A stretch of 64,000 nt of DNA from an uncultured Actinomycetes bacterium (GTDB taxonomy: Bacteria > Actinomycetota > Actinomycetes > Nanopelagicales > Nanopelagicaceae): positions 1 through 64,000 of the forward strand of contig CAILXX010000017.1 of the NCBI GenBank assembly GCA_903838295.1. The letters are read 5' to 3'. The translations under genes were made by a program, and so were the position numbers. The notes under the pieces were generated by a model that searched no databases, was not told where the DNA came from, and was given only the letters and a program-made list of their open reading frames with translations. Shown in pieces: positions 1 through 64,000 of this stretch; the first letter of the stretch is position 1; each line of letters starts with the position of its first letter.

Positions 1-132
1 TACATATCAACGGAATCCTTGGTGGCCATTACAAGAATTTCAGGGTCCGCTAGAGACTTCTCAGCTCAATACCTAGACGAACTCCGTCGCTCTGCAAAAT
101 ATATAGAGGACTATCGAAATTCGTTGAAATAG
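1..132 (+). CDS. C-terminal end of an unidentified protein (partial)
   Basis: Frame 1 is open from the window edge to a TAG at 130-132 and gives 43 residues ending IEDYRNSLK. The peptide is charged and looks helical, with no motif I recognise. The gene starts outside the window, so its family cannot be judged. It is followed by a 20-bp tandem repeat and then by the converging RNase P RNA gene. A chance open frame cannot be excluded at this length. Confidence 0.4.
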   Translation, partial: YISTESLVAITRISGSARDFSAQYLDELRRSAKYIEDYRNSLK

Positions 133-148
133 AAATAAGGCAAAATAT

Positions 149-188
149 TGCCCACGTTTTTGCCCACATGCCCACGGTTTTGCCCACA
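149..188. repeat. 20-bp tandem repeat, two copies (TGCCCAC-rich)
   Basis: Two adjacent 20-bp units, 149-168 and 169-188, differ at one base. Each has a TGCCCAC at both ends separated by G(T/G)TTTT, so the heptamer TGCCCAC occurs four times at spacings of 12, 8 and 12 bp. The block lies between the end of the left-edge gene and the RNase P RNA terminator. Function is unknown; a binding-site cluster or the remnant of an integration boundary are both possible. Confidence 0.6.
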
Positions 189-230
189 AATTTGAACAAT
201 ATTGGTTTAGGTTTATTAAAGACTTCGACA

Positions 231-272
231 AAATAAAAGCTCCAATAAGCGCATACAAATACACTTATTGGA
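231..272 (-). terminator. Rho-independent terminator of rnpB
   Basis: A perfect 9-bp inverted repeat (TCCAATAAG at 241-249, CTTATTGGA at 264-272) lies just past the 3' end of RNase P RNA. On the minus strand it is followed by the T-rich stretch GCTTTTATTTTG. Confidence 0.75.
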
Positions 273-281
273 GATTTATAA

Positions 282-637
282 GAAGAGTCGCCCTATAAGC
301 CGGATCCTGTCCTTCGCTTTCGCGAATGGATCACCATCCATCTAGTCGCGCAATTGCTTGCGTGATCAAGCAACCTACCTGATGACTCGAACGAGCAGTT
401 CTCAAGCGCCATCTTTTTGGTCTTGCTCCAAGTGGGGTTTGCCTTGCCATTGATGTCACCATCAATGCGGTGGTCTCTTACACCGCCGTTTCACCCTTAC
501 CCATTGCTGGGCGGTAATTTTCTGTGGCACTGTCCCGCGGGTTGCCCCGGGTGGCTGTTAGCCACCACTTTGCTCTGTGGAGTCCGGACTTTCCTCGGTG
601 TATTACTACAACGCAGTGACCCAGGCGACTCTTCAGT
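282..637 (-). ncRNA. rnpB: RNase P RNA, catalytic subunit
   Basis: This is the ribozyme that matures tRNA 5' ends. On the minus strand the near-universal core GAGGAAAGUCCGGACUCC is present (577-597), and the 3' end carries the conserved CCGGCUUAUAGGG. The ends were set by helix P1: GAAGAGUCGCC at 634-624 pairs perfectly with GGCGACUCUUC at 292-282. A -10-like TATCCT places the transcript start near 637. The length of about 355 nt is normal for a bacterial type A RNA. Open frames across it are shadows. Confidence 0.93.
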
Positions 638-643
638 TGTATA

Positions 644-649
644 AGGATA
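644..649 (-). promoter_or_regulatory. -10 element of rnpB
   Basis: TATCCT on the minus strand lies 6 nt before A637, just upstream of the P1 helix. It fits the TANNNT form seen repeatedly in this window. No clear -35 was found. Confidence 0.45.
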
Positions 650-711
650 CGCGAGAACTTTGATGCAAAGTAGTCGCAATTTCTACATACCAAACCCCTT
701 TGCTAGAGTTC

Positions 712-832
712 CTTTTGGTCAAGAGCATCGACATATAGCCCCGGCTCGTCGATCAGCAACCCTCCTCCGCGGTGGGGTGCTCCGGGTGAGGACCAGGCCA
801 GAAAGTCTGGCAAGCGCGGGCACACAGCCCCG
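712..832 (+). promoter_or_regulatory. SAM-IV riboswitch
   Basis: The segment GCAACCCUCC–CGCGGUGGGGUGCUCCGGGUGA–GACC (756-794) matches the SAM-binding core of the actinobacterial SAM-IV class as I remember it. Supporting helices are P1 UUGGUC (715-720) with GACCAG (791-796); a P2 arm AUCGAC/GUCGAU enclosing AGCCCCGGCU, the expected pseudoknot loop; and a 3' hairpin CCAGA-AAG-UCUGG (798-810). A further stem CAGAGC-AUU-GCUCUG (840-854) ends 2 nt before the ribosome site GAAAGG (857-862). There is no U-run, so control of translation is more likely than termination. It precedes an amino-acid ABC transporter, so the operon is probably shut off when SAM is plentiful. Confidence 0.88.
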
Positions 833-871
833 TATTTAGCAGAGCATTGCTCTGTTGAAAGGTTGTCTCTC

Positions 872-1714
872 ATGAAGATGAAATATGGAATCGCACTCGT
901 AGTCACTGCCCTAGTTGGATCACTTTCAATCGGCTATACAGCATCGGCCGCAAATGCAGCTGGTGCTTGTAAGCCTGGGGCACTTTCTACTCTTACGGCA
1001 GGAACTCTTACCATCGGAACAGATGATCCGGCTTACTCTCCTTGGTTCGACAACAACAAGCCAGCAGACGGCAAAGGGTTTGAATCTGCTGTCGCATACG
1101 CAGTTGCAAAGCAACTGGGTTATTCTGCTAATAAAGTGAAGTGGGTTAAAGCTTCATTTAATACCGTCATCCAGCCTGGTAAGAAAGCTTTCGACTTCGA
1201 CATCAACGAAGTTTCAATCACACCCGAACGTGCGAAAGCAGTTGACTTCTCGACCGGATATTACGATGTTGCACAAGCTTTGGTCACCACAACCAAGTCG
1301 AAGATTGCTAAAGCAAAGTCGGTTGCCGATCTTGCTAAGGCAAAGTTGGGGGCTGCTGTAGGTACGACGTCATACTCAACAATTACTGATGTCATCAAGC
1401 CAAAAGCAAAGCCTTCAGTGTTTGATACCAATGACATTGCAACTCAAGCTTTGATCAATGGTCAGATCGATGGACTTGTCCTTGACCTCCCAACCGCATT
1501 CTATGTATCTGCCGCTGCGCTTAAGAATGGATTGATCGTTGGTCAATTCGCTCCAAAGGCAGGAAGCGAACAATTTGGTTTGGTACTCAGCAAGGGAAGT
1601 GCGCTCACTTCTTGCGTATCCACTGCTGTTGATGCTCTCCGTGCAAACGGAAGTCTCAAGACGCTTGCATCAACCTGGTTGGGTAATACCGCCGGAGCGC
1701 CTGTACTCAAGTAG
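872..1714 (+). CDS. Amino-acid ABC transporter, substrate-binding protein (methionine or sulfur compound predicted)
   Basis: Extracellular solute-binding protein, family 3 (polar amino acid type), 280 residues. It begins with a signal peptide (residues 1 to about 29, MKMKYG then a hydrophobic stretch and TASAANA). The binding domain spans roughly 42-270 and includes GTDDPAYSPW and a typical ITPERAKAVDFS motif. Two Cys (33 and 248) could form a disulfide; there is no good lipobox. The ATG at 872 was preferred over the TTG at 863 because GAAAGG lies 9 nt before it. It is first in an operon with permease and ATPase, under a SAM-IV riboswitch. That control points to methionine or another reduced-sulfur amino acid as substrate; the family alone does not decide it. 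Confidence 0.93.
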   Translation: MKMKYGIALVVTALVGSLSIGYTASAANAAGACKPGALSTLTAGTLTIGTDDPAYSPWFDNNKPADGKGFESAVAYAVAKQLGYSANKVKWVKASFNTVIQPGKKAFDFDINEVSITPERAKAVDFSTGYYDVAQALVTTTKSKIAKAKSVADLAKAKLGAAVGTTSYSTITDVIKPKAKPSVFDTNDIATQALINGQIDGLVLDLPTAFYVSAAALKNGLIVGQFAPKAGSEQFGLVLSKGSALTSCVSTAVDALRANGSLKTLASTWLGNTAGAPVLK

Positions 1715-1744
1715 TTTGATCTCCTATGAGTAACGGAAGACCCG

Positions 1745-2593
1745 ATGTCCTATGAACCATCAGCGTTGCGACTGCAACGCGAAGAGGCTAGGCGTCGGGT
1801 CTCCCGTCATTCAACGGTCGTTGCACTATTAAGCACGCTTGCGATTGGGGCGGTTCTTGCAATCGTTATTACTGGCGCCCCCGGCTTCAAATTAGTCCGC
1901 GAATCATTTTTTAATCCGCATTATGCACGTACGGCCTTCCCCAGCGTTCTTTCGGGGTTGTGGCTCAACCTTCGGGTGATGATTGTTGCCGAAATCTTTG
2001 TTTTGATATTTGGGTTGCTGATTGCACTTGCCCGAACTTCCAAATCACCGATCCTCTATCCCGTACGGCTATTAGCCACCATCTATACCGATATTTTTCG
2101 TGGTTTACCACTTTTGCTGGTCTTGCTCCTTGTTGGCTTAGGAGTTCCGGGGCTGCAGATTTCTTGGTTACCAAATTCGGCAGTGACGCTTGGCACTATC
2201 TCTTTGATTCTTACTTACTCGGCTTATGTAGCCGAAGTAATCCGCGCCGGAATCGAAGCCGTCAATCCCGCACAGCGAATGGCCGGACGTGCCTTGGGTC
2301 TATCGCAGTCACAAACACAGAGATATGTGATCCTTCCACAAGCGTTACGTAAAGTAACCCCACCATTACTCAATGATTTAGTTTCACTTCAAAAAGATTC
2401 TGGCCTGATATCTGTACTGGGTGCAATTGATGCGATTAGAGCCGCAGGAATTGAGACTGCACAGTCTTTTAACTTCACGCCTTATCTTGTTGCAGGTGCA
2501 CTCTTTGTTGCGCTGACAATACCTTTGACTCGCTTCACAGACTGGCTGACTCGTAAGCAAGACCGGGCTCGCGTCCAACAGGGACAGTGGTAA
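1745..2593 (+). CDS. Amino-acid ABC transporter permease
   Basis: Inner-membrane subunit of the polar amino acid ABC family, 282 residues. A cytoplasmic N-terminal 25 residues rich in Arg precede about five to six membrane segments. The ATPase-contact EAA loop is visible at about 178-205 (AGRALGLSQSQTQRYVILPQ). It sits 30 bp after the binding protein and ends inside the start region of the ATPase gene, so the three are co-transcribed. A single permease gene implies a homodimeric channel. Confidence 0.93.
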   Translation: MSYEPSALRLQREEARRRVSRHSTVVALLSTLAIGAVLAIVITGAPGFKLVRESFFNPHYARTAFPSVLSGLWLNLRVMIVAEIFVLIFGLLIALARTSKSPILYPVRLLATIYTDIFRGLPLLLVLLLVGLGVPGLQISWLPNSAVTLGTISLILTYSAYVAEVIRAGIEAVNPAQRMAGRALGLSQSQTQRYVILPQALRKVTPPLLNDLVSLQKDSGLISVLGAIDAIRAAGIETAQSFNFTPYLVAGALFVALTIPLTRFTDWLTRKQDRARVQQGQW

Positions 2594-2595
2594 CC

Positions 2596-3345
2596 GTGTC
2601 CAAAATAATGTTGGAGATAAACTCGCTCCGTAAGAGTTATGGTAGCGACCTAGTGCTCAAGGAAATATCAACTTCACTTGCCGAACACGAAGTCAAGGTA
2701 TTGATTGGAGCAAGTGGGTCAGGAAAATCAACTTTGCTTCGCTCGATAAATCTATTAGAAGGTATCGATGATGGTCAGATTTTCCTTGATGGTCAAGATA
2801 TTACTGAAGTCGGAATCAATCCCGATGAGGTCCGCTCGCAAATTGGTTCGGTCTTCCAATCCTTCAATTTATTCCCCCACCTTAATGTTCTGCAGAACAT
2901 CACGCTTGCTCCACGATTTGTACATGGGGTCGCCAAGGAGATCGCAGTTACCGAGGCCATGGGCCTTCTAGAGAGATTTGGTCTGGGTGACAAGGCGAAG
3001 CAGTACCCTGACTTGCTTAGTGGTGGTCAGCAACAGCGCGTAGCGATTTTGCGTGCGGTAATCACCCGACCAAAAGTTTTGCTACTTGATGAGGTAACTA
3101 GCGCGCTGGATCCAATTTTAATCGCAGAAGTCTTGTCTCTGATCAGCGAGCTTAAAGGTGAAGGCATGACCATGATGATTGCTACCCACGAAATGGGCTT
3201 TGCCAAGCGAGTTGCTGACCAAGTGCTCTTCCTGCACCAGGGAGAAATATTGGAGTCTGGCACACCACATACAATTCTCGAAAGCCCTGACACGCCAGAA
3301 TTGAAAGAATTCCTTAATGCCTTACGTGATGCCGGGCGTTTATAG
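2596..3345 (+). CDS. Amino-acid ABC transporter ATP-binding protein
   Basis: Cytoplasmic ATPase of the transporter, 249 residues. It has Walker A GASGSGKST (about 38-46), Q-loop FQSFNLFPH, signature LSGGQQQR, Walker B LLLDEVTSALD and switch His in ATHEMGF. The GTG at 2596 was chosen because GGGAC (2581-2585) is at workable distance; a GTG at 2587 would overlap the permease by 7 bp and is the alternative. It is the last gene of the riboswitch operon and ends facing the RNase H fusion gene 15 bp away. Confidence 0.92.
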   Translation: MSKIMLEINSLRKSYGSDLVLKEISTSLAEHEVKVLIGASGSGKSTLLRSINLLEGIDDGQIFLDGQDITEVGINPDEVRSQIGSVFQSFNLFPHLNVLQNITLAPRFVHGVAKEIAVTEAMGLLERFGLGDKAKQYPDLLSGGQQQRVAILRAVITRPKVLLLDEVTSALDPILIAEVLSLISELKGEGMTMMIATHEMGFAKRVADQVLFLHQGEILESGTPHTILESPDTPELKEFLNALRDAGRL

Positions 3346-3359
3346 AGTGAGAAATAATT

Positions 3360-4439
3360 TTATTTAGCAACGACTCGTTCGCTTAAAGATTTGAGTGCTC
3401 GCAATCCATCAGATGGCCACACGGCAACCGTGGTAATACTGCATGGCAAAATATCGATGTGGTACATACTTTCGAGTGATGCGCTCATCGCATATGTCGC
3501 CAATGCACGAATAACCATATTGTGAGTCACGATGCAAACTTTCTGGCCAGGATATTGTTGAACAATGTGATTGACGCCAGCTTCTACTCGCGAAAATAAT
3601 TCGGAATATGACTCCCCTTGCGGTGGACGGCTAGATGGCGAACTAATCCACCCCTGCCATTCATCTGGGAATTGTTCCTTCGCTTCACTTGGGATCAATC
3701 CTTCCCAAAGGCCGAAATCCATTTCGACCCATTGATCATCAAATATTGGATCCAGTCCAGTTGTGTCAGAGACTTCCTTCGCGGTCATCATTGTGCGCAT
3801 CAACGGGGATGCAATGAGCACATCTGGCTTACGCGCTGCGACTTCGATCGCGATCGCCTTGGCCTGCGCAATACCTGTCTCCGTGAGGGCTGGATCCATT
3901 TTCTTGCTTACGCCAGAGAATTTACGAACAGGTGTCAGTGGGGTTTCGCCATGACGGACAAACATAATGGTTGTGGGGATTTCGGATGAAACAAGTCGTT
4001 CGACCAAGTGATTCAAAACTGGCTTATTCGCGCTGCCACTGCCGCCATCGAGCGCTTTGTTTGCAAGGCGATCCGCATGTGAATTCTCTTCTCTGGGGAT
4101 CCAACTAAAAGTGATCAGCTCTAGTGGATGAATTGAACGTGCTTCTGCGGCCAGCTTTCGCATATCTGGGTGCTTGATCTGCCATCGTCCAGACATTTGC
4201 TCGATCACAAGTTTTGAATCCATCTGAACATTTATAGTCGCCTTGGGATCCAATTCGTGTGCCTTGCGCAAGCCAGCAATTAATCCAGAATATTCAGCGA
4301 CATTGTTGGATGCGATTCCAATAACATCATATAACTCTTCTAAGACCATGCCATTCTCTGAAACAACTGCGCCATAAGCAGCAGGTCCTGGATTGCCTCG
4401 AGATCCGCCATCAGCGGTCAGATGAAATGTACGAGCCAT
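3360..4439 (-). CDS. Bifunctional RNase H / histidine phosphatase
   Basis: Two-domain protein of 359 residues, like mycobacterial Rv2228c. Residues 1-140 form an RNase HI domain that cuts RNA in RNA/DNA hybrids; its acidic residues are D10 (TADGGSRGNPG), E49 (NVAEYSG), D74 (VQMDSK) and D123 (HADRLAN). Residues 155-359 form a phosphoglycerate-mutase-type phosphatase with the catalytic VRHGETP (H163) and a second His in IVTHNMV. In mycobacteria the second domain has been linked to alpha-ribazole phosphatase activity, which would fit the adenosyltransferase gene in this window. The ATG at 4439, 2 nt after the upstream stop, was preferred to a longer start inside that gene. Confidence 0.93.
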   Translation of the reverse strand: MARTFHLTADGGSRGNPGPAAYGAVVSENGMVLEELYDVIGIASNNVAEYSGLIAGLRKAHELDPKATINVQMDSKLVIEQMSGRWQIKHPDMRKLAAEARSIHPLELITFSWIPREENSHADRLANKALDGGSGSANKPVLNHLVERLVSSEIPTTIMFVRHGETPLTPVRKFSGVSKKMDPALTETGIAQAKAIAIEVAARKPDVLIASPLMRTMMTAKEVSDTTGLDPIFDDQWVEMDFGLWEGLIPSEAKEQFPDEWQGWISSPSSRPPQGESYSELFSRVEAGVNHIVQQYPGQKVCIVTHNMVIRALATYAMSASLESMYHIDILPCSITTVAVWPSDGLRALKSLSERVVAK

Positions 4440-4441
4440 AC

Positions 4442-5167
4442 TTACACTCTTACCAAGATTCTGCGACATTCTTCACAGCGAATTACTTCATCGGCCGCCA
4501 AACCCTTAATTCTTTCTAGTTCGATTGCATTAATTGATAGATGACACCCGTCGCATTTGTTGCCGATCAATAACGCCGCACCAATTCCATCTCCCGAAGC
4601 ACGAACTTTCTCATACAGATCTACAAGCGGTGTATCAATTTTTGGGGAAACTTGACTCCGCGCAATGGTGAGTTCTGTAATTGTCTTCTGGATTTGCGCA
4701 GTGGCGTTCTCTAAGCGAATATTGAGTTCTAGTTCTAGTTGCTTTAATCCAACTTGATCATTCTCTAACTCATCAACACGGGCTTTAATGCCATCGTGCT
4801 TAAGCATGATCTCCAATTCGCCATCTTCAAGCTCTGACTTTCTTTTGGTCAAGGTTGCCACTTCGTGCTGCAACTGTTCTAGCTCTTTAGGGGTTCCCAG
4901 TCCAGAAGAAAGTCGAGCCTCATCTTTTTTCATCCGGTCGGCAACTTGTTCGACATCCACTTCACTTCGGCGAAGATCAATTGCCACATCAGCAAGTTCG
5001 GTTTCGACAACAGTCAGCTCTACCGCGGTATTTTCTAAGCGAGCATGAATGGCTGTTATTTGTTCACGCTCTGGCAGATTAGCTAGTTTGGTCTTCGCTT
5101 GAGTGATCTGAGAATCGATCAATTGCAGTTCGATAAGAAGGTTTTGGTCTTCAGGGGTTGCCTTCAC
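4442..5167 (-). CDS. Coiled-coil protein with C-terminal C4 zinc ribbon
   Basis: 241 residues. The first 170 or so are heptad-rich coiled coil. The C-terminus holds paired CxxC motifs (CDGCHLS and CEECRRI) that should bind zinc. It matches the actinobacterial family found next to the RNase H/phosphatase fusion (Rv2229c in mycobacteria). Its molecular role is not established; nucleic-acid binding is a guess from the ribbon. The GTG at 5167 lies 5 nt after GAGGAG and was preferred to the TTG one codon upstream. It is probably co-transcribed with the fusion gene. Confidence 0.9.
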   Translation of the reverse strand: MKATPEDQNLLIELQLIDSQITQAKTKLANLPEREQITAIHARLENTAVELTVVETELADVAIDLRRSEVDVEQVADRMKKDEARLSSGLGTPKELEQLQHEVATLTKRKSELEDGELEIMLKHDGIKARVDELENDQVGLKQLELELNIRLENATAQIQKTITELTIARSQVSPKIDTPLVDLYEKVRASGDGIGAALLIGNKCDGCHLSINAIELERIKGLAADEVIRCEECRRILVRV

Positions 5168-5216
5168 CAAAGCTCCTCACACAGTCGTAAAACTATTCAT
5201 GTAGTTGTCTTACTAG

Positions 5217-5288
<72 letters not shown>

Positions 5289-5300
5289 GGTGAGTGCCCC

Positions 5301-5329
5301 ACTGTACCCGAGTAAGCGGGGCATAACAA
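5301..5329 (-). promoter_or_regulatory. Promoter of tRNA-Val
   Basis: On the minus strand a TTGTTA (-35, 5324-5329) and a TACAGT (-10, 5301-5306) are separated by exactly 17 bp. The -10 ends 12 bp before the tRNA 5' end. This is one of the best two-part sigma-70-type promoters in the window. Confidence 0.7.
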
Positions 5330-5350
5330 AACACCTTTTACAAACCATCA

Positions 5351-5385
5351 CCTGTTATTGCCTGTTATTGTCTGTTATTGCCTGT
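5351..5385. repeat. 10-bp tandem repeat CCTGTTATTG, about 3.5 copies
   Basis: Three consecutive units (CCTGTTATTG twice, then TCTGTTATTG) plus a partial CCTGT run up to the stop codon of the peroxiredoxin gene at 5388. It lies in the spacer between that stop and the tRNA-Val promoter. It looks like a slippage-prone microsatellite. Confidence 0.85.
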
Positions 5386-5387
5386 CA

Positions 5388-5846
5388 CTACAAAACAGCG
5401 AGCGCAGCCTTGTAATCTGCAACGTTGCGCGCTTCACCAGGGCCATTGAGAACCTGCCAACGCAGGATTCCCTCTTTATCGATGACAAAAGTGCCACGAG
5501 TAGCGAATCCCTTATCTTCTAGAAATACACCATAACTCTTGGACACTGCGCCGTGTGGCCAGAAATCCGCAAGCAGAGGAAATTTGTATGACTCCGCTTC
5601 ACCAAATGCTTTTAGTGAATACATCGGATCGCACGAGATTGCCAAGAGTTCTGCGCCATCATTCTGGAAAGCTGAAAGATCATCGCGTAGAGCACAAAGT
5701 TCACCAGTACAAATCCCAGAGAAGGCAAACGGGTAAAAAAGAACTACTACATTTTTCTTGCCCTTGAAAGATGAGAGCGAAACATTTTCGCCAAATTGAT
5801 TGACCAGTGTGAAATCTGGTGCGAGCTCTCCGATAGTAAGTGTCAT
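5388..5846 (-). CDS. ahpE: Peroxiredoxin AhpE
   Basis: Thiol peroxidase, 152 residues, reducing hydroperoxides in the cytoplasm. The active-site motif PFAFSGIC places the peroxidatic Cys at 46. The GICTGEL and FPLLADFWPHGAVSKSYGVF stretches closely resemble mycobacterial AhpE as I remember it. A further Cys at 51 may offer an alternative resolving thiol. AhpE enzymes are recycled by mycoredoxin, and a mycoredoxin gene lies at 45641-45904. The ATG follows the strong site AAGGAG. It is directly downstream of DUF3052, as in mycobacteria. Confidence 0.93.
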   Translation of the reverse strand: MTLTIGELAPDFTLVNQFGENVSLSSFKGKKNVVVLFYPFAFSGICTGELCALRDDLSAFQNDGAELLAISCDPMYSLKAFGEAESYKFPLLADFWPHGAVSKSYGVFLEDKGFATRGTFVIDKEGILRWQVLNGPGEARNVADYKAALAVL

Positions 5847-5866
5847 TGCTTTCTCCTTATATTTAA

Positions 5867-6286
5867 TTACTTGCGACCACTCTTGCGGGCGACTAACTTC
5901 GTGGCAGTCCAGTCATGAGCTGCCAAGAATGAAACTGTTTGTGTAAGTCCAGCAGTTGGAGCGGCATCTTGAATATCGCTCGGCTCCACGTGGCCGTCTA
6001 TTCCAACTTTAGGGGTTAAGAGCCAGATCGGCCCACTTTCGCTCAGATAGGTAAGCGCATCGACTAAATCATCCACGAGATCTCCGTCACCTTCGCGCCA
6101 CCACAGTAGAACCGCGTCAACGACTTCATCAACGTGACCGCTAAGCATTGCTTGGCCGGCCTTCAATTCGATAGCCGCTCTCAACTGCTCGTCGCAATCT
6201 GAATCTAATCCCACTTCCAGGATTAACTCACCCGCGCTTATTCCAAGGCGATCAACGCTTACTTCCGGCCCCTGTGGGGAATTCAA
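5867..6286 (-). CDS. DUF3052 family protein
   Basis: 139 residues, acidic, with a VLLWWREGDGDLVDDLVDAL core followed by GPIWLLTPK. The family is conserved in Actinobacteria between ahpE and aceE (Rv2239c in mycobacteria) and has no settled function. There is no signal peptide or membrane segment. It begins with TTG, supported by a GGAGG five bases upstream. It diverges from aceE across a gap of about 100 bp. Confidence 0.88.
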   Translation of the reverse strand: MNSPQGPEVSVDRLGISAGELILEVGLDSDCDEQLRAAIELKAGQAMLSGHVDEVVDAVLLWWREGDGDLVDDLVDALTYLSESGPIWLLTPKVGIDGHVEPSDIQDAAPTAGLTQTVSFLAAHDWTATKLVARKSGRK

Positions 6287-6375
6287 GTCTGCCTCCAGTC
6301 ACTCCTCGGACCCGCGGTGGGCCATGGGAGTAGTCCACTCAACTCTGGGCGTAAACGCAAGCCTTAGAACGTGAA

Positions 6376-6381
6376 TAAACT
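6376..6381 (+). promoter_or_regulatory. -10 element placing the aceE transcript start at its ATG
   Basis: TAAACT ends exactly 6 nt before the ATG at 6388 and no ribosome site is present. This predicts a leaderless mRNA. The -35 region is not recognisable. Confidence 0.65.
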
Positions 6382-6387
6382 AGGCCC

Positions 6388-9126
6388 ATGACTGATGCAG
6401 GCGGATTCAACCAATTTATAGAGACCCCGAACAACCTCATCGACCAATTGGTGGATACCGATCCCGCGGAGACCGCGGAATGGCGGCAGTCCCTGGATTC
6501 TCTACTCAAGGCGGCAGGTCCTACCCGCGCTCGTTACATCATGCTTTCGATGCTGCATCATGCGCAGCAAAACGATTTAGGAGTTGGTGCACTACGCACA
6601 ACTGATTACATCAACACGATTCCCTCATCAGATGAAAAAGAATTTCCTGGCGATGAAGCTATCGAACGTCGAATCCGCGCATTTATTCGATGGAACGCAG
6701 CCATCATGGTTCACCGTGCACAACGTCCCGGCATCGGAGTCGGCGGGCACATTTCTACATACGCGTCATCTGCTTCATTATACGAAGTTGGATTTAACCA
6801 CTTCTTCCGTGGCCAAGATCATCCCGGTGGCGGGGATCAAATTTTCTTCCAAGGACATGCTAGCCCTGGGATGTATGCACGCGCATTTGTCGAAGGTCGA
6901 TTTACTGAACATCAGATGGATGGGTTTCGTCAAGAACTTTCGCATTCGGGTGGTGGGTTATCTTCTTATCCGCATCCCCGATTAATGCCAGAATTTTGGC
7001 AGTTCCCAACTGTCTCCATGGGGCTGGGTCCGATCAATGCAATTTATCAAGCACGTTTCAATAGGTACTTAAATGGTCGCGGTATTAAAGATACATCCGA
7101 CCAAAATGTTTGGGCATTCCTTGGAGATGGCGAATGTGACGAACCAGAAACACTTGGCGCAATCAGTCTTGCTGCGCGTGAAGGGTTAGACAATCTAACA
7201 TTTGTTATTAACTGTAATTTGCAGCGCCTGGATGGTCCGGTCCGAGGAAACGGAAAGATTATCCAAGAGCTTGAATCAATTTTCCGTGGTGCCGGATGGA
7301 ACGTCATTAAAGTCGTCTGGGGACGCGAATGGGACGAACTACTAGCCAATGACCGTGAAGGTGCACTTGTTGATTTGATGAACAAGACTACCGATGGCGA
7401 TTACCAAACATTTAAAGCCGAAAGTGGCGCATACGTCCGTGAACATTTCTTCGGTCGCGATCCTCGCACTGCGGCACTTGTGGCCAACTGGAGCGATGAG
7501 AAGATCTGGAACCTCAAGCGTGGTGGCCACGATTACCGCAAGCTATTTGCTGCCTACAAGCAAGCTACCGAGAAGAATGGCAAGCCAACAGTTATTTTGG
7601 CGAAGACCATCAAGGGTTGGACTTTGGGATCGCATTTTGAAGCCCGAAATTCGACTCACCAGATGAAGAAGATGACACACGAAGATCTCATTAAATTCCG
7701 CGATACCTTGCAGATCCCACTTCCAGATTCTGCGATCGATGCAAAAGTACCAGCCTATTACCACCCAGGCGTGGATTCTCCCGAGTACAAGTACATGATG
7801 GAACGTCGCCGCGTGCTTGGTGGATCTGTACCCACCCGGCGGAAAATTTCACGGCCATTGCCACAACCAGATGATGCTGTTTATGAATCAGTTCGCAGGG
7901 GTTCTGGTCACCAAGAAATTGCTACCACCATGGCTTTTGTCCGTTTGCTCAAGGATCTTGTCAAGGATCCAGAGATTGGTAAGCGCTTTGTTCCGATTAT
8001 TCCGGATGAAGCTCGTACCTTCGGAATGGATAGCCTATTCCCAACCCTGAAGATTTATTCTCCACAAGGGCAGACCTACACATCTGTTGATCGCGAATTG
8101 ATGTTGTCCTATAAGGAATCAACATCTGGAGTGATCCTGCACGAAGGGATCAATGAGGCTGGCTCAACCGCTTCACTAACCGCGGTCGGTACTTCTTACT
8201 CCACACATGATGAGCCAATGATTCCAATTTATATTTTCTATTCAATGTTTGGATTCCAACGCACTGGCGATGCTTTCTGGGCTGCAGCCGACCAAATGGT
8301 CCGCGGTTTTGTTTTAGGAGCAACTGCTGGTCGGACAACACTCAACGGCGAAGGTTTGCAGCACGAAGATGGCCACTCTTTACTTCTTGCTTCAACTAAC
8401 CCTGCCGTGGTCGCATATGACCCGGCATTTGGATACGAAATCGGACACATTGTTAAAGATGGTTTGCGTCGTATGTACGGTGAAAATAGCGAGAATGTCT
8501 TCTATTACATGACGGTTTATAACGAGCCATATGTACAGCCAACAGAGCCCGATAACCTTGATATCGAAGGGTTGCTTAAGGGAATGTACCTATATTCTCC
8601 TGCCGCAGCTAAGAGCAAAAAAATGGTCCAACTCATGGCTTCTGGCGTCGCGCTCAATTGGGCGCTCAAAGCTCAAGAGATGCTCGCCGAAGATTGGGGT
8701 GTCAGTGCCAATGTTTGGTCAGTCACCTCTTGGAACGAACTTCGTCGCAATGGCTTAGAAACCGATCGACATAACTTGTTGAACCCAGATGATCAGAAGG
8801 CGGCATACATCACCAAAAAGCTAAGCAGCCATGAGGGTCCAGTTGTGGCGGTCAGTGACTTTATGCGTGCGGTACAAGATCAGATTGCGCCTTGGGTCGA
8901 CCAACCGTTCTACTCACTTGGCACAGATGGTTTTGGGTTATCTGACACACGTGGCGCATTGCGTCGACATTTCAAGGTGGATGCTGCTTCGATTGTTGTA
9001 GCAGCGCTCTCTCAACTAGTGGCGCAGGGCGATCTTAAGAAAAAGGTTGTCCAGGCAGCAATTGATAAGTATCAGTTAAATGATGTTACTGCTGCAGACC
9101 CAGGTAATACCGAAGGTTCTGGCTGA
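6388..9126 (+). CDS. aceE: Pyruvate dehydrogenase E1 component, homodimeric type
   Basis: 912 residues, the usual length for the single-chain E1 of Actinobacteria and Proteobacteria. It decarboxylates pyruvate with thiamine diphosphate and passes the acetyl group to the lipoyl E2. The cofactor and Mg-binding motif [12 protein letters not shown] begins near residue 247 and continues to [16 protein letters not shown]. The C-terminal transketolase-like half contains [18 protein letters not shown]2 and E3 genes are not in the window, so it is a single-gene unit. It is predicted to be translated from a leaderless message. It converges on the MFS gene with 2 bp between stops. Confidence 0.97.
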
Positions 9127-9128
9127 TT

Positions 9129-10328
9129 CTAAACTCGGAGTTCTTTTGATCCCAACGATTTAAATTGTGACAGAGCGATCATCATGAGCCCTGGAATCAT
9201 CAATCCATAAGTTATACATGTTGTCTGAGCGACAAAAGAAACGATCCACTTAATAATCATTGTAATAACCGCAATTGCCAGACCCAGCTGTGCAACAACT
9301 ACACCTGCCGGGAATGTTGATCGTTCGCTGGCAATCTGAGTAATGACGCCGGCCATAAAGGATCCACCGAGGCCCGCGATGGCAAAGCCCGCGATTTCGA
9401 GCCCGAACGCCCAACCAAAACTATGAGGCGCTACAAACTTGGCCAACAGTAAAAAGATAATAAAGCTTGAGCCACCAACTGAAGAACCTAAACGAATCCA
9501 GAAAGCCTCAGGCTTAATTCTCAATACTTTATGAATCCCTAACCGTCCTACGACCATAGCCGAAAGAAATGCTAGATACGGGACGATGCTTAGAGTCGTG
9601 CTTGCCTTAATCTCTTGATGTGAAGAAAGTGTTACCCAGTCATTAGTCGAGAATTCCACCATCACTCCACAGACGTATGCCAGGCCAATCAGCCGATCAT
9701 GAGTCAGCATGGATAAAATATCGGAGATTTTTACAGTGAGTTCATCTTCGTGGTCAATTGATCCTTTAATAAGAAAGGGGCGTAGCCGTGAAAGCGAAAA
9801 CATCGTCAATATGAAGAATGGAACTAAAAGCCCATCTATGTGCCATGCCAAAGTTGTGTGCGCTGTAATGATGATGGCTAAAACGGTCGTCAGCAAAGTG
9901 CCTGTGCTCCAGGCACCATGGAGCTGTGGCAAGGCATTTTCGCCGCTCAAGAGTTGACGCTTAAGAGCCTGGTCATGGATGGCTATGTTGTAGGCATTCC
10001 AAAAACCGCCGCAGAGTATGTTTACGACTCCAAAAATCCATGGCCGATGCAGGTGTGGGATAAATGCCATCAGTGCGTACATCATGACGATACTTACAAC
10101 GATGACCGGCCCAACGCCAACCCGGTGAACAAGCTGCCCAACAAATAGGAAAGCGATGACACCCCCGATTGCGCCAAGACTCATAAGCACACCAAAAGTT
10201 CCGTTATTAACGTGAAGGTTCTTCTCCAATTCGGGTAAGCGAGTTCCCAGAGCCATTAATCCAAAACCAAAATAAAAGAACATAAGTCTTTGATTAAGGC
10301 GTTCACGCTGGCTTACAATTAATTTCAA
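9129..10328 (-). CDS. MFS transporter, substrate unknown
   Basis: 399 residues with about 12 hydrophobic segments in two blocks of six, separated by a charged loop near residues 190-205. The N-terminal GTRLPELEKNLHVNNGTFG resembles the YbjJ-like branch of the major facilitator family. The substrate cannot be inferred. The start is a TTG overlapping the upstream TGA stop (TTGA), implying translational coupling to the thioredoxin/TPR gene. An internal ATG at 10283 is the alternative start but would shorten the first helix. Confidence 0.85.
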   Translation of the reverse strand: MKLIVSQRERLNQRLMFFYFGFGLMALGTRLPELEKNLHVNNGTFGVLMSLGAIGGVIAFLFVGQLVHRVGVGPVIVVSIVMMYALMAFIPHLHRPWIFGVVNILCGGFWNAYNIAIHDQALKRQLLSGENALPQLHGAWSTGTLLTTVLAIIITAHTTLAWHIDGLLVPFFILTMFSLSRLRPFLIKGSIDHEDELTVKISDILSMLTHDRLIGLAYVCGVMVEFSTNDWVTLSSHQEIKASTTLSIVPYLAFLSAMVVGRLGIHKVLRIKPEAFWIRLGSSVGGSSFIIFLLLAKFVAPHSFGWAFGLEIAGFAIAGLGGSFMAGVITQIASERSTFPAGVVVAQLGLAIAVITMIIKWIVSFVAQTTCITYGLMIPGLMMIALSQFKSLGSKELRV

Positions 10329-11218
10329 AAGAGTGCACTCGCTAACTGTTGTCGTGCCCGGACCAGACCCGGTTCGGCTGGATCTACCAGCGCAAATAGA
10401 CCCACAAGATGTTCGCGAACTTTTTTGCGCTCATCTCCGGAAGTATTCCTCACCGTTGCGATCAAACGATTAAATGCTCCTTCAAAATTTCCCTGAGCAA
10501 TCTCACAATCGGCGGCTTGCATTTGCGATTCGATATTCAACTTATCTTCTGCAGCCTGAGCAAGAACTTGCGCACTGTCCAATCCATCGATGCGGATCAA
10601 AAGTTCTACTTGCGCCAATCCTAAGTGAGCAAGTGAATTACTGGGTGCCCGGTTAAGCCACTCTTGATAAGCCGCTTTGGCCCCATCAAAGTCGCCCGTC
10701 TCTAACGCGGTAAGAGCTGTGATCTCTTCTGGCTCTAGTTTCTCTTCTAGTTCTTCAGGCGACTGTGCAGCCGGGTTACCAAGACCACGATCGGCGGCCA
10801 AAGCAATTACTTTATCGATCACTAAGCGTAACTGTGCGTCAGTGGGAACCGTTTCAAAAAGCGGAACCAACTGTTCTTGAATAATTGCGATCGCTAATGG
10901 CACTGTTTGAACCTGTAATGCCTGAGCAACCGCTACCTCGGAATCCACATTTACATTACCGAGTATCCAGCCAGGACCATCAGGTTTTGCGCTGTCATCT
11001 TTATGAAGTTTGCCTAAAGTAGCCATAACAGTCTTGGACTGAGGACTGCGCGCAGACCAACAAATTAAAATCACAACTTGGGCATGAGAAGCGGGAAGAA
11101 CATCAGACATCAAACTTTCTTGAGTCACAGCAACCCCAGCCAATTCGGCGGCCGTCACTGGATTTTTGAGTCCACTGAGGTCAAAAGCGGAACCAAAGTT
11201 CTTAGGCAGGGAGCTCAT
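10325..11218 (-). CDS. Thioredoxin-fold/TPR protein (CnoX/YbbN-like) lacking the CxxC motif
   Basis: 297 residues. Residues about 25-140 align with a thioredoxin domain and keep the cis-Pro segment (VQTVPLAIAI). The active site reads CWSARSPQSK, so both catalytic Cys are Ser (58 and 61). The second half, about 150-297, is helical with TPR-like repeats, as in CnoX. This fits a redox-inactive chaperone or holdase. It overlaps the upstream DUF4032 gene and the downstream MFS gene. An ATG three codons upstream (11227) is equally possible. Confidence 0.88.
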   Translation of the reverse strand: MSSLPKNFGSAFDLSGLKNPVTAAELAGVAVTQESLMSDVLPASHAQVVILICWSARSPQSKTVMATLGKLHKDDSAKPDGPGWILGNVNVDSEVAVAQALQVQTVPLAIAIIQEQLVPLFETVPTDAQLRLVIDKVIALAADRGLGNPAAQSPEELEEKLEPEEITALTALETGDFDGAKAAYQEWLNRAPSNSLAHLGLAQVELLIRIDGLDSAQVLAQAAEDKLNIESQMQAADCEIAQGNFEGAFNRLIATVRNTSGDERKKVREHLVGLFALVDPAEPGLVRARQQLASALF

Positions 11219-12440
11219 GGGTGTCATTCACATTCACTGGTGTATTTCGGAAGGGCAGAATAGAACGTATGTAATCTTCAGTAGCAAATGTAATACCTAA
11301 ATCGCGTCCAGCCTGCTCTCCCAGATACCAGCGGTGCTCCAAAATTTCGTGGAACATCTGAGCAGGCTCTACCCTGCCCCGTAATTCGTCTGGGACCATG
11401 TTAATGACCCGTAAATAGGTCTCTGTAAGCCAACGCCTGGCGCTATCTTCAACTGGAGGTAGGGGCTTCTTCTCTCGGCCGCGGAATCGATCAAAAGAGG
11501 CGAGCAACCGCTTTGCCTGCAACTCTTCTGCGTGGATTCCCATTAACTCCCATAAGCGAGTCTGGTGATAAGCAGCTGCCACAAGTTTTGGCGTGAACTT
11601 GAGTGCGCCTTTATCTCCATCCAAAGTGACTTCAACTTCTTCAACTGCAAAACCTAAGTCCTGAACAGCTCGCATAGCTTTTTCGACAGCGTGGCGATCG
11701 GTCGGATCTAAAAGTTGCGGCTCTTTTAGCATCGCCCATAATCTGCGATAGCGGGCGATCACTCGATCCGCAGCTCGAAGGGGGTCCATGCCAGGATGCA
11801 ATAACCCTGCACTTGCCAAATCTTCTAGTTCGGCAGCGACATTGAATTGGGCAATTTCTAGATCATGCTCACGTTGTCCGTTGCTGAGAGTTTTTTGAAA
11901 CTCACCGGTCTCTGCATCTACCAGGTAAGCGGCATATTCATTAGCATCCTGACGAAATAAAGTATTTGATAGCGAGCAATCACCCCACCAGAAACCCAAT
12001 AAATGAAGGCGCACCAAGAGCAATGCAAGGGCATTAGCCATAGTGGTGATCTGGTGCGGTGTGACTTTTTGGCTGAGCAAAACTCGGTACGGCAGCGAAT
12101 ACGGCAAATATCGTGTAACCAAGGCAACCGGTAATGGATTTGCTTGGTTATCTAGTCTCTCTTCGACGATTGCCACTGGTTCCACGCAAGGTGCATTTCT
12201 ATTATTTAATTCTCGCAAAATTGAGTATTCACGGCTTGCAAATTCTGGAACAGTCTCTTTAACAGCGAATACATCTCTTTCGGCCGGGCCAGTCCTTATC
12301 AATCGGACAATGTGTCGAGAGATACCTCTCATACTGGTCAAACTTGGGTCTTCGGGCCACTCCTCCAACGGCTTGCGCCAGGGTAGGTTTGAAAGCGCGA
12401 GCATCTCCTCGCTCAAACCCGTGATTCGAAGCTCGCTCAT
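11202..12440 (-). CDS. DUF4032 / lipopolysaccharide-kinase-like protein
   Basis: 412 residues. The N-terminal half has the layout of a small-molecule kinase: an AVKETVPEF lysine motif, a catalytic-loop-like WGDCSLSNTLF and a metal-loop-like YLVDAETGE. The C-terminal part (about 240-410) is the DUF4032 domain conserved in Actinobacteria. The substrate is unknown. The ATG at 12440 was chosen; an upstream TTG at 12464 would overlap the divergent promoter. It heads a three-gene unit with the thioredoxin/TPR and MFS genes and shares a 27-bp divergent gap with the permease gene. Confidence 0.85.
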   Translation of the reverse strand: MSELRITGLSEEMLALSNLPWRKPLEEWPEDPSLTSMRGISRHIVRLIRTGPAERDVFAVKETVPEFASREYSILRELNNRNAPCVEPVAIVEERLDNQANPLPVALVTRYLPYSLPYRVLLSQKVTPHQITTMANALALLLVRLHLLGFWWGDCSLSNTLFRQDANEYAAYLVDAETGEFQKTLSNGQREHDLEIAQFNVAAELEDLASAGLLHPGMDPLRAADRVIARYRRLWAMLKEPQLLDPTDRHAVEKAMRAVQDLGFAVEEVEVTLDGDKGALKFTPKLVAAAYHQTRLWELMGIHAEELQAKRLLASFDRFRGREKKPLPPVEDSARRWLTETYLRVINMVPDELRGRVEPAQMFHEILEHRWYLGEQAGRDLGITFATEDYIRSILPFRNTPVNVNDTHELPA

Positions 12441-12455
12441 GCCCCTATCTTTCCG

Positions 12456-12462
12456 TATTATC
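12456..12462. promoter_or_regulatory. Overlapping divergent -10 elements
   Basis: On the plus strand TATTAT (12456-12461) ends 6 nt before the ATG at 12468, predicting a leaderless permease mRNA. On the minus strand GATAAT (12462-12457) precedes the DUF4032 start by 16 nt. The two elements share five bases, so polymerase cannot use both at once. Confidence 0.55.
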
Positions 12463-12467
12463 AAACT

Positions 12468-13601
12468 ATGGCGCTGCGGAAACCCAAAATGCTCTTCGGA
12501 AATAAGTCGAGCGATAAGTCACATCAGATCGATCCACCTAGTTTCGGCTCAGCAGGTGCACCCATCGATCATGGCCATCCGTTTTATTTTGGCTTCCTAG
12601 CCGCTTCTGGAGCGGTTATAGCCGTCACGGTGCTACGTGCTTTGGCAAGTGCTAGCCAGGTCTTTGTTTTGATCATCATCTCACTCTTTTTGGCGGCGGG
12701 CCTGAATCCTGCGGTCGAATTCTTTAGACGCAAAGGACTAAAACGGCCATCGGCGGTAATTGTTGTCGTCACCTTAGCTTTAGCTTTTGGGGCCGTGTTC
12801 GCAGCTGTGGTAATTCCACCCGCAGTGACCCAGGTTGGAAACCTGGCTAAAAATGCCCCAACACTCTTGGAACATTTGAAGAGTAATAGCTTCCTGAATA
12901 ATCTCAACAAACATTACGGGATCATTGATTCACTTCAAGCCAAGTTTGCGGCATCTATTCACGATGGTCAATTTGTGGTTGGAGCCTTCGGCGGCGTAAT
13001 CGGCGTTGGCAAAGCAGTTGTCTCCGGAGCAGTCGCAACACTAACTATTTTGATTCTCACACTATATTTTCTTGCCTCATTGCCAAGTGTGACTGCCGTG
13101 GCTTATCGATTTGTCCCAGCATCCCGACGTGAGCGGGTATCAAAAATAACTGATGCGATCATCATCAGGGTCGGTGGCTTTGTTGGCGGTCAAGCAACCG
13201 TTGCATTTATTGCATCGATCTTTGGATTAATCTTGGCTTTATCACTCGGGCTTCCCTACCCATCCGCAATAGCCTTGCTCGTATTTGTTTGCGGAGCGAT
13301 TCCCTTGGTTGGGCATTTATTAGGTTGCACCGCGCTGACTCTCATTGCCTTAAGTAAATCCCCTACCGATGCATTAATCTGCTTTATTGCCTATATTGCA
13401 TATATCCAGATCGAAAATTATTTGATTATGCCGCGAATCATGCGTAAATCTTTATCGATTCCCGGACTAGTCACCATCATCGCCGCCCTCATTGGTGTGA
13501 GCCTTTTAGGAATCGTAGGCGGAGTACTTGCTGTCCCTATTGCGGCGGCAGTATTGCTAATTATTGACGAAGTAGTCTTCCCTAAAAATGATATGAGTTA
13601 A
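12468..13601 (+). CDS. AI-2E family transporter
   Basis: 377-residue membrane protein of the AI-2E exporter family (PF01594). It has a polar N-terminal tail of about 45 residues. Hydrophobic segments follow at about 45-62, 64-85 and 93-115, then a periplasmic-type loop, and a C-terminal block of four to five segments. The GLPYPSAIALLVFVCGAIPLVGHLLG stretch is typical of the family. Members export varied solutes, so quorum signalling should not be assumed. Its stop overlaps that of the convergent hydrolase gene by 4 bp. Confidence 0.9.
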   Translation: MALRKPKMLFGNKSSDKSHQIDPPSFGSAGAPIDHGHPFYFGFLAASGAVIAVTVLRALASASQVFVLIIISLFLAAGLNPAVEFFRRKGLKRPSAVIVVVTLALAFGAVFAAVVIPPAVTQVGNLAKNAPTLLEHLKSNSFLNNLNKHYGIIDSLQAKFAASIHDGQFVVGAFGGVIGVGKAVVSGAVATLTILILTLYFLASLPSVTAVAYRFVPASRRERVSKITDAIIIRVGGFVGGQATVAFIASIFGLILALSLGLPYPSAIALLVFVCGAIPLVGHLLGCTALTLIALSKSPTDALICFIAYIAYIQIENYLIMPRIMRKSLSIPGLVTIIAALIGVSLLGIVGGVLAVPIAAAVLLIIDEVVFPKNDMS

Positions 13602-14308
13602 TACTCGGTCGGCAGAGGCAGGGCTTGTGGCGCAATTATTTGGGTTATTTCGCTAAGAATTCGATAGACAAAAGGCTCGCCTACCCACAAGTGTTTTGCG
13701 CCATCAACTGCTACTAAATTTAGCCGTGGAAAAGTTTTAAACCTTTCTGCCGCTTGAACAGGGTTGAGGTATTCATCATATTCTGGGACAAAAGCCGTGA
13801 CCGTACGTGGGTCGTTCTGCCAAAATTCCAAATCCGATTCCCGTGTCCGCTGCATCGGAGGGCTTAATAAAATCAATCCCTGAATCCGCAGATCTTTTGC
13901 AAATCGAAGTGCCAACTCCGTACCAAATGACCAACCAATTACCCATAATTTTTCTATTTTAAGGTTATCGAAACAGAAATTGATTGCTGCATGGACATCC
14001 GCTTCCTCAGCTTCACCATTATCAAACTGGCCCTCGGAAGTTCCAGCTTCGCTGGTGGTTCCCCTGGTATTGAACCTAACAATTTCTATCCCCGCCATTG
14101 CAGGAAGTCGGTTAGCGGCCTTCTTGTAGATATGGCTATCCATCATTCCCCCGCCAGCAGGATTTGGATGCAGGCAGAGCAGAGATCCGGACTTGGCGCC
14201 TAGAGGCGTCGCCACCTCTCCGATCAATTTCAAGGAGTCAGACGTGACAATAGTGATGGGCAATCGATTGGCCTCAAGAATCGTGCTCGGCCTTATTAAC
14301 TCTGACAC
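13598..14308 (-). CDS. Alpha/beta-hydrolase family protein
   Basis: 236 residues. The nucleophile elbow GWSFG gives Ser127, the catalytic His is probably H206 (GAKHLWVG), and the acid likely D178 or nearby. The order GSLLCLHPNPAGGG (oxyanion region) then FNTRGTTSEAG resembles small KANL3/Tex30-like or YtmA-like hydrolases. The substrate is unknown. The GTG at 14308 lies 6 nt after TAAACT and has no ribosome site, so it is predicted to be leaderless. It diverges from the aldehyde dehydrogenase gene. Confidence 0.87.
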   Translation of the reverse strand: MSELIRPSTILEANRLPITIVTSDSLKLIGEVATPLGAKSGSLLCLHPNPAGGGMMDSHIYKKAANRLPAMAGIEIVRFNTRGTTSEAGTSEGQFDNGEAEEADVHAAINFCFDNLKIEKLWVIGWSFGTELALRFAKDLRIQGLILLSPPMQRTRESDLEFWQNDPRTVTAFVPEYDEYLNPVQAAERFKTFPRLNLVAVDGAKHLWVGEPFVYRILSEITQIIAPQALPLPTEY

Positions 14309-14314
14309 AGAAAA

Positions 14315-14324
14315 AGTTTACTCT
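14315..14324. promoter_or_regulatory. Back-to-back overlapping -10 elements of two leaderless genes
   Basis: Minus strand TAAACT (14320-14315) is 6 nt before the GTG at 14308. Plus strand TACTCT (14319-14324) is 6 nt before the ATG at 14331. The hexamers share two bases, and the whole regulatory gap between the coding regions is only 22 bp. Confidence 0.65.
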
Positions 14325-14330
14325 TAGCCC

Positions 14331-15785
14331 ATGACCCTCGTAAACGAAATCATCAGTTATGCCCCTTCTACAGGTGAAGAAGTGGGTCGCTACCCAGATA
14401 CTTCACCGGAGATGATCCACCAACTGGTTGCCCGAGCCAAAGTTGGGGCAGAGAACTGGAATACCATCGGATTCAACGGGCGCAAAGGGATTCTGCGTAA
14501 ATGGGCTGCCTACATTGCTGCGAATATTGATGAGTTAGCAAACCTGGTTAGCAAAGAAACCGGTAAACCAACAAGTGATGCAATGCTAGAAGTTGCACTG
14601 GCAATTGATCACCTTTCGTGGGCTTCAAAAAACGCAGAACGTTACTTAAAAAATTCTTATCGCTCTCCTGGACTACTCATGGCCAATATGTCTACACACG
14701 TAGAACACGTTCCGTTGGGTGTTGTGGGAGTAATAGGACCCTGGAACTATCCAGTTTTTACACCTATCGGGTCGATCGGATATGCCTTGGCCGCGGGTAA
14801 CGCGGTGGTTTTCAAACCAAGTGAGTACACACCAGGTGTTGGACATTGGTTAGGTGAATCCTTTAATCACGTTGCCCCAGGTATCAATGTGCTCTTTGTA
14901 GCGACAGGTGGACCAGAAACCGGGAAAGCATTGGCAGAGAGCGCAGTTAATAAAATCGCATTTACCGGATCGACGAGAACCGGAAAGAAGGTTGCCGCTT
15001 CATGTGCGGCAAATCTGACTCCAGTGCTCATGGAATGTGGTGGCAAAGATGCCGCCATCATTGATATCGACGCAGATATCAATCGCGCAGCAGAGGCGGT
15101 CTTGTGGGGTGCGATGGCAAATGCCGGACAGACATGTATTGGGATGGAACGAGTATATGTACATGCACAAGTTGCCGATAAATTTATTTCAGAAATTGGT
15201 CGATTAGCCGCCACGGTTGTCGCCGGAAAGAGCTATGGTGCATCAACAATGCCAGCACAATTGGCCATTATTGATGCTCATATTAAAGACGCAGCATCCA
15301 AAGGTGCAATCTTCATTATCGGAAGCGCGGATTCTGTAGTCCCGCCATATACAAATCCAACCATCATGATGAATGTTCCAGAAAATAGTTCTGCGATGAC
15401 GGAAGAGACATTTGGGCCAACTCTGGCAATCAACCGCGTGAATTCAATGGGTGAAGCTATTGCATTAACCAACGCGTCTAGATATGGATTAGGGGCGTCG
15501 GTCTGGTCAAAGCGCAACGGCAAGTCAATCGCATCGCAATTACAGTGCGGAATGGTCTCCGTGAATTCTGTAATGTCATTTACCGCTTCACCAACTATGC
15601 CATTTGGCGGAATCAAAGATAGCGGGTACGGTCGAATTCAGGGACCAGAAGGCCTACGCGAATTCACGTACTGTCGGTCTGTAGTTCGGACTCGATTTAA
15701 CTTGCCACTCAATCTCACTTCACTCAATCGAAGTGCAAAATCTGACAACGTAGTCAAGAAATTAATTCAGCTACTTAATCGCTAA
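14331..15785 (+). CDS. Aldehyde dehydrogenase, NAD(P)-dependent
   Basis: 484 residues of the ALDH superfamily, oxidising an aldehyde to its acid. Visible motifs are GPWNYPVFTPIGSIGYALAA, the cofactor FTGSTRTGKKV, the general base Glu at about 235 (LMECGGKDA) and the catalytic Cys at about 268 (NAGQTCIGMERV). The late NSVMSFTASPTMPFGGIKDSGYG is typical of succinate-semialdehyde or aliphatic aldehyde enzymes, but the exact substrate is open. A short hydrophobic/basic tail follows residue 455. It is predicted to be translated from a leaderless mRNA. Its stop overlaps the convergent small gene. Confidence 0.93.
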   Translation: MTLVNEIISYAPSTGEEVGRYPDTSPEMIHQLVARAKVGAENWNTIGFNGRKGILRKWAAYIAANIDELANLVSKETGKPTSDAMLEVALAIDHLSWASKNAERYLKNSYRSPGLLMANMSTHVEHVPLGVVGVIGPWNYPVFTPIGSIGYALAAGNAVVFKPSEYTPGVGHWLGESFNHVAPGINVLFVATGGPETGKALAESAVNKIAFTGSTRTGKKVAASCAANLTPVLMECGGKDAAIIDIDADINRAAEAVLWGAMANAGQTCIGMERVYVHAQVADKFISEIGRLAATVVAGKSYGASTMPAQLAIIDAHIKDAASKGAIFIIGSADSVVPPYTNPTIMMNVPENSSAMTEETFGPTLAINRVNSMGEAIALTNASRYGLGASVWSKRNGKSIASQLQCGMVSVNSVMSFTASPTMPFGGIKDSGYGRIQGPEGLREFTYCRSVVRTRFNLPLNLTSLNRSAKSDNVVKKLIQLLNR

Positions 15786-16102
15786 TAGCGAGGAGCGTTT
15801 CGGGATCTCTCTGTGTTTGGTCTGCGCTGATCTTTCTTAGACCAACATGCGGTGTGCCAATGTCGTCGGCTTTCTAACTCCCCATCCAGCCAAGCGACTA
15901 TGTGCGGGGTGGCCGTGGGAATTAATTGATCACACCCCGGACATCGATATGGTTTATTAGAACTTGATCCAGTAATTTTTCGTACCGTATAGATTCCCTC
16001 ATGATGTTCTTCTACCGTCTGGAAAGAGGTCGTGATGTCGCGATCCTCTGGTTTGGCTCCAGAATTATTCTTTCGTTTGGGGTGATTTCTGCGCGGACTC
16101 AC
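15782..16102 (-). CDS. Small conserved actinobacterial protein with a putative zinc site
   Basis: 106 residues. The basic N-terminus (SPRRNHPKRKN) is followed by YRCPGCDQLIP and, 20 residues on, RRHWHTACW; this C-x2-C plus H-x-H-x3-C set could bind zinc. It resembles short proteins annotated ATP/GTP-binding in other Actinobacteria, but no nucleotide motif is visible. The GTG at 16102 was chosen because TACAAT lies exactly 6 nt upstream (leaderless); the reading frame extends further to 16147 without a ribosome site. Confidence 0.75.
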   Translation of the reverse strand: MSPRRNHPKRKNNSGAKPEDRDITTSFQTVEEHHEGIYTVRKITGSSSNKPYRCPGCDQLIPTATPHIVAWLDGELESRRHWHTACWSKKDQRRPNTERSRNAPRY

Positions 16103-16108
16103 AGACCC

Positions 16109-16114
16109 ATTGTA
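16109..16114 (-). promoter_or_regulatory. -10 element 6 nt before the GTG at 16102
   Basis: TACAAT on the minus strand is followed by GGGTCT and then GTG. This decides the start codon of the small zinc-site protein and predicts a leaderless transcript. Confidence 0.6.
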
Positions 16115-16245
16115 TTCACAGGAAATTAGATAAAAATATCCCGCCACGATTAGCCTCTGGTTTGATTAATACGGCAAGATGTCACAGTGGTCGCCCCTAT
16201 AGAGCTTAAATCCCAAGAAGTGGCTCAGCGCTGGGAGATCGGCCA

Positions 16246-16935
16246 GTGAAATTAAAAGTCCTGCTATTAGCTATCGCTCTTTGCGTGGCAGGCTCGCCAA
16301 GTTATGGAGCGACTCCAAAACCAACCACAAAGCCAAAAGTTGTGGTTACTAAAAAACCTACGGTTCATCACTACATTTATCGTAAACGCGTGCGTAAACC
16401 AATATCCCCATCACCATCTCCGGCATGGCCACCACCAAGTTTCACCTCCGCAAATGGGGTGTATGCCAGAGTTCCGACAGGACAAGAACTGATTGGAATA
16501 CTTTCGTCAAAGGTCGATCCAGTTGGCCCGGTTGATGTTTGCGCACCGGATCCCAAACATCCAAACAAAGTTGCCATGTCTTGTGGTGCTGTTTTGGTCG
16601 CTTCGACTACCGGTTGTTCATGGTGGGAAGTAAATTCCACAATTACCGGCATCGATCCCAACAATTCCCCCAATCGAATAACCTTTGGAGCTCTACGCGT
16701 ACTAACTAAAGGAACTGCCGCTCATAAAGTTTCGACCATTGTCTTGGTAAGTGGAATTCCCCTAACAACTGGAGTTAAATTTACTAGTATCAGTGCAAAA
16801 TGCTGGCTGACTCCGACAGATGAGACGGTACCCAGCAGTACATTCACAATTTCACCCGGAGTGGTTCTAACTCCGACTCCAACTCTAACTCCAACTCCTA
16901 GCCCTGCTCCTACAGCAACCCTAGATACTCCTTAG
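16246..16935 (+). CDS. Secreted hypothetical protein with Pro/Lys linker and TP-rich tail
   Basis: 229 residues. A signal peptide (about 1-21, ending SPSYGA) is followed by a Lys/Pro/Thr-rich linker with TKPK and SPSPSP runs (22-65). A globular part (about 70-205) has four Cys (VDVCAP, AMSCGA, TGCSWW, AKCWLT) that could form two disulfides. The C-terminal tail is repetitive (TPTPTLTPTPSPAPT). I recognise no domain; the layout suggests an exported, cell-wall-associated protein. The GTG at 16246 has GGGAG 8-9 nt upstream. The stop overlaps the adenosyltransferase stop by 4 bp. Confidence 0.82.
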   Translation: MKLKVLLLAIALCVAGSPSYGATPKPTTKPKVVVTKKPTVHHYIYRKRVRKPISPSPSPAWPPPSFTSANGVYARVPTGQELIGILSSKVDPVGPVDVCAPDPKHPNKVAMSCGAVLVASTTGCSWWEVNSTITGIDPNNSPNRITFGALRVLTKGTAAHKVSTIVLVSGIPLTTGVKFTSISAKCWLTPTDETVPSSTFTISPGVVLTPTPTLTPTPSPAPTATLDTP

Positions 16936-17507
16936 CGATTAGCTCCGGGTACCCACAAAACATCGCCTTGAACTTTATTTGAGTAGCGAGCCAATACAAA
17001 GAGCAGATCAGAGAGACGATTCAAATATTTAGCTGTTAAAGGGTTTACTCCACCTCCAAAAGAATGAATCGCATGCCATGTGCATCGTTCTGCTCTGCGT
17101 ACCACGGTGCGAGCAACATGTAGCAATGCAGCTTCTGGGGTTCCAGATGGAAGTACAAAAGAGCGAAGCTCGGATAAGTCATTGTTGTAGTGATCGATCT
17201 GAGTTTCTAAATATTTAACTTGATCCTCGGTTACACGAAGTGGCTCCACTGTCGGATTATCAATCACTGGCGTAGAAAGATCTGCGCCAACATCAAAGAG
17301 ATCGTTTTGGATTCGGATTAATAGGGCGCGAATCGGATCATCACCACGACCACCTAGGGCGAGTGCTACGCCAATAGAAGAGTTGGCTTCATCGACCGTC
17401 GCATAGGCTTCTAAGCGAGGATCATTCTTAGAGGTACGACTCATATCACCCAAAGAAGTTGTGCCATCATCGCCTGTTTTTGTATAAATCCGCGTTAAAT
17501 TAACCAT
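16932..17507 (-). CDS. Cob(I)alamin adenosyltransferase, PduO type
   Basis: 191 residues. It transfers adenosine from ATP to cob(I)alamin to make adenosylcobalamin. The N-terminal ATP site IYTKTGDDGTTSL with conserved DMSRTSKNDPRLEAYATVDEANS, and the later RRAERCTWHA and LNRLSDLLFVLARY segments, are diagnostic. No corrin-ring synthesis genes are in the window, so it may serve B12 salvage. As in mycobacteria it lies beside murA and the ATP synthase. The ATG is 6 nt after TAGGCT, predicting a leaderless mRNA. Confidence 0.93.
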   Translation of the reverse strand: MVNLTRIYTKTGDDGTTSLGDMSRTSKNDPRLEAYATVDEANSSIGVALALGGRGDDPIRALLIRIQNDLFDVGADLSTPVIDNPTVEPLRVTEDQVKYLETQIDHYNNDLSELRSFVLPSGTPEAALLHVARTVVRRAERCTWHAIHSFGGGVNPLTAKYLNRLSDLLFVLARYSNKVQGDVLWVPGANR

Positions 17508-17513
17508 GGGATG

Positions 17514-17519
17514 AGCCTA
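17514..17519 (-). promoter_or_regulatory. -10 element of the adenosyltransferase gene
   Basis: TAGGCT on the minus strand, spacer CATCCC, then the ATG at 17507. It lies in the 71-bp gap shared with the divergent murA. Confidence 0.5.
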
Positions 17520-17578
17520 TTAGAGCAAGTAGTATGTGACCACTGAAAACAATCTGATAAGAACTCAAGGGGTGTGAC

Positions 17579-18847
17579 TTGGCCGAAAATTCATCTGCCC
17601 TTCGCATCGTGGGCCCAGCCCGCCTTGTTGGCGAAGTGATGGTTACCGGAGCAAAGAATTCTGCTCTCAAGCTGATGGCCGCATCTCTTTTGGCCCCTGG
17701 AGTCAATACCCTGCAGAACGTCCCACAGATCGCCGACGTCGACATCATGGCAGACCTACTTTCGCGCCTTGGCTGCACCGTCAACTTTGATAGAAATACT
17801 CGGGTCATGACGATTGATGTGCCACAAACCCCAGGTCATCGCGCCGAATATGAACTCGTGCGAAGAATGCGCGCCTCGATAAATGTATTAGGCCCCATAT
17901 TAACTCGCGTCGGTATTGCCGAAATTTCGTTGCCTGGTGGAGATGCGATCGGATCAAGAGGCTTAGATTTTCATATCGCAGGACTCGAAGCAATGGGTGC
18001 GAAGGTTTCCTTCGAACATGGCTACATCATTGCTAAAGCACCAGATGGTTTAGTTGGCGCAGAGTTTGAACTTGCCTTTCCGAGCGTTGGTGCAACCGAA
18101 AACTTAATGACTGCAGCTGTATTGGCTAAAGGAACTACTACGATTCATAACGTAGCGCGCGAACCAGACATCGTAGACCTTGGTGAATATCTGATTTCTA
18201 TGGGAGCAAAGATCGAAGGATTGGGTTCTACAACGCTGGTAATTCAGGGAGTTGAATCACTTTCTGCTGCTACACATGCAACCCTGCCAGATCGAATTGT
18301 TACTGGCACTTGGGCATTTGCCGCGGTGATGACTCAAGGAGATATCACCATTAAAGGTGGCCGCGCAGACCACTTAGAACTCCCACTCGACAAACTTGTT
18401 GCCGCTGGGGCGGTTGTGACAACCACATCAGATGGATTTCGAGTAAAAATGGATCGTCGTCCCACAGCTATTGATATCTCAACACTTCCCTATCCAGGCT
18501 TTCCTACTGATCTTCAGCCCATGGCAATTACCCTTAATTCAATTGCCCAGGGAAGCGCAATCGTCACAGAAAATGTATTTGAAGCACGCTTTATGTTTGT
18601 GAATGAACTCAAGCGCCTTGGCGCGAAAATCACCGTGGATGGGCACCATGCTTCGATTATTGGAGTCGAACAGTTATCTGGCGCTCCAGTTGCAGCCACA
18701 GATATCCGAGCAGGTGCTGGATTAGTCTTGGCTGGATTGGTAAGTGAGGGGATTACAATCGTTGAAGATGCATTCCATATCGAACGCGGTTACCCAAACT
18801 TCGCGGCTGATCTCTGCGCATTAGGCGCAGATGTTCGAATTAACTAG
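17579..18847 (+). CDS. murA: UDP-N-acetylglucosamine 1-carboxyvinyltransferase
   Basis: 422 residues. It carries out the first committed step of peptidoglycan synthesis, adding enolpyruvate to UDP-GlcNAc in the cytoplasm. The KN pair (AKNSALKL), the hinge RASINVLGP and the loop [10 protein letters not shown] are present. In that loop the usual catalytic Cys is Asp122 (codon 17942-17944), as in mycobacterial MurA. In characterised enzymes this change prevents alkylation by fosfomycin. The start is TTG with AAGGGG six bases upstream. It overlaps the end of atpC on the other strand by 8 bp. Confidence 0.96.
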
Positions 18848-19106
18848 GTATAGCTTCTTCGCCCAAAATTGAAACTCGGTTCTTATTAACCGAAATAAAA
18901 CCACCAGCCATATCAAAATCTGTCTTTGATCCATCGGCAGTCTTGATACTCACTACTCCAGGGACGAGCACACCTAATAGCGAAATGTGATCAACAAGAA
19001 TTCCGATGTCGCCATCAAGAGTTCTCGCAGAGACTGAAGTTGCCTCACCCGACCAGACTCGCTTTTCGGGTGAGACTACTTCAACGGTGAGTACAGATGA
19101 TGCCAT
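18840..19106 (-). CDS. atpC: ATP synthase epsilon subunit
   Basis: 88 residues, F1 central stalk. It contains only the N-terminal beta-sandwich ([32 protein letters not shown]) with no helical C-terminal hairpin. The full-length family has about 130 residues, so the inhibitory helices are missing or minimal, as in several Actinobacteria. It is the last gene of the atp operon, 2 nt after atpD. Confidence 0.93.
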
Positions 19107-19108
19107 GG

Positions 19109-21447
<2,339 letters not shown>

Positions 21448-21454
21448 GATTTAG

Positions 21455-23005
21455 TTAGTTACCTGCGCTAAATTGGCTTTTAAAGGATTCGATGGCCTTC
21501 ACAAGTGAGGCCGTTGTGTCATCACTAAGCTCGCGGGTTGTAGAAATTACTTCAAAGATTCCTGGGTGGGAAAGTGAGATGTAATCCAAGAACTCGGTTT
21601 CAAAGCGACGAATATCAGCAACTGGAATCGAATCCATCTGGCCAGTTGTTCCAGCCCAGATCGAAACTACTTGGCGCTCTACTGAGTAAGGCGAGTATTG
21701 GCCCTGCTTCAAAAGTTCTACCATGCGAGCACCACGCTCAAGTTGAGACTTCGATGCAGCATCAAGGTCAGAACCGAAAGCCGCGAAAGCTTCGAGTTCG
21801 CGATACTGGGCAAGATCAAGACGCAAGCGTCCAGCAATCTTCTTGATTGCCTTTGTCTGCGCCGATCCACCTACGCGAGATACCGAAATACCCACGTTGA
21901 TAGCCGGACGCACACCAGCGTTGAAGAGATCTGTCTCTAGGAAGCACTGACCGTCGGTAATAGAAATAACGTTTGTGGGAATGAAGGCAGAAACGTCATT
22001 TCCCTTGGTCTCGATGATTGGTAGTCCAGTCATCGAACCGCCGCCGAGTTCGTCAGAGAGTTTTGCGCAACGCTCAAGAAGACGTGAGTGTAAGTAGAAG
22101 ACGTCCCCAGGGTAAGCCTCGCGACCTGGTGGACGGCGAAGCAACAAGGAGACCGAACGATAGGCCTCTGCTTGCTTAGAAAGGTCATCAAAAATAATCA
22201 ATACATGTTGACCGGCATACATCCAGTGTTGACCAATTGCAGAACCCGTGTACGGTGCTAGATATTTGAATCCGGCTGGGTCAGATGCAGGAGAAGCAAC
22301 AATTGTTGTGTACTCCATTGCGCCAGCTTCTTCCAATGCGCCCTTTACGGATGCAATGGTCGAACCTTTCTGGCCAATAGCTACATAAATACATTTAACC
22401 TGTTTCTTGGGATCCCCAGACTTCCAGTTCTCTTTCTGATTAATGATTGTGTCGATTGCGATAGCAGTTTTTCCAGTTTGGCGGTCACCAATGATCAGCT
22501 GACGCTGTCCGCGACCGATAGCTGTCATCGCATCAATAGCTTTGATACCAGTCTGCATTGGCTCTTTAACAGGTTGACGCTGAACAACTGATGGAGCCTG
22601 TACTTCCAGAGCACGCATCGCCTCCGCTTTAATCTCACCCTTGCCATCGATTGGGCGGCCAAGTGGGTCAACAACGCGACCTAAGAAGCCATCGCCAACT
22701 GGAACAGAGAGAATTTCACCGGTGCGACGCACAGATGTTCCTTCTTCAATGCCAGTAAATTCTCCGAGAATAACAACACCGATCTCGCGAACATCGAGGT
22801 TCAGCGCCAATCCGAGCGTGCCATTTTCAAACTTCAAGAGTTCGTTGGTCATTGTTGAAGGGAGACCTTCAACGCGAGCGATGCCATCGCCCGCCTCAGT
22901 TACGGTTCCGACTTCATCTCGTGAAGCGGTGCCGGGGTTGTATGCAGCAACATACTTTGCCAGCGCATCGCGAATTTCTTCGGGACGGATCGTGAGTTCG
23001 GCCAT
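21455..23005 (-). CDS. atpA: ATP synthase alpha subunit
   Basis: 516 residues, the non-catalytic nucleotide-binding F1 subunit. Walker A is [11 protein letters not shown] and the [11 protein letters not shown]-type strand is present as [17 protein letters not shown]. The mycobacterial C-terminal extension is not evident. The 53-nt gap to atpH carries a ribosome site (GAGGAGAAGAAG) immediately before the ATG. Confidence 0.98.
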
Positions 23006-23058
23006 CTTCTTCTCCTCTAACTAAATCCCACGCCAGACATTTGCTGGCCTGAGAAAAC

Positions 23059-23886
23059 TTATACGGCTAGTGCGCGACCAGCCTCTGCTAAACGGGTACT
23101 GATAGTTCCATCAACCATCTCGTCGGCGAATCGAACTGATACGCCACCAAGTACTGATGGATCGATGTGAAAATTAAGGTGTACTGGCTGTCCGACTTGC
23201 TTGGACATAATCTGAGTTAACTTTTCAGATTGTGTAGCCGTCAGTGCGGTGCGAGTGCTGACCAGAACAATCAAGCGATTCCGCCTTGCCGCAACGGCGT
23301 CGATATAGATCTCTAGAACAGAGTCGATACTGCGACCAGCTAAGCCGGTCACCAACTGTGTAACTAGGCGGACGGTCGAAACTGCGGCTTTGGAAGCGAG
23401 GAGTGAAGCGATCAATTCGGTTTTACCAGCAACCGAACCGAGTCGATCTCCCAAGATCTGTCGCAACTCTTGATTCGCCGCGAGAGTTCTTCCAAATATA
23501 AAGAGTTCGTCTTGAACACGATCGAGTGAATCTTCGGCATTTGCTGCCGTTGCTTCAGCCTCAATTGCTAGTTGTTCGATCGCGCTGGCGACATCTACCG
23601 GGGATGACCAACGCAATGAAACTGCTTCATTCAAAATAACGATCACATTCTTTGAGAGTGAACCGCTGAATAGATCATTGACAAGTACAGATTTAGCCTG
23701 TGCATCACGTGAAGGGTCTGTGATGGCTCGGCGTAATCCGACCGATGAATGGAGAGCGCTCAGTGCAGTAAAGAGATCTTTAGAGATGGCGGTGCAGTCA
23801 GCAGAAGATAGGCCCTTGAGCTTCTCGTCCAATGTGCCACGTAGGCTCGCCAGTGACTGACGACTGTTTCCACCAAGTTTGATCAC
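23059..23886 (-). CDS. atpH: ATP synthase delta subunit (long actinobacterial form)
   Basis: 275 residues, linking F1 to the peripheral stalk. It is about 95 residues longer than the usual 180-residue delta, matching other Actinobacteria. The conserved C-terminal part has VSTRTALTATQSEKLTQ and LGGVSVRFADEMVDGTI. It overlaps the atpF stop by 4 bp. It is a separate gene, not fused to a b-subunit as in mycobacteria. Confidence 0.95.
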   Translation of the reverse strand: MIKLGGNSRQSLASLRGTLDEKLKGLSSADCTAISKDLFTALSALHSSVGLRRAITDPSRDAQAKSVLVNDLFSGSLSKNVIVILNEAVSLRWSSPVDVASAIEQLAIEAEATAANAEDSLDRVQDELFIFGRTLAANQELRQILGDRLGSVAGKTELIASLLASKAAVSTVRLVTQLVTGLAGRSIDSVLEIYIDAVAARRNRLIVLVSTRTALTATQSEKLTQIMSKQVGQPVHLNFHIDPSVLGGVSVRFADEMVDGTISTRLAEAGRALAV

Positions 23887-24431
23887 TTTTCGCTCTTCTC
23901 CAAGTCAACGAGAAAACGATCAACGATTCCAGATTGGCGAACTTGATCTTCAAGCGCCTCTCCAACGATCTTTGATGCTAATTCGGTAGCAAGTGCTCCT
24001 ACTTCATGGCGAAGCGAAGAAACTGCCTGTTGGCGTTCGGCTTCGATAGATGCACGAGCAGCGGCAGTAATACGAGTTGCCTCTTCTTGTGCCTTACCTC
24101 GAAGATCTTCGATGATGGCAGCACCTTGAACGCGCGCCTCTTCACGAATCGATTGAGCTTCACCGCGTGCCTCATTGAGTTGAGCGGTGTACGCCTTGAG
24201 TGCGGCTTCCGCTTCACGTTGTGCCGATTCGGCACGTTCCATTCCGCCTTCGATCGCGCTGGTGCGAGCTGCATATGCTTTTTCAAACATAGGCACCGCT
24301 TTAGTGCGAAGCAAAACAAAGAGGATTGAGAACGCAACGAGACCAACAATGATTTCGGCAACGCTAGGTACAACTGGGCTAGGAGCGTCCTTATAGACAG
24401 CCGCAGCCTTAACAAGTAGTTGAGTAGCCAT
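23883..24431 (-). CDS. atpF: ATP synthase b subunit
   Basis: 182 residues, the peripheral stalk of F0F1. A short N-terminus, one membrane helix (about 22-42, EIIVGLVAFSILFVLL) and a long Ala/Glu/Arg-rich helix typical of the b dimer are visible. Only one b-type gene is present, so a homodimeric stalk is expected. Confidence 0.95.
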   Translation of the reverse strand: MATQLLVKAAAVYKDAPSPVVPSVAEIIVGLVAFSILFVLLRTKAVPMFEKAYAARTSAIEGGMERAESAQREAEAALKAYTAQLNEARGEAQSIREEARVQGAAIIEDLRGKAQEEATRITAAARASIEAERQQAVSSLRHEVGALATELASKIVGEALEDQVRQSGIVDRFLVDLEKSEK

Positions 24432-24466
24432 TTATCGTCTGCTCTTTCTCGAGAGGAGCATGTTCC

Positions 24467-24673
24467 TTACTTGAGAACGAAAGCTAGAACGAGACCGAAA
24501 ATCGCAAGAGCTTCAGCAAGAGCGAATCCAAGGAATGCGATTGGCTGCAAGATGCTGCGAGCTTCTGGTTGACGGGCTACGCCATTGATGTACGCCGCGA
24601 AGATTAAACCTGTTGCGGTACCTGGTCCGATGGTCGAAAGACCAAAGCCCACGATGCTGAGTGTGCCTTTCAT
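24467..24673 (-). CDS. atpE: ATP synthase c subunit
   Basis: 68 residues, the proton-carrying ring subunit. Two membrane helices are joined by the polar loop ARQPEAR. The ion-binding carboxylate is Glu54 in [10 protein letters not shown]; the Gln and Ser/Thr residues of sodium-binding rings are absent, so proton use is inferred. The ATG at 24673 is preferred: GAAGGG lies 7 nt upstream, whereas the in-frame TTG at 24688 would overlap that site. Confidence 0.96.
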
Positions 24674-24724
24674 GTTACTTCCCTTCAATCAATGGCTGAA
24701 CCGGTGCTCAACCAAACCTATTTT

Positions 24725-25507
24725 TTAGTGTTCGTCGGCCAAAGCGCCGGCGATGTACAGAGCCGCCAAGAGCGTAAAGATGTACGCCTGTAGGCACTGA
24801 ATACCCATTTCGAAGAAACTCAATCCAATGGCTAGACCAAAGGAGAGAATGCTGAAAAACTTAACGAAAAGTGCGCTCTTCAACATGTACTGCCCGCCTA
24901 AGGTAAAGAGCAGGAGCAGCAAGTGGCCGGCGAACATATTTCCGAACAGACGCATCGCGAGCGTAAGTGGGCGAACCGCGAAGTAGGTCAAAAATTCAAC
25001 CGGCGCCAAAATTACGTAGACAGGTTTTGGAACACCAGGCATGAAGCACATCTCTTTGAGATAGCGCCCAAGACCCTTCTTCTTGATCGCGACAAAGTGA
25101 TAAACCACGTAAACAAAGATTGTCACCGATACTGGGAAGCCGATATGTGACATTGTTGGGAATTGCATCAACGGAATTACGCCGAAAAGGTTGTTAGTTA
25201 AGATAAAAGTGAAGATTGCAAAGAGAAGCGGAACGAAGCGCTGAAATTCTTCCCCGATGACATCACGACTGATTCCATCACGGACAAATCCGTAGACCAT
25301 TTCGCCAGCAAATTGAAGTCGAGAAGGAACTACCGCGGCCTTGCGAGCAGAAACAATGAAGAATGCAGAGATCAAAATTACAGAAAAAAGAAGTAGCATG
25401 ACTGGCTTAGTCGCCAGAATTGAACTTCCCACGGCTGGATTGAAAAAGAAGTCGGCGCTGCTTGGGGGCACGAAACCTGGTTGTGCCATATGGAGCGCTT
25501 GCGACAA
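24725..25507 (-). CDS. atpB: ATP synthase a subunit
   Basis: 260 residues, five to six membrane helices, the stator half-channel for protons. The essential Arg lies in LAMRLFGNMFAGHLLL. The start is a TTG at 25507 with GAGGAG 8 nt upstream; the ATG six codons in (25489) has no such site. The 92-nt gap before it separates the structural genes from the small AtpZ/AtpI genes. Confidence 0.96.
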   Translation of the reverse strand: MSQALHMAQPGFVPPSSADFFFNPAVGSSILATKPVMLLLFSVILISAFFIVSARKAAVVPSRLQFAGEMVYGFVRDGISRDVIGEEFQRFVPLLFAIFTFILTNNLFGVIPLMQFPTMSHIGFPVSVTIFVYVVYHFVAIKKKGLGRYLKEMCFMPGVPKPVYVILAPVEFLTYFAVRPLTLAMRLFGNMFAGHLLLLLFTLGGQYMLKSALFVKFFSILSFGLAIGLSFFEMGIQCLQAYIFTLLAALYIAGALADEH

Positions 25508-25599
25508 GTTGAGTTCTCCTCTAACAAATTTCGCCCAAATGCTTCTGGACGCCTTACCCTAAGGGGAAACGCTTCCCGCTTGCAAACCACTTGCCGACT

Positions 25600-25803
25600 C
25601 TATTTTGTGGGTGGCGTCTCTTTTATGAACCTGATCCAGATCAAATAGAGCCCGGTCACCATCCCAATCCCCATGCCCAGAACGGTCAAAAAATTGGTCT
25701 TGAGGTATCGATCCCCTAAATAGCCCAATCCACCCCAGAAGCCCAGCCCAGAGATCAGGTACGCGATGATAGTCCAGAAGGCTCCATCATCTGTTGTCGT
25801 CAC
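25600..25803 (-). CDS. AtpZ-like small membrane protein (second copy)
   Basis: 67 residues with two hydrophobic segments (about 9-30 and 38-58). It reads FWTIIAYLISGLGFWGGLGYL–YLIWIRF and is clearly a paralog of the protein at 26281-26472. AtpZ/AtpI proteins assist assembly of the F0 rotor and, in some bacilli, have been linked to divalent cation transport. The GTG start is 9 nt after the AtpI stop. Confidence 0.85.
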   Translation of the reverse strand: MTTTDDGAFWTIIAYLISGLGFWGGLGYLGDRYLKTNFLTVLGMGIGMVTGLYLIWIRFIKETPPTK

Positions 25804-25812
25804 GGCCTGGAC

Positions 25813-26274
25813 CTACTGAACCTGTTCGTTTGTGTCGTTTGGGTCGTTTGTGTCGTTTGTTTCTGATTTTGGCGGCAGTGGCATCTGCATTCGCAATTTA
25901 AAGAAGGCTCGCACTTCACCGGCGAGCCAAGCGATGGTTACGCAGATCGAGATAACTCCGAATGAGGCCCGATTAAGTGATTTTTCACTGATGTTATTGA
26001 GCACCAAGAAAAAAAGAGCCCCCAAAATAATTATTTTTACAAAGTAAGAGAGCATCGCCATCGCCATAACTGCGATCGGTTCCATTTTTGCCGAATACTT
26101 TGAGACCAAGAGATGTACAGCGAAAAAAATAACGACTAAAGCTTGAGCTAGCAATCCGCCATAAAAACCAGATTTGCCCTTAAGTATTGTTGCCATGATT
26201 AAACCCACAAGACCAACAGCGCTTGCTGGAATCAAGGCACCTTTACCAAGTTTTGCTTCTACGGCATTGCTCAT
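25813..26274 (-). CDS. atpI: ATP synthase protein I-like
   Basis: 153 residues, four membrane segments (about 15-32, 40-58, 70-92 and 103-122), and a hydrophilic tail ending TNDTNDPNDTNEQVQ. This fits the AtpI family encoded just upstream of atpB and thought to help assemble the c-ring. It sits between two AtpZ-like genes. The tail is encoded by a 9-bp tandem repeat and is probably variable between strains. Confidence 0.85.
   Translation of the reverse strand: MSNAVEAKLGKGALIPASAVGLVGLIMATILKGKSGFYGGLLAQALVVIFFAVHLLVSKYSAKMEPIAVMAMAMLSYFVKIIILGALFFLVLNNISEKSLNRASFGVISICVTIAWLAGEVRAFFKLRMQMPLPPKSETNDTNDPNDTNEQVQ
25826..25861. repeat. 9-bp tandem repeat inside atpI, four units
   Basis: Four units of TCGTTTGTG (the last ends differently, the second has GGG) encode the Asn-Asp-Thr/Pro tail of AtpI. 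Units keep the reading frame, so copy-number changes would alter only tail length. Confidence 0.85.
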
Positions 26275-26280
26275 CAGGAC

Positions 26281-26472
26281 TTACTCACGTCCAAAGCGAA
26301 GCCAAGCAAGATATAGCGAAGAACCCAGACCTAAAACTAGTCCGCCAATAATTCCATAATGATGTTTGCCTACCCATTTATCAATGCCATAACCAATTGC
26401 ACCCCAAACAAGGAGGCCAGTAACGAGGTAGGCAAGAATCGACCAGAGCGCTCGTTCGTTGTTCTGCGACAT
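26281..26472 (-). CDS. AtpZ-like small membrane protein (first copy)
   Basis: 63 residues with two hydrophobic segments joined by GYGIDKWVGKHHYG. It reads ALWSILAYLVTGLLVWGAIG and shares its layout with the copy at 25600-25803. The ATG at 26472 is supported by AGGG 6 nt upstream. It opens the atp part of the run, right after wecA. Confidence 0.85.
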   Translation of the reverse strand: MSQNNERALWSILAYLVTGLLVWGAIGYGIDKWVGKHHYGIIGGLVLGLGSSLYLAWLRFGRE

Positions 26473-26498
26473 CAATGTCCCTATCTCTAAAAAATCAC

Positions 26499-27614
26499 TT
26501 AAAAGTTATCTGCCGAGAATACTTCAACGACTCCAACTTTCCTATTTAGACGTGATTTGAAGATCACATAGAGAGATATAAGGCCGATCGCAAGGCCCAT
26601 CAAAAGCGCTTCCCACAATGGCGCGAAGGCGGCAGCCACGGTTGGAAAGGCAAACATTGCTGTCCATAAATACATAATCACGGTTACTTGACGCTGAGAA
26701 TTCCCCATCTGCAAGAGACGATGATGAAGGTGCTCTCGATCCGCAGAAAATGGTGAACGTCCTGCCCGCAAGCGACGAACAATTGCCATACCTAAATCCA
26801 ATAACGGTATTGCAAGTACAGTAAAGGGAAGAAGCAGTGGGACCAAGGTGGACCGCGAACTCTGATCCGAAATGGCATTGATATCTATCTGCCCGGTAAG
26901 GGTGATCGCAGATGCTGATAAAAGAAGACCCAGGAGCATCGCCCCTGAATCCCCCATAAAAATCTTTGCGGGATAGAAATTGTGCGGCAAGAAACCCACA
27001 CATATCCCAACAACAACAGCGGTAATCAATGATGGCGCACCGGCGCGACTAAACCCATTATCTACTGCCAGTACATAGGAGAAGAGAAAGAATGCGAGGG
27101 CACATACCGCGACAATTCCGGCCGCAAGTCCATCGAGTCCATCGACAAAGTTGACGGCATTGATAACTAACATAACGAAGATAACCGTGAGGACCTGTCC
27201 GATATTAGATGGCAGTGTCAAAATTCCATTGATCGGTAACCACAATATCTGTACGCCGTGTAACAAAAGTATTCCTGCTGCGAGTGCTTGGCCTGCGAAT
27301 TTTGTTAGGGAATCTAAATCGAAGCGATCATCGAGTGCGCCTAACAACATAATAAAAGTTCCGGCTAAGAAAATCCCACTTGTCTCGCGGCCAAACGCCG
27401 CTCCCACTAATCGAAGATGATCAACAATCAAGAAGGTGAGTGACATAGATCCCCACATCGCTAATCCGCCCCAGCGAGGAGTAATCGTCGTATGTAAATC
27501 CCGTGAACGAATTTCAAGAAATGCGCCAGACTTCATGGCCAGGTCTCGAACTAATGGAGTCAGCAAGAAGCAAAGAATTGCCGCCAAAGAGGCAGAGACC
27601 AAGTACTCGCGCAT
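26499..27614 (-). CDS. wecA: Undecaprenyl/decaprenyl-phosphate GlcNAc-1-phosphate transferase
   Basis: 371 residues, about ten membrane helices, MraY/WecA family. It moves GlcNAc-1-phosphate from UDP-GlcNAc to a polyprenyl phosphate, starting arabinogalactan- or teichoic-type glycans. The Asp-rich motif NAVNFVDGLDGLAAG, the catalytic KIFMGDSGAMLLG and the His motif DREHLHHRLL are present. Its position between glyA and the atp genes is the usual actinobacterial order (Rv1302 in mycobacteria). Confidence 0.94.
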   Translation of the reverse strand: MREYLVSASLAAILCFLLTPLVRDLAMKSGAFLEIRSRDLHTTITPRWGGLAMWGSMSLTFLIVDHLRLVGAAFGRETSGIFLAGTFIMLLGALDDRFDLDSLTKFAGQALAAGILLLHGVQILWLPINGILTLPSNIGQVLTVIFVMLVINAVNFVDGLDGLAAGIVAVCALAFFLFSYVLAVDNGFSRAGAPSLITAVVVGICVGFLPHNFYPAKIFMGDSGAMLLGLLLSASAITLTGQIDINAISDQSSRSTLVPLLLPFTVLAIPLLDLGMAIVRRLRAGRSPFSADREHLHHRLLQMGNSQRQVTVIMYLWTAMFAFPTVAAAFAPLWEALLMGLAIGLISLYVIFKSRLNRKVGVVEVFSADNF

Positions 27615-27623
27615 TTTTAAACT

Positions 27624-28892
27624 TTAGCGTGGATAGACAGGAAATTGTGCTGTGAGCGCACGTACTTCGCTGTGAATTGCAGTCGCCTTCGCTGGTTCCC
27701 CGCCATCTTTGATAGCACGTGCGATCAAAGAAGCGATCTGCTTCATTTCTGGTGCACCCATACCCTGGGTAGTTGTGGCCGCAGAACCTACACGGATTCC
27801 GCTGGTGACGGCCGGGGACTCTGGATCAAATGGGATCGCATTTTTATTCAAAGTGATACCCGACAAACCACAACGCTCATCAGCAACTTTTCCGGTAACA
27901 CCGGTCGAACGAATATCGATCAAAGCTAGATGAGTTTGAGTACCGCCCGATACGGCTCTCATGCCCTCTTCTTCAAGGCTCTTAGCCAATACTTGTGCAT
28001 TTGAAATAACCGTCTTCGCATAAGCCTGATAGGCAGGAGTTGCACACTCTTTAAGAGCAATTGCTTTGCCTGCAACCGCGCTCATAATCGGTCCGCCCTG
28101 CATTCCTGGAAAGACCGCCTTATCGATCGCTGCTGCGTGTTCTGCCTTTGCAAGAATCATTCCACCGCGCGGCCCACGCAAAACTTTGTGTGTAGTAAAT
28201 GAAACTACATCTGCATATGGAACAGGTGAAGGAATAGCCTTTCCAGCAACCAACCCAATGAAGTGCGCTGCATCGACCCACATAATGGCGCCGACTTCGT
28301 CACAAATCGAACGAACTCTTTCAAAATCTATAAGACTTGGGTATGCGGTAGCTCCAGTACAGATCATCCGTGGTGCATTCTTGAGTGCTAAATCCCGCAA
28401 CTCGTCATAATCAATCAACTCATTATCTGCTCGAACTCCGTAAGAAACTATGTTGAACCATTTTCCAGAGAAGTTAACTTTAGAACCATGAGTCAGATGT
28501 CCACCATGAGGTAACGACATTGCAAGCACAGTGTCCCCTGGCTTTGTAAATGCTTGATACACAGCGATATTGGCGCTTGCGCCAGAATGTGGTTGCAAAT
28601 TGGCATGGTCGGCGCCAAAGAGCGACTTCGCGCGTTCAATTCCTAAGAGTTCAACTTTATCGACCTCTTCACATCCACCGTAATAGCGCTTGCCTGGGTA
28701 ACCTTCGGCATATTTGTTAGACAAGGTAGATCCCATGGCTGCCAAGACAGCGGGAGATGTGAAATTTTCGCTCGCAATTAATTGCAGATTGTGACGTTGG
28801 CGTTCGAGTTCGGTGAGCAATAGCGCTGCAACGTCAGGATCTTGCTGATTCAGTGCATCGAAGTCTGGGCCGTAAAAGGTATCTGTGGGCAT
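27624..28892 (-). CDS. glyA: Serine hydroxymethyltransferase
   Basis: 422 residues, PLP enzyme interconverting serine and glycine with tetrahydrofolate. The N-terminal QLIASENFTS, NKYAEGYPGKRYYGG and the PLP-lysine motif TTHKVLRGPRGGM are all intact. It lies 9 nt after the YrdC-like gene. It supplies the one-carbon unit used by ThyX, also encoded in this window. Confidence 0.98.
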   Translation of the reverse strand: MPTDTFYGPDFDALNQQDPDVAALLLTELERQRHNLQLIASENFTSPAVLAAMGSTLSNKYAEGYPGKRYYGGCEEVDKVELLGIERAKSLFGADHANLQPHSGASANIAVYQAFTKPGDTVLAMSLPHGGHLTHGSKVNFSGKWFNIVSYGVRADNELIDYDELRDLALKNAPRMICTGATAYPSLIDFERVRSICDEVGAIMWVDAAHFIGLVAGKAIPSPVPYADVVSFTTHKVLRGPRGGMILAKAEHAAAIDKAVFPGMQGGPIMSAVAGKAIALKECATPAYQAYAKTVISNAQVLAKSLEEEGMRAVSGGTQTHLALIDIRSTGVTGKVADERCGLSGITLNKNAIPFDPESPAVTSGIRVGSAATTTQGMGAPEMKQIASLIARAIKDGGEPAKATAIHSEVRALTAQFPVYPR

Positions 28893-28901
28893 ACCCGAAC
28901 C

Positions 28902-29564
28902 CTAAGGGTTAGCAGCTGAAATAGCAGGAAGAACTCCCTGCAAGGCGTCGAGTGAAATAGCGCCGTCTCGTACAACTTCCAACCCGCCGCTTTGTCCAAT
29001 TATCTGGCGACGGAGGACCGTAGAGGCCGGCCCTTCCGGAAGGGTTCCTTCGTCCACAATTAAACCAATCTCTGACTGCAAGATTGGACTCTCCCTCAGT
29101 TCGCGAGTTGGGGCATGACCAGAAGGTGATGCACTGGCCGCTGCTAACGGGCCGCTCTTCCTCAAGATCGCTAAAAGAAAATCTGTATTCGGTACCCGAA
29201 GCGCAAATTCTCCTAACGAGCGATCATCTCCAAGATCCCAGTTCAACGAAGGTTGTGGAGCCAATTGAATCGTCAGGAGGCCGGGCCAAAAAACTTTAGT
29301 GAGCGTCTGTAAATCACTATCAAAATCTTTAGCGATTCCAGAAACGGCAGAAATATCTCCAACTAATACTTGCGCCGCAGTACCCGGATTGTCAGCTCGT
29401 AAAATATGTATCCGATCTACCGCCCCACGATTAAATGCATCACACAAATATATGTATCCGTGTTCTGCAGCAACCACGATTACTTTGCCCTGCAAAATCT
29501 CAACTAATGCACGATCCCGCAACGCCGCTTTGTTCTCATTTGTTAGGGTAACTAGATCTGTCAC
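28902..29564 (-). CDS. YrdC/Sua5-domain protein with degenerate active site
   Basis: 220 residues aligning over their length with threonylcarbamoyl-AMP synthase. Retained: VFWPGLLTIQLAP, FALRVPN, GPLAAASASPSG (family SANxSG) and GPASTVL. Lost: the substrate loop PTDTVYGL reads AAEHGYIY (32-39), and the following K-x-R element reads ILRADNP. It occupies the place where Actinobacteria normally carry sua5, next to glyA/wecA. It may be an inactive paralog or a rapidly evolving enzyme. It overlaps the hflX stop by 4 bp. Confidence 0.8.
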   Translation of the reverse strand: MTDLVTLTNENKAALRDRALVEILQGKVIVVAAEHGYIYLCDAFNRGAVDRIHILRADNPGTAAQVLVGDISAVSGIAKDFDSDLQTLTKVFWPGLLTIQLAPQPSLNWDLGDDRSLGEFALRVPNTDFLLAILRKSGPLAAASASPSGHAPTRELRESPILQSEIGLIVDEGTLPEGPASTVLRRQIIGQSGGLEVVRDGAISLDALQGVLPAISAANP

Positions 29565-31015
29565 TTCTTTACTACTCCGGCCTCAATCAGCTCCTCAAGC
29601 TTCTTAGCTATGTGAGCATCCACCATTGCATGCATATAGGTGCCCTCTTCACTGTAAGTTTCAGCGAGTACTTCACCACGCTCATGAATTATTGAGACTA
29701 GGTCGCCTCGATTAAAAGGGATCGTGGCATGCACTTCTACGCGTGGTCTGGGTAATGATGTTTCGATGGCCTTTATAAGTGTTTCGATTCCAAATCCGGT
29801 GCGCGCCGAAAATGCAAAGCTATTAGTTTCTTCGCGTAACAATTGCATGAGCACTTCTGGCGCAGCAATATCTGCCTTGTTGATGGCGATGATCTCTGGA
29901 AGATCGCCTCCCCCTAAACTATTAATTACTTCGCGCACCGCTCTGATCTGCTCACGCGGATCCGGATGTGAACCATCGACGACATGAACGATTAAATCCG
30001 ATGCTGCCACCTCTTCAAGCGTAGATTTAAAAGCTTCTACTAATTGATGTGGTAGGTGACGCACGAATCCGACGGTATCTGCAAGGGTATAAATCCGACC
30101 ATCATTTGTCTTTACTTGGCGAACAGTTGGATCCAACGTGGCAAAGAGCGCATTTTCTACAAGGACGCCTGCATTGGTGAGACGGTTCATTAATGAGGAT
30201 TTGCCGGCATTCGTGTACCCGGCGATAGCAACAGATGGAATGTTGTAACGAGTGCGCTCTTGTCGTTTGGTATCGCGCGCAACTTTCATCTCTTTGATCT
30301 CTTTGCGAAGCTTTGCCATCTTGTCATTAATTCGGCGACGATCAGTTTCAATTTTGGTTTCACCTGGGCCGCGTCCACCAATTCCACCAGCCTGGCGGGA
30401 CAACGAATCACCCCACCCCCGAAGCCTTGGCAACATATAACTCATCTGTGCTAGTTCTACCTGTGCCTTACCTTCGCGGGACTTCGCGTGCTGGGCAAAA
30501 ATATCCAGGATGAGCGCGGTTCGATCAATTACCTTCACCTTTAACTTTGACTCCAATGTGCGCAACTGCGCTGGCGACAACTCGCCATCACAAACAACGG
30601 TATCCGCACCTGTCGCAATAACGGCCTGCCTGATTTCGGCAACTTTTCCAGATCCAACGAAAGTTGATGCATCCGGCCGGTCACGACGTTGAATAAAACC
30701 TTCCATGACTTCAGATCCCGCGGTTTCGGCAAGTGCTGCAAGTTCCTTCATCGAATTTTCTGCATCAACCGCCGTGCCTTCTATCCATACGCCGACCAAA
30801 ACAACTTTTTCGAGCCTTAACTGACGATATTCGGCATCGTTAACATCTTGTAGTTCGGTGGATAATCCTGACACACGTCGAAGTGCCTGCCGGTCTTGAA
30901 GATCTTGCTGCTGACTTTCATCATTTTCGGTACTGTCATATTCGGAGGCAACGCGTGCGCTTTCACGCAAGAGTTGATCAATATCTAAATCAAGTGGATC
31001 TTGCGGAGGCGTCAC
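29561..31015 (-). CDS. hflX: GTPase HflX
   Basis: 484 residues, ribosome-associated GTPase that splits stalled 70S ribosomes. An N-terminal domain (about 75-215, with VGSGKVAEI and VCDGELSPAQLRTLE) precedes a coiled-coil linker with GRGPGETKIETDRR. The G domain has G1 GYTNAGKSSL, G3 DTVGFVRHLP and NKAD. Gene overlaps of 4 bp on both sides put it in the miaB–miaA–dapF–hflX unit. Confidence 0.95.
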   Translation of the reverse strand: MTPPQDPLDLDIDQLLRESARVASEYDSTENDESQQQDLQDRQALRRVSGLSTELQDVNDAEYRQLRLEKVVLVGVWIEGTAVDAENSMKELAALAETAGSEVMEGFIQRRDRPDASTFVGSGKVAEIRQAVIATGADTVVCDGELSPAQLRTLESKLKVKVIDRTALILDIFAQHAKSREGKAQVELAQMSYMLPRLRGWGDSLSRQAGGIGGRGPGETKIETDRRRINDKMAKLRKEIKEMKVARDTKRQERTRYNIPSVAIAGYTNAGKSSLMNRLTNAGVLVENALFATLDPTVRQVKTNDGRIYTLADTVGFVRHLPHQLVEAFKSTLEEVAASDLIVHVVDGSHPDPREQIRAVREVINSLGGGDLPEIIAINKADIAAPEVLMQLLREETNSFAFSARTGFGIETLIKAIETSLPRPRVEVHATIPFNRGDLVSIIHERGEVLAETYSEEGTYMHAMVDAHIAKKLEELIEAGVVKK

Positions 31016-31809
31016 AAATATTCATCCAGTTCTACATCCTTCACGATTACCGCAGGCCCGATCAACGTGGCGTTGTTGTGTCCATCAATATCCACGACTA
31101 GGCGCCCACCAGGTGGGTTGATCACCCAGCGCGCAGGTAATTTTCCTTTGGTATGAATCGTTGCGGCCAGCGCCACTGCGCAGGTTCCGGTTCCGCATGA
31201 TTGGGTTTCGCCAACACCCCGTTCGTAAACCCGCATGGCAATTTCGCCATTAGCAGTTCCGTTAGGTGATACGTATGCAAATTCAACATTAACCCCATCG
31301 GGATAATCACCATCCACCTCTGGCGCACTCGTTAGGTCACCAATCTCCGCCAAATCATCCACAAAAACAACTGCGTGTGGATTGCCAACATCAATGTGAA
31401 TCCCGGGCCAAACCTTCTCACCGATTCGAACCGTGACATCGTCATACACTTCTTCGATATGCCCCATGTTTACCGAGATATCCGCTTCTGCCGGAACCGC
31501 TAAATACTTATTGCCTGCTCTAGTCGCGATTGCAAAGATGCCTTCTCCTTGATGACCCTTCTCAACTAAATACCGAGCCATCACCCTGATTCCATTGCCA
31601 CACATTTCTGCGATCGAGCCATCCTGATTTCGGTAATCCATAAACCATTTAGCTTCGCGCTTAGTAATCCTAATCAAACCATCAGATCCGACTCCTGTGT
31701 CGCGATTGCAGATGCGCCTGATCTGATCAGAGGTTGGTTCCCATTTATTTTCTGGATCGAAAACCAGGACAAAATCATTGTGAGTTCCATGTCCATAGGT
31801 ACCGATCAT
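31012..31809 (-). CDS. dapF: Diaminopimelate epimerase
   Basis: 265 residues. It converts LL- to meso-diaminopimelate, the lysine precursor and peptidoglycan cross-linker. The two catalytic Cys lie in AEMCGNGIRV and QSCGTGTCAV. The N-terminal GHGTHNDFVLV is typical. Overlaps of 4 bp with miaA and hflX imply coupling. Companion genes dapA and dapB are at 42967 and 45937. Confidence 0.97.
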   Translation of the reverse strand: MIGTYGHGTHNDFVLVFDPENKWEPTSDQIRRICNRDTGVGSDGLIRITKREAKWFMDYRNQDGSIAEMCGNGIRVMARYLVEKGHQGEGIFAIATRAGNKYLAVPAEADISVNMGHIEEVYDDVTVRIGEKVWPGIHIDVGNPHAVVFVDDLAEIGDLTSAPEVDGDYPDGVNVEFAYVSPNGTANGEIAMRVYERGVGETQSCGTGTCAVALAATIHTKGKLPARWVINPPGGRLVVDIDGHNNATLIGPAVIVKDVELDEYL

Positions 31810-32708
31810 GAACCCAGAATAGCCTTTTCGATAATGCCCAGGCGATCTGAATCTTCACGGAGCCAGGTGATACGTTGATCGCGCGAGAACCAGGTCTCTT
31901 GGCGTCGAACATACTGCCGGGTGGCGCGCTTGGTTTCTTCCTTTGCCTGCTCTTCAGTGATTGATCCAGCTTTAAACGCAATCAGTTGTGCATATCCCAA
32001 TGCGGCACGCGCGGTTTTACCTTCAAGGAGGCCAGCAGCAATCAATGATTCAACTTCTGCTACTAATCCTGCTTCCCACATTCTTTCTACACGCGCATCA
32101 ACGCGCTCTCCCAATTTTTCACGGTTCATGACCAGCCCAAATTGTTTTGCTTGTGGGTATTTTGTTGAATCCTCACGTGGCAGATTCGCTGTAAAAGGTT
32201 TACCAGTGATTTCAATTACTTCCAACGCCCTGATAACTCGTCGCACGTTCTCCTTGGGAATCGCGACCGAAGCTGCTGGATCCAAGATCGCAAGGCGTTG
32301 ATGCAGCGCATCTCCCCCAATTTTCTCAGCTTCTTCGACTAATTTCGCTCGAACATCTGGATCGGTATCAGGAAAATTAAGATCATCCAAGATAGCTTTT
32401 ATATAAAACCCAGTACCACCAACAATAATTGTGGGAATTCCGGCGGCGAGTAATTCGTCAACTTTGGCTCTTGCAATTTCTTGATACCAAGCGACCGTGG
32501 CATCCGTCGTGACATCAAGTAGATCTAAGAGATGATGGTCGATTCCATTGCGTTCAGAGATGTTCAGTTTGGCGGTTCCAATATTCATGCCTTTATAGAG
32601 CTGCATCGAATCCGCGTTAACGATCTGCCCGCCAATTTTTCTCGCTAATTCGACCGCTAGATCGCTCTTGCCCGTGGCGGTTGCGCCACAGATAACAATC
32701 AAAGTCAT
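31806..32708 (-). CDS. miaA: tRNA dimethylallyltransferase
   Basis: 300 residues. It adds the isopentenyl group to A37 of tRNAs reading U-initial codons. P-loop [15 protein letters not shown], the [15 protein letters not shown] segment and [14 protein letters not shown] are visible. Its product is methylthiolated by MiaB, whose gene overlaps it by 4 bp. Confidence 0.97.
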
Positions 32709-34138
32709 AATGATTTTAAAGTTTTGAGTGTAGGCATACCGACCATGATCGGCTCTGGGCCTGCTTCACGCAAACGAGCATCGTGTGCATCTCCGCCAGC
32801 TGTCGCACGGACTGATTTAAAAGCACCAACCATGAAATTAGGAGAACTTTCGGTAATCTCAACGGTTGCAATATCCCCAGGGCGTAGATCACCAGAATCA
32901 ACGTGTACGAGTCGAAAATCGGGCGTGCGTCCGTTCATGCGGTCGCGCGAAACATCGTGACGACCTTCATGATCGGTAATAAGGACTTCGTAATGTGAAC
33001 CAATAGAAGCCCTATTAATATCTGCTGAAACTTCTTGTTGAACTTTATGAAGCCGGGTGTACCGCTCCGCCATCACATCATCAGAAATTTGATTCGGCAT
33101 GGTTGCTGCTGGGGTTCCTGGACGTTTTGAATATTGGAAGGTGTAAGCCGAAGTAAATCGAGCTTCCCGGACCAGGTTGAGCGTGGCATCAAAATCTTCG
33201 TCACTCTCGCCCGGGAATCCAACGATGATGTCGGTCGTGATTCCAGCATCAGGAATTAAACTGCGTACATCCTCTAATATTCGTAGATAGCGATCACTGC
33301 GGTACGAACGACGCATCGCCTGCAGGATTCGATCAGACCCGGATTGAAGGGGCATATGAAGATGAGGCATCGCGGAAGGTGTTTCAGCCATTGCTTCAAT
33401 GACATCCATCGTGAAATCACGTGGGTGGGGGGACATAAAACGCAGACGCTCTAATCCATCTAACTTTCCGACTTCTCGGATCAACTTTGCGAATGCGCCA
33501 CGATCCCCAAAATCGACTCCGTAGGCATTAACGTTCTGGCCCAACAAGGTAATTTCTACAACCCCTTGGTCAACGAGCGAGCGAGCTTCGTGAAGAATTT
33601 CAGATTGAGGTCGATCTTTCTCTATCCCGCGCAATGATGGGACGATACAAAATGTGCAGGTGTTGTTGCAGCCAACCGAGACTGAGACCCACGCACTAAA
33701 TGCCGAATGCCTACGCGCCGGAAGAGTCGAAGGGAAATGTTCGAGTGACTCTTTAATCTCCACCTGTGACTCTTCTTCGATCCGAGCCCGTTCCAAAAGC
33801 GCCGGGAGTGAACCAATGTTGTGCGTGCCAAATACGACATCAACATACGGTGCACGTTTGATGATCGAATCTTGATCCTTCTGTGCCATACAACCACCAA
33901 CAGCAATTTGAAAATTAGGATTACTCTTCTTAAGGGGCGCTAAGAAACTAAGGTTTCCATAGAGCTTGTTATCTGCATTTTCACGGACCGCGCAGGTATT
34001 AAAAACAACGAGATCCGGAATGCTTCCTTCCAAAGCTGGTTGGTAACCAGCGCCAAGGAGAAGCCCAGAGATTCGCTCTGAGTCATGCACATTCATCTGA
34101 CAGCCATATGTTTCAACGACGAAGGTGCGGGCGCTCAT
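32705..34138 (-). CDS. miaB: tRNA-2-methylthio-N6-dimethylallyladenosine synthase
   Basis: 477 residues, radical-SAM methylthiotransferase acting after MiaA on A37. The N-terminal UPF0004 domain ([29 protein letters not shown]) carries the auxiliary cluster Cys. The radical-SAM motif is [11 protein letters not shown], and a TRAM domain ends the protein. It is 19 bp after recX. Confidence 0.97.
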
Positions 34139-34157
34139 GTCGTAATCTTAGGAGGTT

Positions 34158-34643
34158 TTAAGAGGCCAGAAGTTCCTTCATAATCCGCTGTGTAACACCA
34201 TGACTAAAGCCCTTACGGGCCAGGACGGAGTGAACACGGCGATAGATAACTTCTTGCTCCAGATGCGCACACGAACGGTACTTACGCTCCGCTAAATCAA
34301 AGGCCATCTGATATTCACCATCGTCATCGATCTCGTCAATAACTTCATCAATGATGTCCTGAGAGACACCCTTGACTCGCAACTCTTGCGCAATCGTGCG
34401 TTTGCTTAGTTTCTTCTGACGCTGGCGAGATTCGGACCAGATCTTTGCAAATTCAAGATCATTTAAAAGGCCTTGGAGCTCTAAGTTATCGAGGACTGCT
34501 GAGGCAATCTCTGCCTCAGCCCCCCTCTTTAAAAGATGAGCGTGGAGCTCGGCCCTACTCTTTGCACGTGGCGCAAGCGCATAGAGCGCAATCGTCATTG
34601 CATCGCCGTAGAGATCCGCTACTACCTCAATTTTTTCGCGCAC
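34158..34643 (-). CDS. recX: Regulatory protein RecX
   Basis: 161 residues in three helical repeats, modulating RecA filaments. Signs are ALAPRAKSRAELHAHLLKRG, GLLNDLEFAKIWSESRQRQKKLSKR and RKYRSCAHLEQEVIYRRVHSVLARKGFS. The GTG at 34643 lies 4 nt after the recA stop and is preferred to a longer start inside recA. The distance and order imply co-transcription from the SOS-regulated recA promoter. Confidence 0.92.
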   Translation of the reverse strand: MREKIEVVADLYGDAMTIALYALAPRAKSRAELHAHLLKRGAEAEIASAVLDNLELQGLLNDLEFAKIWSESRQRQKKLSKRTIAQELRVKGVSQDIIDEVIDEIDDDGEYQMAFDLAERKYRSCAHLEQEVIYRRVHSVLARKGFSHGVTQRIMKELLAS

Positions 34644-34647
34644 TATT

Positions 34648-35736
34648 TTAGAATTCGGCTTCGACCTCGGCGGTCGCCTCATCAATAGCGGCAACTAGCT
34701 CTGGATCGATGGCGACCGGCACGTAGTGTTCGCGGATCTTGGTCTCGATCTCATTTGCGAGATCAGGATTATCGATCAAGAAGGAACGTGAGTTCTCTTT
34801 TCCTTGGCCGAGTTGATCGCCTTCGTATGTATACCAAGCACCAGATTTCTTCACAACGCCTACCTCTACGCCAAGATCAATAAGTGATCCCTCACGTGAA
34901 ATACCAACGCCGTAAATAATGTCGAACTCTGCTTGCTTGAAAGGTGGGGCCATCTTGTTCTTAACGACTTTGACACGAGTACGGTTACCGACCGCATCTT
35001 GGCCATCCTTAAGGGTTTCGATGCGACGCACATCTAGTCGGATAGAGGCATAGAACTTCAGCGCCTTTCCACCTGTCGTTGTCTCTGGTGTACCAAAGAA
35101 GACGCCGATCTTTTCACGAAGCTGATTGATAAAGATCGCCGTGGTATTTGATTGGTGAAGTGCACCAGTGATCTTACGAAGAGCCTGAGACATCAGTCGA
35201 GCTTGAAGGCCCATATGTGAATCGCCCATCTCGCCTTCGATTTCGGCGCGAGGTACCAAAGCAGCAACTGAGTCAACGACAATGACATCAAGGGCGCCGG
35301 AGCGAATTAACATATCCATGATCTCGAGCGCTTGCTCGCCGGTATCTGGTTGCGAAACAAGCAGGGCATCAATATCTACGCCTAATTTCTTCGCATACTC
35401 TGGATCGAGTGCATGTTCGGCATCGATAAATGCTGCGATGCCACCGTTGCGCTGCGCATTAGCAATTGCATGTAGCGCAACTGTTGTCTTACCTGAAGAT
35501 TCAGGTCCATAAATTTCGACGATACGTCCACGTGGAAGTCCACCGATACCAAGCGCGATATCGAGCGCGATCGAACCAGTTGGAATTACTTCCATAACTT
35601 GTGGACCACGATCTCCCATCTTCATTACCGAACCCTTACCGAACTGACGCTCAATCTGGGCTAGTGCTGTTTCTAGGGCTTTGCTGCGGTCAAGCGATTG
35701 CTTTTCAGTGGCCTTATCGGCCTTATCTGACGCCAT
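34648..35736 (-). CDS. recA: Recombinase RecA
   Basis: 362 residues, the strand-exchange ATPase and LexA co-protease. Walker A is GPESSGKTT, followed by the DNA-binding loops ([22 protein letters not shown] and [18 protein letters not shown]). There is no intein, unlike some mycobacteria. The ATG has AGAAAGG 6 nt upstream. The leader of about 115 nt contains a hairpin, and a LexA-type box lies at the promoter. Confidence 0.99.
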
Positions 35737-35758
35737 GTGCTGCCTTTCTCTCTTAACT

Positions 35759-35774
35759 CAGATGAGTTCATCTG
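35759..35774. other. Palindrome in the recA leader
   Basis: CAGATGA-GT-TCATCTG is a 7-bp inverted repeat around a 2-bp centre, ending about 23 nt upstream of the recA start. It lacks the GAAC/GTTC arms of an SOS box. It could fold as a hairpin upstream of the ribosome site. Confidence 0.6.
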
Positions 35775-35858
35775 TACGGTCCAGAAGGTACGGAAGACCA
35801 CCGACGGCGGGAGGCTGGCTCTCGCGGAAGTGTGGAACCGCTCTGGTTGGGCATAACT

Positions 35859-35878
35859 AGTTTACCGAACATCTGTTC
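35859..35878 (-). promoter_or_regulatory. recA promoter with LexA (SOS) box
   Basis: GAACATCTGTTC (35867-35878) matches the Gram-positive SOS operator GAAC-N4-GTTC, and a flanking CG adds to the symmetry. On the minus strand TAAACT (35864-35859) is the likely -10, 2 bp downstream of the box, so bound LexA would cover the promoter. The predicted start is near 35852. No lexA gene is in the window. Confidence 0.88.
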
Positions 35879-35922
35879 GAATGCCAACGACACGCCGACA
35901 GCTGCGCCGAAGAGCTACTGGA

Positions 35923-36114
35923 CTATCGGTAGCGCTGGGGCATCTCTGGATTGTGCGCCACGATTGCGCGCCAAATATCTCCAGCCTCAAAGTCTCGGGC
36001 TAACGCTTCATTAACCGTCATTCCCCCGAGTTCGGCATGGACGATATCCCTGGCGTACGTATCGGAATCTACAAAGTAATCTTTCATGCGCGAGCGCAGT
36101 TCGGTAATCCTCAC
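35923..36114 (-). CDS. DUF3046 family protein
   Basis: 63 residues, MRITELRSRMKDYFVDSDTY at the start, no membrane segment. The family is typical of Actinobacteria and almost always found just upstream of recA. Function is unknown. The start is GTG, 6 nt after the TetR stop. The 186-bp gap downstream holds the recA promoter. Confidence 0.87.
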   Translation of the reverse strand: MRITELRSRMKDYFVDSDTYARDIVHAELGGMTVNEALARDFEAGDIWRAIVAHNPEMPQRYR

Positions 36115-36120
36115 AGGCTT

Positions 36121-36606
36121 TTATAGCGCGCGAGCGACTTGGTCGGCTTGGCGAGCGCTTTCTGCTGTAGTCAATGGAGAAGCAATCTGGCCGATAAGCC
36201 AATGAAGGACCGTGCCCGCAGATTCTCCGAAGAGAGCATTAAGGGACTCTTGAACCAATCGCCAGAGTGGGTGATCGGTCACCGTAACAAACTTCGCAAT
36301 ATCTAACGGATCGGTCTGAACCATTTTCGCAAGCGCCAGATCTTGGGATATCTCTGTTGATAGCGCAAAAAGAGCGTCTCGCTTGGTGGGAGCCTTCTTC
36401 GCTAGATCCATGATTCGAGTTATTTCAGATTCGACCAGAGAGAGCATCATCTCTTCTTTATCACTGAAGTGATTATAAACCGTTGCTCTAGAGACTTGCG
36501 CCCGTGCCGCGATATCTAACATATTTGATTCGTATGAACCTACTTCGGTTATCACTATTTTTGCGCCCGACAATATTGCACTACGGGATCGCTGGTGAGT
36601 TGCCAT
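36121..36606 (-). CDS. TetR/AcrR family transcriptional regulator
   Basis: 161 residues. The DNA-binding helix-turn-helix is at about 10-55 (MLDIAARAQVSRATVYNHFSDKEEMM). The ligand domain is short compared with the family's usual 190-200 residues. No obvious target operator is visible. It lies between clgR and DUF3046; the 40-bp gap to clgR holds no clear ribosome site, only a weak CAGGCT six bases before the ATG. Confidence 0.88.
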   Translation of the reverse strand: MATHQRSRSAILSGAKIVITEVGSYESNMLDIAARAQVSRATVYNHFSDKEEMMLSLVESEITRIMDLAKKAPTKRDALFALSTEISQDLALAKMVQTDPLDIAKFVTVTDHPLWRLVQESLNALFGESAGTVLHWLIGQIASPLTTAESARQADQVARAL

Positions 36607-36646
36607 TGTGGAAGCCTGTACGGATTTCGCCGCGCGCTAGTCAAAA

Positions 36647-36916
36647 CTAGGCGGCGTCGTCCACCACTTTCAGGAGAGGTGATTCTTGAGTGCGGACAGC
36701 AACGCTGACGCTCTGAAGGATATCTCCGAGCGAAACATCAAGGGCGGTGCAGATTGAGTGAAGGAGTTCTGACGATGCTTCCTTTTGACCGCGTTCAACT
36801 TCAGATAAGTATCCAAGTGAGACCCGAGCGCTCTTGGCGACATCACGAAGTGTCCGACCTTGAGCAACGCGAGAGGCGCGCAAGGTCTGGCCGATGTGGG
36901 CACGAAGAAGGATCAC
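36647..36916 (-). CDS. clgR: ClgR-like helix-turn-helix regulator
   Basis: 89 residues, one Cro/C1-type DNA-binding domain (about 8-63: [20 protein letters not shown], then [17 protein letters not shown]). ClgR activates Clp protease and stress genes in Actinobacteria and is itself removed by ClpP. The C-terminus ends VVDDAA; terminal Ala-Ala is the degradation signal in characterised ClgR proteins. The GTG at 36916 overlaps the cinA stop as GTGA and also lies 6 nt after TATTCT, so both coupling and an internal promoter are possible. Confidence 0.88.
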
Positions 36917-37398
36917 GGGATAAGAATACGCGCAAAAGTGGCTAACGCGCTCTCTATAGTTGCGTGGCGAATTTCGGCACGGCTCCCGCGTAAATCGAGG
37001 CAAATTGTCGTTGTTCCCTGCTTTGCATCGATGGCGATCCAGACGGTTCCAGCCTTTTGGCCATAAGCCTTACCTGGGCCGGCCACACCGGTGGTCGAAA
37101 TTCCAAAGTCGGTCTTAAAACTCTTGCGCACCTCTTGCGCCATGGTGGCAGCTACAATTTCTGAAACAGCGCTCTCTTTATTGAGAATTCTTGTAGGTAC
37201 TGCTAAAAACTTTCTCTTTGATGCATCGCTATATGTGACGATGCCACCCTCAAATACCGCCGAAGAACCTGGAATAGCGGTCAGGGCTTGCGAGAGTCCT
37301 CCGCCAGTGATCGACTCTGCAGTGGCGACGGTGAGACCTTTGCGCTTCAATTTCTTAATAACATCCATCGCCAAAAGATCTAGAGTCGCTAAAGTCAT
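36913..37398 (-). CDS. CinA C-terminal-type nicotinamide-nucleotide amidohydrolase
   Basis: 161 residues, equivalent to the PncC domain alone. It hydrolyses nicotinamide mononucleotide to the acid form in pyridine salvage. [20 protein letters not shown] and [13 protein letters not shown] are the family signatures. The N-terminal molybdopterin-like domain of full CinA is absent. It overlaps pgsA and clgR by 4 bp each. Confidence 0.92.
36923..36928 (-). promoter_or_regulatory. Candidate internal -10 before clgR
   Basis: TATTCT within the end of cinA, spacer TATCCC, then the clgR GTG. It may give clgR independent, leaderless expression, but coding constraint in cinA makes chance possible. Confidence 0.35.
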
Positions 37399-37940
37399 GA
37401 TGACATCACCTTTTTAAAGTAATCAAATCCAGTCGTAAGTGTAATCAGAATGGTGGCAGCCATAAAAACATCTCGCGGCAAGTGGGCCCAATGAGCCAGC
37501 GGCAAGATATAAAAACCAATTCCAAATCCTTGCATGAGCGTCTTTAACTTGCCACCCTTGCTCGCAGAAATTACTCCACCTCGAATGACAACTAATCGCA
37601 ATATAGTCACTGCGATTTCACGAAGCAAAATAATTATGGTGACCCACCACCACAGCTTGCCCTGGATTGAAAGTCCGATCATCGCTGTACCAATAGCTGC
37701 CTTATCGGCAACCGGATCTAAAAAAGCTCCAAAGCTGGTCACTTGATTTCGTGATCTGGCTAAACGCCCATCCATAAAATCAGTAAATCCGACAATAAAG
37801 AATCCACTCCAGGCAATAATCCGCCAGAGTGAATCATTTCCACCATTTTTAAAGAGGGCGTAGGCGCAAAATGGCAATGCCAGAACTCGGAAGACAGTCA
37901 AGGAATTAGGAAGATTAACCAACCTTTTAGCGCTACTCAT
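37395..37940 (-). CDS. pgsA: CDP-diacylglycerol–glycerol-3-phosphate 3-phosphatidyltransferase
   Basis: 181 residues, integral membrane enzyme making phosphatidylglycerol phosphate. The CDP-alcohol phosphotransferase motif is complete: DFMDGRLARSRNQVTSFGAF followed by LDPVADK. About five hydrophobic segments are visible. The ATG follows TAGAAT by 7 nt with no ribosome site, predicting a leaderless or nearly leaderless mRNA. Confidence 0.94.
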   Translation of the reverse strand: MSSAKRLVNLPNSLTVFRVLALPFCAYALFKNGGNDSLWRIIAWSGFFIVGFTDFMDGRLARSRNQVTSFGAFLDPVADKAAIGTAMIGLSIQGKLWWWVTIIILLREIAVTILRLVVIRGGVISASKGGKLKTLMQGFGIGFYILPLAHWAHLPRDVFMAATILITLTTGFDYFKKVMSS

Positions 37941-37947
37941 TAATCAA

Positions 37948-37953
37948 ATTCTA
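37948..37953 (-). promoter_or_regulatory. -10 element of pgsA
   Basis: TAGAAT on the minus strand, 7 nt before the ATG at 37940, in the 49-bp gap after the RodZ-like gene. Confidence 0.5.
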
Positions 37954-37989
37954 GTGGTCAATAACCTTGAAGGCTGAATTTTCCCTGCA

Positions 37990-38712
37990 TCAACCTTGAG
38001 CGGAAGATCCTGGGCCAAATTGCAGGTGGACTACTTCACCAAGGCCTCCCGGAGCACCGATATCTTTCCCGTTTACATTCAGATCTACAGCGCCAGCATT
38101 TCCAAGCACCATGGTGATCAACTGACTATCATCAAAAGTTTGTGTTGCCCCTTGCTGAAGATTGCCACTAAAGAGCGAATTTCCAGCGCTATCGGTCACA
38201 GAAAGCCAGCTTGTGCCCGACGCCGCGAGGACATTCACCGAAGAGAGCGAAGAACTAGTGCTTGCTTCAGCCACGGGAGTTGTGGATGCAGGTATCGCGG
38301 TACTTTTCTTACTCACACCCGGAGAGCTATGGCGAAACGAAAAGCCTGTCGGAACAATAATCAAAAGCGCAAGAAATGCTGCTGCCGCATACCTCATCGA
38401 TTTATAAGAAAATCTTGAAGAATAGTTCGCAACCGAAGTTGCATTGTTGGGATTAAGGAGATCGATCATTGGTCTATCAAATTCTTGGTGCATCGCGTTG
38501 AATTCATTTACCAGTAGATCAGGATCAATTTTTAGTACCCGTGAAATACTGCGGATATGTCCGCGGGCATATGCCAAGCCCCCGGCAGAACTGAAATTAT
38601 CGTTCTCTAAATCTTCAATGACGGCGGGCCGAAGATTTGTTTTAGTGGCAAGACGCTCAACAGAGAAGCCAGCGGCTTCGCGGGCTTGTCGAAGAAGAAT
38701 TCCTACTGACAT
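37990..38712 (-). CDS. RodZ-like helix-turn-helix membrane protein
   Basis: 240 residues. The N-terminal HTH_25 domain (about 1-65, LLRQAREAAGFSVERLATKT) is followed by a linker, one membrane helix at about 107-127, a Ser/Thr-rich stretch and a C-terminal DUF4115 domain (about 160-235). RodZ proteins tie the cell-shape machinery to the membrane. The ATG has AAAGAGG six bases upstream. The 167-bp gap to ftsK shows no other gene. Confidence 0.87.
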   Translation of the reverse strand: MSVGILLRQAREAAGFSVERLATKTNLRPAVIEDLENDNFSSAGGLAYARGHIRSISRVLKIDPDLLVNEFNAMHQEFDRPMIDLLNPNNATSVANYSSRFSYKSMRYAAAAFLALLIIVPTGFSFRHSSPGVSKKSTAIPASTTPVAEASTSSSLSSVNVLAASGTSWLSVTDSAGNSLFSGNLQQGATQTFDDSQLITMVLGNAGAVDLNVNGKDIGAPGGLGEVVHLQFGPGSSAQG

Positions 38713-38879
38713 GCAGCGCCTCTTTACAACTCACAATGGATTCACGATCGAGGGAAGGTGATGGTTAAAGGCTACGCCCGCTCAGGTTACCAATCAACTA
38801 ATTCCGAGCCAATATCAGGTTTTCACCCCTTATTTAACCTCGCATTTCACCTACAGCGTAAAGGTGCTGCCAATTCTGG

Positions 38880-41234
38880 CTACGCATTCCCCTGGATCTG
38901 CTCCAACACATCTGGCATCTGTTCGGCATTGATCAACACTTCGCGGGCCTTGGATCCTTCTGATGGCCCCACGATGCCACGGTTCTCCATCAAATCCATA
39001 AGACGACCGGCCTTGGCAAATCCAACGCGAAGTTTTCTCTGAAGCATTGATGTCGAACCAAATTGTGTTCCGACCACTAACTGAATAGCTTGAAGCAATA
39101 AATCCATATCGTCACCGATGTCATTGACAATCTGCTTACTAACTGCAGGAGCATTTATATCTATTCTAAATACTGGTTGGGCTTGATTCTTGACATGATT
39201 AACAACTGCTTCAGATTCTCGTTCTGCCACATAGGCGCCTTGAATTCGCATCGCTTTGCTGGCACCCATCGGCAAGAACAATCCATCGCCTTGACCAACT
39301 AGTTTCTCTGCACCAGGAGTATCCAAAATAACTCGCGAATCCGCCAAGCTAGACGTTGCAAACGAAAGCCTGGAAGGCACATTTGCTTTGATAAGGCCCG
39401 TCACGACATCGACACTTGGACGCTGTGTGGCAATGACCAGGTGAATACCGGCCGCACGAGCCAATTGAGTGATCCTGACAATGCTTTCTTCTACTTCCCG
39501 GGCTGCCACCATCATCAGATCTGCAAGCTCGTCGATGATTACGAGCAGGTATGGATAAGGCTCTAGCACTCTCTCGGAACCATCGGGTGGGCTAATTTTA
39601 TTTGCCTTTACCGCCTTGTTGAAATCATCAATATGTCTAAATCCAAAGTGAGAAAGATCGTCATAACGCTGATCCATCTCGCGCACTACCCAAGCCAAGA
39701 CATCTGCCGCCTTCTTTGGATTGGTAATAATAGGTGCGATTAAGTGCGGTATGCCTTCATAACTTGTCAGTTCTACCCGCTTTGGATCGATCATTACCAG
39801 GCGTACTTCATCTGGAGTAGCGCGCATAAGAATAGATACGATCAGCGAATTGATCATCGAGGACTTACCAGCACCAGTTGCGCCAGCTACTAACAGATGT
39901 GGCATCTTTGCCAAATTAACGCAGACAAAATTGCCTTCAACATCTTTACCTAAAGCAACAACCATCGGGTGGGCTTCATTTACTGCAACACTTGAGCGCA
40001 AAACATCACCTAGCGCCACAATTTCTCTATCAGTATTTGGAATTTCGATTCCTACAGCAGACTTACCCGGAATTGGTGAAAGTATCCGAACATCTCCGCT
40101 TGCCACAGCATAAGAAATATTTTTGGCGAGAGCAGTGATCGCCTCTACTTTTACGCCCCCAGAGAGTTCGACTTCGTAACGAGTAACCGTTGGCCCCCGC
40201 ATGAATCCCGTAACTCGTGCATCGACGCCAAATTGTTCAAAGACCTGACCCAGTGCAGCAACAACAATTTCATTCGCCTTGGATTTTGCTTTTGAAGCCG
40301 GAGCTGTGCGAAGTAAATCCATAGGTGGCAATATGTACGGCGTATCTGCAGCCAGAATCATTTGATGCGCAGGGGTTGTCTGCGTGCTTTTTGGAACGAA
40401 TGTTGGAGTTGCTTGTGGCAGGTGTTCTGGTTCGTATTCTTCGTATTCTTCTGATGGCTCTTCCTCTTGAGCTTCTTCTTGATCCTCTTGGATAAAACCT
40501 TGAACGAGAGGTGTCTCAAAAGGAGGTGTATCCGTTATTTCAAATTCATCGTCTACCCTAGCGGCGCGTGTCTGCTTCACACGATGGACTCCCCACATAA
40601 ATAAGGCCTTGACCTTACCTACAACTTGGGAGACAGGAGTTGCGGTGACGATCAAAATTCCAAAGAAAAAAACCATGAACAAAATTGGGATTGCCAAAAT
40701 CGAGGTGACCAGTGCGACTAGCGGAGTGGCGACGCCATATCCAATCCAACCGCCACCGCCCTGCATTGCGGTCTTACCCGTGTCCCCCACCGAACCATTA
40801 AATATGTGAATCAATCCCGTAGTGCTTAGAAGTAATAACAAGGTCCCAATGGTGATTCGACCAGTAACTCGTTCCTCTTTTGGTGCTCTAAATAAATGGA
40901 TCGCAAAGTAAAGAAAGAGAATCGGAGAAATAATGGCAATCCGGCCGAATGTCCCTAATAAGAGATTGGTTAAAAGTCGCCCAACGATTCCGTGTAGGTG
41001 GAACCAACTTCCAGAGGCAGCGACTAGGGCCAGAATTACCAATAAGAATGCGAAGCCATCGCGCTGATGGGCCTGGTCCAACTCTCTGGCCTCGCGGAAA
41101 ATGAATCGGATTGTGCGACCAATAATGGCTGCCGTAAATTTCCAGAGTGCGGCAAGAGCGCGTGCAATCCCACCTAGTATCGAGGATTTTTTGGCGCGCT
41201 TCTTACTTGATGCTTGAGTTTTACCTTTGGCCAT
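38880..41234 (-). CDS. ftsK: DNA translocase FtsK/SpoIIIE
   Basis: 784 residues. A basic N-terminus and four to five membrane helices (about 60-190) anchor it at the septum. An acidic linker rich in Glu (about 225-270) precedes the motor. The motor has Walker [11 protein letters not shown] and the FtsK signature [20 protein letters not shown]. The C-terminal winged-helix gamma domain ([20 protein letters not shown]) should read orienting DNA motifs. It moves chromosome ends away from the closing septum. TAGGCT lies 9 nt before the ATG, so only a very short leader is possible. Confidence 0.97.
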
Positions 41235-41284
41235 GATGGGTCAAGCCTAAAGAATAGATTGAGATGATGGTTCGCGGCGCGCCG

Positions 41285-42967
41285 TTATACCTCGATAACT
41301 ACAGGAACGATCATCGGCTTACGGCGATGCTCTTCTCCTACCCAACTTCCCACGGTGCGACGAACTACTTGTGCAAGTTGGTGTGTTCCATTGATGCCGT
41401 TGGCAACGGCGGTGGCCATTGCTTTTTCAATCATTCCCTTTACCTCATCGAAGAGCGCTTTATCTTCAGTAAACCCACGGGCATGAATATCTGGACCAGC
41501 AACGATTTTTCCACTCTGTGAATCCACAACGACAACTACCGAAATAAATCCTTCTTCTCCCAAGATCCTACGATCCTTAAGTGAACTCTCTGTGATTTCG
41601 CCAATACTCTGTCCATCTACGTAAACAAATCCGCACGGTACTGCTCCTGCAATATCTGCATATCCATCGTGCATATCGACAACTATTCCGTTATCTACCA
41701 CCACAGTATTGGTGCGCGGAACACCAGTCTTGATCGCAAGTTCGGCATTGGCGCGCAGATGACGCCATTCACCATGAATCGGCATCACATTTTTTGGCTT
41801 CACAATGTTGTAGCAGTACAAAAGTTCTCCGGCTGCAGCATGTCCGGATACGTGAACCATCGCATTGCCTTTATGCACTACATGGGCACCAAAACGAGTG
41901 AGCTCGTTGATAACCCGGTAAACCGGATTCTCGTTTCCAGGGATTAGTGAGGAAGCCAAAACTACTGTGTCACCTTTTCCGACTCGAATCTGGTGTTCGC
42001 CATTAGCCATACGCGACAGCGCTGCCAGAGGTTCCCCTTGCGAACCCGTACAAATCAAAACTACCTTGTCGCCATAATCTTCAATATTCTTGGCGTCAAC
42101 AATTAGCCCTGCTGGAACATCCAAATAACCTAAATCTTGAGCAAGCTTCATGTTGCGCACCATGCTGCGACCAACGAGTGCCACTTTGCGATCGTGCTGA
42201 GCCGCGATCATCAAGACTTGTTGAATTCGGTGAACGTGAGAAGCAAACGATGCAACGATTACGCGCCGTTCTGTCGCACGAAATACTCGATCTAACGTCG
42301 GCATAATGTCACGTTCTGACGTTGTGAAACCAGGGACATCTGCATTGGTGGAGTCCACCATAAAGAGATCTACGCCTTCTTCACCTAGTCGGGCAAAAGC
42401 GCCAAGGTCGGTTATGCGACCATCTAATGGAAGTTGATCCATCTTGAAGTCACCAGTTGCAAGGACTAACCCTGCATCTGTTCTAATTGCAATTGCTAAC
42501 GCATCTGGAATCGAGTGATTGACCGCAATGAATTCGAGATCGAACGGCCCAAAGCTCTGTCGCATTCCGGCTTTCACTTCCACCATCGGAGCGGTTATGC
42601 GTCGTTCTTTCAATTTGGCTTCAGTAAATGCCAAGGTAAGTTTTGATCCAACCACCGGAATATCTGCACGCTCTTTAAGCAAGTAAGGAACAGCACCTAT
42701 ATGGTCTTCATGGCCATGCGTCAGCGCAATAGCTACAACATCCTGTAAACGATCTCTGATGTAAGAAAAATCAGGGAGGATCAGATCGATCCCGGGTTGG
42801 CTCTCTTCCGGGAAGAGAACTCCGCAGTCAACAATCAATAATTTTCCGGCGATCTCGTAAACGGTCATGTTGCGACCAATTTCGCCGAGTCCACCAAGGG
42901 CAACTATACGAAGAGTTTTTGGCGCTAATTTCGCGGGATAGGGTAAATCTGGGTGAGGATGATTCAT
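41285..42967 (-). CDS. rnj: Ribonuclease J
   Basis: 560 residues, metallo-beta-lactamase/beta-CASP nuclease with exo- and endonuclease activity on mRNA and rRNA. The zinc motif is THGHEDHIGAVP. Later motifs include FKMDQLPLDG, the beta-CASP strand VIVASFASHVHRIQQV and ISGHAAAGE-like VHVSGHAAAGEL. The ATG overlaps the dapA stop as TAATG, implying re-initiation. The order dapA–rnj–ftsK is typical of Actinobacteria. Confidence 0.96.
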   Translation of the reverse strand: MNHPHPDLPYPAKLAPKTLRIVALGGLGEIGRNMTVYEIAGKLLIVDCGVLFPEESQPGIDLILPDFSYIRDRLQDVVAIALTHGHEDHIGAVPYLLKERADIPVVGSKLTLAFTEAKLKERRITAPMVEVKAGMRQSFGPFDLEFIAVNHSIPDALAIAIRTDAGLVLATGDFKMDQLPLDGRITDLGAFARLGEEGVDLFMVDSTNADVPGFTTSERDIMPTLDRVFRATERRVIVASFASHVHRIQQVLMIAAQHDRKVALVGRSMVRNMKLAQDLGYLDVPAGLIVDAKNIEDYGDKVVLICTGSQGEPLAALSRMANGEHQIRVGKGDTVVLASSLIPGNENPVYRVINELTRFGAHVVHKGNAMVHVSGHAAAGELLYCYNIVKPKNVMPIHGEWRHLRANAELAIKTGVPRTNTVVVDNGIVVDMHDGYADIAGAVPCGFVYVDGQSIGEITESSLKDRRILGEEGFISVVVVVDSQSGKIVAGPDIHARGFTEDKALFDEVKGMIEKAMATAVANGINGTHQLAQVVRRTVGSWVGEEHRRKPMIVPVVIEV

Positions 42968-43881
42968 TATTTAAGTTTTACTCCGCCTTGTCGTAGATCC
43001 TCCCGCAATTGCGCGATCTGCGCGTCGGTCGCATCGACAAGTGGCAAACGAGTAAATCCACCAGGTAGGCCCATCATCGTGAGTGCGGCCTTAGTCAATA
43101 TCGCACCTTGGGTGCGGAAGGTTCCGGTATACACCGGTAATAGTTGTTGATGGATCTCCAGTGCGCGCTCGGAATTTCCGGCGAACCAAGCGTTAAGCAT
43201 CTCTTTAAGTTCGTTACCGACGGTATGGCCACAAACAGAAACAAATCCAACTGCGCCAACAGAGAGTAATGGCAGGTTCAGGATGTCATCTCCGGAATAC
43301 ACTGGAATACCGGTCCGCGCGATTACCGACGAGGTTGAACCAGGATTTCCCTTGGCATCTTTTAGGGCAACGATATTTTTAACTTCTGATAAACGACAGA
43401 GCGTCTCCTCTTCGATCGGTACCCCAGTGCGTCCAGGAATGTCGTACATCATCACAGGAGTATCAGTCGCCGCAGCGACCGCGCGAAAATGCGCTTCAAT
43501 TCCTGCTTGTGGTGGTTTGTTGTAATAAGGCGTAACGATCAAAAGACCATCTACACCCAGCTCTGCGCAACGCTTGGCCTGTTCCACTGTATAAGCCGTC
43601 TCATTGTCACCGGCACCAGTAAGTACCTTGACGCGATCGCCCACCGTGCTTTTAACAACGCGGATGATCTCTAGCTTCTCTGAAGTCTTTGTTGTTGGCG
43701 CTTCACCAGTGGTTCCGTTTACGGCAATGGCATCATGACCCGTGTTTGCTAGATGCTCAGCAAGCTTTGCAACGCCATCCCAATCAATCGCACCATCTTT
43801 GTTAAATGGCGTCACCATTGCGGTGATCAAGCGGCCAAATGGCGCCTGGATCTGGGTCGTCTGTTTATGATCTGAAGACAT
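42967..43881 (-). CDS. dapA: 4-hydroxy-tetrahydrodipicolinate synthase
   Basis: 304 residues, first step of the diaminopimelate branch, condensing pyruvate with aspartate semialdehyde. The Schiff-base Lys is in VALKDAKGN; the Tyr of YYNKPPQAG and the GTTGEAPT site are conserved. The ATG follows TAGAGT by 6 nt and lacks a ribosome site, so it likely has its own leaderless promoter in the 18-bp gap after thyX. Confidence 0.97.
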   Translation of the reverse strand: MSSDHKQTTQIQAPFGRLITAMVTPFNKDGAIDWDGVAKLAEHLANTGHDAIAVNGTTGEAPTTKTSEKLEIIRVVKSTVGDRVKVLTGAGDNETAYTVEQAKRCAELGVDGLLIVTPYYNKPPQAGIEAHFRAVAAATDTPVMMYDIPGRTGVPIEEETLCRLSEVKNIVALKDAKGNPGSTSSVIARTGIPVYSGDDILNLPLLSVGAVGFVSVCGHTVGNELKEMLNAWFAGNSERALEIHQQLLPVYTGTFRTQGAILTKAALTMMGLPGGFTRLPLVDATDAQIAQLREDLRQGGVKLK

Positions 43882-43887
43882 GTCGCA

Positions 43888-43893
43888 ACTCTA
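43888..43893 (-). promoter_or_regulatory. -10 element of dapA
   Basis: TAGAGT on the minus strand, spacer TGCGAC, then ATG at 43881. Confidence 0.5.
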
Positions 43894-43899
43894 CCGCTA

Positions 43900-44637
43900 T
43901 TAAGGGGCAACTCGTCCAGACTTCTGGAATGCACCGTATGTAATCGGCATCAATTCGGCGAAATAAGCCTCCATTTTTTCAGCAACCATCTCGATTTCAC
44001 GCTGTGGATAGCTTGGGAAATGGGATCCTTCTCGTGATGTACGTAAAGATAAGAAATTCATCAAGGCGCGCGCGTTCATGGTCACATACATGGACGAATA
44101 CAAAGTTACTGGCAAGACGGCGCGTGCAACTTCTCGGGCAATTCCAGCATCAAGCATCTTTTGATATTGCGCGTAGGCAACAATGCAGCTCTCTTTTATC
44201 GCATTAACCGTAAGTTCATATTGTTCTGGAGTGCCGTCGACAAAGGTATATGCACCGGCTTTACCAATTTGGATTAGTTTTCGTTCCTTACTAGGAATAT
44301 AAAAATTTGGTCGCAATTCTCTGTATCGACCACTTTCTTCGTTATACGAAGCGATTCGATGGCGCATAAATTCTCTAAAAACAAATATAGGAGCAGAGAC
44401 AAAGAAGGTCATAGAAGTATGTTCGAACGGCGAACCATGACGTTCGCGCGCCAGATAATTGATAAGACCTTCAGAACGAGAAGTATCTCCGCCGACATCA
44501 TCTAACGAATTTTCACCGGCGGTTGAGACCCGGGCCGCCCAAATAACGTCAGAATCACTCGCGCTGGCTTTAACGAGTTCTACCGTCATGTCATCACGGA
44601 AATTGATTTCAAATTGCTCTGTTTTTTCGGGACTCAT
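43900..44637 (-). CDS. thyX: Flavin-dependent thymidylate synthase
   Basis: 245 residues. It makes dTMP from dUMP using FAD, NADPH and methylene-tetrahydrofolate. The diagnostic ThyX motif RHRIASYNEESGRY is intact. It uses the one-carbon unit produced by GlyA. The ATG is 6 nt after TAAGGT, predicting a leaderless mRNA. It diverges from azlC over 56 bp. Confidence 0.97.
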   Translation of the reverse strand: MSPEKTEQFEINFRDDMTVELVKASASDSDVIWAARVSTAGENSLDDVGGDTSRSEGLINYLARERHGSPFEHTSMTFFVSAPIFVFREFMRHRIASYNEESGRYRELRPNFYIPSKERKLIQIGKAGAYTFVDGTPEQYELTVNAIKESCIVAYAQYQKMLDAGIAREVARAVLPVTLYSSMYVTMNARALMNFLSLRTSREGSHFPSYPQREIEMVAEKMEAYFAELMPITYGAFQKSGRVAP

Positions 44638-44643
44638 GGCGTG

Positions 44644-44687
44644 ACCTTATCTATTCCGCCACAAGACCCTCGGGATTAAGGCACAAT
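44644..44687. promoter_or_regulatory. Divergent -10 elements of thyX and azlC
   Basis: Minus strand TAAGGT (44649-44644) is 6 nt before the thyX ATG. Plus strand CACAAT (44682-44687) is 6 nt before the azlC GTG at 44694; it departs from TANNNT at its first base. Both genes lack ribosome sites. Confidence 0.5.
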
Positions 44688-44693
44688 ATCGGC

Positions 44694-45332
44694 GTGTCAG
44701 TGAAGCGGGATTCTCTCAGTGTCGGATTGGCAGTAGGGGCGGCTGGAACTGCATTTGGTGCAGTGGCCGTGGCCGACCATTTCAGCGTGCTACAGGCCTG
44801 TGTTCTCTCACTCGTTCTTTTTTCTGGCGCCTCGCAATTTTCTTTTGTGGCGGTTATGAGTGCTGGTGGCAGTGGACTCAGCGCGATTATCACGGCAACT
44901 TTCCTCGGTTCTCGCAATGGCCTCTATGGAGTACGTATGGCGAGCCTTCTCAAATTAAAAGGCTGGCGTAAAGCTGTTGCCGCGCAGATAACAATTGATG
45001 AGTCAACTGGTGTTGCAATTGCCCAGAACAATGAGACAGATCAGCGAATAGCATTTTGGTATACGGGTTTTGGAGTTTATGTCTTCTGGAATCTTTTTAC
45101 TTTTCTTGGTGCTATAGGCGCGAAGGCAATTGGCGACACATCGGCTTGGGGCTTGGACGTCGCTTCACCAGCCATCTTCTGTGCAGTATTGGCGCCACGA
45201 CTCAAGGAAAAGAAGATGCTCTTCACCTGCATCCTCGCATTTGTGTGGGCGCTGTCAATAACCCAAGTTGTGCCTGCGGGAGTTCCGATTATTACCACCG
45301 TAGCAATAGCGGCGTTTGTGGGGTGGAAATAA
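44694..45332 (+). CDS. azlC: AzlC family branched-chain amino acid exporter, large subunit
   Basis: 212 residues, about six membrane segments, with LFSGASQFSFVAVMSAGGSG and FLGSRNGLYGV typical of the family. Together with AzlD it forms an exporter for branched-chain or other hydrophobic amino acids. The GTG start fits the leaderless pattern. The azlD GTG follows the stop directly. Confidence 0.93.
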   Translation: MSVKRDSLSVGLAVGAAGTAFGAVAVADHFSVLQACVLSLVLFSGASQFSFVAVMSAGGSGLSAIITATFLGSRNGLYGVRMASLLKLKGWRKAVAAQITIDESTGVAIAQNNETDQRIAFWYTGFGVYVFWNLFTFLGAIGAKAIGDTSAWGLDVASPAIFCAVLAPRLKEKKMLFTCILAFVWALSITQVVPAGVPIITTVAIAAFVGWK

Positions 45333-45644
45333 GTGAGTACACAATGGATCGCAGTGATCACCACCAGCCTGCTGTGCTACATCACCAAATATATTGGGCA
45401 TTCGATTCCAGAGAGCTGGCTTGCACATCCCCGGGTGCAAAGAATTACCGCATTAATCCCGATAGTTCTTCTCTCTTCATTGGTTGCTATGCAAGCATTC
45501 ACAATAAAGACAAAGTTTGTGCTGGATCATCGATTAGCAGGAATCGCTGTAGCTATCGTTGCTCTAAAACTAAAAGCACCATTTCCCGTGGTCGTTATCG
45601 GGGCAATGGCCACTTCTGCAATTGTGTATCGCTTAAAGATTTAG
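45333..45644 (+). CDS. azlD: AzlD family transporter, small subunit
   Basis: 103 residues with three to four membrane segments; the family's KYIGHSIPESWLAHPRVQR segment follows the first helix. It is the partner of AzlC, starting with a GTG immediately after its stop. Its stop overlaps the convergent mycoredoxin stop by 3 bp. Confidence 0.92.
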   Translation: MSTQWIAVITTSLLCYITKYIGHSIPESWLAHPRVQRITALIPIVLLSSLVAMQAFTIKTKFVLDHRLAGIAVAIVALKLKAPFPVVVIGAMATSAIVYRLKI

Positions 45645-45904
45645 AGGAGAGAGAAGCTCTTTAGCTTTTTCTCTAAGTCGATGTCAGAAGGTTCGGTCAA
45701 ATGAGTTCCATCTGGAAAAATGATCACAGGGATGGACTTCATGCCCCCGTTGATTTCGATGACCTTGTCAGCGGCAGCCAGATCTACTTCCACATCGATA
45801 TATGTGTATTGGACTTTATTGGTATCCAAAAATTTCTTAGACCTGCGGCAATCGCCACACCAGTCGGCACCGTACATCATAATTTGAGTATTTTGAGCAG
45901 ACAT
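45641..45904 (-). CDS. Mycoredoxin / glutaredoxin-like protein
   Basis: 87 residues, thioredoxin fold. The redox motif is WCGDC (near 15-19), with cis-Pro in KSIPVIIFPDG and TEPSD at the end. Mycoredoxins use mycothiol and recycle AhpE-type peroxiredoxins, which gives a plausible partner for the AhpE at 5388-5846. The ATG has GAAGGG 7 nt upstream. It is last in the rpsO–pnp–dapB run. Confidence 0.9.
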   Translation of the reverse strand: MSAQNTQIMMYGADWCGDCRRSKKFLDTNKVQYTYIDVEVDLAAADKVIEINGGMKSIPVIIFPDGTHLTEPSDIDLEKKLKSFSLL

Positions 45905-45936
45905 TATTTATTTTCCCTTCATTGGTCTATATAAAT

Positions 45937-47954
<2,018 letters not shown>

Positions 47955-47964
47955 TAATTATGTG

Positions 47965-50175
47965 TTACTCAGCTGGTGAGTCAGTTGGAGTTGTTCCATC
48001 AGCAAGAACTGGAACCAAAGAGAACTTACCCTTTGGATCAATCTCATTGATCTCAACTTCAATCTTGTCGCCAACCTTCATTACCTCTTCGAGGTTTTCA
48101 ATGCGCTTGCCTCCGTGCATCTTGCGAATCTGCGAGATGTGGAGCAACCCATCTTTTCCAGGAACCAATGAGATGAAGGCACCAAAGGTTGCAAGTTTCA
48201 CAACGGAACCGTTGTAACGCTCTCCGACCTTAGGGATTACCGGATTAGCGATCGCTTCAACCATTGCCTTAGCGGCCTCTGCTTGTGAACCTTCAAGTGC
48301 GCCGATGTAGATGGTTCCATCATCTTCGATGGTGATATCTGCGCCGGTCTCATCTTGAATCTGGTTGATCATCTTGCCCTTAGGTCCGATGATTGCACCG
48401 ATCAGTTCAACCGGAACCTTGATCGAGATGATGCGTGGAGCCAAGAGGCTCATCTCATCTGGGGCATCGATTGCCTGATTCATGAGGTCGAGAATGAATA
48501 GACGAGCTTCCTTAGCTTGTAGCAAAGCTGCTGCAAGTACAGAAGCTGGAATACCATCAAGCTTGGTATCAAGTTGTAGCGCTGTGACAAAATCCTTTGT
48601 ACCAGCTACTTTGAAATCCATATCTCCGAATGCATCTTCTGCACCCAAGATATCGGTCAAAGCAACGTACTCGGTTTTTCCGTCAACGAGATCTGAAATC
48701 AGACCCATTGCGATTCCTGCAACTGATGCCTTAAGAGGGACGCCTGCATTGAGCAATGACAAAGTCGATGCACAAACAGATCCCATAGAAGTAGAGCCGT
48801 TAGAACCTAGCGCTTCTGAAACTTGGCGAATTGCATATGGAAATTCTTCGCGAGTTGGAAGAACTGGAAGCAAAGCACGTTCTGCAAGTGCACCATGTCC
48901 GATTTCGCGGCGCTTTGGCGAACCAACACGACCGGTTTCTCCGACTGAATATGGTGGGAAGTTGTAGTTGTGCATATAACGCTTATGGTGCTCTGGGCTC
49001 AAAGTGTCGAGCTGTTGCTCCATCTTAAGCATGTTGAGTGTGGTGACTCCAAGGATCTGGGTTTCGCCACGCTCGAAGATTGCAGAGCCGTGAACGCGAG
49101 GCATGACCTCTACTTCAGCAGTGATCGCACGAATATCGCGGACACCACGACCATCAATACGGATCTTCTCACGTAGTACGCGTTGACGAACCGACTTCTT
49201 TGTCACCGAACGAATCGCGGCAGAAACTTCCTTCTCGCGCCCCTCGAATTCTGAAGCTAACTGCTCTTTGGTTGCAGCGTTGATAGCGTCAAGTTTGGTT
49301 TCACGATCTTGCTTACCAGCAATTGTTAGGGCTTCTGCAATTTGAGATGCAGCAGCTTTCTCAACGGCGGCATAGACATCGTCTTGATAATCAAGGAAGA
49401 CAGGGAATTCACCGGTTGGCTTTGCAGCAACCTTTGCGAGCTCGTTCTGTGCATTACATAGCTGGCGGATAAATGGCTTTGCAGCCTCAAGCCCTTGCCC
49501 AACAATCTCTTCAGTTGGAGCCTGTGCGCCGCCCTTAATCAAACCAATTGTCTGAGTTGTGGCTTCAGCTTCAACCATGATGATTGCAATGTCATCACCG
49601 GCGATAGAGCCAGCAACAACCATGTCGAACACAGCGTTCTCTAAATCAGAGTGATTTGGGAATGCAACCCATTGACCATCAATCAAGGCAACGCGAACGG
49701 CCCCGATCGGGCCAGAGAATGGCAACCCCGCAAGTTGTGTAGACATCGAAGCCGCATTGATGGCAAGTACGTCATACATATGGTCTGGGTTTAATGCCAT
49801 GACCGTTACGACAACTTGTACCTCGTTACGCAAACCCTTTACGAATGCTGGACGAAGTGGGCGATCGATAAGGCGACAGGTAAGGATCGCATCTTCTGAT
49901 GGACGACCTTCGCGGCGGAAGAATGATCCTGGAATCTTTCCTGCTGCATACATACGCTCTTCTACATCCACTGTTAGTGGGAAGAAATCGAATTGATCCT
50001 TTGGCTGCTTTGAGGCAGTAGTTGCTGATAGCAACATTGAATCGTCATCTAAATAGACAAGTGCAGTTCCTGCAGCTTGCTTTGCAAGGCGTCCGGTTTC
50101 AAATCGGATCTCGCGCTTTCCGTGCTTGCCGTTATCAATATGTGCAACGGCGATTTTTACGTCTGGACCCTCCAT
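47965..50175 (-). CDS. pnp: Polyribonucleotide nucleotidyltransferase
   Basis: 736 residues. It degrades RNA 3' to 5' phosphorolytically and can add tails. Two RNase PH domains (about 15-230 and 340-570) flank a helical linker; KH (about 590-650, [14 protein letters not shown]) and S1 (about 660-730) follow. [20 protein letters not shown] marks the catalytic core. The ATG has GGAG 7 nt upstream. The rpsO-pnp spacer is strongly structured, as expected for processing-dependent control. Confidence 0.98.
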
Positions 50176-50185
50176 GGGTCATCTC

Positions 50186-50286
50186 CATTTCTCAGTTCTC
50201 ACACATTAGGAAATGGATCTTCGATCGAAGTTCACGGAACTTGGTCCGTAAACCACTACCGAGGACCGATTTACTAAAGTGAGAAC
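50186..50286 (-). promoter_or_regulatory. Structured rpsO-pnp intergenic RNA
   Basis: An outer 8-bp inverted repeat (GTTCTCAC 50195-50202, GTGAGAAC 50279-50286) encloses several inner ones: CTTCGATCGAAG (50219-50230), AAGTTC-ACG-GAACTT (50228-50242), and an interleaved pair GGTCC/GGACC (50243-50247, 50263-50267) with GTAAA/TTTAC (50248-50252, 50270-50274). CATTTC/GAAATG (50186-50191, 50210-50215) overlaps the pnp ribosome-site region. This resembles the double-stranded processing sites known between rpsO and pnp in other bacteria. Confidence 0.7.
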
Positions 50287-50297
50287 AGTTACTTAAA

Positions 50298-50567
50298 TTA
50301 GCGGCGAATACCGAGCTTTTCGATAATCGCTCTGTAACGAGTCACGTCTGTCTTTGCAAGATATTGCAGAATACGACGGCGCTTACCAACCAACAACAAG
50401 AGTCCACGACGGTTGTGGTGATCATTCTTATTAGTCTTGAGGTGTTCGGTAATCTCTTCGATACGACGAGAGAGCAGTGCAATTTGAGCCTCTGGGCTTC
50501 CTGTGTCAGTGGCGGAAGCGCCGTACTTTGCGATGATCTCTTTTTTCTCTGCAGGCTGTAAGGCCAT
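50298..50567 (-). CDS. rpsO: Ribosomal protein uS15
   Basis: 89 residues, 16S rRNA central-domain binder. [21 protein letters not shown] and the [19 protein letters not shown] stretch are diagnostic. Start ATG with AAGGAG 6 nt upstream. It is followed by pnp in the common bacterial order. Confidence 0.98.
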
Positions 50568-50644
50568 GTGGCGCTCCTTTTACTTTCACGAGGGCCTCGG
50601 TGTGATTCACGAAGGCGCACTTTCTCGCTTGTGGGCATAGGTTA
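50568..50644 (-). promoter_or_regulatory. rpsO promoter and candidate S15 leader
   Basis: TAACCT (50644-50639) is a -10 placing the start near 50632 and giving a leader of about 65 nt. In it, GCGCCUU (50618-50612) can pair with AAGGAGCGC (50579-50571), hiding the ribosome site, and a small CGAG-GCC-CUCG hairpin lies between. S15 autoregulates through leader RNAs in several phyla, including Actinobacteria; the fit to a known class is not established here. Confidence 0.5.
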
Positions 50645-50697
50645 TCAGCGGGCCACCGCTGGAGAGAAATCGAGGCTAGAACGAGCGTGAAACAGGC

Positions 50698-51561
50698 TCA
50701 GTCTGTGAGCTCTTTAGCCTTAAGACAATCTTCTTTCATTTGAATCAATAACGCATCAAGGCCATCGAATTTCACGGTGTCACGGAGTCTAAAACCAAAA
50801 TCGAGTTTGGCTACTTGATCGTAAAGTTCTAGTCCTACTTGATCGATTGCATAAGCCTCTACCTGTCGACCTCTCACTCCCGGGAAAGTGGGGTTAGTGC
50901 CGATAGAAATCGCAGCTTGCCAACGATCACTACCAACGCTGAGCCATCCAGCATAAACACCATCCGCCGGAATTGTAGAATTCTCTTCTAAGCCTAAGTT
51001 GGCGGTTGGGTAACCAATAGTTCGCCCCCGTTTTTCGCCATGCACAACCGGACCTCGAAGATAGAAGGGTCGAGTCAATAATTCATTTGCGCGTTCGATA
51101 TCTCCATCAGCAACAAGTGCGCGAATCCGAGAAGAAGAGATTGGGCTCCCCCGATCCTCCGCCAGCGGTACCGCGCTAACACCAAATCCCTGTGCATGTT
51201 CTTTAAGAAAATTGACATTGCCTGAAGCCTTATGACCAAAAGTAAAGTTTGCTCCCACGGTGACATGAGTTGCATGCAACTGATCAACTAAAATTTCAGA
51301 GATAAAATGCTCAGGGGTTTTTGCGGCAAACTCTTTTGTAAAAGTCAGGACAACGACATCTACAGCGCCACAGCTTTTCAGAAGAGTGATTCGATCCGCC
51401 AGCGACACAAGTGCGGATGGGGTCCGTTCCGGCGCGAAGATAGAAGTTGGATGGGGGTCAAAAGTTAGAACTGTGACCGGACCGTGTATGGCAGCTTCGC
51501 GAATAATCTCCTGATGTCCTTTATGAACACCATCAAAGATGCCGATCGCGATTGATTTCAT
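50698..51561 (-). CDS. ribF: Bifunctional riboflavin kinase / FAD synthetase
   Basis: 287 residues. An N-terminal adenylyltransferase domain (GIFDGVHKGHQEII, then SSSRIRALVADGDIERANELL) and a C-terminal kinase domain (GYPTANLGLEENSTIPADGVY) make FMN and FAD. It ends 54 bp upstream of the rpsO -10. It follows truB by 4 bp. Confidence 0.96.
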   Translation of the reverse strand: MKSIAIGIFDGVHKGHQEIIREAAIHGPVTVLTFDPHPTSIFAPERTPSALVSLADRITLLKSCGAVDVVVLTFTKEFAAKTPEHFISEILVDQLHATHVTVGANFTFGHKASGNVNFLKEHAQGFGVSAVPLAEDRGSPISSSRIRALVADGDIERANELLTRPFYLRGPVVHGEKRGRTIGYPTANLGLEENSTIPADGVYAGWLSVGSDRWQAAISIGTNPTFPGVRGRQVEAYAIDQVGLELYDQVAKLDFGFRLRDTVKFDGLDALLIQMKEDCLKAKELTD

Positions 51562-51565
51562 CCGA

Positions 51566-52441
51566 TTATTCTTTCACGGAAACCAAGGTTGGCGTGGCCA
51601 TAGTTACACCCGATAGTTCTTTGTTCTCCAGCAGGGCGGCAAAATCTCCCGCAGAAGTAAGAGCAGCAGTAATGCCAGATTCCGGACTTGCACTTATGAC
51701 GCGACCGAATGAAATCTCATTGAGCTCCTGCGGATCAAGCCTGCGAATTGGCAGGATCCGAGAGATTCCAGTAGATGTAGCGATTGGCTCCGCTGATTCC
51801 CAAGATTGGCATTCGCCAATATCAAATGGAGCTACACGGGTTCTACGTAAGTGAGTCAAGTGACCGCCTACTTCTAACGCATCACCTAAATCACGAGCGA
51901 TCGCACGGATATACGTGCCGGCCGAACAACTGACTGAAACTGTAATCTCAATCGAGGAAGCGCCGCGTGCAATGGCGTGAATATCAATGGATTCAATAGT
52001 AACTTCGCGCGAAGGTAGTTCAACTTTTTCACCTGCCCGCATCCGTTGATGAGCGGTTTTGCCGTCAATTTTTATCGCTGAGACAGAGCTTGGCCGTTGT
52101 GAAATATTTCCGACCATTTTTGATAATTCAAATCGAATCGTTTCATCAGTCACTGCAGCTATCTTTGATTCTTCTGCTGTAAATATTATTTCGCCTTCGG
52201 CATCGTCAGTAACAGTGGCCTTGCCTAATAAAATCGTAGCGTCATATGCCTTCTTGCCTTCAACAACATATTGAAGCAATCGCGTAGCATTTCCTATTCC
52301 AATCACCAAGACTCCAGTTGCCATAGGGTCCAAAGTCCCCGCATGGCCAACCTTCTTGGTAGCAAATCGCCGACGGACCTTTGCGACAACGTCATGGCTC
52401 GTCATTCCTCCCGCTTTATCAACGAGTAAGAATCCGTTCAT
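51566..52441 (-). CDS. truB: tRNA pseudouridine-55 synthase
   Basis: 291 residues. It makes pseudouridine 55 in the T-loop. The catalytic Asp is in GTLDPMATGVLVIG; KAYDATILLGKATVTDDAEG and the RAIARDLG segment are typical. It lies 12 bp after rbfA. Confidence 0.97.
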   Translation of the reverse strand: MNGFLLVDKAGGMTSHDVVAKVRRRFATKKVGHAGTLDPMATGVLVIGIGNATRLLQYVVEGKKAYDATILLGKATVTDDAEGEIIFTAEESKIAAVTDETIRFELSKMVGNISQRPSSVSAIKIDGKTAHQRMRAGEKVELPSREVTIESIDIHAIARGASSIEITVSVSCSAGTYIRAIARDLGDALEVGGHLTHLRRTRVAPFDIGECQSWESAEPIATSTGISRILPIRRLDPQELNEISFGRVISASPESGITAALTSAGDFAALLENKELSGVTMATPTLVSVKE

Positions 52442-52453
52442 ATACCAGGGGTG

Positions 52454-52870
52454 TTATTCGTGAATCTTGTAAGGATCAACATCGCCCACCGGCTTTGCAT
52501 TTTCGCGCAGCTTCGCAAGTTCGGCATCGGCCGCTCTCACTGATGACATCAGATCGTTCATGGCAGTGGCAGACTCTTGTAATCCATCCGCAAAGAACTC
52601 CAAAGTGGGAGTAATTCGAAGCCCCAAAGCGCTCCCAACTTCGCGGCGAATCAACCCTTTTGCAGATGTGAGGGCTGCGGCAGTTCCAGATTGAGCTTCG
52701 CCATCGCCGAGAACGGTGTAAAAAATGGATGCCTGTTGTAAATCGCCAGTCACGCGCACGTCGGTGACCGTGATAAAACCAAGGCGTGGATCTTTAACCT
52801 TGGTCTCTAAAGTTACGGCGATCACTTCCTTGATGCGATCGGCGACTTTTAGCGCACGATTAGATGGCAT
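52454..52870 (-). CDS. rbfA: Ribosome-binding factor A
   Basis: 138 residues, KH-like fold, maturation of the 30S subunit. RVADRIKEVIAVTLETKVKDPRLG opens the domain and LRITPTLEFFADG closes it. The ATG directly follows the infB stop (TAAATG). Confidence 0.96.
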   Translation of the reverse strand: MPSNRALKVADRIKEVIAVTLETKVKDPRLGFITVTDVRVTGDLQQASIFYTVLGDGEAQSGTAAALTSAKGLIRREVGSALGLRITPTLEFFADGLQESATAMNDLMSSVRAADAELAKLRENAKPVGDVDPYKIHE

Positions 52871-55582
52871 TTATGCTCGCTTCTTCTCGCGAATCTCAAA
52901 TACCTGAATGACATCGCCGACTTCGAGCTCCTTGTATGAACCAAGTCCAATACCGCACTCGAATCCATCTTTGACCTCGGTTGCGTCATCCTTAAAGCGG
53001 CGAAGCGATTCGATCGAAAGGTTCTCCCCGACAATGGCTCCGTTACGCAAAGTACGCGCCTTGGCATTTCGACGAATAAATCCGTCGAGTACCAAGCAAC
53101 CCGCGATGTTTCCGAACTTGCTCGACTTGAAGATATCCCTAACTTCGGCATTACCAAGAATTGCTTCTTCGTATTCTGGCTTGAGTAGACCTTTAAGAGA
53201 AGCTTCAATCTCCTCGATTGCGTTATAGATGACTGTATAGAAGCGAACTTCTACACCTTCTTGATCCGCAAAGATTGCCGTCTGTGGTTCTGGCTTCACA
53301 TTGAAACCAATGATCACGGCAGTAGAAGCTGAAGCGAGAGTTACATCGTTCTTGGTAATAGCTCCGACGCCTCGATGGATAACGCGCAGGTCAACATCGC
53401 TACCAACATCGAGTAGCAGCAAAGCATCTTCCAGCGCTTCAACAGAACCAGATACGTCACCCTTGATAATCAAATTAAGAGTGCTGACCTTTGACTGCTC
53501 CATAAAGTCTTCAAGTGAGACCTTCTTACGAGTCTTAGCAAGAAGTGCGTTACGAGTAGCAAGTTGACGCTTTTCAGCAATCTGACGAGCGGTACGGTCA
53601 TCTTCAGCAACGATGAATGAATCACCAGCACCTGGAACAGAGGTAAATCCGAGTACCTGAACCGGACGTGATGGGCCCGCTTCTGAAACCGGATCACCAT
53701 TCTCATCCAACATGGCACGAACTCGACCATAAGCACCACCAGCGACGATTGCGTCACCGACATGAAGTGTTCCGCGTTGAACCAGTACGGTTGCAACTGG
53801 GCCACGTCCCTTATCAAGATTTGCTTCGATAGCGACACCGCGAGCAACGTCATTAGCAACGGCACGTAGATCAAGTGCTGCATCCGCAGTAAGAAGAACG
53901 CTCTCGATAAGAGCATCGATACCTTCTCCAGACTTTGCAGATACGTTCACAAATATTGTGGTTCCGCCATATTCTTCAGCGATCAAGTTATATTCGGTCA
54001 ACTGTTGGCGGACCTTATCTGGGTTTGCGCCCTCCTTATCAACCTTGTTAACCGCAACAACGATTGGGACATCAGCTGCTTGAGCATGGTTAAGCGCTTC
54101 GATGGTCTGAGGCATTACGCCATCATCTGCAGCAACAACCAAGATCGCAATATCCGTGACCTTCGCACCTCGAGCACGCATAGCGGTGAAAGCTTCGTGA
54201 CCAGGTGTATCAATGAAGGTAATTGCGCGCTCTACCCCTTCGTGCATGCGGTGAATTTGGTAGGCACCAATGTGCTGGGTAATGCCACCGGCTTCGTGCT
54301 TCACGACTTCAGTTGAGCGAATCGCATCCAACAAACGAGTCTTACCATGATCGACGTGACCCATCACAGTGACGATTGGCGAGCGCACGACTAAATCTTC
54401 ATCGGAAATATCTTCTAGCTCTTGCGCTAAGTTGATATCGAACTCTTCAAGAAGTTCACGGTCTTCGTCTTCTGGGCTAACGACCTGGATTACGAAACCA
54501 AGTTCGCCGCCCAGAATCGAGAAAGTATCTTCATCAACCGATTGAGTTGCCGTCACCATTTCACCTAAGTGGAATAGCGCCGAAACTAATGAGGCAGGAT
54601 CTGCATTGATCTTCTCTGCAAAGTCCATGAGGGAGGCTCCGCGACGCAAACGAATTACTGTCTTGCCATCACCGTGCGGAACAACTGCTCCACCAAGTGA
54701 AGGCGCCGCCATATTGTCGAACTCTTCGCGAAGAGCCTTCTTACTCTTATGCGCCTTGCCCTTCTTGCTTCCTTGCTTACCAAATGCACCTGCAGTGCCG
54801 CCACGTTGATGACGACCGCCGCCTTTTCCACCAAATGTTGATGGCGCAGAAGATGGTGCTGCTGACGGTGAACGATATGGAGAACTTCCAGGTGCGCCAC
54901 TTGAGCCACCAGCACCTGCTGGACGAGGTGCACCAGTACCTGGGGCGCCTGCTGGACGAGGTGGGCGTGCGGCAAATCCAGGACGAACAGCGCCTGGGCG
55001 ATTACCCGACATTGGTGGGCGTTCACCGGGGCGAATTGGACGATTTGCAGGTGGGCGAGGAATTGCACCACCGGCCGATGCACTAAATGGATTGTTACCT
55101 GCGCGAGGAGGGCGAGGAATTGAAGGTCCGCCCGATGCGCCAAATGGATTGTTACCAGGACGTGGTGGGCGAGGGAGTGAAGCTTCACCGCTCTCATCTG
55201 CTGGAGTTGATGGAGCCACAGGAGGCTTCGGCGCAGATGGCACAACCGACTGGGTTGAAATAGGAGCGGTTGCGCCAGCGCTGATTCCTAATTGATTTCG
55301 AGTGGATTCATCCAATTGCGCAATCGCTGCGTCAATCTCTTCTTGTGTTGGCTCTGACTTTTTAGGAGCAGCTTTCTTCGCTGCTGCCTTCTTGGTTGCC
55401 TTGGGAGCAGCTTCAACCGGTTTCATATCCGGGAACTTCTCCATAAGTTTGCGCACCACTGGTGCTTCAACCGTTGATGATGCAGATCGAACGAACTCGC
55501 CAACTTCTTGTAACTTAGCGAGGAGCTCTTTACTTTCGAGCCCTAATTCTTTTGCTAATTCGTAAACGCGGACCTTTGCCAC
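52871..55582 (-). CDS. infB: Translation initiation factor IF-2
   Basis: 903 residues. It delivers initiator tRNA and promotes subunit joining. The N-terminal IF2_N domain ([20 protein letters not shown]) is followed by a Lys/Ala segment and a long Pro/Gly/Arg-rich region (about 120-300) with tandem repeats. The G domain begins [14 protein letters not shown], with IDTPGHEAF and NKVDKE. Domains III and IV follow. The start is GTG with GGAAGG 5 nt upstream. It follows ylxR across a 96-bp spacer with a hairpin. Confidence 0.98.
55075..55190. repeat. 57-bp (19-residue) tandem repeat within infB
   Basis: Two units encode [19 protein letters not shown] and [19 protein letters not shown], 57 bp apart, followed by a partial PRPP unit. 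They lie in the disordered arm of IF-2 that varies in length between species. Confidence 0.75.
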
Positions 55583-55641
55583 AGTAGCCTTCCTGGTTCT
55601 CGGCCCCTGCGTCTATCGCGGAGCCTAAATAAATGCCTTAC

Positions 55642-55664
55642 TCATGAGCGCGCGGTGCTCATGA
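55642..55664 (-). other. Hairpin in the ylxR-infB spacer
   Basis: TCATGAGC (55642-55649) and GCTCATGA (55657-55664) form an 8-bp stem with a 7-nt G/C loop. It is not followed by a T-run, so a terminator is unlikely; an RNA structure in the infB leader fits better. Confidence 0.65.
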
Positions 55665-55682
55665 TTGTGTTTGTGCCTTCAT
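55659..55682 (-). CDS. Possible 7-codon leader ORF before infB
   Basis: An ATG overlapping the ylxR stop (ATGA) opens MKAQTQS and stops at TGA inside the hairpin. A perfect AAGGAG lies 6 nt upstream. It may be a translated leader, or only a chance result of the ylxR 3' end. No peptide function is claimed. Confidence 0.3.
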   Translation of the reverse strand: MKAQTQS

Positions 55683-55939
55683 TGTTTGCTCCTTAGGTTT
55701 ACTTCTTTTAAAAATGCTTCGAGCTTCTCTGTCGATAGATCTTCGGCGGACTTAAAAGCCCGACTAAATGATCTGCGTTGCTGGGCGATTCCAAAACACT
55801 TTGGATGAAGCCAAGCTCCTCGACCCCCTAGTTTGTGATCGGGATCAGGGATTACCTGACCTTCGTTCACTACCAAGTGGAGAAGATCTTTCGAACTCTC
55901 CCGGCTCCGACAGGCGATACAACTGCGCATCGGGACCAT
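55679..55939 (-). CDS. ylxR: YlxR family RNA-binding protein
   Basis: 86 residues (DUF448). The MRSCIACRSRESSKDLLHLV start and GGRGAWLHPKCFGIAQQRRSFSRAF are characteristic. The small basic protein sits between nusA and infB as in most bacteria, with roles proposed in RNase P regulation or transcription. The ATG at 55939 (MVPMRSC) was chosen over an upstream in-frame start at 55960. Confidence 0.92.
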   Translation of the reverse strand: MVPMRSCIACRSRESSKDLLHLVVNEGQVIPDPDHKLGGRGAWLHPKCFGIAQQRRSFSRAFKSAEDLSTEKLEAFLKEVNLRSKQ

Positions 55940-55977
55940 TAAGGAGAACCTTACCTGCAAGACGCCCTGTCGCGTAA

Positions 55978-57018
55978 TTACTGCGGTTCAGGCTCTGAAT
56001 CTGCGCTTATTTCCGCGTCCTCTAGTAGGTCGCTGGGCTTGCGGATTCGTTCCACGGGATTGTCTGGGTGGATATCAATTCGCCAGCCAGTCAATCGAGC
56101 GGCCAGACGAGCATTCTGTCCATCCTTGCCGATAGCTAAAGAGAGTTGAAAATCAGGAACAACGACTTTTGCAGATTTTGTTTCCAGATCCACGATTTCC
56201 ACGCTTGTGACGCGAGCTGGCGCAAGTGCGTTGCCTACATAAACAGCCGGGTCTTCAGAGTAATCAACGATGTCAATCTTTTCGCCATTGAGTTCATCCA
56301 TAACTGCTTTAGCACGAGCTCCCATTGGACCGATCAACGCACCTTTAGGACTCACGCCAGCGCGATTAGATCGGACAGATACTTTAGAGCGATGTCCTGG
56401 TTCGCGGGATACCCCAATGATTTCGACCACTCGATCTTTAACTTCAGGGACTTCTAAAGAGAAGAGCATCTTTACAAACATGGGATGCGTGCGAGAGAGA
56501 GTTACTTCGGGACCTTTGAGCCCTTGCTTCACATCGACGACAAAGGCTTTAATGCGATCGCCATGCTTATAGCTTTCTGTAGGGACTTGTTCGATTAACG
56601 GCACTTTACCTTCAACGCGACCGAGATCAACATAAATGATATTTACATCCCGGCCTTGCAAGACAACGCCAGAGATAATGTCGCCGACATTTCCTGAGAA
56701 CTCCTCAACAATTCCAGCGTCATTCATCGCGCGCATTTTCTCTTTAAGAACCTTGCGGACTACTGACTTAATCGTCCTTTCAAAACCTTCAGGCATGTGA
56801 GTGATGGTCTCGGTATAAACACCTTCAGAATCAAATTGTGGGACATGGATCAATATTTCGCCATCTTGACGATTAAGTACGGCACGACCTTGCGGCATCG
56901 CTTCGGGTAATTCGCCATAACTTTCGGTCACAGTCTGCTCTATGGAATTGATTAACTTTTCAAGTGGAATATTCTTTTCTACCGTCAGGGCTAATAGAGC
57001 ATCGACATCAACACTCAT
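55978..57018 (-). CDS. nusA: Transcription termination/antitermination factor NusA
   Basis: 346 residues. An N-terminal polymerase-binding domain (about 1-105), S1 (about 110-175) and two KH domains (about 200-330, with IGPMGARAKAVMDEL and AIGKDGQNARLAARLTGWRIDI) are visible. The Glu-rich tail is short and the C-terminal acidic repeats of E. coli NusA are absent. It starts 2 nt after rimP. Confidence 0.97.
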   Translation of the reverse strand: MSVDVDALLALTVEKNIPLEKLINSIEQTVTESYGELPEAMPQGRAVLNRQDGEILIHVPQFDSEGVYTETITHMPEGFERTIKSVVRKVLKEKMRAMNDAGIVEEFSGNVGDIISGVVLQGRDVNIIYVDLGRVEGKVPLIEQVPTESYKHGDRIKAFVVDVKQGLKGPEVTLSRTHPMFVKMLFSLEVPEVKDRVVEIIGVSREPGHRSKVSVRSNRAGVSPKGALIGPMGARAKAVMDELNGEKIDIVDYSEDPAVYVGNALAPARVTSVEIVDLETKSAKVVVPDFQLSLAIGKDGQNARLAARLTGWRIDIHPDNPVERIRKPSDLLEDAEISADSEPEPQ

Positions 57019-57020
57019 TA

Positions 57021-57482
57021 TTATGCCTCTGCTTTCAAAGATTTGAATTCGATTTCTATTAGCGCACGGTTGACAGTGCTAAATTCGACTTCGTCGCCAT
57101 CGATGGTAACCGCGGTATTTGTCAGCTCTCCGATACGTCCCTTAATTATGGATCCCTCATTTAGCGTAATTTCTACGAGGCGGCCATGGTTTTTCTTCCA
57201 GTGTCTTGGCAATGTAAGTGGCCGTTCTATCCCGGGTGAAGTAACTTCTAAAGTAAATGGGGTGCTTCCTAATTCAGGAAGATTTTCGAGGATATCGGAG
57301 ATGGCCTTGGTAACTATTGTTACTTGATCCAGGTTGAGATGGGCTTCGCTATCTATGACAACGGTAAGAGTTTTTGGAGAGCCACCTAATAAAGTAACTT
57401 CTTCGAGAAAATTGCCAGACCCTTCAATAATCGGGGTTATCGCTTGCTTTATCGCGTCTATGACGTCGATGGCTGGGCTCAT
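57021..57482 (-). CDS. rimP: Ribosome maturation factor RimP
   Basis: 153 residues, needed for 30S maturation. LEVTSPGIERPLTLPRHW is the family signature. It heads the classical rimP–nusA–ylxR–infB–rbfA–truB order. Confidence 0.95.
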   Translation of the reverse strand: MSPAIDVIDAIKQAITPIIEGSGNFLEEVTLLGGSPKTLTVVIDSEAHLNLDQVTIVTKAISDILENLPELGSTPFTLEVTSPGIERPLTLPRHWKKNHGRLVEITLNEGSIIKGRIGELTNTAVTIDGDEVEFSTVNRALIEIEFKSLKAEA

Positions 57483-57503
57483 TGCTGGCTCACTTTCCGC
57501 TAT

Positions 57504-58271
57504 TTAGTTGTAGACCCAATCATAACTCAACTTCGCGATCAGAGCTGCAACCACAAAGAGGAAAACCTTGCGCACTAGCGGGGACCCACCTTTGATCGCC
57601 AATCGTGAACCGATCAATGCACCTGCAACATTTGCTACCGCAAGGGCCAATCCAAGACGCCACCACATATGGCCACTGATCTGGAAGGTCACTATCGCTC
57701 CAAAATTGGTCGCGATGTTGACCATCTTTGCAGTTGCAGAAGCCTTCAAGAATTCGTATCCCACGATTACAACCAAGATGAAGACCAAAATTGTTCCAGT
57801 ACCAGGTCCAAAAATTCCATCGTAAAAACCGATGAGCAATCCGCATCCTGCGACAATTAATTGACGTGTGCGATGGGTATGCCGAATCCTTTCACTGATC
57901 CCTAACTCCGGTTTACGCCAGGTATAAACTCCCACAACCACCAACAAGGTGAGAATCAGCGGATGAAATACTGACGTTGGGAAGCGCGCAGCCAAGTGGG
58001 CGCCGGTCACCGACCCAATGAGCGCTGGGATCGCCATCGCCACCGTTAACTTAAGATCGGGCCTCACTTTCTTAAAATACGAAGCAGCCGCTACGGAAGT
58101 TCCAAATATCGAAGGAATCTTATTTGTTCCCAAAATCATCGGGATCGGTTTATTTGAGATACCTATCAATAGCGCCGGCAATTGGACTAATCCCCCACCA
58201 CCTGCAACCGCATCCACAAAGCCAGCAAAGCCAGCGGCAAGGGCCAAGAAGAGAAAATTTGCTATCGACAT
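57504..58271 (-). CDS. TSUP (TauE/SafE) family membrane permease
   Basis: 255 residues, about eight membrane segments. The family's AGFVDAVAGGGGLVQLPALL repeat motif appears near the N-terminus and again as GFYDGIFGPGTGTILVF. Members export or import sulfite, sulfonates or organic acids; this substrate is unknown. The ATG at 58271 follows the proS stop by one codon (TTG). Its place between proS and rimP ties it to that transcription unit. Confidence 0.92.
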   Translation of the reverse strand: MSIANFLFLALAAGFAGFVDAVAGGGGLVQLPALLIGISNKPIPMILGTNKIPSIFGTSVAAASYFKKVRPDLKLTVAMAIPALIGSVTGAHLAARFPTSVFHPLILTLLVVVGVYTWRKPELGISERIRHTHRTRQLIVAGCGLLIGFYDGIFGPGTGTILVFILVVIVGYEFLKASATAKMVNIATNFGAIVTFQISGHMWWRLGLALAVANVAGALIGSRLAIKGGSPLVRKVFLFVVAALIAKLSYDWVYN

Positions 58272-58274
58272 CAA

Positions 58275-60002
58275 TTAGGAATTAAGAGTAGAAAGAATTT
58301 CTTGAACAGCAGAATCGGAGGCAAATTCGAACTTGTCCCCGCTGTTGCGGATACGAAATTCGATATTCCCTTCGGCCAATCCCTTACCCACAATTACAAT
58401 AAATGGAATTCCTATTAATTCGGCATCTTTAAACTTAACACCGGCGCTTGCTTCACGTCGATCATCAAAGAGCACTGTCAGGCCAGCTGCTTCTAAATCA
58501 ATCGCTAATTTTTCAGCGTAGGCAAAGATGGAATCATCTTTACCCGCAGCCACAAGGTGAATTTGCGCTGGCGCAATTTCGCGCGGCCAATTCAAACCGA
58601 TTTCGTCATGAGTCTGCTCTGCCACTGCTGCAACCGCACGCGAAACACCAATGCCATATGAACCCATCGTCACAACTTGAGCTTTACCATTTTGATCCAA
58701 AACAGTAAGTCCAAGAGCCTGCGCATATTTGCGACCAAGTTGGAAAATATGCCCGATTTCGATTGCTCGATCGATAACAACTGGTGCGCTACATGAAGGA
58801 CATGAATCCCCAGCCTTTACTTCGGCTGACTCAACGAAAGATATAGCTTTGAAGTCCCGTCCATGCACAGCAAAGCGAGCATGCTTGTTCTTCTCGTTGG
58901 CTCCAGTTATCCATGGTGAACCAATCGTGATGCGTGGATCCGCATAAACTTTTATTCCGAACTTATCGGCATCTTGTGGACCTACATATCCCTTGACCAG
59001 ACCAGGATATTTAGCAAAATCTTCATCTTCAAAGAGGCGCAACTCTTTGACGCCAGCAAGATTTGCGCCAACGCGCTTGAGATCTACTTCTCGATCGCCA
59101 GGAACCAAAATCGCGATGGCTTGCCCATCGGCTATCAAGAGAACATTCTTCAATGTTTCGGCGCCTGTAATCGATGCACCAAACTTAGTATTGTATAGGT
59201 CGACCAAAGAGTCGATCGTAGGCGTGTTTGGAGAGTCAAAGACCTCCATAGCGCCAGGTTCTGAGCCAGAAAAAGGTTCAACTTTCGTAACCATCGCTTC
59301 GACATTTGCGGCAAAGCCACATTTTTCGCAGAGAACATATGTGTCTTCGCCGGTCGTGCAAGGCGCCAAGAACTCCTCTGACTTAGATCCACCCATTGCG
59401 CCAGACATTGCAGAGACTATGTTGAATTCCAAGCCAAGCCGATTAAATGTCTTTATGTAAGCATCACGGTGGCGTTGGTAAGAAAGTTCTAGCCCCGCAT
59501 CATCGACATCAAATGAATATGAATCTTTCATAACGAATTCACGGCCACGAATAATTCCACTACGAGGACGAGGTTCGTCGCGATACTTAGTTTGAATCTG
59601 ATAAATCGACAAAGGCAAATCTTTATAGGAAGAGAATTCGCCCTTGACCATCAAGGTAAACATCTCTTCATGAGTTGGGCCGAGCAGGTAGTCATTACCC
59701 TTGCGATCCTTAAGTCGAAATAGATCTGGTCCATACTCTGTCCATCGATTGGTCTCTTCGTACGGCTCGCGTGGAAGTAATGATGGAAAGTGAACCTCTT
59801 GAAAACCAGCGGCATCCATCTCCTCGCGGATAACTTTCTCAATATTTCGATATGTGATGTAACCAAGTGGAAGCCACGAATAAATACCTGCTGCAATTCG
59901 GCGAACATACCCAGCACGAACCAAGAGTCGATGGCTAGCAACTTCGGCATCGGAAGGATCATCACGAAGTGTGCGGAGCAAAAGAGTGGACATTCGCAAC
60001 AT
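58275..60002 (-). CDS. proS: Prolyl-tRNA synthetase, bacterial type
   Basis: 575 residues, class II synthetase. Motif 2/3 regions KYRDEPRPRSGIIRGREFVMKDSYSF and the insertion editing domain (about 230-380) mark the long bacterial form. The C-terminal anticodon-binding domain follows (VLFDDRREASAGVKFKDAEL). The ATG at 60002 lies 6 nt after TAGGGT, predicting a leaderless mRNA; a second ATG three codons on is the alternative. Confidence 0.97.
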   Translation of the reverse strand: MLRMSTLLLRTLRDDPSDAEVASHRLLVRAGYVRRIAAGIYSWLPLGYITYRNIEKVIREEMDAAGFQEVHFPSLLPREPYEETNRWTEYGPDLFRLKDRKGNDYLLGPTHEEMFTLMVKGEFSSYKDLPLSIYQIQTKYRDEPRPRSGIIRGREFVMKDSYSFDVDDAGLELSYQRHRDAYIKTFNRLGLEFNIVSAMSGAMGGSKSEEFLAPCTTGEDTYVLCEKCGFAANVEAMVTKVEPFSGSEPGAMEVFDSPNTPTIDSLVDLYNTKFGASITGAETLKNVLLIADGQAIAILVPGDREVDLKRVGANLAGVKELRLFEDEDFAKYPGLVKGYVGPQDADKFGIKVYADPRITIGSPWITGANEKNKHARFAVHGRDFKAISFVESAEVKAGDSCPSCSAPVVIDRAIEIGHIFQLGRKYAQALGLTVLDQNGKAQVVTMGSYGIGVSRAVAAVAEQTHDEIGLNWPREIAPAQIHLVAAGKDDSIFAYAEKLAIDLEAAGLTVLFDDRREASAGVKFKDAELIGIPFIVIVGKGLAEGNIEFRIRNSGDKFEFASDSAVQEILSTLNS

Positions 60003-60008
60003 GCGAGA

Positions 60009-60014
60009 ACCCTA
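60009..60014 (-). promoter_or_regulatory. -10 element of proS
   Basis: TAGGGT on the minus strand, spacer TCTCGC, then ATG at 60002, in the 38-bp gap after ispG. Confidence 0.5.
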
Positions 60015-60040
60015 TCTAAGGAATGAAAAAGCGATGACCT

Positions 60041-61192
60041 TTACAGTCCGTTGACCGTTGGAGAACCTGATGCCACGCCTGCGGCTGCCATCTCGTCAGC
60101 AAGGCGATTGGCTTCAAAAATCAAAGTTTCTACGATCTCGGCCTCCGGAACCGTTTTAATGACTTCTCCTCTAACGAAGATCTGGCCTTTCCCATTTCCG
60201 GATGCGACGCCAAGGTCGGCTTCGCGAGCCTCGCCAGGTCCATTAACGACGCAACCCATGACCGCCACACGTAATGGCACGGTCATTCCCTGTAATCCAG
60301 CCTGCACTTTCTCCGCCAAAGAATAAACATCTACTTGGGCTCGGCCACAAGAAGGGCAGGAAACTATCTCTAATTTACGTTGACGTAAATTCAAAGATTC
60401 AAGGATCGAGATACCAACCTTCACCTCTTCAACCGGAGGAGCAGAGAGTGAGACGCGGATCGTGTCACCAATACCTTCTGCCAACAAGATCGCAAATGCG
60501 GTCGCCGATTTGATGGTTCCTTGAAATATTGGACCAGCTTCTGTGACTCCAAGGTGTAATGGATAATCACACTTTGAGGCGAGCAATCGATAAGCATTCA
60601 CCATGGTCACGGGATCATGATGCTTGACAGAGATTTTGATATCAGAGAATCCATGCTCTTCGAACAAAGATGCTTCCCAAAGCGCAGATTCAGCCAGCGC
60701 TTCTGGAGTCGCCTTGCCGTATTTTGCTAATAGACGAGGATCTAAAGAACCTGCATTTACACCAATGCGAATTGGGATTCCGGCATCGCCTGCGGCCTTT
60801 GCGACCTCTTTAACCTTGTCATCAAATTGCTTAATATTGCCGGGATTTACTCGGACAGCTGCGCATCCTGCATCGATAGCCGCAAAAATATACTTCGGTT
60901 GAAAATGAATATCAGCGATTACCGGAATCTGTGATTTCTTAGCGATCGCCTTAAGTGCATCCGCATCATCTTGACTTGGGACTGCGACTCGAACAATCTG
61001 ACAACCAGAAGCTGTTAATTCGGCGATCTGCTGCAACGTGGCATTTACATCTGCGGTCAACGTAGTACACATCGACTGGACACTTACTGGAGCATCTCCA
61101 CCAACAAGAACGCTACCGACTTTGAGCTGCTTGCTCTTTCGACGTGGTGAGAGAACTGGCGGTGGCGCTGAAGGAATTCCGAGATCAACCAT
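60041..61192 (-). CDS. ispG: 4-hydroxy-3-methylbut-2-enyl diphosphate synthase
   Basis: 383 residues, penultimate enzyme of the MEP isoprenoid pathway, with a [4Fe-4S] cluster held by Cys in [11 protein letters not shown] and [11 protein letters not shown]. The N-terminal TIM-barrel begins [17 protein letters not shown]. It follows rseP by 20 bp; dxr of the same pathway is just upstream of rseP. A CAGAAT six bases before the ATG is a weak promoter candidate. Confidence 0.97.
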
Positions 61193-61211
61193 GGCGTTAT
61201 TCTGCCTTAAA

Positions 61212-62402
61212 TTAGAGGTTGAAGTGCACTGGATTGAAGATGTCAGCTGCCAAGAGCATCAATGAGAGCCCCACCAACAGGACAAAGACCACAATTGTGA
61301 TCGGCGTCAGTACTTGAAGATCCACCGGCGATGGTTCGGGCAGTCCACGGCGTCGTGCGCGCGAGCGGCGAAAACCATCCACCAACGCGACCGCCATATG
61401 GCCGCCATCTAAGGGAAGAAGTGGCAATAAGTTAAATATTCCAACAAAAATATTCAAACTGGCAATAATGAGCAGGAAGGTTTCAACCTTCTTTCCGGTG
61501 CTCATGTAACTGTTTCCAGCTGTTGCGGCCGATGCTTGGGCAACTCCCACAACACCAACGAGCCCATACGGATCACGCTTTGCACCCATGAAAGTTTGGC
61601 GGAAGAGCGCTGGCACCTTGGTTGGGATCGAGATCAGACTTGTGACGCTGGTCGAGAAGAGATTCCAGCTAAGTGCACCTGTGTCTTTTGTCGCAGTAAT
61701 AAAACTTTCTCGTTGCAGACCCACCTTGCTCATGATTCCAAGCATTCCAATTGTCTTTCCATCGATAACTTCGGTTGCAGGGATAACAGTGATTGCTAAT
61801 TTTTCTGATCCTCGTTGGAGAACTAATGCAACTGGCTTGCCCGCGGATGCTCGTATGATCAGAATATCCTTGCTCCAGTCAACAACTTTTTCACCATTCA
61901 CAGAGAGGATGCGATCCCCGGGTTTAAGCCCCGCGCTAAGTGCAGGAGAGAGTGGGGCAGAAGAAGCGCATGGTTTTGATGACGTAGTTAAGCAGGGAAG
62001 CACTTGCTCAATTACCGGCTGAATAGCCTGTACGCCGATTCCTATAAAAATAATAAAGATTAGAAGAAAACCAAGAAGAAAATGGGTGAATGATCCAGCG
62101 CCAAGAACAATTAGTCTGCGTGGAGTTGAGGCCCTAATAAATGCTCGTGGCTCATCCTCTGTAGAAAGTTGCTCATGTGTGGACATACCAACGATTCGAC
62201 AATAACCGCCAGCGGGAATCGCTTTAATGCCAAATTCGGTCTCCCCACGTTGGAAAGACCAGAGTTTTGTTCCAAAGCCCAGAAAGAATTCGGTTACCTT
62301 CATGCCAAATTTCTTTGCAGTTAAAAAATGACCAAATTCATGAATCATCACCGACATGAGTAGCGCTACAACAAAGGCAAGGACTCCTAATACTTTCAAC
62401 AT
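61212..62402 (-). CDS. rseP: Site-2 membrane metalloprotease RseP/RasP
   Basis: 396 residues, zinc protease that cuts within membranes. The zinc motif HEFGH is at 21-25 in the first helix, a PDZ domain sits at about 130-220 ([16 protein letters not shown]), and the third ligand is in [12 protein letters not shown]. In relatives it releases anti-sigma factors. It starts directly at the dxr stop. The dxr–rseP–ispG order is conserved in Actinobacteria. Confidence 0.95.
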
Positions 62403-63554
62403 TTATTTTCTACTTTCTGAAACTAATGTGCGTGCCACGGTACGAGCATCTTCTTCTATTGCACTGACATCAGCAAAATCTCGCGGTGGGGTATCTCCTA
62501 ATGAGTCGAATTTAAGGGCGGTTTGCGAAACTACTTGTACGATCGAAGTAAAAGAAAGGTCACCACGAATAAAAGACTCCACCGCTACTTCGTTAGCCGC
62601 ATTAAAAACTGCAGGCAATCCCCCGCCACGCGCACCACAATGGCGAGCCAAATTGATGGCTGGGAATCGATTTTCATCAATCGGTGCAAAATTCCATGTA
62701 TGTGGCTTGCTCCAGTCGATTGGTTGGGTGGCATGTGCTGTCCGATACGGAGCACTTAGAGCATAGGCAATAGGGCCTTTCATATTCGGTGGGCTCGCCT
62801 GCGCAATAGTTGCTCCATCAAAAAATTCAACCATCGAGTGAACAACTGACTGGGGATGTATAACAGCTTCAATGCGATCATAGGGAAGATCAAATAAATA
62901 ATGTGCTTCGATAATCTCAAGTCCCTTGTTTACCAAGGTTGCCGAGTTGATGGTGACAACCGGACCCATCGCCCAAGTCGGGTGTGCCAGCGCCTGCGCC
63001 AGGGTGACATTCTCTAAATTAGTCTGGTCTCTAAAGGCGCCGCCGCTAGCAGTTAAAATCGCGCGCTTTACTTCACTCTTCCTGCCCGCGAGAAAACATT
63101 GGTATAGAGCACTATGTTCGGAGTCGACTGGAATTAGTTTATCTAGTCCAAATGCAGTCACTAAATTACCACCGGCAACCAAGGACTCCTTGTTGGCCAA
63201 TGCAACTTTGTTGCCTGCGGCAAGCGCCGAAAGCGTCGGGGCTAATCCAATAGAGCCGCTAATCCCGTTAAGTACGATGTCACAACTCATTGCGGCTAAT
63301 TCTGATGATGCCGCTGATCCATCAATAACTTGGATATCCCCTGCGAGTTCTCTGGTAGAGGCGCCGAAATCACTCACTGCAATAATTGGAACTCCGAAGG
63401 TTCGGGCTTGTTCGATAAGCAACGGAATATTCTTTCCACCACCACTCAATCCAATTACTTTAAATTTATCTGGATTAGCAGCAACTACTTCCAGCGCCTG
63501 CAGACCAATCGAACCGGTTGACCCCAAGATGACAATTTCACGTAGGGCGGCCAT
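62403..63554 (-). CDS. dxr: 1-deoxy-D-xylulose-5-phosphate reductoisomerase
   Basis: 383 residues, first committed MEP step. The NADPH site is LGSTGSIGLQALEVV, and the catalytic VDSEHSALYQCF plus ASGGAFRD motifs are intact. It is the target of fosmidomycin in other bacteria. The ATG has GGGGAAG upstream. Confidence 0.97.
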   Translation of the reverse strand: MAALREIVILGSTGSIGLQALEVVAANPDKFKVIGLSGGGKNIPLLIEQARTFGVPIIAVSDFGASTRELAGDIQVIDGSAASSELAAMSCDIVLNGISGSIGLAPTLSALAAGNKVALANKESLVAGGNLVTAFGLDKLIPVDSEHSALYQCFLAGRKSEVKRAILTASGGAFRDQTNLENVTLAQALAHPTWAMGPVVTINSATLVNKGLEIIEAHYLFDLPYDRIEAVIHPQSVVHSMVEFFDGATIAQASPPNMKGPIAYALSAPYRTAHATQPIDWSKPHTWNFAPIDENRFPAINLARHCGARGGGLPAVFNAANEVAVESFIRGDLSFTSIVQVVSQTALKFDSLGDTPPRDFADVSAIEEDARTVARTLVSESRK

Positions 63555-63568
63555 GTGCCTATCTTCCC

Positions 63569-64000
63569 CTATTTACTATCCGTTGCACCATTCGGTTCCG
63601 GTGAACGCTCTGCAGCGGCAAGTTGACCACACGCACCATCAATTTCACGACCTCGGGTATCCCTTACGGTGACGGGAACTCCGTAACCTTCAAGAATCTG
63701 TACAAATGTGGCTTCATCCGTCGATCGCGACGCAGTCCATTTTGAACCAGGAGTTGGATTAAGTGGAATCAAATTTACATGTGCATTTCTATTTTTAAGC
63801 AGGCGACCAAGTAAATCCGAACGCCAAGCCTGGTCATTGATGTCTCGAATCATTGCGTATTCGATCGAATAGCGACGCCCGGTCTTGTTTGCATAATTAT
63901 CAGCTGCTGTTAAGACTTCTTTAACATTCCAGCGCGAGTTGATGGGAACCAATGTATCTCGGAGTTCATCATCTGGAGTATGCAATGAGACAGCCAACGT
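63569..64000 (-). CDS. rlmN: 23S rRNA (adenine-2503-C2)-methyltransferase, C-terminal part (cut by window edge)
   Basis: 144 residues of the radical-SAM enzyme RlmN, running off the right edge. It reads [19 protein letters not shown] then [14 protein letters not shown]. The resolving Cys of the methylation mechanism is in IDGACGQLA. The radical-SAM CxxxCxxC motif lies beyond the window. It is the most upstream visible member of the 45.6-64 kb run. Confidence 0.93.

Follow-up and report, generated by a model that had tools for sequence, protein, structure and literature searches.

What does a polar amino-acid importer carry when its operon lies directly behind a SAM riboswitch, and how would the riboswitch control it? 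The locus that poses this question is found near the beginning of the window, i.e., the whole 64,000-nucleotide stretch analysed here, from an uncultured actinomycete of the family Nanopelagicaceae. A sequence-only reading had recognized a SAM-IV element ahead of the operon and, from the SAM control, had guessed at a sulfur amino acid as the cargo.

The identity of the element was borne out by a covariance search (Rfam cmscan), which gave a full-length match (1–116) to RF00634 at 717–822 on the forward strand, with E 1.8e-17 and a score of 101.5 bits (gathering score, 38 bits). The window aptamer keeps all helices (among them P1, 717–720/791–794, and P5, 797–802/806–811) and both pseudoknots, PK-1 (740–744/782–786) and PK-2 (767–770/816–819), and its architecture matches the cryo-EM structure of SAM-IV, which served as reference for the topology (P1, P2, P3, P5, PK-1, PK-2; PMC6890682). 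In an alignment of 27 SAM-IV elements, 97.9% of the cells in P1, P2, P3, P5 and the two pseudoknots were paired, compared to 32–47% when the partners were slid along the same alignment; for PK-2, which joins the P3-side loop to the 3′ end, the figure was 97.1%. Compensatory changes occurred at 13 pairs, including two of the four PK-2 pairs, and covariation was present in all variable helices. Judged from sequence conservation, 717–822 is a genuine, conserved SAM-IV riboswitch upstream of an amino-acid importer operon; by analogy with its class, it would bind SAM and turn expression off. As an aptamer it shows no difference from the class, whose usual targets are met genes, whereas the target here is an amino-acid ABC importer, beside those usual genes. 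The other RNA elements that cmscan located in the window, all on the reverse strand, were RNase P class A RNA (280–632), a tRNA (5217–5288) and an Actino-pnp element (50213–50270).

Directly downstream of the aptamer, at 872–3345 on the same strand, we found genes for an amino-acid binding protein (SBP_bac_3; 872–1714, with a signal peptide from the ATG at 872; PF00497, 75.4 bits), a permease of the polar amino-acid type (1745–2593; PF00528, BPD_transp_1; TIGR01726, 59 bits with a cut-off of 42) and an ATPase subunit (ABC_tran; 2587–3345; PF00005, 111.7 bits). The joint presence of SBP_bac_3, an HEQRo-type permease and an ABC ATPase places the system in the PAAT family (family 3), as the sequence-only reading had it. 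None of the substrate-specific (equivalog) NCBIfam models reached its cut-off for the binding protein, permease or ATPase. The best model for the binding protein was Lys/Arg/Orn (92.5 bits, cut-off 256), followed by the cystine binding protein (73 of 312), while the permease was closest to the cystine permease (108 of 300) and the ATPase to GlnQ (262 of 379); the MetN model gave 175 bits, below its cut-off of 499.7. The AlphaFold2 model of the binding protein (pLDDT 86.7) was of no help in assigning a substrate, matching many family-3 binding proteins without discrimination; the solved structures closest to it have Arg, Gln or Lys as ligands.

An alignment of the binding pocket with E. coli HisJ, ArgT, GlnH and TcyJ was more informative on the backbone of the ligand than on its side chain. 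Since the backbone contacts are conserved, R120 and D205 aligning with the α-carboxylate and α-amino ligands of HisJ/ArgT, the ligand is expected to be an L-α-amino acid. Fold, operon order and these contacts are shared with the known PAAT systems (HisJ/ArgT, GlnH, TcyJ), but the side-chain subsite is unlike that of HisJ, ArgT or GlnH, and the chain has one extra residue inserted before Pro53. One strand of the subsite (I-N-E/Q-V) resembles TcyJ, a likeness in sequence that may be a weak hint of cystine; short-peptide searches gave no support to N-Q-V as a diagnostic cystine pocket motif. All in all, models, fold search and pocket alignment do not discriminate between methionine, cystine and basic amino acids. 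Only two SBP_bac_3 proteins were found in the window genome, and the only other SBP_bac_3 operon, on contig C4, lies next to a kynureninase-like gene; a relative of that second operon, in genome G003, stands beside an mmuM gene.

A better guide to the cargo came from the company that the riboswitch keeps. In a survey of 80 genomes (the window's own and relatives), SAM-IV was found in 60, including 49/49 of the same family. In 21 genomes of the family SAM-IV is immediately followed by the orthologous operon of three genes (complete, or truncated at a contig end), and four further MAGs from a species-genome collection carry the same arrangement. The operon is absent from about half of the genus, and a single origin of the SAM-IV-bearing binding proteins was not rejected (p-AU 0.385). 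The window genome has two SAM-IV elements, one on the importer operon and one on metY-metX. In genome G045 the two units adjoin, in the order SAM-IV, binding protein, permease, ATPase, FGase-family gene, SAM-IV, metY, metX, and G047 has, at a contig end, another SAM-IV after the SAM-IV-transporter block. This linkage of the importer operon with SAM-IV and metY-metX speaks more strongly than anything else for a cargo from sulfur amino-acid metabolism. The earlier guess at a sulfur amino acid is partly borne out by it, and a cargo of the sulfur amino-acid class, methionine first, is the best-supported reading.

Other genes also follow SAM-IV elements in the surveyed genomes. In two operons from other genera (L094 and L103) a PF05013 gene (N-formylglutamate amidohydrolase family) comes after the ATPase, and genes of similar length are found in L100, L101 and L105. 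In L039 the gene after the ATPase, in the same orientation, encodes a NicO nickel/cobalt transporter and may be governed by that operon's SAM-IV; similar-length genes occur in L050, L069 and L072. Weaker SAM-IV matches (47–68 bits; L045, L059, L061, L087, L088, L108, L109 and L110) are possibly a divergent SAM-IV-like group; the genes downstream of them encode an HD-domain phosphohydrolase, TPR proteins, a dual-specificity phosphatase and proteins of unknown function, some with weak matches to phage families.

The window genome is 99.3% complete, and gene absences were established through family searches. These found no PF01507 (CysD/CysH), no MetQ (PF03180), no MetE (PF08267, PF01717) and, for MetH, neither PF02965 nor a long PF02574 frame. 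MetX and metY are present, and a single PF02574 protein of 292 residues has as its best model betaine-homocysteine S-methyltransferase (283 bits, cut-off 338). The betaine-homocysteine-methyltransferase-like gene lies on contig C6 near sarcosine/dimethylglycine-oxidase-like and cysK-like genes, in the stretch L232:4767–10262. Methionine auxotrophy, as argued from the lack of MetH and MetE, is ruled out in that form by this protein and the oxidase-like gene nearby; because metX, metY and the methyltransferase-like protein are all there, the genome is not clearly that of a methionine auxotroph. Import of S-methylmethionine, as deduced from a stand-alone homocysteine methyltransferase, is likewise weakened, the enzyme here most resembling the betaine type and the MmuM-type proteins occurring in MetH-bearing relatives. 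Within the genus, loss of MetH went along with presence of the transporter (6/6 vs 12/25, Fisher p 0.03; in a strict set, 4/4 vs 11/23, p 0.11), but these counts are not independent, because several of the MetH-less genomes are close relatives. Dependence on external reduced sulfur, which the sequence-only reading had ascribed to such bacteria, is plausible for the window genome, given the lack of PF01507 and, if its presumed placement in the acI lineage is right, the absence of sulfate assimilation there (PMC5301498).

The reading we favor, and consider rather probable, is that SAM-IV represses, at the level of translation, a polar amino-acid importer of methionine (most likely) or a close reduced-sulfur amino acid. 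There is a reasonable minority chance that the cargo is instead cystine, cysteine or another reduced-sulfur compound, with SAM serving as a readout of total sulfur status: the model rankings of permease and binding protein, the TcyJ-like pocket strand, and a genome lacking PF01507 but endowed with a cysK-like gene all lean that way, whereas the cystine models stay far under their cut-offs, the N-Q-V likeness is not diagnostic and the linked genes are methionine genes. We consider it unlikely that SAM control was acquired, whether by accident or in the service of nitrogen supply, by a general importer of basic or polar amino acids. The Lys/Arg/Orn model, the Arg-, Gln- and Lys-binding structures and the lack of SAM-IV at orthologues outside the clade would fit such an importer, but likenesses of this sort come with the fold in general, and SAM-IV and the metY-metX linkage recur in the family.

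A modified methionine (such as S-methylmethionine or N-formyl/N-acyl methionine) that is turned into methionine inside the cell seems very unlikely to be the cargo. That L094 and L103 carry a PF05013 gene after the ATPase would suit this idea, as would the homocysteine S-methyltransferase family proteins found in most of the clade; against it, the window operon lacks the PF05013 gene and the genome's own PF02574 protein resembles the betaine enzyme, not MmuM. A broader scheme, in which the betaine-homocysteine-methyltransferase-like enzyme has replaced MetH, the importer brings in a modified sulfur amino acid such as S-methylmethionine (in operons with the FGase gene, N-formyl/N-acyl methionine), PK-2 re-pairing switches the importer and repeated excision of the aptamer in relatives frees uptake from SAM, strikes us as distinctly improbable. 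Finally, the loss of the aptamer in four relatives implies that control is dispensable, and the window element might itself be a degenerate riboswitch that no longer governs the operon; this is hardly credible for an aptamer of 101.5 bits with every helix and both pseudoknots intact. Points that do weigh against the reading we favor are the SAM-IV-free orthologues elsewhere, the four losses, the patchy occurrence of the operon in the genus, the sub-cut-off equivalog scores and the modelling results on the switching helix and ribosome-site exposure given below.

The four orthologues without SAM-IV are in G016 (L193), G020 (L194), G008 (L195, on the same contig as L123) and at L119. Leaders L193 and L194 keep the promoter-like element GCTAGNGTT and GAAAGG; in L193, GGCGCGGTC runs straight into CACACGCCCCGTAATTT, a sequence like the one normally found after the aptamer, while L119 keeps GGTCA and GATGACC, possible remnants of P1. 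All four retain flanking leader sequence, promoter-like and ribosome-site parts included, and differ in their junctions. Because the aptamer-less rows fall inside the SAM-IV clade of the tree, independent losses are the simplest reading, and in the assembled sequences these do look like independent natural riboswitch losses. SAM-IV was absent from every orthologue tested outside the freshwater clade, at about 60% identity and from Streptomyces, Actinoplanes, Nocardioides, Kribbella and other genera, and no substrate clue was seen in their neighbour genes.

How the aptamer would act on the operon can be read in part from the leader. A promoter-like extended −10 element, TGCTAGAGT (701–709, forward strand), was recognized through the conservation of GCTAGNGTT in most window-clade leaders, 8 nt ahead of P1; the RNA 5′ end was accordingly placed near 716. 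Between 600 and 1000, a strict scan found no sigma-70 promoter of consensus type, nor was an intrinsic terminator found there. The stem noted earlier at 840–854 is indeed there: the hairpin CAGAGC-ATT-GCTCTG, with 95.2% of the cells paired in 11 leaders, abuts the ribosome-binding site GAAAGG (857–862), 9 nt ahead of the ATG. Because of this pairing at the ribosome site and the lack of a terminator, translational control, as previously suggested, is likely, even though the modelled exposure of the site is mixed among leaders.

For the switch itself we have a proposal. The segment 814–821, which contains the PK-2 3′ strand (816–819), can pair with 827–833 (GCCCCGU), forming a helix (814–833) that excludes PK-2; 98.6% of its cells are paired in 11 leaders, with one compensatory change. 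Because the pairing in the window leader was not above that of shuffled leaders (plain composition shuffles), we only infer that the PK-2 strand re-pairs downstream. The idea that this pairing exceeds chance was dropped for the window clade and the metY leaders, where the shuffle counts were not low; low counts (0–7/100) were confined to L039, L050, L064, L069, L072 and L101. In the group of L039, L050, L064, L069 and L072, the purine-rich ribosome site has a further possible pairing partner, a GUCCUU segment. When PK-2 was forced in the window leader, the model allowed ACAGCC to pair with GGUUGU across the 840–854 hairpin, and modelled exposure of the ribosome site fell from 0.40 to 0.25, other leaders giving mixed results. 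With SAM bound, then, the aptamer with PK-2 would hold and the leader would close over the ribosome site; at low SAM, the PK-2 3′ strand could pair with GCCCCGU, the ribosome site would open and uptake would rise together with metY-metX.

MetNIQ is a methionine-related ABC importer under SAM or methionine control, and in this it resembles the window system. Its binding protein belongs to an unrelated family, the one in the window being PF00497. Closer in circumstance is SAR11, another streamlined aquatic bacterium devoid of sulfate assimilation, where SAM riboswitches act on methionine supply by controlling metY, bhmT and mmuM (PMC5069961); there, however, the targets are enzymes and no importer, and the classes are SAM-V and SAM-II instead of SAM-IV. 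The riboswitch scan in the acI genome paper was limited to models for thiamine, FMN and cobalamin (PMC5301498) and would have missed an importer under SAM control. In the literature searched, which covers subscription journals thinly, we found no description of SAM-IV repeated on this importer and lost in four relatives; the parts are of known kinds, and the combination is new as far as that literature shows.

For the cell from which the window derives, our results imply that methionine, or a sulfur amino acid like it, is probably imported only when SAM is low. What SAM control over uptake is worth could be gauged in the relatives without the aptamer, which provide a natural comparison, and the system as a whole suggests how abundant freshwater actinobacteria devoid of sulfate assimilation may obtain their sulfur, a route that can be put to the test.
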